Positions 1-38,651 of a stretch of 38,651 nucleotides of DNA are shown here, piece by piece (position 1 is the stretch's first letter; each line of letters begins with the position of its first letter). The translations under genes were made by a program, and so were the position numbers. The notes beneath the pieces were generated by a model, which was not told the DNA's origin, ran no database searches, and saw nothing but the letters and a program-made list of their open reading frames with translations. The stretch lies in the NCBI GenBank assembly GCA_938075585.1, contig CALJHG010000040.1:1-38651 (forward strand), in the 5' to 3' direction. This DNA is from an uncultured Gammaproteobacteria bacterium. Its GTDB lineage: Bacteria > Pseudomonadota > Gammaproteobacteria > Ga0077536.

Positions 1-1
1 G

Positions 2-250
2 AGCGGTAAAATTAAGCGAATAAAAAATAATAATGCTGCGGAGATCTGCGCCTGCGACTATAAAGGCAAGCCGAAAACTCCATGGAAGTCTGCGACCGTC
101 TACCAATCCGAAAAAGTCTCAGACTATTCTATGGTTATTGGTACTTGCAAAAATAAATATGGCTGGCAGATGCATCTACTTGAATTTTTTAGCGCTAAAT
201 TTAACCGAAGAAAAAATCGTGCCATACTCGAGATACAATTAAGACTATAA
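2..250 (+). CDS. PPOX-class F420-dependent-like flavin protein, C-terminal fragment
   Basis: The frame is open from the window edge to a TAA stop and encodes the last 82 residues of a protein whose start lies outside. The fragment has GKIKRIKNN, then AEICACDYKGKP, then KYGWQ, and a basic end closing with AILEIQL. This pattern resembles the C-terminal half of the split-barrel pyridoxamine-phosphate-oxidase-like family annotated as PPOX-class probable F420-dependent enzymes (Rv2061 type). Those proteins bind a flavin or deazaflavin, and their substrates are mostly unknown. Cofactor use cannot be decided from this piece. A competing forward frame beginning at 33 lies in another phase, has no family-like pattern and is taken as a shadow. 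Partial at the 5' end. Confidence 0.65.
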   Translation, partial: SGKIKRIKNNNAAEICACDYKGKPKTPWKSATVYQSEKVSDYSMVIGTCKNKYGWQMHLLEFFSAKFNRRKNRAILEIQLRL

Positions 251-299
251 CAGCACACCAGTCCACTAGCTGCCGAGCAAATTTATGATCCCGATACAT

Positions 300-1058
300 T
301 TAGAGCTCTTTTAGTATCTTTCCATGTCCCAAAACCGCATCAAAGGTCCCAGAGTAACACCCTACAACTTCTCTGACAGGAAGCTTGTACCATGGATCTA
401 TAGCGGATGGCGCATCAAAACAGACCGAACCTGGTCCGGACCAAAGATCTGGTATACCGTTGCTCCCAACATGTGGCACTAGTTCTAAGTTACTGCCTAT
501 CAACTGAGCCAATGCAGGTCGCTTTGAATCTGTAGCGCAAGGGATCACTTTAAGCGACACGTTCGTCGTCAGCACGAAGTCATGAGGCTCGACCGGCGAT
601 ACATTACGCATGGTCGCAGTCAACAAACGATTGCCAACCGGACGCTCTACTGTCCCCATCATCACTTCGCTTTCGTCACTTATCGAAATTTTTGCCAGCT
701 TTTTAGGCCAGCCCCAAATTTCTCTACCCGCCGCTAACGGTGCCTCATTATCCGTGAATAGTGCTGGATAATATGTCACTAACTCCCCGTTTAATCTGGC
801 CCTTATAGCCATCATAGCTTCGTTATAGGGACCAAATGTAGAAAAGCCATAATGGGCAATAATTATCGTCACTAACGCGGGTTCATCAAGTTCTAACGCA
901 TCGGGCAACCAATGTGCCGCGGCATCCTCATCAGTTCGATATGTCACGAACATCATTCTCATATTTCGGTAATAATAAGGAGGCTTCTGCGCGAGTTCGT
1001 TTGTAACCGGCATAGTTGCTTGGTAGTCGTCTAAATTTAATTTCCCTTTGATCCCCAT
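300..1058 (-). CDS. Acetoacetate decarboxylase family protein
   Basis: This 252-residue cytosolic protein belongs to the acetoacetate decarboxylase (ADC) superfamily. The family hallmark is a lysine pair whose first member forms a Schiff base with the keto acid; here it is WPKKL with lysines 119 and 120. The upstream GPYNE segment ends in Glu80, matching the active-site glutamate region of clostridial ADC. The length fits the family (about 245-260). The ATG has a GGGG-containing ribosome site about 9 bases upstream. It is not next to CoA-transferase genes, so a solventogenic role is not implied; many ADC-like proteins act on other keto acids or as aldolase-dehydratases. Fold is secure, substrate unknown. 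Confidence 0.85.
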   Translation of the reverse strand: MGIKGKLNLDDYQATMPVTNELAQKPPYYYRNMRMMFVTYRTDEDAAAHWLPDALELDEPALVTIIIAHYGFSTFGPYNEAMMAIRARLNGELVTYYPALFTDNEAPLAAGREIWGWPKKLAKISISDESEVMMGTVERPVGNRLLTATMRNVSPVEPHDFVLTTNVSLKVIPCATDSKRPALAQLIGSNLELVPHVGSNGIPDLWSGPGSVCFDAPSAIDPWYKLPVREVVGCYSGTFDAVLGHGKILKEL

Positions 1059-1230
1059 TCCGAATTTCCCCTGTATACCAAATTAACCGATAGATTGTCG
1101 GCGAGTGTCTGAAGTGTGTTCTGATGATACTACCCTACGGACAAGTTTCCATAATTTATTTGTCAACCGCTTGGAGACCTAATACTCTATTAGCCATCAA
1201 ATAAATTTAATAACTACGGATCCAGGAAAA

Positions 1231-1698
1231 ATGAGAAAAATTGTACTTTTGATAACCATTGTTTTTTCAATCTTCAGCAATCTGGTGAGTGCCGGAGAAG
1301 TTATCGACAAAAAGGAAATACACACGTTCTTTGAAGACCTAGTGCTTAAATTCAATAACCAAGATGTTAAAGGGTACGAGGCCCTCTTAATGATCCCACA
1401 TGCAAGACACATCGCAGGTCAAGTTACATTCGTTGCCGACAAATCGACTCCACTAGTCAATTTCAACCAATTGCGCGAATTGGGCTGGGATAAGTCATTA
1501 CTCCGAAAAACTCATATTTTTTACTCAAGCGAGACAAAAGCTTTTGTTAATGTGGATTGGACTCGCATGGGCGCTGACGGAAAAGTCCTGCAAGATTTCA
1601 CTGCTTTTTATGAGTTAACAAAGTTAGGTGACAGCCTAAAAATTACCTACATATCGGCGGCAGATACCCCGTTGACTATAGGCATAGATGAGCGCTAA
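1231..1698 (+). CDS. Small exported NTF2/SnoaL-like protein
   Basis: A 155-residue protein with a clear N-terminal signal peptide: basic MRK, then a hydrophobic stretch through residue 19, and a likely signal peptidase I site after Ala21 (LVSA|GEV). The mature part starts with a helix containing FFEDLVLKFNNQDVKGYEAL, followed by alternating beta segments including VNVDWTRMGADGK and DFTAFYELTK. This is the layout of the NTF2-like (SnoaL/DUF4440) cone fold, so a periplasmic ligand-binding or small enzymatic role is likely. No catalytic residues can be assigned. A GGATCCAGGA ribosome site lies just upstream of the ATG. It ends 15 bases from the end of the opposing methyltransferase gene. Family assignment is by pattern only. 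Confidence 0.7.
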   Translation: MRKIVLLITIVFSIFSNLVSAGEVIDKKEIHTFFEDLVLKFNNQDVKGYEALLMIPHARHIAGQVTFVADKSTPLVNFNQLRELGWDKSLLRKTHIFYSSETKAFVNVDWTRMGADGKVLQDFTAFYELTKLGDSLKITYISAADTPLTIGIDER

Positions 1699-1713
1699 CG
1701 AGTTCTTGAAAAT

Positions 1714-2541
1714 CTATCTTTGCGCTATTATTTCTACAGGAGCGATGCTACCTTCCTTTATAGAAGTCAGCACGTTAGCAACTTTAGTCTTGGCATCACC
1801 ACCCATCAAAACGTGCAAACCGAGCACAGGGTCCGCGGTCGTCTCAGCCATGCTACGTTTCATGTTTTCAAAAAATTCTATGGCAAAATCTCTACGCTCA
1901 CGAGTAGCTAAAATATTAAAGCCGGCTTGTTTGAGTCCAGCCTGGTAATCCTGCGGACTTGCCAACGAACTGGTACTTTTGGAAGCCGCCCAAGGGGCTG
2001 GATATTGCATCTCGCCCGATCCTACTTGCATAACATCATATATTCCAAATATGCCATCAGGTTTCAAAACATTAAAAACCTCTGCAAATAAGCCTTTCTT
2101 ATCAACAATATTCATTCCGACATGCATCATATACGCCGCATCAAACTGACCATCGGGGAAAGGGAGTGCCATTGCGCTTCCTTGCTGAAGAATAACTTTC
2201 TTATCCAACCCAACCCAATTAGAAAGAACATTTCCGGTATCTACATACTCGTGTGTTAAATCGATCCCTGAGACCAGGCACCCAAATTGTGATGCCACGA
2301 AACGTGCCGGACCTCCTAAGCCACAACCTACATCAAGTACTAATGACCTTTCCTGCAGTCGTAATTGGTCTAAAAATTCTTTGCTTGCCTGTCGACCTCC
2401 AATGTGAAACTCATCAATCACTGACATATCATCCAAAGAGATATCCGAGGGAGCCTTCCCCTGACGATTAAAACCTTCCTCGATCACTTTGGTTAACGAA
2501 CCGTGCTGATAATGGGTCGATACTTCTAGCTCTTCATTCAT
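1714..2541 (-). CDS. Class I SAM-dependent methyltransferase
   Basis: A 275-residue Rossmann-fold methyltransferase. SAM-binding motif I is VLDVGCGLGGPAR at about residues 68-80. The acidic ribose contact is Asp94 in SGIDLT, and motif II/III surrounds ALPFPDGQFDAAYMMHVGMN. The N-terminal segment with DEFHIGGR resembles the group annotated as UbiE/sarcosine-dimethylglycine-like methyltransferases, whose substrates are largely unknown. The start ATG overlaps the TAA of the djlA-like gene upstream by one base (TAATG), so translation is probably coupled. It is the last gene of the leftward run that begins at adhC. The substrate cannot be named. Confidence 0.88.
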   Translation of the reverse strand: MNEELEVSTHYQHGSLTKVIEEGFNRQGKAPSDISLDDMSVIDEFHIGGRQASKEFLDQLRLQERSLVLDVGCGLGGPARFVASQFGCLVSGIDLTHEYVDTGNVLSNWVGLDKKVILQQGSAMALPFPDGQFDAAYMMHVGMNIVDKKGLFAEVFNVLKPDGIFGIYDVMQVGSGEMQYPAPWAASKSTSSLASPQDYQAGLKQAGFNILATRERRDFAIEFFENMKRSMAETTADPVLGLHVLMGGDAKTKVANVLTSIKEGSIAPVEIIAQR

Positions 2542-3284
2542 TACTTAGCTACCTGATTCTTTTCTATTGATTTATATGCTTCCTGTATCGCGATGAATTT
2601 ATCCTGTGCTTTCTGGAGGAGTTCATCCGGCAGTCCTTTTGCTACAAGCGAATCTGGATGAAACTCCCTTCTTTTTCTTTGATAAACCTTTTTAATTTCC
2701 GCGAATGACATTGATTTATCCACCCCAAGGACAACATAAGGATTCGGGTTATTATCGGAAAATTGGCGCTTAAACCCATCAAAAAGTCCATCATCTATCC
2801 CAAAAATTGACGTGGTTCTCCGTAATAATTTCTCTTCATGACCATCCAGCACACCGTCGGCCATGGCTAATTCAAATAGTAATTCGTAGAACATCACTAA
2901 TGAGTTCCGATTCGAACCGAGCAGCGACGCCAACTGTGTCGCATAGGCCTCGTAAGTCTCTGAGTCATTCTTGGCATGATTAAAGACTTTAATCGCAAAA
3001 TCTCTTTGTTCCCCACTAAACTTAAAACGCTCACGCATATAGAAATCGATCTTCTCGATCTCTTCTTCACTGATATGCCCATCAGCCTTGGCAAGTTTTG
3101 CCAAGCAGGCAAAAAGCGCAGCAAAAAAAGCAGTTTGCTGCTGCTCATTTGAAGAAAACCCTCTTTGCGTCCGGCCTCGACCGCTCGTCACATGAGAACC
3201 GATAATAGCGGCTAATAATCCACCAATAGGACCACCTATAGCAGAACCTACCATATAGAAAAGTGCAGTTTTTAAAAAAGACAC
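2541..3284 (-). CDS. djlA: DjlA-like membrane-anchored J-domain co-chaperone
   Basis: A 247-residue protein with three parts. A hydrophobic glycine-rich N-terminal anchor spans residues 6-30. A TerB/DjlA all-helical domain covers about residues 50-170, with two acidic metal-site-like repeats (KADGHISEEE and MADGVLDGHE). A C-terminal J domain (182-247) carries HPD at 209-211, the motif that stimulates DnaK ATPase. This is the DjlA architecture (E. coli DjlA is 271 residues). The start is a GTG with an AGGGG ribosome site about 8 bases upstream. It sits 28 bases after fghA and is translationally coupled to the methyltransferase. A TerB-J protein beside formaldehyde genes may simply reflect operon packing. 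Confidence 0.85.
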   Translation of the reverse strand: MSFLKTALFYMVGSAIGGPIGGLLAAIIGSHVTSGRGRTQRGFSSNEQQQTAFFAALFACLAKLAKADGHISEEEIEKIDFYMRERFKFSGEQRDFAIKVFNHAKNDSETYEAYATQLASLLGSNRNSLVMFYELLFELAMADGVLDGHEEKLLRRTTSIFGIDDGLFDGFKRQFSDNNPNPYVVLGVDKSMSFAEIKKVYQRKRREFHPDSLVAKGLPDELLQKAQDKFIAIQEAYKSIEKNQVAK

Positions 3285-3312
3285 GTAAGTGACCCCTAAA
3301 TGGCAGCGAGCA

Positions 3313-4149
3313 TTAGTCGCCTAAAAAAGAATGGTGCCACCTAATGTGGTCATCCATAAAAGTAGAAATGAAATTGTAGGAATGGTCATATCCATCCTGC
3401 ATACGCAGCTCAAGTGGTATGCCTGCTCTCTCACATTCATCCCGCAATAGCCACGGCCGCAGACCATCCTCAAGAAAGTCATCCGCCCCTCCTTGATCCA
3501 CTAAAAAAGAGCCAAACCGAGAGCCATTTGCGATAAGCTGTACTGCGTCATATTCAGTCCAATTTGACTCGTCAGCACCTAGATATTTAACGAAAGCATT
3601 CTTAGACCAGTCAGCAGTTGAGGGGGACACAATAGGCGCAAACGCAGAGCAACTCAGGTAAGTTTCGGGATTTTTCAAAGCAATAATAAGCGCCCCGTGA
3701 CCTCCCATCGAGTGTCCCATAATACTCTGCCTACCCATATCAAAGTTAAAATTTTTCTTTACAACTTTGGGCAACTCACTCGTGATATACGAGTACATTT
3801 GGTAATGCTCGTCAAAAGGAGCTTGGGTCGCATCGAGGTAAAAGCCGGCACCCGCTCCAAACTGCCAATTATCAGCTTCATCCGGCACGTGATCACCTCT
3901 CGGGCTAGTGTCCGGGCAAATAACCGCGACACCCAATTTGGCGGCGAGCCGGCGGTACTCACCTTTATCCATTACATTCGCATGGCTGCAGGTTAGGCCA
4001 GATAAATACCATAACACGGGGACAGGAATTTTCTCAGCCTGTGGCGGTGTGAATACCGCGAAGGTCATATCACAATTTGTCGACTCTGCAGAGTGCTTAT
4101 AAACCCCCTGAGCTCCTTCAAAGGATTTTGCTAGCGATACTATTTTCAT
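3313..4149 (-). CDS. fghA: S-formylglutathione hydrolase
   Basis: A 278-residue alpha/beta-hydrolase (esterase D family) that hydrolyses S-formylglutathione to formate and glutathione, the second step of glutathione-dependent formaldehyde oxidation. The nucleophile is Ser147 in GHSMGGHGAL, the likely acid Asp223 in DQGGADDFL and the base His256 in DGYDHSYNF; GLTC near residue 51 is the conserved oxyanion-hole segment. Length matches the family (about 276-282). It follows adhC with only 2 bases between stop and start, so the two enzymes are almost certainly co-translated. Function is secure; frmB is an alternative symbol. Confidence 0.95.
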   Translation of the reverse strand: MKIVSLAKSFEGAQGVYKHSAESTNCDMTFAVFTPPQAEKIPVPVLWYLSGLTCSHANVMDKGEYRRLAAKLGVAVICPDTSPRGDHVPDEADNWQFGAGAGFYLDATQAPFDEHYQMYSYITSELPKVVKKNFNFDMGRQSIMGHSMGGHGALIIALKNPETYLSCSAFAPIVSPSTADWSKNAFVKYLGADESNWTEYDAVQLIANGSRFGSFLVDQGGADDFLEDGLRPWLLRDECERAGIPLELRMQDGYDHSYNFISTFMDDHIRWHHSFLGD

Positions 4150-4151
4150 AG

Positions 4152-5261
4152 TTAATAAATGACGACCGATCGAATGCTTTCTCCTGCATGCATCAAGTCG
4201 AACCCTTTATTAATGTCTTCCAATGAGAGGGTATGAGTGATCATAGAATCTATATCTATCTTACCTTCCATGTACCAATTAACTATCTCTGGGACATCAG
4301 TTCGACCACTGGCGCCACCGAATGCCGTACCTCGCCAGCTACGTCCTGTAACTAACTGAAAAGGCCTAGTACTAATTTCTTGCCCGGCTCCGGCAACCCC
4401 TATAATAATACTCTCACCCCAGCCTTTGTGGGCACATTCTAGCGCTTGTCGCATAACAGTCGTATTGCCAATACACTCAAAAGAGTAATCCGCACCACCT
4501 TCGGTTAAGTCAACTAAATGTCCAACCAAATCACCATCAATCTTTCCAGGATTGACAAAATGAGTCATCCCAAACTTTTCGCCCCACTCCTTTTTATTAT
4601 CGTTCATATCAACACCAACTATCATGTTGGCACCAATCATTCTAAGACCTTGAATAACGTTAAGACCAATACCACCGAGACCAAATACCACAGCATTGCA
4701 GCCAGCTTCAGCCTTTGCCGTATTAATGACAGCACCAATTCCAGTTGTCACACCGCAGCCGATGTAACAAATTTTATCAAATGGCGCGTCTTTATTTACT
4801 TTAGCAAGAGCAATCTCAGGCACTACGGTATAGTTTGAGAAAGTCGACGTGCCCATATAGTGCAAAACGGGCTTGCCGCCTATCGAGAACCGACTAGTAC
4901 CATCCGGCATCACTCCTTGTCCTTGAGTGACTCGTATAGCCTGACAAAGGTTGGTTTTGGGATTCAAGCAATATTCACACTGTCCGCACTCGGGCGTGTA
5001 CAGCGGTATGACATGATCTCCTTCGCTTAAACTAGTCACTCCCAACCCGACTTCTTTGACTATGCCAGCACCCTCATGGCCCAAGATAGCCGGAAACATA
5101 CCCTCAGGATCCGCCCCCGAAAGCGTAAATTCGTCCGTATGACAAATCCCCGTTGCCTTAATCTCAACTAAAACCTCTCCAGTCCTAGGACCTTGAAGAT
5201 CGACTTCCATAATTTCCAGCGGTTTACCTGCTTCAACCGCCACTGCAGCTTTAGTTTTGAT
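4152..5261 (-). CDS. adhC: S-(hydroxymethyl)glutathione dehydrogenase (class III alcohol dehydrogenase)
   Basis: A zinc- and NAD-dependent medium-chain dehydrogenase that oxidises S-(hydroxymethyl)glutathione to S-formylglutathione. Visible are the catalytic-zinc segment GICHTDEFTLSG, the structural-zinc cysteines in PECGQCEYCLNPKTNLC, and the nucleotide loop GLGGIGLNVIQG. The frame has no ATG near its start. Between the upstream in-frame TAA and the first usual start (GTG at 5243) the codons read ATC AAA ACT AAA GCT GCA, giving KTKAAVAVEAGKPL, which matches the family N-terminus (E. coli FrmA MKSRAAVAFAPGKPL). Starting at the ATC gives 369 residues, exactly the FrmA length, with a GGGGTGG-type ribosome site just upstream. 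Starting at GTG removes the first beta strand residues. I extend to the ATC, but the start is unresolved. Confidence 0.9.
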   Translation of the reverse strand: MKTKAAVAVEAGKPLEIMEVDLQGPRTGEVLVEIKATGICHTDEFTLSGADPEGMFPAILGHEGAGIVKEVGLGVTSLSEGDHVIPLYTPECGQCEYCLNPKTNLCQAIRVTQGQGVMPDGTSRFSIGGKPVLHYMGTSTFSNYTVVPEIALAKVNKDAPFDKICYIGCGVTTGIGAVINTAKAEAGCNAVVFGLGGIGLNVIQGLRMIGANMIVGVDMNDNKKEWGEKFGMTHFVNPGKIDGDLVGHLVDLTEGGADYSFECIGNTTVMRQALECAHKGWGESIIIGVAGAGQEISTRPFQLVTGRSWRGTAFGGASGRTDVPEIVNWYMEGKIDIDSMITHTLSLEDINKGFDLMHAGESIRSVVIY

Positions 5262-5355
5262 CTCTCCACCCCATAATTATTTTAGTTATGTACAATTCTA
5301 TCTTAAAATCAGCCCAGATAAGAATCTTTTATAACAATCTTAACCCATAGCTTAT

Positions 5356-6501
5356 TTATCTAAATCGAAGGTTTTTCCTCGATAAATCAGCAACAGAAGT
5401 AACTCCCATTAAACGCATATCCCTTTCAATTTCGAGTCGCATTAATTCCAAAGCCCTCTCTACCCCAGCTTGTCCCGCAGCCGCAAGCGCATATAGATAA
5501 AAACGCCCACCACCAACGGCTTTCGCTCCAAGAGATAACGCTTTAAGGACGTGACTCCCGCGCTGTACCCCACTGTCCATGATAACATCGATTTGGTCAC
5601 CCACCGCATCTACCACCTCCGCCAACTGATCAAACGGAGCGCGCCCACCGTCAAGTTGTCTTCCCCCGTGATTCGACAAAATGATTCCAGTACAACCTAT
5701 ATCGACAGCTTTTCTGGCGTCCTCGACGCTCATTACGCCTTTCAAACAGAACTGCCCGTCCCAAATTTTAACCATTTCCGCCACGTCGTCCCACCGCATT
5801 GTTGGATCTAACATGTCGGTAAAATAACGACCTACTGAAATAGCGCCATCAGACATATCAACAAAATCATCTAACTGAGGCATGGAATACTTAGGATGAA
5901 TCAGATAATTGATGGCCCATAGCGGTTTGATCGCGAACTGGTAGAGACCACGAAACGTTAAGTTAAATGGTATAGCAAAACCAGTTTTTAAATCACGTTC
6001 CCTATTTCCACCCGTAATAGTATCTACTGTCAACATCATGATATTGACACCTGCCTGCTTAGCATTTTCAAGCATTACCCTATTAAGACCGCGATCTTTG
6101 TGAAAGTAAAACTGATAACATTGCGGACCATTATATCTATCGCGTATTTGAGTAAGACTTGCCGTGCCTAGCGAAGACACACCGAACAATGTTCCAAACT
6201 TGTTCGCCGCCGCAGCCACAGCATTTTCTCCTTCATGATGGAATATTCTCTGAAGCGCAGTGGGTGAACAATAAATAGGCATTGCGAGCTCTTGCTTCAT
6301 GACCGTTACCGACATGTCTATATTCTCAACACCCCGCAAAATATTTGGGACAAGATCACAAGTTTCGAAGCTTTGAGTGTTTCTTTGATAGGTCAATTCA
6401 TCATCGGCGGCGCCATCAATGTAATTAAAAATTGGGTCAGGTAATCTGCGTCTCGCTAGCTCCCGAAAATCCCTAAAACCGTGACAATCTTTCAAGCGCA
6501 T
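5356..6501 (-). CDS. FMN-dependent alpha-hydroxy-acid dehydrogenase (LldD-like)
   Basis: A TIM-barrel flavoenzyme of the L-lactate dehydrogenase/glycolate oxidase/mandelate dehydrogenase family, which oxidises an L-2-hydroxy acid to the 2-oxo acid using FMN. The N-terminus DFRELARRRLPDPIFNYIDG is typical, and the active-site segment SNHGGRQLDGGRAP with the catalytic histidine and substrate arginine is intact. The open frame can be extended to a TTG at 6573, but the extra 24 residues do not resemble the family. The ATG at 6501 has GGAG 11 bases upstream and gives 381 residues, the usual length. The hydrophobic stretch around FRGLYQFAIKPLWAINYLI fits the membrane-associating loop of LldD-type enzymes. 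Lactate is the most common substrate, but glycolate or mandelate-like acids cannot be excluded. Confidence 0.88.
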   Translation of the reverse strand: MRLKDCHGFRDFRELARRRLPDPIFNYIDGAADDELTYQRNTQSFETCDLVPNILRGVENIDMSVTVMKQELAMPIYCSPTALQRIFHHEGENAVAAAANKFGTLFGVSSLGTASLTQIRDRYNGPQCYQFYFHKDRGLNRVMLENAKQAGVNIMMLTVDTITGGNRERDLKTGFAIPFNLTFRGLYQFAIKPLWAINYLIHPKYSMPQLDDFVDMSDGAISVGRYFTDMLDPTMRWDDVAEMVKIWDGQFCLKGVMSVEDARKAVDIGCTGIILSNHGGRQLDGGRAPFDQLAEVVDAVGDQIDVIMDSGVQRGSHVLKALSLGAKAVGGGRFYLYALAAAGQAGVERALELMRLEIERDMRLMGVTSVADLSRKNLRFR

Positions 6502-6638
6502 AGTAGCGATGACTCCGCCATAAAGTAGTTTCTCCTTGCATTCAAATCGATGACTCCCAACTGGCCCACTCAAAACTCAGTTTAACCTACAGTATTTGCG
6601 TAAAAAAAAACAGATAAAATCGGAGCTAGGCTAAAATG

Positions 6639-8072
6639 TCACTCTTTTTTAATAGACGCGAATGCCTCGAGCGCTCTAGCTCTAGACTGTTTTAGATCAA
6701 TAATTGGGTAAGGATAGTCCTTCCCTAGTTGGATACCCGCTTCCTCCAAAACGTTCTGAGGAGCCTCCCATGGAGTGAACAAGAATTTATTTGGTAACTT
6801 TTCTAACTCTGGTACAAATTTTCTGGTGTACTCTCCATCCTTGTCAAACTTCGTCCCTTGTGTCACAGGATTAAATATACGGAAATAAGGAGCCGCATCG
6901 GCTCCAGAGCCTGCCACCCACTGCCAGCTAGCTGCATTATTCGCTAAATCAGCATCAACCAAACAGTCCCAAAACCAGCGCTCTCCCTCACGCCAATCAA
7001 TCAGTAGGTTTTTTACTAAGAAAGAACCTACCACCATTCTGATACGATTGTGCATGTAACCAGTCTGCCAAAGCTCTCGCATACCCGCATCTACAATAGG
7101 ATAACCTGTGGTTCCTTTTTGCCATCTGACTAGAAGGTTAGAGTCATGTTTCCAAGGAAAGTCATCAAACTTTTTTTGAAAATTCGTATCAACAAGATCC
7201 GGGAAGTGAAAAAGCAAATTGTAGGAAAATTCTCTCCAACCTAACTCACTATGGAAATGTTCAAGATCCTTGATACTACCCCAAGTCGACCCCATCTCTA
7301 GAGACTGATACCACACCTGATTTGGTGATACTTCTCCAAAATGAATATGCGGTGACAAACGAGACACATTGCTCCTTGCTGGAAAGTTCCTTCCTTCCTT
7401 GTAGCCTGATAGTCCAGCACTCAAAAATATCTTCAACGCTTTATGTGCACCGTCCTCTCCCGGCGTCCACAAACTATCCATAGCTTCGTACCAAAAAATT
7501 TTTGGAAGCAATTTCAAGCTTTTTAAGCTCTGCGAACCATTCAAATCACCAAGCAACTCTAACTCTCTAGGCGCTGGGAGTACTGACCTTGGCTGCGGGG
7601 CGGACAAACAACCTTTTCTGTAAAATGGCGTAAAAACCTTATAGGCAGTACCGTCTGTTTTCACTATATCCCAAGGCTCCCAAAGTAAAGAGCCATTGAA
7701 CGTTTTCACTTGGATATCATTTTTTTCTAACTGCTTCTTTAACCTAGTATCTCGAGAGATTCTCCAAGGTTCATAGCATCGGTTCCAATAGATCGCTGTG
7801 ACATTAAATTTAGCTGCAATTGTCCGCAAAATATCTTCCGTAGCTCCATGATATAGCGATAAACTCCCTCCTAACTTTTCGCCTAAATTTTCCAGCGAAC
7901 GATGCAACCACCATCGGCTTGCTTGTCCCATCTTAAAGTTTGGGATATTTTCTTCATCTAAAATATAAACCGGCAAAACATTTTTATGTTGTGACGCCGC
8001 TGTTAAAGCTGGATTGTCTGCCAAACGAAGATCTTGCCTAAACCACATAATTGCCACATCAAGCTTTTGCAT
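6639..8072 (-). CDS. phr: Deoxyribodipyrimidine (CPD) photolyase, class I
   Basis: A 477-residue photolyase, close to E. coli PhrB (472). The N-terminal alpha/beta domain opens with IMWFRQDLRLADNPAL and holds the antenna-chromophore site. The C-terminal helical FAD domain has LGWREFSYNLLFHFP, GYPIVDAGMRELWQTGYMHNR and NNAASWQWVAGSGADAAPYF, the conserved FAD and substrate-contact segments, with the tryptophans of the electron-transfer chain in place. The conserved asparagine facing the flavin (DLANNAA) supports a DNA-repair photolyase rather than a plant-type cryptochrome. The antenna pigment cannot be read from sequence. It suggests life in sunlit water. It ends the run below the small exported protein, 9 bases away. 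Confidence 0.95.
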   Translation of the reverse strand: MQKLDVAIMWFRQDLRLADNPALTAASQHKNVLPVYILDEENIPNFKMGQASRWWLHRSLENLGEKLGGSLSLYHGATEDILRTIAAKFNVTAIYWNRCYEPWRISRDTRLKKQLEKNDIQVKTFNGSLLWEPWDIVKTDGTAYKVFTPFYRKGCLSAPQPRSVLPAPRELELLGDLNGSQSLKSLKLLPKIFWYEAMDSLWTPGEDGAHKALKIFLSAGLSGYKEGRNFPARSNVSRLSPHIHFGEVSPNQVWYQSLEMGSTWGSIKDLEHFHSELGWREFSYNLLFHFPDLVDTNFQKKFDDFPWKHDSNLLVRWQKGTTGYPIVDAGMRELWQTGYMHNRIRMVVGSFLVKNLLIDWREGERWFWDCLVDADLANNAASWQWVAGSGADAAPYFRIFNPVTQGTKFDKDGEYTRKFVPELEKLPNKFLFTPWEAPQNVLEEAGIQLGKDYPYPIIDLKQSRARALEAFASIKKE

Positions 8073-8081
8073 TACAAATCC

Positions 8082-8435
8082 TTACTTAGTAGATTCTTCA
8101 GACAACATTAAACGGGAGCAAAGGCTGCCATAAAGTTCCTCTATCTCATTGAAACGCCGGAAGTCTCTTTCGATTAACTCCATCATAATATCAGAGGCAT
8201 CTCCAATTCTTCGCGTGACAACCTCCGAGTCGAGCGAAGCTCGCGCCCGATCGGCAGACCTCACCCCTAGTTGAAAAAGTTTTTCATACTCTTTTGCGGG
8301 AGACATCTTAGTAGCATTAAAAAAATACGCAGCACAAGTAGTGGGATCTACTTCCTGAGACGGTACTGCTAAAGAATTGCTTCCGTGTACTGAAAGGAAA
8401 ATTAGCAAGAGAAAAAAAGAAAAATAATTTGGCAT
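8082..8435 (-). CDS. Small exported protein of unknown function
   Basis: A 117-residue protein that I do not recognise. Residues 1-20 form a strongly hydrophobic signal peptide, with a plausible cleavage after about Ala23 (NSLA|VP). The mature part of about 94 residues is mostly helical and charged, with two cysteines (Cys34 and Cys106) that could form a disulfide in the periplasm, and no lipobox. It lies between the aldolase pair and the photolyase on the same strand, 9 bases from phr. The signal peptide, ATG and operon spacing argue it is real. No function is inferred. Confidence 0.7.
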   Translation of the reverse strand: MPNYFSFFLLLIFLSVHGSNSLAVPSQEVDPTTCAAYFFNATKMSPAKEYEKLFQLGVRSADRARASLDSEVVTRRIGDASDIMMELIERDFRRFNEIEELYGSLCSRLMLSEESTK

Positions 8436-8481
8436 ACTCGCCTTAGGTCATTGATAAAGTAAGACACTGGATAAACAGCCC

Positions 8482-9141
8482 TTAGATTTTAAAACTCAAA
8501 GAACTTTCTAGCCCCTCTTCAAGGAATTTAACGTGTTCTTTAAAATTAAGCATGTCGATAAGACATTCGCCTTCTTGTATCTTGTCAATTATAGCTTCCT
8601 CAGCTTTTTGAATTTGAAGCGCTGAGGGTACCAAATCTATGAGTTGTGCGATGGATGCTACTATAATCCCATCCTCATCCCCAAATACAACTTCCTCGGG
8701 AGCTACAGCTATCCCACCACATTGAATTTCAGTCTGGGTCTCCATCATTTTTTGTGTAGTCCCGGAGCACGGACAATAAGATTTAGCAAAAACTGGAATC
8801 TCCAGCTTTCGCAACATTTCTACATCACGGACCGGTCCGTCTACTATTATGCCCGACAATCCTCTACGCTGCGCTTCAGTGCTAAATAGCTCCCCGACGA
8901 GGGCTCTTGTACTTTCTTGCGAGTCAACTACAAGAACGTCTCCGGCTTTAGACTGATTTAGTGCATCTATAACAGTTAAGAAATCATTATGGCAGCTCAC
9001 TGTACGCGCAGTACCTAGGATTTTTTTTCCATTATTAACCGGTCTTATAGTCGAAGACATTACTCTAATAGTTTTATCAGCATCAGCTATTGACGCTACC
9101 GACAAAGAAGATAATACATCTAGTAATTCAATCTTATTCAT
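8482..9141 (-). CDS. RraA-like / HMG aldolase family protein
   Basis: A 219-residue protein of the RraA-like superfamily, which includes 4-hydroxy-4-methyl-2-oxoglutarate (HMG) aldolases and the RNase E inhibitor RraA. The metal/substrate segment is present: GELFSTEAQRRGLSGIIVDGPVRDV has Gly83-Glu84, Asp101, Arg105 and Asp106, matching the Arg-Asp pair that binds substrate and Mg2+ in HMG aldolase. DEDGIIV near residue 175 is the second family block. It is longer than classical RraA (161), so it belongs to the catabolic aldolase branch rather than the RNase E regulator. It starts 2 bases after the HpcH/HpaI aldolase gene, so the two are coupled. Substrate unknown. Confidence 0.85.
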   Translation of the reverse strand: MNKIELLDVLSSLSVASIADADKTIRVMSSTIRPVNNGKKILGTARTVSCHNDFLTVIDALNQSKAGDVLVVDSQESTRALVGELFSTEAQRRGLSGIIVDGPVRDVEMLRKLEIPVFAKSYCPCSGTTQKMMETQTEIQCGGIAVAPEEVVFGDEDGIIVASIAQLIDLVPSALQIQKAEEAIIDKIQEGECLIDMLNFKEHVKFLEEGLESSLSFKI

Positions 9142-9143
9142 GG

Positions 9144-9896
9144 CTACTCTCCTTCTCGCAACTTGGTTAATGTATCCTGAGCTCCGCCCGTCATGAATGA
9201 AATATCCAAACCGCTACAAAGTAAAGTGAACCCCTCACCAACTTTCGCTGACACATCAGCAGCATCAACACCAAAAAATCCAAGCGGCATTTTTTTAGCC
9301 ACACATACGTCTCGTACATGATCGATCGCTGAAACTACCTCTTTATCGTCAAGTAATCCCGTCTTATTTAGACTCGCAGAAAGATCATAGGGACCTACAA
9401 AAACTCCATCTATGCCCTCTACAGAACAAATCATCTCGATATTATTTACGGCGTCGATATGCTCTGCCTGAATTACGACCGCAAGTTCTTGGTTCGCCTT
9501 CTCTAAGTACTCATGAAATCTCAGCCCATAAGTGTTTGCTCGACTTAAACCAATCCCCCGACTTCCGTTAGGGGGGTATTTGACGCAATCCACTATATAC
9601 TGAGCATCCTCAGCGGTATTTACAGAAGGTACGATTATTCCCGCTGCACCGGCATCTAATGCTTGTTGGATCTGTACTTTTTCTTTCGACGCAATTCTTA
9701 CTAGGCATGGAGTACTGCCAGCAGTCTGGATAATATCACGCACCGCTATGGCAGAGAGCGGAGAATGCTCAGCATCTACAAAAAGCCAGTCAAAGCCAAT
9801 TTGCGCAAGGGCCTCCACCACCTCAGAAGAAGCCAAAGTGACCATTGTCCCACAAAGAATATCACCACTATCCAAAAGTTCTCGAAAATTAATCAT
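9144..9896 (-). CDS. HpcH/HpaI-family class II aldolase
   Basis: A 250-residue TIM-barrel, metal-dependent aldolase releasing pyruvate (or a related 2-oxo acid) from 4-hydroxy-2-oxo acids. The HpaI active-site set is intact: His44 in VDAEHSP, Arg67 in LVRIAS, metal ligands Glu145 in IQAEH and Asp171 in GPYDLSASL. The usual family block after the first metal ligand is changed here (AEHIDAVNN instead of the more common ETxEAVEN), so substrate preference may differ. It is immediately followed by the RraA-like aldolase gene. A plausible role is cleavage of hydroxy-oxo acids from sugar-acid or aromatic breakdown. Exact substrate not assignable. Confidence 0.88.
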   Translation of the reverse strand: MINFRELLDSGDILCGTMVTLASSEVVEALAQIGFDWLFVDAEHSPLSAIAVRDIIQTAGSTPCLVRIASKEKVQIQQALDAGAAGIIVPSVNTAEDAQYIVDCVKYPPNGSRGIGLSRANTYGLRFHEYLEKANQELAVVIQAEHIDAVNNIEMICSVEGIDGVFVGPYDLSASLNKTGLLDDKEVVSAIDHVRDVCVAKKMPLGFFGVDAADVSAKVGEGFTLLCSGLDISFMTGGAQDTLTKLREGE

Positions 9897-9952
9897 ACCG
9901 TTTCTCTCCGCTAATTATTGCCAGCCTGCTCGACACAACTACCACCATAATG

Positions 9953-10903
9953 TCAAAAATGTTTGTAGCCTTTCGTCTTTAAGATAATGTCTTCATTCTC
10001 ACCCGACAAACACCGTACATGACTTCCTTCAGTTACCATACCAATTTTTGTGAGTTTTATTCCCTCTGTAGCGGCCATCGCATACGCCTCAACTAGAGCA
10101 TCTTGAGGAACGGTATACATAAGTTCGTAATCATCTCCTCCACTCAGCGCGAATTCTAACGCTTCTTTTTCAGTATAAACACTCGATAACGACGGTGAGA
10201 TAGGTATAGAGCTGGCTAGAAGATCGATACCCACGTCACTAGCCGCGGCGATATGACCAGCATCCGCTAGTAGCCCATCTGATATATCAATGGCCGAATT
10301 AGCTATTCCAAGCAAATTAATAGACAGGCTAATTCTGGCTAAAGGTCTCTCATATCGCTCCACGAGAAATTTCTCTTCTGCGTCAAGAGGAGTCTTGTTC
10401 AAAATGCCTAGCGCCCCGCTAGCATCACCTAAAGTACCTGACACCAGAATAGTATCGCCGATCTTTGCTCCAGCTCGCGTCAGCGGAGGCCCCGAAACAT
10501 GCCCAACCATAGTAAGACTTATCGCCAGGGGCCCACGCGCAGTATCCCCGCCTATTAGCGAACAATTATACTCATCGAGACATTCCCCCAAGCCCAAAGA
10601 AAAATTTCTTAACCATGCTTCATCGTTGTCTGGAATTACAAGTGATAATAGGCCATAACATGGCTGAGCCCCCATTGCTGCCATGTCACTTAAATTTACT
10701 GCCGCCGATCGAAAACCAATAACTTCGGGCTTGGTATCAGGTAAAAAATGGATCCCTTCAACCAACGTATCTACCGAGAGAGCGATACTTTTCCATTCCG
10801 GCACACTAATAACCGCGGCATCATCGCCATTTCGAACTATTGTTGAATTGTCTAACTTTTCTAATGGAGAAAAATATTTTTTAATGAGCTCAAATTCATC
10901 CAC
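9953..10903 (-). CDS. thiL: Thiamine-monophosphate kinase
   Basis: A 316-residue ThiL that phosphorylates thiamine monophosphate to thiamine diphosphate with ATP. It has the N-terminal DEFELIKKYF, the metal/ATP motif NGDDAA at 25-30, the DTLVEGIHF block, IGGDTARG in the ATP site, and ISDGLLAD plus SGGDDYEL in the C-terminal domain. The start is GTG (no ATG in range) at the conserved family N-terminus. It lies 23 bases after nusB at the end of the riboflavin-nusB group. pgpA, which commonly follows thiL in gammaproteobacteria, is absent here, and the aldolase pair takes its place. Confidence 0.95.
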   Translation of the reverse strand: MDEFELIKKYFSPLEKLDNSTIVRNGDDAAVISVPEWKSIALSVDTLVEGIHFLPDTKPEVIGFRSAAVNLSDMAAMGAQPCYGLLSLVIPDNDEAWLRNFSLGLGECLDEYNCSLIGGDTARGPLAISLTMVGHVSGPPLTRAGAKIGDTILVSGTLGDASGALGILNKTPLDAEEKFLVERYERPLARISLSINLLGIANSAIDISDGLLADAGHIAAASDVGIDLLASSIPISPSLSSVYTEKEALEFALSGGDDYELMYTVPQDALVEAYAMAATEGIKLTKIGMVTEGSHVRCLSGENEDIILKTKGYKHF

Positions 10904-10926
10904 TGATAAAGACTCGACAGTTTGGA

Positions 10927-11373
10927 CTATGCACTTACTTTTGATTCTGCTGGGCGCATGTTCTTTGCTAGTTGATCTAATGTTCCGTTCACAAATCGGA
11001 AACCCTCAACCGTACCGAACATTTTGCAAAGTTCCACCCCTTCATTGATCACAACCTGAAAGGGAATATCTTGGCAAAATCTCATTTCATACGCGCTAAG
11101 TAACAGCACACTTCTTTCTACGAGATCTAACCGCTCCCAGTCCATATCTAAACACACCAGCAAGGATTGTTTCAGTTCTTCGAAATTTGCTGCGACTTCG
11201 CATACCAACTTAGAAAAATAAATTAGGTCAACTTTAATTAATTCTCGACACTCTTCAAATTCGTTCACAATTTTTTGGGCACTTTCTTGCTGCATTTGCC
11301 ATTGATACAGAGCCTGCACGGCGCACCTTCTGGCTCGCACACGCCCTTCACGCACCCGTGATACTTTCGGCAT
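10927..11373 (-). CDS. nusB: Transcription antitermination factor NusB
   Basis: A 148-residue all-helical NusB, which binds boxA RNA together with NusE (S10) and promotes antitermination in ribosomal RNA operons. Typical blocks are RARRCAVQALYQWQM near the N-terminus, the helix with DLVERSVLLLSAYEM, and the VVINEGVELCKMFGTVEGFRFVNGTLD segment (all conserved). Its ATG directly abuts the ribH stop codon with no gap. The order ribH-nusB-thiL is the usual proteobacterial arrangement. Confidence 0.96.
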   Translation of the reverse strand: MPKVSRVREGRVRARRCAVQALYQWQMQQESAQKIVNEFEECRELIKVDLIYFSKLVCEVAANFEELKQSLLVCLDMDWERLDLVERSVLLLSAYEMRFCQDIPFQVVINEGVELCKMFGTVEGFRFVNGTLDQLAKNMRPAESKVSA

Positions 11374-11847
11374 TTAAACTTGACGCATTAGATTGATCAT
11401 TTCTATCGCCGTAGCCGCCGCTTCAGCACCTTTATTCCCGGCTTTTGTTCCAGCTCGCTCAATAGCTTGCTCGATGGTATCAACAGTCAGCACTCCAAAA
11501 ATCACTGGTACTCCAGAGTCTGTTGCTACTCTCGAAAGACCATTGGAGCAGGCACCCGCAACTTGTTCGAAATGAGGGGTAGCCCCTCTAATAACAGCGC
11601 CCAAAGCAATGATTGCATCGTATGAATTAGATACGACCATTTTTTTTGCTACAACGGGCAATTCATAAGCGCCGGGCACCTTCAATATATCAACTTCAAT
11701 TTCAGCACTCGATGACCGTTGTAACATATCAACGCAACCTGTCTCTAAATGATCGACTATAAAGCTATTAAACCGAGTACAAATAACGCCTATTTTCGCG
11801 CTAGAATCGAGTAATAACCCACCCGACATATTGTTAGTTTTCAACAT
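11374..11847 (-). CDS. ribH: 6,7-dimethyl-8-ribityllumazine synthase
   Basis: A 157-residue lumazine synthase that condenses the pyrimidinedione made by RibD/phosphatase with 3,4-dihydroxy-2-butanone 4-phosphate made by RibB, giving lumazine for RibE. Conserved parts are IGVICTRFNSFI, VPGAYELPVVAKK, ALGAVIRGATPHFEQV with the catalytic histidine, and FGVLTVDTIEQAIERAG. GAGGA lies about 11 bases before the ATG; a second ATG six codons in is possible. It normally assembles as a 60-subunit or pentameric shell. It sits directly between ribB and nusB. Confidence 0.97.
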   Translation of the reverse strand: MLKTNNMSGGLLLDSSAKIGVICTRFNSFIVDHLETGCVDMLQRSSSAEIEVDILKVPGAYELPVVAKKMVVSNSYDAIIALGAVIRGATPHFEQVAGACSNGLSRVATDSGVPVIFGVLTVDTIEQAIERAGTKAGNKGAEAAATAIEMINLMRQV

Positions 11848-11860
11848 AATTAATTATTCC

Positions 11861-12973
11861 TCACGTTACATATTCCACCACTTCGAGTCCGAAGCCAGAT
11901 AGTGCGTGATATTTTCTCGGATTACTCATCACCCGCATCTTGCGAACTCCAACATCTGCCAAAATTTGCGCACCCAGACCAATCTGTCTCCATTTCATAG
12001 GCTTACTTTCTTTCCCAAGGGAATGAGGGGACACATCATTTTTGTCACTGTACCTTGCAACTTCATCAATTAAATCAGCAGTCTCCACCTGATTATTTAA
12101 AATCACAACAACACCTTCGCCAGCTTCAGATACTCGGCGCAAAGCATCACGCAAGGGCCAACCGGCCTCAGCACGAATACTCGCGGTCAAATCATCTAGT
12201 GGGTTCGCGATATGTACTCGAACCAATGTCGGCCTGTCTTTACTAATATCTCCTTTAACCATGGCCATATGCATGTCGCCTTGCAGCGCATCCTTAAAGG
12301 CATGCAGCGTAAACTCTCCAAATTCGGTTGGCAGAACACTTGTAGCCGAACGATAAACTGTCTTCTCATTTTGCACACGATATTTTATTAGATTAGCGAT
12401 AGTCCCAATTTTGAGACCAAAGCTAGCCGCAATTTTCTCTAGGTCTGGGCGCCTAGCCATTGTTCCGTCATCATTTAATATTTCAACAATAACAGCGGCT
12501 GGTTCTAACCCAGCACATCGAGCAAAATCACAACCCGCTTCAGTATGTCCAGCCCGAGTGAGTACTCCACCCGACTGAGCCATTAGCGGAAAAATATGTC
12601 CTGGCTGAGTAATATCATCTGCTGTAGCGTCTTTTGATACTGCTGCCTCTACAGTTCGCGCCCTATCACTGGCCGAAATGCCTGTAGTGACTCCTGTGGC
12701 AGCTTCGATAGACAAGGTAAAGTTCGTACTGTGAGTGGCCTGTGTATCTCGGACCATTAAGCCCAAATTAAGCTTTTTACATCTGTCCCCTGTCAGTGTT
12801 AGGCAAATAAGTCCTCGACCATGCTTAGACATAAAATTTATTGTCTCGGCAGTACAGTGCTCAGCAGCGATTATGAAGTCTCCCTCATTCTCGCGATCTT
12901 CATCATCCATGATGATGATCATCTTCCCTTCGCTAATGTCGGCAACAAGTTCTTCAGTGGAATTTAATTTCAT
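11861..12973 (-). CDS. ribB: 3,4-dihydroxy-2-butanone 4-phosphate synthase with degenerate GTP cyclohydrolase II domain
   Basis: The first ~200 residues are a complete DHBP synthase, converting ribulose 5-phosphate to DHBP and formate: DDEDRENEGDF for the Mg2+/substrate acids, HGRGLICL, and HTEAGCDFARCAGL. The remaining ~165 residues align in outline to GTP cyclohydrolase II but lack the zinc cysteines and the YLxxEGRGIG block, so GTP cyclohydrolase activity is not expected; a separate RibA should exist elsewhere. This hybrid (often called RibBX) is common in gammaproteobacteria. The open frame extends to a TTG at 12994, but the ATG at 12973 gives the normal MKLNSTEELVADI start and 370 residues. 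It lies 116 bases downstream of ribE. Activity of the tail, possibly structural or regulatory, is unknown. Confidence 0.93.
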   Translation of the reverse strand: MKLNSTEELVADISEGKMIIIMDDEDRENEGDFIIAAEHCTAETINFMSKHGRGLICLTLTGDRCKKLNLGLMVRDTQATHSTNFTLSIEAATGVTTGISASDRARTVEAAVSKDATADDITQPGHIFPLMAQSGGVLTRAGHTEAGCDFARCAGLEPAAVIVEILNDDGTMARRPDLEKIAASFGLKIGTIANLIKYRVQNEKTVYRSATSVLPTEFGEFTLHAFKDALQGDMHMAMVKGDISKDRPTLVRVHIANPLDDLTASIRAEAGWPLRDALRRVSEAGEGVVVILNNQVETADLIDEVARYSDKNDVSPHSLGKESKPMKWRQIGLGAQILADVGVRKMRVMSNPRKYHALSGFGLEVVEYVT

Positions 12974-13002
12974 AGTCAAATACAACCCGTTCAATCTTAT
13001 CT

Positions 13003-13068
13003 ATTATAAGCCCTAGCTATGGATTTTATCTGAAAAAGGTAGGGAATTTAGCAACATACTGTATTATA
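13003..13068 (-). promoter_or_regulatory. Two possible -10 elements ahead of ribB
   Basis: In the gap between ribE and ribB, two perfect TATAAT hexamers occur on the minus strand (13063-13068 and 13003-13008), 60 bases apart. Neither has a good TTGACA-like element at 16-18 bases. They may mark an internal promoter for ribB-ribH-nusB-thiL. No FMN riboswitch consensus was recognised here. Confidence 0.3.
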
Positions 13069-13089
13069 TAACAAATATCCTATTTATCT

Positions 13090-13743
13090 TCATTCTAGTA
13101 AGCCTGCGCGCTCTAGGATTGATAACGAAATAGTAGAATCCACATTGTCTGCGCTTGATTCAATTAGTCGGTCAAGATAACGAGCTACCAAATCCACTTC
13201 TACGTTTATTGTGGAACCGGTCTCACTTTCGCCCAAAGTTGTATTATCAAGTGTGTGAGGAATCGTTAGAACTTCGAACTCATCTTTGCCGGCACCGTTT
13301 ACGGTTAAGCTCACACCGTCCAAAGAAACTGAACCTTTGAAAGCTAAATATTTGGAAAGTTCACTCGGTATCTGGACTACGAAACGAATATATTCATCAA
13401 GTACTTCTCGCGATTTTATCTTTCCTACGCCATCTATATGCCCGCTGACCAAATGACCGCCGAGGCGATCATTAAATCTAAGTGCTTTTTCCAAATTAAC
13501 CTTGTCACCTGTCTTACGCTGCCCTAACGTCGTTCTAGCGAGAGTTTCAGCAGATACATCCACCTCAAATTGTCCAGATTCGAACCCAGTAACGGTGAGA
13601 CATGGACCCGAAACTGCAATAGAGTCTCCTAAGATTACGTCCGTAAAGTCTAGCTGAGGTGCAAGAATCCTCATTCGCATGGACGATTTAACCGGCTCTA
13701 TCTCAACTATTTTTCCTACTTCTTGTACAATTCCTGTAAACAC
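13090..13743 (-). CDS. ribE: Riboflavin synthase, alpha subunit
   Basis: A 217-residue enzyme that dismutates two lumazines into riboflavin and the pyrimidinedione. It has the internal duplication typical of the family: repeat one opens with MFTGIVQEVGKI and contains SIAVSGPCLTV, repeat two contains HLVSGHIDGVGKI and SVSLDGVSLTVN. In repeat one the family's usual GVCLTV reads GPCLTV; the cysteine is kept. The C-terminal helix with VDLVARYLDRL mediates trimer formation. It lies 19 bases after ribD. Also named ribC in some organisms. Confidence 0.97.
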   Translation of the reverse strand: MFTGIVQEVGKIVEIEPVKSSMRMRILAPQLDFTDVILGDSIAVSGPCLTVTGFESGQFEVDVSAETLARTTLGQRKTGDKVNLEKALRFNDRLGGHLVSGHIDGVGKIKSREVLDEYIRFVVQIPSELSKYLAFKGSVSLDGVSLTVNGAGKDEFEVLTIPHTLDNTTLGESETGSTINVEVDLVARYLDRLIESSADNVDSTISLSILERAGLLE

Positions 13744-13762
13744 CTGTTAAGTCCTCCATCTA

Positions 13763-14866
13763 TCAAATATTAGGCACTAACGTCGCTACCATGTCGTTCC
13801 CTAAGGATGACCATGATTTTAACTTCAATTCTTGTACCTCGCTCAGCCTATCAGGTGAGGGCACTTGGAATGCACGTCTACCTTCGGTACCGACAATTTT
13901 TGGCGCAATATATAGCGTCAACTCATCAAATAGTTTTCTCTGTATGAATTGCCGAGTCAAAACAGGTCCGGCCTCGATCAATATATTATTTAGTCCGTGA
14001 GAGGCACACCTATCAAGAACAAGTTCAAGATCCATCGCTCCTGACAACTCTTCCACACTTTCAATTTCAGCTAATCTAGATAATTTATTATTGTATTTCG
14101 ACTCAAAGGACTTGCCGCAAAAAATTAATACTTTCCCGCCGACTGTGAATAAGCTAGCCGAACTAGGGCAACGTAACTGGGTATCCAAAATAATTCTAGT
14201 CACTTCTCGTCCGCGCATTTGTGATTTTTTTTCGCGGACATTCAATAGTGGATCATCCGTCAAAATGGTACCTATCCCTGTCATCACACCGCACGACAAA
14301 GCCCTCAACCTTTGGCCATCAGATCTCGCGGCTTCGCCTGTGATCCACTTACTCTCGCCACTAGCCATCGCCATCGCCCCATCTAAGCTCATAGCCATCT
14401 TCAATCTCACGTAAGGCTTCCCCTTTGCCATGCGTTTAATGAAGCCTTGATTTAGCTCCAATGCCTCGCTCTCACAGACTCCGCTTAGAACATCTATACC
14501 AGCGTCGCAGAGAATACGATGTCCAGTTCCGGACACCTTGGGATTTGGATCCTCGCAAGCGTACACTACTCTAGAAATACCAGCTGAAATAAGAGCTTCG
14601 ACACATGGTCCTGTGCGGCCTTTATGACTACACGGCTCCAACGTGACATAAGCCGTCGCCATTTTAGCCGTTTCGCCAGCGTCTCTTATAGCTTCTATCT
14701 CGGCGTGATTCTTGCCCGCAAGATGATGGAAGCCTCTTCCAATGATTTGATCATTTTTCACAATTACACAACCAACAGCAGGATTCGGGCTAGTCGAATA
14801 CTCACCCTTTCTAGCCAATTCTAGTGCTTCGCGCATATACTCAACATCTCGTGTTTTAGCACCCAT
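13763..14866 (-). CDS. ribD: Bifunctional diaminohydroxyphosphoribosylaminopyrimidine deaminase / reductase
   Basis: A 367-residue bifunctional enzyme for the second and third steps of riboflavin synthesis. The N-terminal cytidine-deaminase-like domain (about 1-145) has the zinc site HAEIEAI (His54, catalytic Glu56) and TLEPCSHKGRTGPC (Cys79 and Cys88). The C-terminal NADPH-dependent reductase domain (about 146-367) has RLKMAMSLDGAMA, SKWITGEAAR and ILIEAGPVLTRQFI. Length agrees with E. coli RibD (367). It follows nrdR by 42 bases, the standard order. Confidence 0.97.
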   Translation of the reverse strand: MGAKTRDVEYMREALELARKGEYSTSPNPAVGCVIVKNDQIIGRGFHHLAGKNHAEIEAIRDAGETAKMATAYVTLEPCSHKGRTGPCVEALISAGISRVVYACEDPNPKVSGTGHRILCDAGIDVLSGVCESEALELNQGFIKRMAKGKPYVRLKMAMSLDGAMAMASGESKWITGEAARSDGQRLRALSCGVMTGIGTILTDDPLLNVREKKSQMRGREVTRIILDTQLRCPSSASLFTVGGKVLIFCGKSFESKYNNKLSRLAEIESVEELSGAMDLELVLDRCASHGLNNILIEAGPVLTRQFIQRKLFDELTLYIAPKIVGTEGRRAFQVPSPDRLSEVQELKLKSWSSLGNDMVATLVPNI

Positions 14867-14908
14867 TCACGCACCTACCCATACAAGAATCACACACTAA
14901 AACTTGCA

Positions 14909-15427
14909 TTATTTCGATCTCTTTGACCCGTCTTGCCTTAACAAGTCGAGTTGTTTCTCTCTGAGCTTAAGTGGCAGCTCATTTTCTAATCCTTTTATCT
15001 CCTCTAAAAATGCCTGAACATCTTCGAAGCTTCTGTAGACTGAAGCAAAACGCACGTAAGCCACTTTATCTAGCTTGCGCAGTTCATCCATTAGATATTC
15101 ACCGACCACATCTGCAGCAATTTCGCGATCACCTAGGGCACGTATAGACTTTTTGACATTATTTAATGAAGCCTCAATAAGTTCAGACGACACAGGCCGC
15201 TTTTCTAATGCCTTCAGCATTCCGTGCTGCAGCTTTTCTTCACTAAAGGGTTCTCGAGCGCCATCGCTTTTGATTACACGAGGGAAATTAAGCTCGGGTT
15301 TCTCGTGAGTGGTAAACCGCACTTCACACTGCTGACAAACCCTACGGCGCCTCACCTGCTCCCCATCTCCTATAAGACGCGAGTCAATGACACGAGTATC
15401 GTTATTACCGCAAAATGGACAAATCAT
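14909..15427 (-). CDS. nrdR: Transcriptional repressor NrdR
   Basis: A 172-residue NrdR, which represses ribonucleotide reductase operons in response to bound ATP/dATP. The zinc ribbon has Cys3, Cys6, Cys31 and Cys34, and an arginine-rich segment (VRRRRV) contacts DNA. An ATP-cone domain follows (about residues 49-139). The length is slightly over the usual 150-160 owing to a charged C-terminal tail with several lysines and arginines. It sits between glyA and ribD, as in most gammaproteobacteria. No NrdR box was sought with confidence in this window. Confidence 0.97.
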
Positions 15428-15472
15428 TAATCCACCCCTTAATGAAACCGGTAGGAATACCTGTTCCGAGTT

Positions 15473-16729
15473 TTACCTCACATATACAGGAAAGCTAGTA
15501 CAAAGTTCTTCCACCTTCTTTCTTACATCCAAGACCATCTTCTCGGAGGTAGGATTATCTAGAATATCACACATCCAGCCGGCAATAATTCTAGCTTCAC
15601 TCTCCTTGAATCCTCGAGTGGTGATTGCCGGGGTGCCAATTCTAATACCACTTGTCACAAATGGAGATAAGGGGTCGTTGGGAACCGCATTTTTATTAAC
15701 AGTAAGGTGTGCTTCTCCTAGCAGCGCGTCAGCTATTTTTCCTGTGATTTCCTTGTCAACTAAATCTACTAGAAAAAGGTGATTGTCTGTTCCTCCCGAA
15801 ACAACTTTATAACTCCTATCAATAAAAGTTTGAGCCATTACCTGTGCGTTGATTAAGACCTGCTGTTGATACTCTTTAAAGTCAGCCATCATAGCCTCTT
15901 TAAACGCTACCGCTTTAGCGGCAATGACATGCATCAAAGGCCCCCCCTGCGTACCTGGGAAAACAGCTGAGTTCAGTTTCTTTTCAATGTTCGGGTTAGA
16001 CCGCGCCATAATTAACCCAGATCTAGGCCCACGAAGCGTTTTATGCGTGGTGGTTGTAGTAACGTCTGCCACTCCAACCGGGCTTGGGTACAAACCCACC
16101 GCTACCAGACCTGCAACGTGCGCCATATCTGACAGCATAAAAGCGCCCACCTCATCCGCAATTTCTCTAAAAAACTCCCAATCAATAACCCGAGAATACG
16201 CCGAAAACCCAGTTACAATAAGCTTAGGTCTATGCTTGCGAGCCAGCCTCGCGACTTCGCTGTAATCGATAAGTCCCGTCTTAGCATCTAATCCATACTG
16301 GACAGAGTTATAAATTCTACCTGAAAAGTTAACGCTAGCGCCGTGAGTTAAGTGCCCTCCATCTGCGAGGCTCATGCCTAAGATAGTATCCCCCGGTTCA
16401 AGTAAAGCAAGATATGCAGCTGAGTTTGCTTGAGATCCAGAGTGTGCTTGGACATTCGCGTAATCCGCTCCAAATAGCGAGCACGCCCTATTTATTGCTA
16501 GCGTTTCAGTCCTGTCGACATGCTCGCATCCACCATAGTATCTTTTACCCGGATATCCTTCCGCATACTTATTGGTTAAGACGCTCCCACAAGCTGCTAA
16601 AACCCTGCTGCTCGCATAGTTTTCTGACGCTATCAATTCTATGTGCGTTTCCTGACGAGTTTCCTCCGCATCCATTGTCTCCCATAAATCAGGGTCAAAA
16701 TCTTTTATGTCAGATCTACTAAAGGACAT
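15473..16729 (-). CDS. glyA: Serine hydroxymethyltransferase
   Basis: A 418-residue PLP enzyme converting serine and tetrahydrofolate to glycine and methylene-THF, the main one-carbon source. The PLP Schiff-base lysine is Lys230 in [25 protein letters not shown] and YPGKRYYGG near the N-terminus and [10 protein letters not shown] near the C-terminus are conserved. The frame can be read two codons earlier from a TTG, but the ATG at 16729 has AGGAG 7 bases upstream and fits the family. It is divergent from the DUF815 ATPase across a 221-base intergenic region. Confidence 0.97.
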
Positions 16730-16843
16730 GGGCAAACTCCTAATTAAAAAATATTTGCACTCGGGAAATATTAACTTATTACCAAGATACTACTGCGACG
16801 ATTAATCTCTTGATATTATCTTCCATCGGGCTTTAAGACACAA

Positions 16844-16873
16844 TTGGCTATGAAGAGCAATACAAACTAAAAT
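16844..16873 (+). promoter_or_regulatory. Putative sigma-70 promoter of the DUF815 ATPase gene
   Basis: Within the divergent glyA/ATPase intergenic region, TTGGCT (16844-16849) and TAAAAT (16868-16873) are separated by 18 bases, each matching the sigma-70 consensus at five and five of six positions or nearly so. The start point would fall near 16880, leaving a leader of about 70 bases. The rest of this 221-base region is AT-rich and I see no other clear element. Confidence 0.4.
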
Positions 16874-16950
16874 TGACTAATATCAAAATATTGTACGTTT
16901 TATCCGCTCATTAAGATTTAGCTCGAAAAGTAATTTTTAAGGAAAGAAAT

Positions 16951-17829
16951 TTGAAGACGGCAGAAGAATTTTTTACTAGGGCAGAAAAAATTTTAAAGGC
17001 TCTTGAACTTCTTCTGCCACGAGAACGAGATCAAGAGTTAAAAAGCGCGCTTGCTTGGAAATGGAAAAAAGACAGGTACTTTTCCGAGCTTGAGGCGATC
17101 ACGGACTTAAATCAAATAGACCTTGACGATCTCCTACATGTCGACCGGCAAAAAACTACTCTAGTACAAAATACTAAGCAATTTTTGGAAGATCTTCCTG
17201 CAAATAATGCACTACTTTGGGGACCAAGAGGTACTGGCAAATCTTCTCTGGTCAGGGCTCTTTTAAACGGATACGTCAACAGAGGACTAAGACTTATTGA
17301 AGTGGATAGGCACGATTTAATTGATCTTCCTGAAATCATAGAACGGATTAAATCCGAGAAATTTAAATTTATAATTTACTGCGATGACCTGTCGTTTAAT
17401 GAAGATGATGAAACATATCGAGCGCTGAAAACAGTCTTAGATGGTTCCGTTCGAGCTACCCCTACAAACGTACTAATCTACGCGACTTCTAATCGGCGTC
17501 ATCTGCTTCCAGAAAATCAGCAAGACAATCAAAAATCTCAAGTCATTAATGGAGAGCTTCATTTGGATGAAGCGATAGAGGAAAAAATCTCGCTATCCGA
17601 ACGCTTTGGTTTGTGGTTGTCCTTTCATCCCCTCGATCAAAATCGATATCTGGATATAGTTAACCACTGGTTAGCAGCTTTTGGCGCTGACGAAAATCAG
17701 AGACAGGATGCGAAAAAAGAGGCCTTACAATGGGCACTTTCGCGCGGCTCACGAAGCGGTCGCTCGGCGAATCAATTTGCCCGAGACTGGTTAGGCCGAT
17801 CTAAATTAAAAGACATAGAAACTTGCTGA
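16951..17829 (+). CDS. DUF815-family AAA-type ATPase
   Basis: A 292-residue P-loop ATPase. Walker A is GPRGTGKS at 91-98, Walker B is FIIYCDDLSF with Asp145-Asp146, and a sensor-1-like Asn181 lies in YATSNRRHL. The C-terminal lid helix contains SGRSANQFARDWLG. This matches the DUF815 group of uncharacterised ATPases (PF05673). The start is TTG, 8 bases after a GGA ribosome site (AAGGAAAG); the family N-terminus fits this start. It is the only plus-strand gene in a 20-kb minus-strand stretch and meets mfd tail to tail with 10 bases between. Cellular role unknown; no partner gene is next to it. Confidence 0.88.
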   Translation: MKTAEEFFTRAEKILKALELLLPRERDQELKSALAWKWKKDRYFSELEAITDLNQIDLDDLLHVDRQKTTLVQNTKQFLEDLPANNALLWGPRGTGKSSLVRALLNGYVNRGLRLIEVDRHDLIDLPEIIERIKSEKFKFIIYCDDLSFNEDDETYRALKTVLDGSVRATPTNVLIYATSNRRHLLPENQQDNQKSQVINGELHLDEAIEEKISLSERFGLWLSFHPLDQNRYLDIVNHWLAAFGADENQRQDAKKEALQWALSRGSRSGRSANQFARDWLGRSKLKDIETC

Positions 17830-17839
17830 TATTCTATTT

Positions 17840-20800
17840 TTACCTAACCAAACCGTCTTCCAAAAATTGTAAAAGAAAGTCAGCTTCACCTATACGAGAG
17901 GCCGCGTCTGGTAACGCCTTGCTCAATCGTAATCTCTCACTTCCATCTAATCGGTAGCTTGTGTGCTCGGTTATCAGACTAATTACTCGCTCGGGAGATA
18001 CTGGGCAATGATTATAGAACTCAACTTTACCTCCTTTAGAGCCAAAGTCCATTCGCTTCATTCCTACATTTCTTGCCCGCAGTTTCAAACTAGCAACACT
18101 AAATAAATTAGCAACCGGTTGTTCAAACACACCGAGCCTATCAATTATCTCACCTTTCAAGTCTTCTAACTCGGTACTGCTTTCAGCGCCAGCTATGCGT
18201 TTATAGAAAACCAAGCGTGAATGAACATCAGGAAGATAGGCCTCAGGAAATAAGGTCGGTATGTTCAAGTTCACTTCGACTCCCGCTTCTGACGCATTAA
18301 TTAGTGAGGAGTCTTTACCCGATTTCAATGCATCAACCGTTCTCATCAATAGATCGCTATAAAGACCGAAGCCAATTTCCTGAATATGACCACTTTGCTC
18401 ATCCCCCAAGATTTCTCCAGCGCCCCTAATTTCTAAATCATGTGTAGCTAAGGTAAACCCCACGCCAAGCTCCTCCAACGACTCAATAACTTCTAGCCTC
18501 TTGGCAGCATCGTGGGATATTACTTTGGGATGGGGCGCAATTAAATACGCATATGCTCTATGGTGCGAACGACCAATCCGACCGCGTAATTGATAGAGCT
18601 GAGCCAGACCAAACTTATCAGCACGATTAATCAGCATTGTATTAGCGTTCGGAATGTCCAACCCTGTTTCAATTATGGTGGAACAAACTAAGACATTGGT
18701 TCTACCGTGGGAGAAATCTAACATCACTTGCTCTAACTGCTGCTCTCGCATCTGACCATGAGCGATAGCTATACGAGCTTCTGGCACTATACGCTCCAGC
18801 GTGTTAACTTCTTTTTCGATACTTTCCACCTGATTATGTACATAATATACTTGACCACCCCTGCTAATTTCTCGAAGAATAGCCTCTCTGATAATCGTTT
18901 TAGACCATTCCCGAACAAACGTTTTCACGGCTAATCTTTTCGAAGGCGGGGTGGCAATAATCGATAGCTCTCTGGTGCCTGATAGCGCTAAATTAAGAGT
19001 GCGCGGAATAGGTGTCGCAGTCAGAGTAAGAATATCCACATCTGCTCTTAGCGATTTAATCTTTTCTTTTTGGACTACTCCAAATCGATGCTCTTCGTCA
19101 ACAACCAATAGTCCTAAGCGTTTAAACTTGATTTCCTTGCTAAGAAGTTTATGTGTGCCAATGACAATATCGACGGCCCCAGACTCCAGCGCTCCTATCA
19201 CCTCTCTTGTTTGCTTAATATTCCTAAATCTAGAGAGTAACTCCACTCTTACAGGTAGCTCTGCAAATCGATCTCGAAAGGTCTCATAGTGTTGGCTGGC
19301 AAGTAGCGTGGTCGGCACAAGTATCGCCACTTGAAAACCATCATTTACCGCCACGCACGCAGCTCTTAAAGCAACCTCAGTTTTACCAAAACCGACATCC
19401 CCGCAGATCAGACGATCCATCGGCTGTGGATTTTGCATGTCTTTTAAAACCTCGTCGACAGCATTTGCTTGGTCTACAGTCTCTTCAAAGGGGAAACCAT
19501 GTACAAACGAGTTATACGCATCCTCATCTATCGAAAAAGAATGTCCTCTTCTCAAAGCTCTCTTCGCATGAATTTCTAGCAACTCAGCAGCTACATCTCT
19601 AATTTTTTCACTTGCTTTTCTTCGCGCCTTGTCCCATTGGTCAGTTCCTAGTTTATGGAGTGGTGCATGCTCAGGATCCGAACCTGAATAGCGACTAATT
19701 AAGTCCAACGAACCAACAGGAATATATAGCTTATCTCCATCACGATATTCGATTTTTATGAACTCATTTTGAATCTCACCTACGGTTAAAACCTCCAATC
19801 CTAAATAGCGCCCTACTCCATAGTTCTCATGGACGACGGGGGAGTCGACATTAAGCTCGGTGAGATTTCGGATAATAGACTCATGACTAACACTGGACTT
19901 TTTACGCCTTCGCCTCTGCTCCGTCTGCCGACCAAATAATTGGCTCTCGGTCAAAACACTTACCCTAGGTTCGACCAACTCAGCTCCATTTTCCAGAGAA
20001 GCGACAGCGATGCCGTAACGATCATCCGCTCGTAAAAATTCTCGCCATCCATCAAATATCACCGGTCTAAAGATTTGCTCTCGGAACAGATCCAATAAAG
20101 CTTCTCTCCGACCGAGTGAGTCCGCTAAAAAAAGTAGTCTCCCATTCGTCCTTGATAAGTGATGTTTTATAGCAATAAAGGGATCTTCTGAGCGCGCATC
20201 TACAGGAACATTCACCGGCACGTATGTGTTAAACTTAGTGGGGCTATCACTAGTAGATGTACCACTTAAATAAACACACGCTAGAGTCTGAAAAGAATTT
20301 TCTAACTCTTCAAATTCGGCAAATATATCCTTTGTGGGTAGAATTGGTCGCGTAGTATCGTGTCGTAACGCCTCGTACCGTTCGTCCACTGATAGTCTAA
20401 ATTTATCAGCTTCTATTTCGATAGATTCATCAAACACGACCACGCTATTAGATGGAATATAATCGGCCAAAATGTTGGTTTCTTCATGAAAAAGTGGTAG
20501 GTAATATTCGATACCAGCTGGGGCTAATCCTTCGGAAACATCTTGGTAAATTGTGCTGCCTTGATACTCACTCGAGAACTGCTCTCTCCATGATCGACGA
20601 AACTCCATAATACCCTTCTGATCAGTAGGAAATTCTCTTGCTGGCAGTATGGTTATGTTCTCTACTTCACCTGTAGTTCTTTGAGTTTCAGAATCAAACA
20701 CTCTCAGGGTGTCGATTTCGTCATCAAACAAATCTATTCTTAACGGTAATGTCGCTCCGACCGGAAACACATCTATTAAAGAACCTCGCACAGCAAATTC

Positions 20801-21298
20801 ACCCGGTGCCGAAACCTGAGATGTAGAGATGTAACCACTTTCTGTGAGTTTTGTCCTGAAAGCTTCGCGCTGTATCTGCTGGCCACACGATAAAGAAAAT
20901 GTTGTCTTTGTCAGCCAGTCCTTAGGCAATAATCGATGCAATGCAGTCTGAATTGAGGTGACGATAATTCCATCGTTCAGATGAGACATTTTGCTAAGAG
21001 TGCACAATCTCTCCGAAACAATGTCTTGGTAAGGACTGAATCTATCGTAGGCTAACGTTTCCCAATCTGGAAGTATGTGCAATTTTAAATTTTTGGAAAA
21101 AAAACTCAGGTCCTGAGAAACTGACTCTACACTTCTAACATCTGGCAATAAAAGCACGAAGGGCTTTTTCGAATTCTGTGCAGCTTCGGCAAGAGCAATC
21201 CATTTCGACGCACCGTACAAACCGTCCCAGCAGACTGCCTCACCTTGCTTTGGAAGATCTGGAAAAACGATGGAACTCAAATTAGGTAAGCTAGTCAT
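17840..21298 (-). CDS. mfd: Transcription-repair coupling factor Mfd
   Basis: A 1152-residue ATP-dependent translocase (E. coli Mfd is 1148) that dislodges RNA polymerase stalled at DNA lesions and recruits UvrA. The N-terminal UvrB-homology part includes RGSLIDVFP. The RNA polymerase interaction domain holds ENYGVGRYLGLEVL. The RecG-like motor has Walker A GDVGFGKTEVALRA (Lys639), DEEHRFGV, TATPIPRTL and the QLRGRIGRS motif. The C-terminal TRCF domain closes the protein. It is 39 bases downstream of pyrF. With phr, it indicates investment in repair of UV damage. Confidence 0.97.
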   Translation of the reverse strand: MTSLPNLSSIVFPDLPKQGEAVCWDGLYGASKWIALAEAAQNSKKPFVLLLPDVRSVESVSQDLSFFSKNLKLHILPDWETLAYDRFSPYQDIVSERLCTLSKMSHLNDGIIVTSIQTALHRLLPKDWLTKTTFSLSCGQQIQREAFRTKLTESGYISTSQVSAPGEFAVRGSLIDVFPVGATLPLRIDLFDDEIDTLRVFDSETQRTTGEVENITILPAREFPTDQKGIMEFRRSWREQFSSEYQGSTIYQDVSEGLAPAGIEYYLPLFHEETNILADYIPSNSVVVFDESIEIEADKFRLSVDERYEALRHDTTRPILPTKDIFAEFEELENSFQTLACVYLSGTSTSDSPTKFNTYVPVNVPVDARSEDPFIAIKHHLSRTNGRLLFLADSLGRREALLDLFREQIFRPVIFDGWREFLRADDRYGIAVASLENGAELVEPRVSVLTESQLFGRQTEQRRRRKKSSVSHESIIRNLTELNVDSPVVHENYGVGRYLGLEVLTVGEIQNEFIKIEYRDGDKLYIPVGSLDLISRYSGSDPEHAPLHKLGTDQWDKARRKASEKIRDVAAELLEIHAKRALRRGHSFSIDEDAYNSFVHGFPFEETVDQANAVDEVLKDMQNPQPMDRLICGDVGFGKTEVALRAACVAVNDGFQVAILVPTTLLASQHYETFRDRFAELPVRVELLSRFRNIKQTREVIGALESGAVDIVIGTHKLLSKEIKFKRLGLLVVDEEHRFGVVQKEKIKSLRADVDILTLTATPIPRTLNLALSGTRELSIIATPPSKRLAVKTFVREWSKTIIREAILREISRGGQVYYVHNQVESIEKEVNTLERIVPEARIAIAHGQMREQQLEQVMLDFSHGRTNVLVCSTIIETGLDIPNANTMLINRADKFGLAQLYQLRGRIGRSHHRAYAYLIAPHPKVISHDAAKRLEVIESLEELGVGFTLATHDLEIRGAGEILGDEQSGHIQEIGFGLYSDLLMRTVDALKSGKDSSLINASEAGVEVNLNIPTLFPEAYLPDVHSRLVFYKRIAGAESSTELEDLKGEIIDRLGVFEQPVANLFSVASLKLRARNVGMKRMDFGSKGGKVEFYNHCPVSPERVISLITEHTSYRLDGSERLRLSKALPDAASRIGEADFLLQFLEDGLVR

Positions 21299-21337
21299 TT
21301 AGATGAAAGACAAAATTAAATCAGTAGCATAGTAAAT

Positions 21338-22045
21338 CTAAATAGGAGAAATACAGGTAGAGTGAATCTCGGACAATGCTGTGTGAGAGTCTCTAGCCTC
21401 GGTAATCGGTCGACCTATCACCAGATAGTCCGCTCCTTTCTTAATCGCCTCGCTCGGAGTTGCAAAGCGCACTTGGTCATCTAGAGCAGCACCCAACGGT
21501 CTGACTCCTGGAGTCACGATCAAAAAATTATCATTGACCTCATTTCGGATGCTGGTAATTTCGTGCGGCGAGCATACAACACCATCTAATCCGCATGAAT
21601 TAGCTAATTTCGCTAACCTTGTTGTCTGCAACAAGGCACCATCTCCTACTCCAATTTCAGCGAGCAAGTTATCGTTTAGGCTGGTTAAAACGGTAACGGC
21701 AGTTAACAATGGTGCGGTAGAAAGTTTCGCCATAACATTAGCCGCAGTTTCCATCATAGCTCTCCCACCAGAGGCGTGCAGATTAACCATCCAACACCCC
21801 AAGTCGGCAGCAGCTTCACAGGCTCTTGCCACAGTATTGGGGATGTCATGAAATTTCAGATCTAAAAAAACGTCGAACCCCAGGTTACGCAAGCTTACAA
21901 CACTGTCAGGTCCAACTTTTGTAAACAACTCCTTACCCACTTTAACTTTGCATAAATTAGGGTCGAGCTGCTCAGCTTTCTTCAACGCACACGATAGAGA
22001 GGAAAAATCTAGCGCGACGATAATAGGATCACTTGGTACTTTCAT
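21338..22045 (-). CDS. pyrF: Orotidine 5'-phosphate decarboxylase
   Basis: A 235-residue TIM-barrel enzyme for the last step of UMP synthesis. The catalytic DxKxxD array is LDLKFHDIPNTV (Asp62, Lys64, Asp67). IVALDF at the N-terminus and VTPGVRP plus DYLVIGRPIT near the C-terminus form the phosphate-binding sites. Placement after lapA and before mfd is related to the ihfB-lapA-lapB-pyrF order of other gammaproteobacteria, but with lapB missing. Confidence 0.97.
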   Translation of the reverse strand: MKVPSDPIIVALDFSSLSCALKKAEQLDPNLCKVKVGKELFTKVGPDSVVSLRNLGFDVFLDLKFHDIPNTVARACEAAADLGCWMVNLHASGGRAMMETAANVMAKLSTAPLLTAVTVLTSLNDNLLAEIGVGDGALLQTTRLAKLANSCGLDGVVCSPHEITSIRNEVNDNFLIVTPGVRPLGAALDDQVRFATPSEAIKKGADYLVIGRPITEARDSHTALSEIHSTCISPI

Positions 22046-22083
22046 TTCGCTTGACCCAACAATAGAACAGTATTTATGAAGAC

Positions 22084-22100
22084 TAGGCGAGTTCCGCCTA
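22084..22100 (-). terminator. Hairpin between lapA and pyrF, possible weak terminator
   Basis: TAGGCG and CGCCTA form a perfect 6-bp stem around a 5-base loop in the 72-base gap between lapA and pyrF. On the minus strand it is followed by GTCTTCATAAATAC, not a strong U-run, so termination would be weak or the element may act otherwise. Confidence 0.3.
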
Positions 22101-22117
22101 AAGGGGTTGTCTTATCA

Positions 22118-22429
22118 TTATAGGAGGCCTGTATCTTTATCTGCATCCCTATCTCTCTTAAATTCGTTAAATTCTCGGCTGATTTTTTTTTCACGTTGAA
22201 TCTGCAATTTTAGTTTGCGCTTGATTTTTAAGATCTCAATACCTATAAAGATTGAACACAGACCTAGTCCAGAAAGGAAACTCGCGATTACTAACCAGGC
22301 GGTTTCAACCAACACCTCAGAAAAAAAGTAATTTATTAGGACTTCTTGCTGATTGAGATCGCGAAAAATCAAACTAATGAAAACAAATATTACCAGTGAA
22401 ATAATATAAAAAACTTTCAGCATTCGCAT
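22118..22429 (-). CDS. lapA: LapA-like inner-membrane protein (DUF1049)
   Basis: A 103-residue protein with two membrane segments (about 5-23 and 45-65) followed by a basic, coiled-coil-like cytoplasmic tail (about 67-95). This is the layout of LapA (YciS), which works with LapB/YciM in control of lipopolysaccharide synthesis through LpxC turnover. Its position directly after ihfB supports the call more than sequence identity does, because the family is poorly conserved. lapB is not next to it. An alternative ATG two codons in is possible. Confidence 0.75.
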   Translation of the reverse strand: MRMLKVFYIISLVIFVFISLIFRDLNQQEVLINYFFSEVLVETAWLVIASFLSGLGLCSIFIGIEILKIKRKLKLQIQREKKISREFNEFKRDRDADKDTGLL

Positions 22430-22502
22430 TTCCCCAGCTATTGCTTTATGGCCAAGGAAAAATACACTTTACTTGGGCACGAACGCTCTATAGCTGACTG
22501 TA

Positions 22503-22805
22503 TTACTCCGAGCGGTTTCCATGAACCGCATCATTAACCCGATCTCTAAGCTCTTTTCCAGGTTTAAAATGCGGTACGAATTTCGCAGGCAGCGTTACCG
22601 AGACCCCTGATTTAGGGTTTCTTCCAGTACGTGGCGGTCTGTAATGCAAAGAGAAGCTTCCAAACCCTCTTATTTCGATACGGTCACCTGCTGCCAGAGT
22701 TTGCACCATTTGCTCTAGAATCGTTTTCACAGCCAACTCAATATCCCTATAACCAAGCTGCCCCTGCGAATTTACTAACGATTCTATTAATTCAGACTTT
22801 GTCAT
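22503..22805 (-). CDS. ihfB: Integration host factor subunit beta
   Basis: A 100-residue HU/IHF-family DNA-bending protein. The hallmark arm region has [24 protein letters not shown], here split by family convention into [13 protein letters not shown] and the proline-tipped GRNPKSG, and the N-terminal helix [11 protein letters not shown] matches IHF-beta. It pairs with IHF-alpha (encoded elsewhere). The order rpsA-ihfB is conserved in gammaproteobacteria; the gap to rpsA is 48 bases. Confidence 0.96.
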
Positions 22806-22853
22806 TGTTTCCGCACCAATTTAAATGTCTTCAAATCAAGTATAAATTAACCC

Positions 22854-24524
22854 TTATTTGGTATCCATCTGTTCTTTTAGTAAATCGCCCAAGGTGGTCC
22901 GTTGAACCTCAGTATCAGCACTATATTCGTCTAATACTGCTGCTTCTTCCTTATTCTCCTTAGCCTTTATTGATAACCCGACCACTCTATTTTTTCTATC
23001 TACTCCCACAACCAAAGCCTCAATAGATTCACCTTCTTTGAGGAATTTTCTCGCATCATCTACGGAATCAATCGATATGTCAGAAGCCCTAAGGAACCCT
23101 TCTACCCCATCATCAAGATTTATTCTCGCCTCGGTGGCATTGACTGCAGTTATTTCACCAGTCACTTTCGAACCTCTTGGGTTTTGCTCAACATAGTCGG
23201 AAAACGGGTCGCCCGCAAGTTGCTTCACTCCAAGGGAAATACGCTCTCTTTCGGCATCCACCGCTAGCACTACAGTCTCAAGCTCATCGCCCTTCTTATA
23301 GTTTCTCACGAGCTCTTCTCCGTTTTCATCCCATGACAAGTCACTCAGATGAACAAGGCCGTCTATTCCGCCTTCAAGTCCGATAAAAATACCAAAGTCC
23401 GTAATAGATTTAATTACGCCTTTCACCCTGTCATTCTTACCTTTGTTGGAAGCAAATTCGTCCCATGGATTCGAGCGGCATTGCTTCATTCCTAACGAAA
23501 TACGCCGACGCTCTTCATCTATATCTAATACCATCACTTCCACTTCTTCACCGAGGTGGACTACTTTAGAGGGATGCACATTTTTGTTGGTCCAATCCAT
23601 TTCGGAAACGTGTACAAGGCCTTCTACACCAACCTCTAATTCAACAAAGCATCCGTAGTCTGCGATGTTCGAAACCTTCCCCGACAACCGAGAATTCTCA
23701 GGATATTTTGCGGCTAAATCCACCCACGGGTCACTACCCATCTGTTTAAGGCCTAAAGACACCCGCTGCCGATCTTTGTCAAACCTAAGCACTCGAACAT
23801 CTATTTCATCACCTATATTAACTACCTCAGAAGGATGTTTTACTCGCCTCCAAGCCATATCGGTAATATGCAACAACCCGTCAATACCTCCGAGGTCAAT
23901 AAAAGCCCCGTAATCAGTCAAATTTTTCACAAGTCCCTTGACGTTAGCTCCCTCAGTCAAGCTCTCTAGTAAAGCCTCACGTTCTACAGAATTCTCACTC
24001 TCAACAACAGCTCGTCTCGAAACTACGACATTATTACGTTTACGATCCACTTTAATTATTTTAAATTCTAAAGGTTTCCCCTCTAAGTAACTTGTGTCTC
24101 TCACGGGTCTGACATCGACTAGTGAGCCTGGCAAAAATGCCCTGATTGTATCCACGTCTACTGTAAACCCGCCTTTAACTTTATCGCTTATAATTCCAGT
24201 AATTGTGACATTATCCTCACATGCTTTTTCTAAATCTTCCCACGCTTTAGCTCGCTTCGCCTTCTCCCTAGATAGCTTGGTTTCACCGTGCCCATCCTCT
24301 ACCGCCTCTAAGGCAACATCGACGGCATCGCCGATCTTCACATCCACCACACCCTCAGCGTTACGAAACTGCTCTACCGGAATGCTGCCTTCAGATTTTA
24401 GCCCGGCATTAACCATCACAAAGTCGCTACCGACTTCAACAACGATACCCGTTACAAGTGTGCCAGGGCGCATTTTGTTGGCGACTTGGCTTTCTTCAAA
24501 TAATTCCGCAAATGTTTGACTCAT
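22854..24524 (-). CDS. rpsA: 30S ribosomal protein S1
   Basis: A 556-residue S1 (E. coli 557) built of six S1 RNA-binding repeats. Repeats 3-6 show the recurring pattern of KGxVxxIxDYGxFVxLxxGxEGLVHxSDxxW followed by VVDxDxERxRISLGxKQ; the first two bind the ribosome in E. coli. It unwinds mRNA leaders and recruits mRNA to the 30S subunit. The ATG has no good Shine-Dalgarno sequence (CGGAA about 12 bases upstream only), as in E. coli, where S1 autoregulates its own leader. The 126-base cmk-rpsA gap likely holds the leader. Confidence 0.97.
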
Positions 24525-24636
24525 GGATTTTAATGTTCCGCGTACCCAACCGATTCACCAAAGTGGCTTAAAACAGCACACACTCGTTAGATACACGCAC
24601 TCCTCTTCGATTTAAAATGTTAAAAGTTCAGCTCAA

Positions 24637-24654
24637 CTGAGGCATATTCCTCAG
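24637..24654 (-). terminator. Hairpin at the cmk stop codon
   Basis: CTGAGG and CCTCAG make a perfect 6-bp stem with a 6-base loop; the stop codon of cmk lies inside one arm. On the minus strand it is followed by TTGAGCTGAACTTTTAAC, with only a short U-tract. It could attenuate read-through into rpsA or protect the upstream transcript. The following ~110 bases are the presumptive rpsA leader. Confidence 0.35.
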
Positions 24655-25352
24655 ATCAAACCATGTTTCCTTACAAGGATTTTCACCTTATCCGTCACCT
24701 CTTCTATAGACATTACAGTCGTATCTAAAATTACAGCAGTTTGAGAAGGTTTAAGTGGGGATTGTTGCCTCGTCACGTCCCTCTCATCACGCTCCTTAAT
24801 ATCCCTAGAAAGGTCGGCGAGGCTAGCACATATTTCTTTTTCTTTCAACTGGTTATAGCGTCTTCGCGCCCTTTCCTCGACACTCGCGGTCATGAATATC
24901 TGCAAATTGGCGTCTGGAAAAACTACTGTGCCCATATCTCTGCCATCTGCGACCAGTCCGGGATTTAAACGAAAAGCGTGCTGTTTACTTAGTAACGCTT
25001 TTCGGATGGCTGGGGAAACCGCGATTCTGGAAGCGACGATCCCACACTCCTCGGTCCTTATTGCCAAAGTGCAGTCCAATCCGTTGTGATAGACCTTTGT
25101 TCTGTCCTCCATTCCAACAAATGAGACATCGAGATTGGAAGCAACTGAAACAAGATAGTCCTCATCGCTTATATCTAACCTGTCTCTTGTGGCAACCAAT
25201 CCAAGGACTCTGTAAAGTGCGCCCGAATCTAAGAAATGCCAGCCTAACCAATTAGAGATTGCTCGCGCGATGGTGCCTTTCCCCGTGCCAGATGGTCCAT
25301 CAATCGTGATAACAGCTGGCTTGGACTGAGCTTCTGACCCGGTATTGATCAT
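24651..25352 (-). CDS. cmk: Cytidylate kinase
   Basis: A 233-residue CMP/dCMP kinase. The P-loop is GPSGTGKGTIAR (from residue 19). LDSGALYR, VADGRDMGTVVFPDA and RARRRYNQL follow in the usual order, the last being the lid region. Its ATG overlaps the aroA stop by four bases (ATGA), indicating translational coupling. The aroA-cmk-rpsA order is standard in gammaproteobacteria. Confidence 0.97.
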   Translation of the reverse strand: MINTGSEAQSKPAVITIDGPSGTGKGTIARAISNWLGWHFLDSGALYRVLGLVATRDRLDISDEDYLVSVASNLDVSFVGMEDRTKVYHNGLDCTLAIRTEECGIVASRIAVSPAIRKALLSKQHAFRLNPGLVADGRDMGTVVFPDANLQIFMTASVEERARRRYNQLKEKEICASLADLSRDIKERDERDVTRQQSPLKPSQTAVILDTTVMSIEEVTDKVKILVRKHGLI

Positions 25353-26644
25353 TTAATTCTTAAACCTGCCGACTTAGCTACTTCAAAAAAAGTCGGAAAA
25401 GACGTACTAATGCCTTCAGCATTTTTTATCGAGACAGTTCCCGAAGCTTTTAATGCCGCCATTGCAAACGCCATCGCAACCCTATGATCTCCATGGGCAT
25501 CGATCAAGCCACCAGACATATTACCGCCTGTAATACTAATACCATCGGGATAAGTCTCTACTTTAATACCAAGATTACGCAGACCATCTGCCATAACCGA
25601 TATTCGATCACTCTCCTTGTGTCTCAATTCCTCGGCACCGCGCAAAACAGTAACTCCCTGTGCACAAGCAGCCGCTATAAAAATAGCCGGAAATTCGTCT
25701 ATTGCTGCGGGAATGAGTTCTTGCGGTATGTTTACCCCTGATAGATTAGACGTTCTCACTATTATGTCCGCCACGGGTTCTCCACTACTGGCATCTTCGT
25801 CCCTAACCTCAATATCAGCGTTCATAAGCCGGAATATTTCAACTACCCCATTTCTAGTCTCATTGAATCCCACTTGAGGCAAAAGTATCTCAGAGTCCGA
25901 GGATATAGCAGCACCCAACATAAAGAATGCTGCCGACGAGATATCAGTGGGCACAGTAATATCGCATCCCGTCAAACTCTGACCACCATCAAGGCTAACT
26001 TCATTTCCATTAATATCTAACTTCACTCCAAATTTTGTTAACAGCCGTTCTGAATGATCTCGACTCCGACCTTTCTCAGAGATTCTCGTCACACCTTCCG
26101 CATAGAGGCCTGCAAGTAGTAGTCCGGATTTCACTTGTGCACTAATTACTGGCAACAGGTAGGAAATTCCATTTAGCTTACGCGCAGGCTTTACTCTGAG
26201 AGGAGACGTCTTGTTTCCGCTCATCTCAATATTGGAGCCCATTTGACGCAGAGGATAAACGATTCTCCCCATAGGTCTAACTGACAAGCTCGAATCGCCC
26301 TCCAGAGTAGCGTCTATATTTGCTCCGGACAAAATACCTGCCAATAAGCGCATTGATGTCCCAGAATTTCCCAGATTGATTGAACTAGTAGGGCTTCTCA
26401 AACCTAGTAAACCGACACCGCTAATTTTCACGCAGTCCGCGTTACGAGTATCAATTTTCACACCCATTGACCGAAATGCTTCGATAGTAGCGAGAACATC
26501 CTCACTCATTAGACAACCGCGCACTCGAGTCAACCCATCCGCAATGGCGCCAAACATGACGGCGCGATGAGAGATCGATTTGTCGCCAGGTATTCCTACG
26601 ACCCCATTTAATGAACCACCGCGCGGGACTACTAAATCTTTCAT
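25349..26644 (-). CDS. aroA: 3-phosphoshikimate 1-carboxyvinyltransferase (EPSP synthase)
   Basis: A 431-residue EPSP synthase joining shikimate 3-phosphate and phosphoenolpyruvate. Visible are PGDKSISHRA near the N-terminus (active-site lysine), LGNSGTSMRLLAG (phosphate and PEP binding), DEFPAIFIAAA and LRHKESDRIS. The LGNSGTSMRLL form with Ser-Gly-Thr-Ser resembles class II rather than class I enzymes, but I cannot grade herbicide sensitivity from this alone. Its ATG overlaps the tyrA stop by one base (TAATG). Confidence 0.96.
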   Translation of the reverse strand: MKDLVVPRGGSLNGVVGIPGDKSISHRAVMFGAIADGLTRVRGCLMSEDVLATIEAFRSMGVKIDTRNADCVKISGVGLLGLRSPTSSINLGNSGTSMRLLAGILSGANIDATLEGDSSLSVRPMGRIVYPLRQMGSNIEMSGNKTSPLRVKPARKLNGISYLLPVISAQVKSGLLLAGLYAEGVTRISEKGRSRDHSERLLTKFGVKLDINGNEVSLDGGQSLTGCDITVPTDISSAAFFMLGAAISSDSEILLPQVGFNETRNGVVEIFRLMNADIEVRDEDASSGEPVADIIVRTSNLSGVNIPQELIPAAIDEFPAIFIAAACAQGVTVLRGAEELRHKESDRISVMADGLRNLGIKVETYPDGISITGGNMSGGLIDAHGDHRVAMAFAMAALKASGTVSIKNAEGISTSFPTFFEVAKSAGLRIK

Positions 26645-27513
26645 TATCTCTTTTTATCGACAATTAATTGAGAGTCTCTAGCCTTTTTAGCGCTAGAAAA
26701 AGTTTCGATTATTCGTTCTCTATCACTAGCTTCAAGAGCCAGCGTTAGTGAATTAAGACTATTTTTAAATTCACCACAAAACTTCACTATATTGTCTTTA
26801 TTCATCAGAAGGATATCCGCCCATAATTCAGGATTACTAGACGCAATTCGAGTGAAGTCACGAAAGCCGCCAGCCGAAAATTCCAACAATAACTGTGAAT
26901 CATCTTGACGCAGCAAAGTGTTCATAACGTTATAAGCAAGCAAATGCGGTAGATGAGAGGTCATAGCTAAAGCGCGATCGTGAGATTCGACGCTCATTTT
27001 AAAAACTTCAGAACCTAATTCAGTCCATAGCTTCTCTATTTGATTCACAGCTTCTATCCGAGTATCAGAAGTTGGAGTCAAAATAACCTTATGATCCTTG
27101 AAAAGATCTGGAATAGCGGCCTCAGCACCGCTTTTCTCGTTTCCTGCAATAGGATGTCCAGGCACAAATATGTCGAACTTAGCTCCTAATATCATACGAG
27201 CATCACGCACCACCGAGCCTTTGACGCTACCCACATCAGTTATAATAGAGCCATCATTAACGTAAGCTCCAACCTCCCTGAGTATACTGGCAGTAGCACC
27301 CAATGACGCCGCAATCACCACAATTTCAGCACCGACACATGCTTCGCGTATTGTAGCCTCGAACCTATCAATCGCGCCTATTTCAACGGCTTTCTCCAGA
27401 TTTTGAGAACTGCGGCCGAACCCAATAACTTCGCTGGCGAGGCCATTTTTCCTCAGCGCCAACCCCAGGGATGCTCCTATGAGTCCAACTCCAATTATCG
27501 CGATTTTTTTCAT
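26644..27513 (-). CDS. tyrA: Prephenate dehydrogenase
   Basis: A 289-residue NAD(P)-dependent enzyme turning prephenate into 4-hydroxyphenylpyruvate (or arogenate into tyrosine). The Rossmann loop is GVGLIGASLGLAL from residue 8. VPGHPIAGNEKSG carries the catalytic histidine, and SHDRALAMTSHLPHLLAY is the substrate domain signature. It is a stand-alone dehydrogenase with no chorismate mutase or AroA fusion; in Pseudomonas it is fused to or paired with AroA. It is 18 bases after pheA and coupled to aroA. Whether prephenate or arogenate is preferred is undetermined. Confidence 0.95.
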   Translation of the reverse strand: MKKIAIIGVGLIGASLGLALRKNGLASEVIGFGRSSQNLEKAVEIGAIDRFEATIREACVGAEIVVIAASLGATASILREVGAYVNDGSIITDVGSVKGSVVRDARMILGAKFDIFVPGHPIAGNEKSGAEAAIPDLFKDHKVILTPTSDTRIEAVNQIEKLWTELGSEVFKMSVESHDRALAMTSHLPHLLAYNVMNTLLRQDDSQLLLEFSAGGFRDFTRIASSNPELWADILLMNKDNIVKFCGEFKNSLNSLTLALEASDRERIIETFSSAKKARDSQLIVDKKR

Positions 27514-27531
27514 TTTTATTAATTGAATTTA

Positions 27532-28623
27532 CTAAACATCGCACCTAGGATAACTACCCAGAAGCTTAAAAATAGAAGAATTCTCCTTAATTTCTGCTAG
27601 CGCATCAACCATAGATGGATCGTTTGCATGACCTAGCAGATCTGCAAAAAACAAATAGTCCCAAACACCGTTCTTAGAGGGTCGAGACTCGATCTTAGAC
27701 ATATTAATACTGTTTTCAGCTAAGACGCCAAGTGCAGCGTGTAAGGCACCCGCCTTATTGTTAGGTAACCCAAACATTACCATCGATTTATCGTCTCCTG
27801 ATCTAGTAGGATAACTCCGCCCCAAAACTATGAAACGGGTCGTATTGGATGCACTATCTTCGATGTTTCGCGCAACTACCGGTAGTGTATATATTTTCCC
27901 TGCTTCATTGCTTGCTATAGCGACACAATCTTTACCATCAGACTGGCTCACTATTTCAGCCGCAACTGCATTACTGCTAACAGCTATCTGCTCAGCTCCA
28001 TTTAAATTTTTTTCTAACCAACCAGCGCACTGCTGCAGAGCTTGTTCATGACCATATACTCGTTTAGCTGATTCTAGTTCGCACGCACCCAGCAGTTGAT
28101 GGTGTATCGCAAGAACTATCTCCCCGCAAACAAACGCTGATGTTTCTTTAAGGGCATCTAACGATTGATAAATCGTCCCGCCTACAGAATTCTCTATGGG
28201 CACGACACCATAATCAACCCCACAACTTTCAACTTCTCGAAAAATCTCATCAATCGACTTACTCGCCCGAAGCGTGACCGCGCCTCCAAACTGTTTTAAA
28301 GTAGCTGCATGAGTGTAAGTTCCGAGAGGTCCGAGATACGACACTTTAAGTTTTTGTTCTAACGCCAGACACTCCGATATGATTTCTTTCATTAATCGGA
28401 CCAAGACATCATTAGTTAAAGGACCGCTATTATCAGAAACTAAGCGCCGAAGAATTTCGGCTTCTCTTTCTGGCCGATAAAACTCCACATCTTCAGATTC
28501 GGCTCGTTTAACTATACCTACCTCGTTAGTCAAGCTGGCTCTTCGGTTCAAAAGGCTTAGTAGCTGATCATCAATTTCATCAATTTTGTGCCTAAGGGCG
28601 TTTAGATCATTATGCTTAGACAT
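27532..28623 (-). CDS. pheA: Bifunctional chorismate mutase / prephenate dehydratase
   Basis: A 363-residue P-protein for phenylalanine synthesis. Residues 1 to about 90 are an AroQ-type chorismate mutase (HKIDEIDDQLLSLLNRR). The dehydratase domain follows (VSYLGPLGTYTHAA, PIENSVGGTIYQSLD, and NTTRFIVLG with the catalytic Thr-Arg-Phe). The C-terminal ACT domain holds ESRPSKNGVWDYLFFAD and should bind phenylalanine for feedback control. The reading frame extends 11 codons further to a TTG, but the ATG at 28623 has a strong AGGAGGG site 10 bases upstream. It is the first gene after gyrA. Confidence 0.96.
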   Translation of the reverse strand: MSKHNDLNALRHKIDEIDDQLLSLLNRRASLTNEVGIVKRAESEDVEFYRPEREAEILRRLVSDNSGPLTNDVLVRLMKEIISECLALEQKLKVSYLGPLGTYTHAATLKQFGGAVTLRASKSIDEIFREVESCGVDYGVVPIENSVGGTIYQSLDALKETSAFVCGEIVLAIHHQLLGACELESAKRVYGHEQALQQCAGWLEKNLNGAEQIAVSSNAVAAEIVSQSDGKDCVAIASNEAGKIYTLPVVARNIEDSASNTTRFIVLGRSYPTRSGDDKSMVMFGLPNNKAGALHAALGVLAENSINMSKIESRPSKNGVWDYLFFADLLGHANDPSMVDALAEIKENSSIFKLLGSYPRCDV

Positions 28624-28664
28624 TGTTCTATTACCCTCCTCTCGATCCCCCATCAAATGAAGTG

Positions 28665-31214
28665 TTATTCCGCTATTTCATCTTCGGCTATTTCTGGGAT
28701 TACCTCTAAGCCAACTAGAGCCTCGCTCTCCCCTAATGCAATCAATCTGAGCCCCTGAGTATTGCGGCCGATAATCGATATTCCCGAAACGGACGTCCTA
28801 ACCAAAACTCCCTGCCCGGTTATCAGCATGATATCCTCCCCATCGGTTGCAGCAGAAGCCCCTACGACTTCACCGTTTCTTTCGTTGGCCTGAATCGCTA
28901 TCACCCCCTGGCCCCCTCTTCCTTTTACAGGAAAATCACTAAAGTCAGTACGTTTACCGAAACCATTAGCCGTAGCCAATATCACCGTACCCTCACCCAG
29001 AATTGGGATAAGCGCAATTACTTCGTGGCGCTCTTTCAACCGCATCCCTCGAACGCCTCTGGCTGTCCTGCCCATCGATCTCAGTGCACTCTCTTTAAAT
29101 CTAATCGCCTTTCCGCCTGAGCTGACTAGCATCACGTCACTATCGCCTCTGGTAAGCACCGCTCCTACAAGCACATCACCCTCTGTTAGGCCCGCCGCAA
29201 TGATGCCAGAAGGCCGCGGCCGAGAAAAATTCTCTAACGGTGTTTTCTTCACGATACCAGAGGCAGTTGCCATAACAACAAAAGAATCAGCATCAAATTC
29301 TTTTATGGGAAGAATCGCTGTTACCCGTTCTGAATCAGATAACGGCAATAAATTCACTAGAGGTCGACCGCGCGCCGTCCTACTAGCTCTTGGTACCTGA
29401 TAAACTTTGAGCCAATAAACTTTTCCAAAATTAGTGAAGCACAGCAAAAGATCATGACTATTTGCCACAAACACCTTGTCCACAAAATCTTCATCACGAG
29501 TTGTAGTAGCCGTTTTCCCTCTGCCACCGCGTCTCTGCGATCGATAGACATCCAAAGCTTGAGACTTCGCATAACCAGCATGAGACAAAGTAACTACAAC
29601 TTCTTCTTGGGGAATCAAATCCTCTAACGAAAGATTTTCCTCAGAGTCTATAATCTCCGTCCTACGGTCATCACCGTATTGCTCAACAACCGTTATGAGC
29701 TCTTCGCGAATGACTTGCATCAACCTCTCGCTTCTTGAAAGAATGTCGAGTAGATCGGCTATCGTCAAAAGTACGTCTCCGTATTCGGAGACTATCTTAT
29801 CTTGCTCAAGCGCCGTCAAACGCTGCAACCTCATTTCTAAAATCTCTTTAGCTTGCTTTTCCGATAAAAAATATTGATCCCCTTGCATACCTGAATCAGT
29901 CAGACTGTCGTAAGCTTCTGAAGTTTCAATATTAGCGTTCTTCAACATCTGTTCGACCATACCAGTAGACCAACCCTGACCCAACAGTTTTTGTCTCGCT
30001 TCATTAGGCGTTGGAGATTCTTTAATCAATTTAATAATAGGATCTATATTGGCCAGCGCAACCGCTAGACCTTCCAGCAGATGAGCTCGAGCGCGGGCTT
30101 TTTTCAGTTGAAAAATCGTCCGTCTAGTCACAACATCTCTTCGATGCTTAATAAAACAATCCAGAAGCTCGCGCAAATTAAGAGTTTGAGGTTGTCCGTC
30201 TACAAGTGCAACCGCATTGACTCCAAAAACTGTCTGCATCTGAGTCTGTTTATATAAATTATTCAGCAACACTTCGGCACTCTCGCCCTTTTTTAGCTCG
30301 ATAACGATTCGCAAGCCGTCTTTATCGCTCTCATCTCTCAAGCCATCTGAACGTATACCATCAATTTTCTTGTCCTTAACAAGCTCTGCAATTTTTTCAA
30401 TTAAACGTGCTTTGTTAACTTGGTAAGGAAGTTCAGAGACAATGATTGCCGCACTTTCTCCATCGGCGCGTTCTATTACGGCTCTCGCCCGAAGCGACAA
30501 ACGACCTCTTCCCGTGCGATATGCGTCCCTTATCCCAGCAGACCCATTAATAATTCCAGCGGTCGGAAAATCAGGACCAGGAATATGCGCCAGAAGCGCA
30601 TCGTCATCTAGAGCGGGATTATCTACCAGTGCTACACACGCATTGATTACCTCTGTTAGATTATGCGGTGGAATGTTAGTTGCCATACCCACAGCAATTC
30701 CGCTCGAGCCATTAACGAGCAAGTTCGGAATTCTCGATGGCAACACGGTCGGCTCGTTTTCCTTTCCATCGTAATTTGGGGCAAAATCTACAGTCTCCAT
30801 ATCGATATCAGCTAACAGATCGCTCGCGATACGTCCTAATCTACACTCCGTATATCTCATCGCAGCGGGGGAATCCCCGTCAACAGAGCCAAAATTTCCT
30901 TGCCCATCTATCAACATATACCGCAACGAAAAATCTTGAGCCATTCTCACCAGAGTGTCATAGATGGCATTATCTCCGTGCGGATGGTACTTCCCCATAA
31001 CATCGCCAACAACACGCGCGCACTTAACGTAAGGCCTGTTCCATAGGCTGTTGGATTCTTGCATAGCGTACAACACGCGCCGATGGACTGGCTTTAAGCC
31101 ATCCCTAGCATCCGGGAGAGCTCGGCCTACGATTACACTCATCGCATAATCCATATAAGACTGTTTCATCTCGTCTTCGATAACGCGAATTTTGTGCCGT
31201 TCTAATTGGGCCAT
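28665..31214 (-). CDS. gyrA: DNA gyrase subunit A
   Basis: An 849-residue gyrase A, shorter than the 875 of E. coli. The catalytic tyrosine is Tyr121 in AAMRYTE. The quinolone-resistance region reads [10 protein letters not shown], with asparagine at the E. coli Ser83 position (Asn82 here) and the Asp87 equivalent kept (Asp86). The C-terminal pinwheel carries the GyrA box as QRRGGRGK near residue 561. The acidic C-terminal tail ([12 protein letters not shown]-like) is short. No strong Shine-Dalgarno site precedes the ATG. The 198-base upstream region is shared with the divergent amidohydrolase and has a repeated 10-mer. Confidence 0.97.
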
Positions 31215-31277
31215 CGTATTAAAAACAACTCTTTGATTAATATAGACAATTTAACACTAGATATCCTTGAAAATCAT

Positions 31278-31304
31278 AACACACCTTGCCCCTAAACACA
31301 CCTT
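31278..31304. repeat. Tandem-spaced direct repeat in gyrA upstream region
   Basis: AACACACCTT occurs exactly twice, at 31278-31287 and 31295-31304, with a 17-base period. It lies 64-90 bases ahead of the gyrA start and about 110 bases before the divergent gene. A binding site or chance repeat; no known operator was recognised. Confidence 0.5.
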
Positions 31305-31412
31305 AATTACGAGTTTCCAAAGAGACCAAATATAATTATGTTTTTAAACTTTCAAGACACTAAAGTACCGATTGTGATAACTTTGTTTTTCCAATAGATT
31401 TATTAAAAAATT

Positions 31413-32681
31413 ATGCTACAGGTAATACACGCTGGCTGGATAATTCCAATCCGTCCTAAAAAAACAATCCTTACAAACTATAGTTTAATTATTCAAGATT
31501 CTCGTATAGTTGCGTTAATACCAACAACCGAGTGGATCGAGCCGAGTGAAAAATATGAGTGTATTGACTGCAAAAACGATGTATTACTCCCTGGGCTAGT
31601 CAATACTCAAGCCGGAGCCTCACTTTCACTTTTAAGAGGAATTGACCATACCGATAATAGATACTCTTGGCTAAAAAAGGGCTTTTTACCCAAAGATTTT
31701 GAAGGACAGACTGACCAATTTATCAAAGACAGCGTTCTCATCGCCGGCGCTGAAATGCTGTTAAGTGGTACGACCTGCTTCAGTGAGTTGTGTGTTTCAG
31801 GCGAATATGTGGCCGCATCTACTATTTCACTCGGTATGAGGAGCGTACCGGGAATTTTAATAAGTAATGAGTCTAACATTTGGTCAACCAATCTTGATGA
31901 CTCCCTAGCAAAAGCACAAAGCCTATATGACAAATACCGCTCTCATCCGCTTATAAATTGGACCTTTGCTACCCAAATATCGGATATCACTCAGAGGGAC
32001 ACCCTGAGCAGGCTAGGAACGATTGGAGACGAATTAGATTTATCTTTACGAGTAAACATTAGTGCTAATTTGAGCCAAGCATCAAACTTAATGGAACTCG
32101 AACCAGTCAACCTGATCGGAAGGAAGCTAATAGTAAGTCACGTCCCTCCATTGCACGAATCAGATATCCAACTAATTAAAAAATGTGGAATAAGTATATG
32201 CCATACACCCAGTAACTCGATTAACACAAGCAATCAAGAATGTGAAATCAGTATGCTGAATAATAGCGGATGCGACTTCGGGCTAGGTACTGATAGTTCC
32301 TTAAACAACTCGATGTTTGATTTGTTTAAGGAAATGAGAGTGGCATCACTCCAACTATTCCCTAAAGATAAAGAGGACATACTCAACGCTTTCGATATCA
32401 TAGAATTAGCAACTCTAGGTGGCGCTTCGGTATTGGGAATGGAAGATGATATAGGCACCCTTGAATCAGGTAAAAGCGCGGACATCGTTTCTATTAATCT
32501 AAAGGAAGGACTTAGTGGCCCACTCTACAATATAGAACAACTCATCGTAAACCGCGGAGATTCGTCTCAGGTAAGGCAAGTATGGGTGCGCGGTAAGCGA
32601 GTTGTAAAAGATGGCGCCCTGACTACAATCGATTCAAAAAACCTAAGTAACAGATCTCAAGCATGGAATCTGTCCCAGTAA
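31413..32681 (+). CDS. TRZ/ATZ (MtaD-like) amidohydrolase with lost metal site, likely pseudoenzyme
   Basis: A 422-residue amidohydrolase-superfamily protein, related to MtaD (5-methylthioadenosine/S-adenosylhomocysteine deaminase). Scaffold motifs are clear: LLPGLVNT at 58-65, EMLLSGTTCFSEL, GLGTDSSLNNSMFDLFKEMR and a GTLESGKSADIV end. However, the HxH pair is Gln66-Ala-Gly68, the HxxE is Asn215-Ile-Ser-Ala218, and the PHAPYT histidine is Gln188. Only His243 and Asp294 of the usual metal ligands remain. The frame is intact and full length, so it looks kept by selection but unlikely to be a hydrolase. Its place beside gyrA is that of mtaD orthologues in Pseudomonas. There is no clear ribosome site. 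Not called pseudogene because no disruption is seen. Confidence 0.85.
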   Translation: MLQVIHAGWIIPIRPKKTILTNYSLIIQDSRIVALIPTTEWIEPSEKYECIDCKNDVLLPGLVNTQAGASLSLLRGIDHTDNRYSWLKKGFLPKDFEGQTDQFIKDSVLIAGAEMLLSGTTCFSELCVSGEYVAASTISLGMRSVPGILISNESNIWSTNLDDSLAKAQSLYDKYRSHPLINWTFATQISDITQRDTLSRLGTIGDELDLSLRVNISANLSQASNLMELEPVNLIGRKLIVSHVPPLHESDIQLIKKCGISICHTPSNSINTSNQECEISMLNNSGCDFGLGTDSSLNNSMFDLFKEMRVASLQLFPKDKEDILNAFDIIELATLGGASVLGMEDDIGTLESGKSADIVSINLKEGLSGPLYNIEQLIVNRGDSSQVRQVWVRGKRVVKDGALTTIDSKNLSNRSQAWNLSQ

Positions 32682-33299
32682 TCACTCGGCAACACCGTTA
32701 TACTGATCCCACTTATTAACTATTGTACAAAAGAGATCTGCAGTTTTTTGAGCATCATAAATAGCTGAGTGCGCTTCAGTTTGATCCCATTGATGACCAG
32801 CTGATACCACAGCTCGCGCTAATACGGTCTGCCCAAAAGCGACTCCCGAGAGCGCCGCCGTGTCAAAGGTACTGAAGTGATGGAAGGGAAATTTTTTGTA
32901 ACGTACCCGAGATGAAGCTGCTTTCACAAATGCCAAATCAAAAGTCGGATTATGTCCTACCAGAATCGCGCGAGTACAATTAAATTTCTCCAGCTCATCA
33001 TGCACTATTTGAAAAATATCAGTTATCGCCGCCTTTTCCTCTAACGCTCTCCGAAAAGGATGGAACGGATCTATATTGTTAAAATCCAACGCGCTTTGCT
33101 CTATATTAGAACCTAAAAAGGGTACAACATGATGAGCAACAGAATGGTTCGTGTGCCAGCCGGTTTCGGGCGAGTAGTCCAGAAAAATAGCAGCGATTTC
33201 TAGGAGAGCATCTGTCTCGGAGTTGAAGCCGGCTGTCTCTACATCTACAACTACTGGTAAAAAACCACGAAACCTTTTACAAACTAACTTACTAGCCAT
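32682..33299 (-). CDS. rnt: Ribonuclease T
   Basis: A 205-residue DEDDh 3'-5' exonuclease that trims tRNA CCA ends and other stable RNA 3' ends. Catalytic residues are Asp19 and Glu21 (VVDVETAGF), Asp121 in GHNPTFDLAF, His177 and Asp182 in AHSAIYDAQ, matching E. coli RNase T (D23, E25, D125, H181, D186). Its stop codon abuts the stop of the opposing amidohydrolase gene with zero bases between. It is divergent from the aldo/keto reductase gene across 80 bases. Confidence 0.96.
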   Translation of the reverse strand: MASKLVCKRFRGFLPVVVDVETAGFNSETDALLEIAAIFLDYSPETGWHTNHSVAHHVVPFLGSNIEQSALDFNNIDPFHPFRRALEEKAAITDIFQIVHDELEKFNCTRAILVGHNPTFDLAFVKAASSRVRYKKFPFHHFSTFDTAALSGVAFGQTVLARAVVSAGHQWDQTEAHSAIYDAQKTADLFCTIVNKWDQYNGVAE

Positions 33300-33379
33300 C
33301 GCTTAAAAACCTTCTAAAAATCTAATGACACTTAAAACATGTCTGACTTATCGTTTTGTTATATTATTAGTCTAGCACT

Positions 33380-34420
33380 ATGGAAACACGTAAACTCGGA
33401 AAAACTGATATATCCGTCTCAAAATGCTCCATAGGGACCATGAACTTTGGAACACCAAGCTCATACCAGGAAAATCCTGCGCCACTTTTAGACCTTGCAC
33501 TTGATGCTGGTATCAACTTTATAGATACAGCGGAAATGTATCCCTCACCAGCTTCTTCCGAAACATATGGTATATCGGAAGAAATCTTGGGGAAATGGCT
33601 AAAAAGTAAAACTAGACATGACGTCGTGTTGGCAACAAAAGCCTCCGGACCGGGTGAGTTTGTTCCTTGGATACGAGACGGAAAATCTAATCATGATATA
33701 AAAAATCTCACGGATGCCGTTGACGGTAGCCTAAAAAGACTTCAAACAGATTACATCGACCTTTATCAACTGCATTGGCCCGACCGTGCAACCAATTTTT
33801 TTGGTCAGCTAGGCTATAAAAAGCCAAAAATCGAGCTACATTTTGACATCGAAAAAACGCTGGAAGCGTTATCGGAACTACAAAAATGTGGGAAGATCAG
33901 GGCTATTGGCCTATGCAATGAAACAGCCTGGGGAGCCATGCAATTCAGAAAAATAGCAGAAATACGCAACTTACCGGTGATTTCGTCGATTCAGAACCCG
34001 TATAATCTACTCAATCGTACCTTTGAAATTAACCTTGCAGAGTTTTCTCTAAGGGAAGACTGCGGCCTAATAAGTTATTCGCCACTCGCATTCGGTATGC
34101 TCACTGGGAAATATATAGAAGAGTCAGCTGGCCCCGAAGCTCGCTTGAATCGCTATTCCCATTACAAAAGATATAAAAACTCTATGGCATACAATGCCAC
34201 TAAAGAATATATTGCGCTGGCTGAGAAATGGCAGATTGACCCTATCCATATGGCGATAAGTTGGATTATGTCGAAACCTTTTCTTACCAGCGTTATTATA
34301 GGTTTCTCGAATGAACAACAATTGAGACATAACCTAAAATCCGTAGACGTACATATTAGCGGCGAATTACATAAGTCGATAGAAAAAATACATCTAAAAA
34401 TACCGAACCCTTGCCCTTAA
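33380..34420 (+). CDS. tas: Aldo/keto reductase, Tas-like
   Basis: A 346-residue NADP(H)-dependent aldo/keto reductase, the same length as E. coli Tas. The catalytic tetrad is Asp49 and Tyr54 in FIDTAEMYPSP, Lys87 in VLATKASG, and His132 in LYQLHWPDR. ISYSPLAFGMLTGKY is the cofactor-phosphate side. The ATG lacks a visible Shine-Dalgarno sequence and lies 14 bases after a TATATT hexamer, so a very short leader is possible. The physiological substrate of Tas-type enzymes is unknown. It is 20 bases upstream of purB. Confidence 0.9.
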   Translation: METRKLGKTDISVSKCSIGTMNFGTPSSYQENPAPLLDLALDAGINFIDTAEMYPSPASSETYGISEEILGKWLKSKTRHDVVLATKASGPGEFVPWIRDGKSNHDIKNLTDAVDGSLKRLQTDYIDLYQLHWPDRATNFFGQLGYKKPKIELHFDIEKTLEALSELQKCGKIRAIGLCNETAWGAMQFRKIAEIRNLPVISSIQNPYNLLNRTFEINLAEFSLREDCGLISYSPLAFGMLTGKYIEESAGPEARLNRYSHYKRYKNSMAYNATKEYIALAEKWQIDPIHMAISWIMSKPFLTSVIIGFSNEQQLRHNLKSVDVHISGELHKSIEKIHLKIPNPCP

Positions 34421-34440
34421 AATGAAACTGAGGAAGTCAA

Positions 34441-35808
34441 ATGGAAAATGGCAAATTAACTGCTCTATCGCCACTCGATGGAAGGTACTCTGATAAAACC
34501 TCAGAACTTAAAAGCTATATGAGTGAGTATGGTCTTATACGCTACAGACTCTTGGTGGAAGTCGAATGGCTAAAACTCTTGTCAAGAGAGGACAGTTTTA
34601 CTCTATTAACAGAGTTTTCGGCCGAAACGTACACAAAGCTTGACACTATTTTGGAAAACTTCAATGTCGACGAAGCGCAAAAAGTTAAAAACATCGAAGC
34701 TGTCACAAACCATGATGTTAAAGCCGTAGAATATTATCTAAATGAAAAATTTTCCTCAGACCCCAAATTAAAAGGTGCGATACCTTTCATCCACTTTGCT
34801 TGCACGTCGGAAGATATAAACAATCTCGCCTATAGTCTGATGCTGGATGAAGCCCGTTCTCAAATTATGGTGCCAAAAATTATTGAAGTTATTAAAATTC
34901 TGCGGGACCAATCCCATCAATTGAGTGCGCAACCGATGTTGTCTCGAACACATGGCCAAACGGCAAGCCCTACTACAATGGGGAAAGAGCTAAGCAACTT
35001 TGTCGCAAGACTAGAAAATCAATTGTCTAAATGGTTGCATGTCGAACTTAAGGGCAAGATAAATGGAGCAGTCGGAAATTATAATGCACACCTAGTGGCT
35101 GCGCCTGAAGTTAACTGGCAAGAGGTAGCCAAGCAATTAGTAGCTAAAATTGGATTGGGTTTTAATGCTTATACAACACAAATCGAGCCCCATGACTGTA
35201 TTGCCGAGTACTGTTACGCGTTGTGTCAAATCAATACTATTTTATTAGATTTAAGTCGAGATGTTTGGAGCTACGTGTCTGTCGGATACTTCGATCAAAA
35301 AAAAATCGATAATGAGGTAGGTTCCTCTACAATGCCTCACAAAATTAATCCCATTGATTTTGAAAACGCTGAAGGAAATTTAGGAGTATCATGCGCCTTA
35401 CTGCAGCACTTCGCACAAAAACTACCTGTTTCCCGCTTGCAACGGGATCTGACTGATTCGACAGTTCTACGAAATATGGGAAGTGGATTAGGCTACTGTC
35501 TAATCGCTCTTCAATCACTTATAAAAGGTCTAAATAAGTTAGAAATAAATGCTTCTAATTTGGAGCGTGATTTAGAAAATGCATGGGAAGTACTTGCTGA
35601 ACCGATACAAACTACGATGAGAGGCTTTGGCATAGAAAATGCCTATGAACAGTTAAAGGAATTCTCTCGAGGCCAAAAAATAGATAAGCAGATACTGCAC
35701 GAATTTATCGGAACCTTACCCATACCAATAGAGGAAAAAGAGAAACTTAAAAGTCTTAAGCCTTCAATATACCTAGGTTTGGCTGAATTTTTGGCAAAAA
35801 AAGTTTAA
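34441..35808 (+). CDS. purB: Adenylosuccinate lyase
   Basis: A 455-residue fumarase-superfamily lyase that cleaves SAICAR and adenylosuccinate, used twice in purine synthesis. The signature loop is SSTMPHKINPIDFENAEGN near residue 295 with the catalytic serine; the catalytic histidine is in RTHGQTASPTTMG near 170; FACTSEDINN is also conserved. An AGGAAG ribosome site precedes the ATG. It is followed 18 bases on by purL, so two steps of purine synthesis are co-transcribed here. Confidence 0.97.
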   Translation: MENGKLTALSPLDGRYSDKTSELKSYMSEYGLIRYRLLVEVEWLKLLSREDSFTLLTEFSAETYTKLDTILENFNVDEAQKVKNIEAVTNHDVKAVEYYLNEKFSSDPKLKGAIPFIHFACTSEDINNLAYSLMLDEARSQIMVPKIIEVIKILRDQSHQLSAQPMLSRTHGQTASPTTMGKELSNFVARLENQLSKWLHVELKGKINGAVGNYNAHLVAAPEVNWQEVAKQLVAKIGLGFNAYTTQIEPHDCIAEYCYALCQINTILLDLSRDVWSYVSVGYFDQKKIDNEVGSSTMPHKINPIDFENAEGNLGVSCALLQHFAQKLPVSRLQRDLTDSTVLRNMGSGLGYCLIALQSLIKGLNKLEINASNLERDLENAWEVLAEPIQTTMRGFGIENAYEQLKEFSRGQKIDKQILHEFIGTLPIPIEEKEKLKSLKPSIYLGLAEFLAKKV

Positions 35809-35826
35809 ATAGAGAGTCGTTAGTAA

Positions 35827-38651
35827 ATGCTACTTCTACAAGGCAACCGAGCACATTCCGATTTTGCGTTGGAAAAGCTTCTGAAAACTATTGATATTTC
35901 GGAAAATGAGCGAAGAAAAGTTCGGAGTACCTTTGCGTACCTAGTCGAGACAGACAACGAAAGTACAATGACTGATGGCGAGCTTTCGCGACTAAGTCAA
36001 CTAACGGATTCAGTCGCTATCATCAGTGCGGAAAAATTAAATCAAATGACTTTCGCGGTCAGACCACGAATCGGCACTATATCACCATGGTCCAGCAAAG
36101 CTCTCGACATATGCAAGAATTGTGGCCTTGATAAAGTTTTGCATATAGAACGTTTAACCGTTTGGTATTTAGGTGAACTTAACAATGTTGAGATAGAGCA
36201 AATTGCTAGTGTCTTTTACGATAAAATGACAGAGTCTCTCTCATTCTCTGTGGACGAATTAACAAAACCCCGAGTTCGCGAAAGACCACGAAAATTGCAA
36301 TCGATCCGTAGTTCTGATGATAACCAGCTTCTTCATGAAGCTAATCGAACTATGGGCCTCGCGCTCAACGAAAAAGAAATTACCTACCTCATCGACGCAT
36401 ATAAGAGCCTCAATCGTGATCCGACAGATGTCGAGCTCATGATGTTTGCCCAAGCAAACTCCGAACACTGTAGACATAAAATTTTTAATGCCAGCTGGAT
36501 AGGAAAAGACGCGATCGACGATCTTAGTTTGTTTGATATGATACGCAATACTCATAAAAAGCATCCTAATGGGGTCCTATCTGCCTACAGTGACAACGCT
36601 GCCGTAACTAGGGGTTACAGCGGGGATCGTATGCTAATCAACTCGGTGAATAAATGTTACGAGAATATAGAAGAAGAGGTACACATTGTCCTCAAAGTAG
36701 AGACGCATAATCACCCTACTGCGATTTCACCCTTCCCAGGTGCAGCCACTGGTTCTGGAGGCGAAATTCGTGACGAAGGTGCGACCGGTCGTGGCGCGAG
36801 ACCAAAAGCAGGACTTACAGGATTTTCCGTTTCCCATCTACGCATACCCAATTTTGGTGCGCCCTGGGAAACCAAGAGACCTTTAAATCCGCGTTTGGCA
36901 AGCGCGCTAGATATTATGCTTGAAGGACCAATTGGAGCAGCAACATTTAATAATGAATTCGGTCGACCAGCATTATGCGGCTACTTTCGAAGCTTCGAGC
37001 AAAATGTCAGTGACACCCTAACAAGGGGATTTGATAAACCCATAATGCTTGCAGGAGGCTTAGGAAGCATCAGAGAAAAAGATATTCAAAAATTAAAAAT
37101 AAAAATTGGGAGTAAAGTAATAGTTCTAGGTGGACCGGCCATGCTCATAGGTCTAGGAGGTGGAGCTGCTTCGTCCGTCGATGCTGGCGCCATTGATCAA
37201 CAATTAGAGTTTGCTTCCGTACAAAGGGGTAATGCAGAAATGCAACGGCGGTGCCAGCAAGTCATCGACGTCTGTTACTCCAACAACGAACAAAACCCAA
37301 TACAAATGATTCACGATGTTGGAGCAGGTGGGCTATCTAACGCCGTACCCGAACTATTAAATGATAGTGATCGGGGTGGGGTAATTGAACTAAGGAAAAT
37401 ACCGAGTGCGGAGAGTGGCCTATCACCGTTGGAGCTATGGTGTAACGAGTCGCAGGAACGTTATGTACTAGCGATTTCAGACGAGGAATTGGAAAGCTTT
37501 GAAAATATTTGTCTGCGAGAAAGGTGTCCATTCGCGGTCATAGGACTGGTAACAGAAGAAAGACAATTGATTTTGAAGGACTCTCTACTGGGTACTAACC
37601 CAATCGATATACCTATGGAACTCTTATTTGGCAGTCCTCCAAAATTGATTAGAGATTTTGAACCCAAGATACCATCAAAGTGGTCTAAAACTTTTTCAAA
37701 TGGTTTTGATCTAGAAGAATCGTTACACGAAGTTTTACGCTTTCCAACTGTGGGGGATAAACGCTTTCTAATAACTATAGGCGACCGAACGGTAGGCGGT
37801 CTGACGGTGCGAGATCAAATGGTAGGTCCGTGGCAGGTCCCTGTAGCAGACTGTGCAGTTACTGCAGCTGGTTTCAATAATATCGTGGGCGAAGCCATGG
37901 CTATAGGAGAGCGAGCACCGGTCGCTATTCTGAGCGCCGGGTCGTCTGCCCGTATGGCGGTTGGCGAGTCGATAACTAATATTGCAGCTGCCCGTATTAT
38001 GAATCTCTCTGACGTTGTACTTTCTGCAAACTGGATGTGTGCCGAAGGCAGTCTGGATGAGACCAATAATCTTTACGAGGCCGTTCAGTCAGTAGGAATG
38101 GAGTTCTGTCCCGCGTTAGGGATCAATATACCAGTAGGTAAAGACTCCATGGCAATGAAGTCTAATTGGCAAGACCGGGAAACGATTCACGAGAATATTT
38201 CACCATTGTCGTTGATAGTTTCGGCCTTCGCACCCGTAATCGATGTAAATAAAAGTTTAACCCCCAAACTAGATACTGAAAGTGAATCAGTACTTATTTT
38301 GATTGACCTAGGTAAAGGTAAGAACCGTCTCGGAGCTTCAATCCTTGCTCAAACTAAAAACCAAGATTTTGGCGAGTGTCCTGATGCAGACGATCCGCAA
38401 GCTATCAAAGATTTTTTTACAGCGATACAACTTTTAAACGAAAATGGCCATTTACAAGCTTATCATGACAGATCGGACGGCGGGCTCATCATAACGCTTC
38501 TAGAAATGGCATTCGCAAGCCGTTGTGGTCTTGATATCAATCTTCCGAAAATAGAAAATCCGATGAGATGTCTGTTCTCAGAGGAATTAGGCGCAGTTAT
38601 ACAAATAAAAAAAGCTAATAAACATTTTGTCCTAGACTATTTTTCACAATA
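35827..38651 (+). CDS. purL: Phosphoribosylformylglycinamidine synthase, 5' part
   Basis: A large-type PurL that converts FGAR, glutamine and ATP to FGAM. The window holds 941 codons of an expected ~1290 and ends inside the frame. Present are the N-terminal PurS-like region, then the first synthetase domain with [19 protein letters not shown] near residue 291 (ATP/metal site), [28 protein letters not shown], and the second synthetase half with [10 protein letters not shown] and YHDRSDGGL. The glutaminase domain that would follow lies outside. The ATG is 18 bases after purB, with a GAGAG sequence about 11 bases upstream. Partial at 3' end. Confidence 0.96.

Follow-up and report, generated by a model that had tools for sequence, protein, structure and literature searches.

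A gyrA-adjacent MtaD homologue stripped of most of its metal ligands and probably retained as a non-catalytic protein in an uncultured gammaproteobacterial genus

The window, a 38,651-nucleotide stretch of DNA representing contig CALJHG010000040.1 of an uncultured marine gammaproteobacterium (GCA_938075585.1), harbors beside gyrA a full-length homologue of the MtaD deaminases whose metal site has largely been lost. We consider it reasonably probable that this protein is an in-place descendant of MtaD which, following a swap of the 5'-methylthioadenosine (MTA) salvage pathway, lost its metal site and was retained as a non-catalytic binding or scaffold protein. Sequence itself shows that ligands are gone, that the position is conserved, that gene content has changed from one route to the other, that the gene is constrained and that a second similar case exists. 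We infer that the loss was made possible by the swap, that catalysis has ceased and that the protein now serves a scaffold or binding role. The coordinates of the locus are given in Table 1.

Table 1. Features of the MtaD-homologue locus in the window
Feature	Position	Strand	Basis
MtaD homologue, ligand-stripped, 422 aa	31413..32681	+	ORF, ATG start, structure and profile alignment
QAG at codons 66-68, replacing metal-binding HxH	31608..31616	+	alignment
Gln at codon 188, replacing PHAPYT histidine	31974..31976	+	alignment
NISA at codons 215-218, replacing HxxE (metal His and catalytic Glu)	32055..32066	+	alignment
Codon 243, His kept in the window protein; Gly in G001/G002	32139..32141	+	alignment
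Codon 294, Asp kept	32292..32294	+	alignment
gyrA/MtaD-homologue divergent intergenic region; mtnA site in most family relatives	31215..31412	.	synteny
gyrA, divergent neighbour	28665..31214	-	synteny
rnt-like exonuclease (RNase_T), convergent with and directly abutting the MtaD homologue; same place in relatives	32682..33299	-	domain, synteny

The gene forms a single uninterrupted frame, in agreement with the first-pass annotation, which had read it as free of stops and shifts. Its product aligns over residues 3-419 with the 5-methylthioadenosine/SAH deaminase of PDB entry 4f0r (e-value: 1.2e-55), and 4dzh is also aligned. The best NCBIfam match is the PRK09045 TRZ/ATZ hydrolase, at 286 bits and thus below the curated cut-off of 540, while PF01979 is matched at 94.5 bits and profile-profile comparison against intact relatives returned 100% probability across 422 columns. 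AlphaFold2 with a three-sequence input gave a mean pLDDT of 28.6. In the alignment the HxH metal-ligand motif is replaced by Q66-A67-G68, the PHAPYT histidine by Gln188 and the HxxE motif by N215-I-S-A218, leaving only the barrel His243 and Asp294 of the seven active-site residues, the same substitutions and survivors that had been named in the first-pass annotation. His264, a conserved site of intact MtaDs, is also present. In the TM0936-type subfamily we take H66, H68, H215 and D294 to be the direct metal ligands and H188, E218 and H243 to be catalytic or substrate residues. By this assignment, three of the four metal ligands are missing from the aligned sequence, together with the glutamate of HxxE and the histidine of PHAPYT.

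Family relatives with an intact MtaD share the gene order cmk-aroA-tyrA-pheA-gyrA-mtnA-mtaD-rnt-(AKR)-purB, and the same order from cmk to purB is found in the window's genus, minus mtnA between gyrA and the mtaD homologue. The stripped gene is located next to gyrA in the window's genome (G000) and in G001, G002 and G003, while the contig of G004 stops just past it and the gyrA locus itself was not found in the assembly of the sixth genome of the genus, G005. As this gene order is conserved around intact MtaDs, mutation in place is indicated, and the view that the ligand-stripped gene is a vertical, in-place descendant of the catalytic MTA deaminase, altered where it stood near gyrA as had been proposed from the window alone, is supported by synteny. 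A promoter scan of the gap between gyrA and the MtaD homologue found no sigma-70-like promoter, and there was no Rfam match at the locus. The best gyrA match of G004 (L060, G004:C120) is 53% identical to the window's gyrA and that of G003 95%; the L060 contig may represent contamination or another topoisomerase gene.

The gene was found in five of the six genomes sampled from the genus, and all five encode a stripped protein, so that the same loss extends to the close relatives. The proteins of G003 and G004 share 79-85% identity with the window protein, and those of the sister subclade G001 and G002 share 36%. At sites 66, 68, 188, 215, 218, 243 and 294 the five proteins read QGQNAHD (twice), QGQKNHD, NNKSPGD and NNQSPGD, with His264 as well as His243 lost from the sister subclade. 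Since two sister species are identical or nearly identical to the window protein at these sites and two more are stripped further, the stripped states are not the product of chance or assembly error. By comparison, HHHHEHD was read in 25/25 full-length aligned relatives from eight other genera of the family. A non-random set of 57 further MtaD-like loci was read in a class sample of 369 genomes, drawn from the 30 best- and 30 weak-scoring genomes; HHHHEHD is carried by all 51 that could be read at every one of the seven sites, four are partial without a contrary residue and two deviate (L147, NCNYENG; L148, NSNYENG), both belonging to family f142. Two viral-contig scans provided no further relatives for the alignment. 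A sequence search for a second, intact MtaD in the window's genome (92% complete) found none, and the other amidohydrolase matches there look, from their sequence starts, like dihydroorotase and N-acyl-D-amino-acid deacylase types.

Among 73 intact MtaDs 84 columns are conserved, and the five stripped proteins all retain 28 of these. The retained columns are mostly fold residues, including P60, G61, N64, E114, M115, G119, T121, G141, R143, G348, A356, D357, W391 and G394, while the conserved columns that were lost mostly comprise active-site and substrate-loop positions. This distribution bears on two alternative roles. The barrel could have been re-purposed to catalyze a different reaction, either metal-free or using new residues together with His243, His264 and Asp294, and in keeping with this the gene is constrained, 5/5 genus members retain Asp294 and the fold-level residues, and three retain His243 and His264. 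G001 and G002 lack both histidines, however, the substrate-loop residues are gone too and the substitutions at the ligand sites differ by subclade and family (QxG, NxN, NxC, YxQ) with no common new site apparent, making a new enzyme improbable. The additional loss of His243 and His264 in the sister subclade likewise argues against a metal site rebuilt from other residues. Alternatively, the protein might have kept its nucleoside pocket and act, not as a scaffold, but as a non-catalytic binder of MTA, SAH or adenosine, in the manner of a sensor or buffer. Its ancestor was an MTA/SAH deaminase and substrate binding need not disappear with metal loss alone, but most of the conserved loop and pocket-side positions (e.g. 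D80, L83, H188, Y191, N269 and K271) carry a substitution in every genus member, and we consider the retention of such a pocket unlikely.

A probable cause for the loss may be sought in the pathway to which MtaD belongs. In Pseudomonas aeruginosa the breakdown of MTA begins with its deamination, and the methylthioinosine so formed is phosphorolysed in a second step (PMC6302742). Other genera encode an MTIP-type phosphorylase (NF006599 equivalog, 331 bits against a cut-off of 223 in the one scanned), with the motif TGMPE...VNxAAG in four aligned phosphorylases, and carry mtnA beside mtaD, fitting the two-step route. The phosphorylase of the window's genus is, by contrast, an MTA phosphorylase (MTAP; NF006492, 497 bits against a cut-off of 437) with the motif TNMPE...TDYDCW. 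In the window's genome MTAP, a class II aldolase gene, apt and mtnA are arranged in tandem in this order (L074, G000:C36, 5058-8253), a set which amounts to direct disposal of MTA with the adenine recycled and which resembles a DHAP-shunt gene set. Genes resembling gmhA and gmhB are situated just upstream of this cluster on G000:C36. MTAP was found in G000, G002, G005 and G003, being cut by the contig end in the last, while G001 and G004, each 87% complete, yielded neither phosphorylase; the swap is therefore documented in only part of the genus members. As the genus carries an adenine-specific MTA phosphorylase, deamination would no longer be needed, and the pattern of gene content makes it likely that the pathway swap permitted the loss of the metal site. 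A possible intermediate, in the state expected before ligand loss, is represented by G023 of genus g5, where MTAP and MTIP are both present alongside an intact MtaD (L077, L079; G023:C39 and C54) and mtnA is paired with MTAP elsewhere in the genome, with no copy beside gyrA. Two further candidates were considered and rejected: SAH as a remaining need for the deaminase, given that ahcY is present in the genus and provides SAH with its own route, and replacement by an MtnN nucleosidase, for which only weak, sub-cut-off matches were obtained.

A second case is found in family f142, represented by 25 genomes of 0.7-1.2 Mb. A recognizable MtaD homologue is present in 13/25 of these, and all the homologues read are stripped, with varying residues at the seven sites (NCNYENG, QHDSENG, NQQNQNG, YDKSNEG and others). 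In 11/11 regions read, gyrA and the homologue diverge, and UbiG-size and MupP-size genes follow the latter; these proved to be ubiG and the gene of a MupP-like phosphatase in G176 and were recognized by similarity in three more regions. An ubiG gene also lies within the short flank at 31/55 other class-sample loci and is thus a common context, unlike the rnt context of the window. The two lineages probably lost their ligands independently, a view based not on the tree but on their differing neighbourhoods (mtaD-ubiG-mupP as opposed to rnt) and site residues; in the tree the five genus proteins form one clade (99/98), but with long branches and differing composition. The whole genome of G176 (1.09 Mb) encodes an MTAP with the TDYDC motif, adjoining apt, while neither MTIP nor mtnA was detected in it. 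The AhcY match in G176 (L152, L154, L155, L168-L221) reaches only 23%. In genus g223 of the family, the gene between gyrA and ubiG is an MtaD relic that has diverged strongly and shrunk to ~359 amino acids, though its frame is still open (L228, G401, 8493-9569). A role tied to ubiG alone was rejected, as it fits f142 but not the window's genus, where no ubiG was found either in the window or in the loci next to the homologues.

The persistence of these genes could reflect no more than slow decay of a dispensable gene following the pathway swap, with the frame open by luck. Between the subclades of the genus the stripped protein retains 34% identity while its neighbours retain 49-80%, the homologue has shrunk to ~359 amino acids in one f142 genus, and the four pairs of stripped genes give dN/dS values (0.197, 0.184, 0.162 and 0.151) that exceed those of intact MtaD (0.05-0.08, six pairs) by a factor of 2-3, all of which speaks for decay; the neighbours of the window locus range from 0.03 to 0.21. 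However, no stop or frameshift occurs in the five genus members, and neutral simulation from the same sequence at a distance of 0.37 predicts ~11 stops (minimum of 2 in 200 runs) where none is observed. Similar constraint is found in f142 (dN/dS 0.14-0.17, with synonymous sites partly saturated at pS 0.57-0.67), in whose reduced 1-Mb genomes useless genes should vanish. Given dN/dS values of 0.15-0.20 and the absence of stops, the conclusion that the stripped gene is not simply decaying but is kept by purifying selection is supported by these comparisons, and we assign decay a low probability. Catalytic residues are thus gone while the gene remains under purifying selection, the combination by which a pseudoenzyme is recognized. 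The first-pass annotation, which had suggested a non-catalytic or re-purposed protein, perhaps a pseudoenzyme, and had named decay as the observation that would count against it, is supported as regards a maintained pseudoenzyme by this selection, by the genus-wide loss and by the lack of a second intact copy among the sequences searched.

We suggest the following sequence of events for the retained MtaD descendant. The ancestral MtaD would have deaminated MTA to methylthioinosine, which methylthioinosine phosphorylase then cleaved, until this two-step route was replaced in the genus by direct MTA phosphorylase. With deaminase chemistry unneeded, the metal site would have been lost while purifying selection continued to preserve the folded protein, which today would act as a non-catalytic protein of amidohydrolase fold through protein-protein contacts or ligand binding. 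We regard binding or scaffolding without catalysis as its most probable role. Because there are two probably independent retentions, the evidence suggests that this non-catalytic job may predate the ligand loss, which is the weakest step of the proposal. It is conceivable, if on balance doubtful, that gammaproteobacterial MtaD in general has a hidden second, non-catalytic function, exposed independently at least twice when MTAP took over the chemistry, after which selection would have maintained that function alone and metal-free MtaD proteins would have remained next to gyrA.

Pseudoenzymes of the amidohydrolase type are already known as a kind, while no earlier report of one in the MtaD branch was found in the open full-text literature, which is weak evidence of novelty. 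The present case combines a traceable likely cause in the replacement of a pathway, an apparent intermediate in G023 and a second, probably independent repeat, and the retention of a protein after loss of its chemistry is therefore directly testable. Furthermore, automatic annotation would be mistaken in naming the stripped genes MTA/SAH deaminases, and models of methionine and purine salvage built on it would be led astray.

The closest known systems are the MTA/SAH deaminases of the MtaD type (TRZ/ATZ, COG0402; PRK09045, PDB 4f0r, 4dzh, 4dyk), with which the window protein shares homology over residues 3-419, the gyrA-adjacent position and the fold-level motifs. It differs from these in the loss of HxH, of the HxxE histidine and glutamate and of the PHAPYT histidine, and in scoring 286 against 540 bits for PRK09045. 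The collapsin response mediator proteins (CRMPs) are inactive dihydropyrimidinase relatives and amidohydrolase-superfamily pseudoenzymes that serve as binding proteins; they are animal neuronal proteins of the dihydropyrimidinase/hydantoinase branch, and their context is unrelated to that of the window protein. In Pseudomonas the inactive dihydroorotase pDHO is nevertheless needed for aspartate transcarbamoylase activity (PMC7053772). It belongs to another subfamily and its partner is known, whereas the window gene has no known partner and lies outside a client-enzyme operon in the genus. Like the window protein in the reading proposed here, however, pDHO (PyrX) is a metal-stripped amidohydrolase homologue that lacks catalytic activity, and it has been kept for a non-catalytic job.
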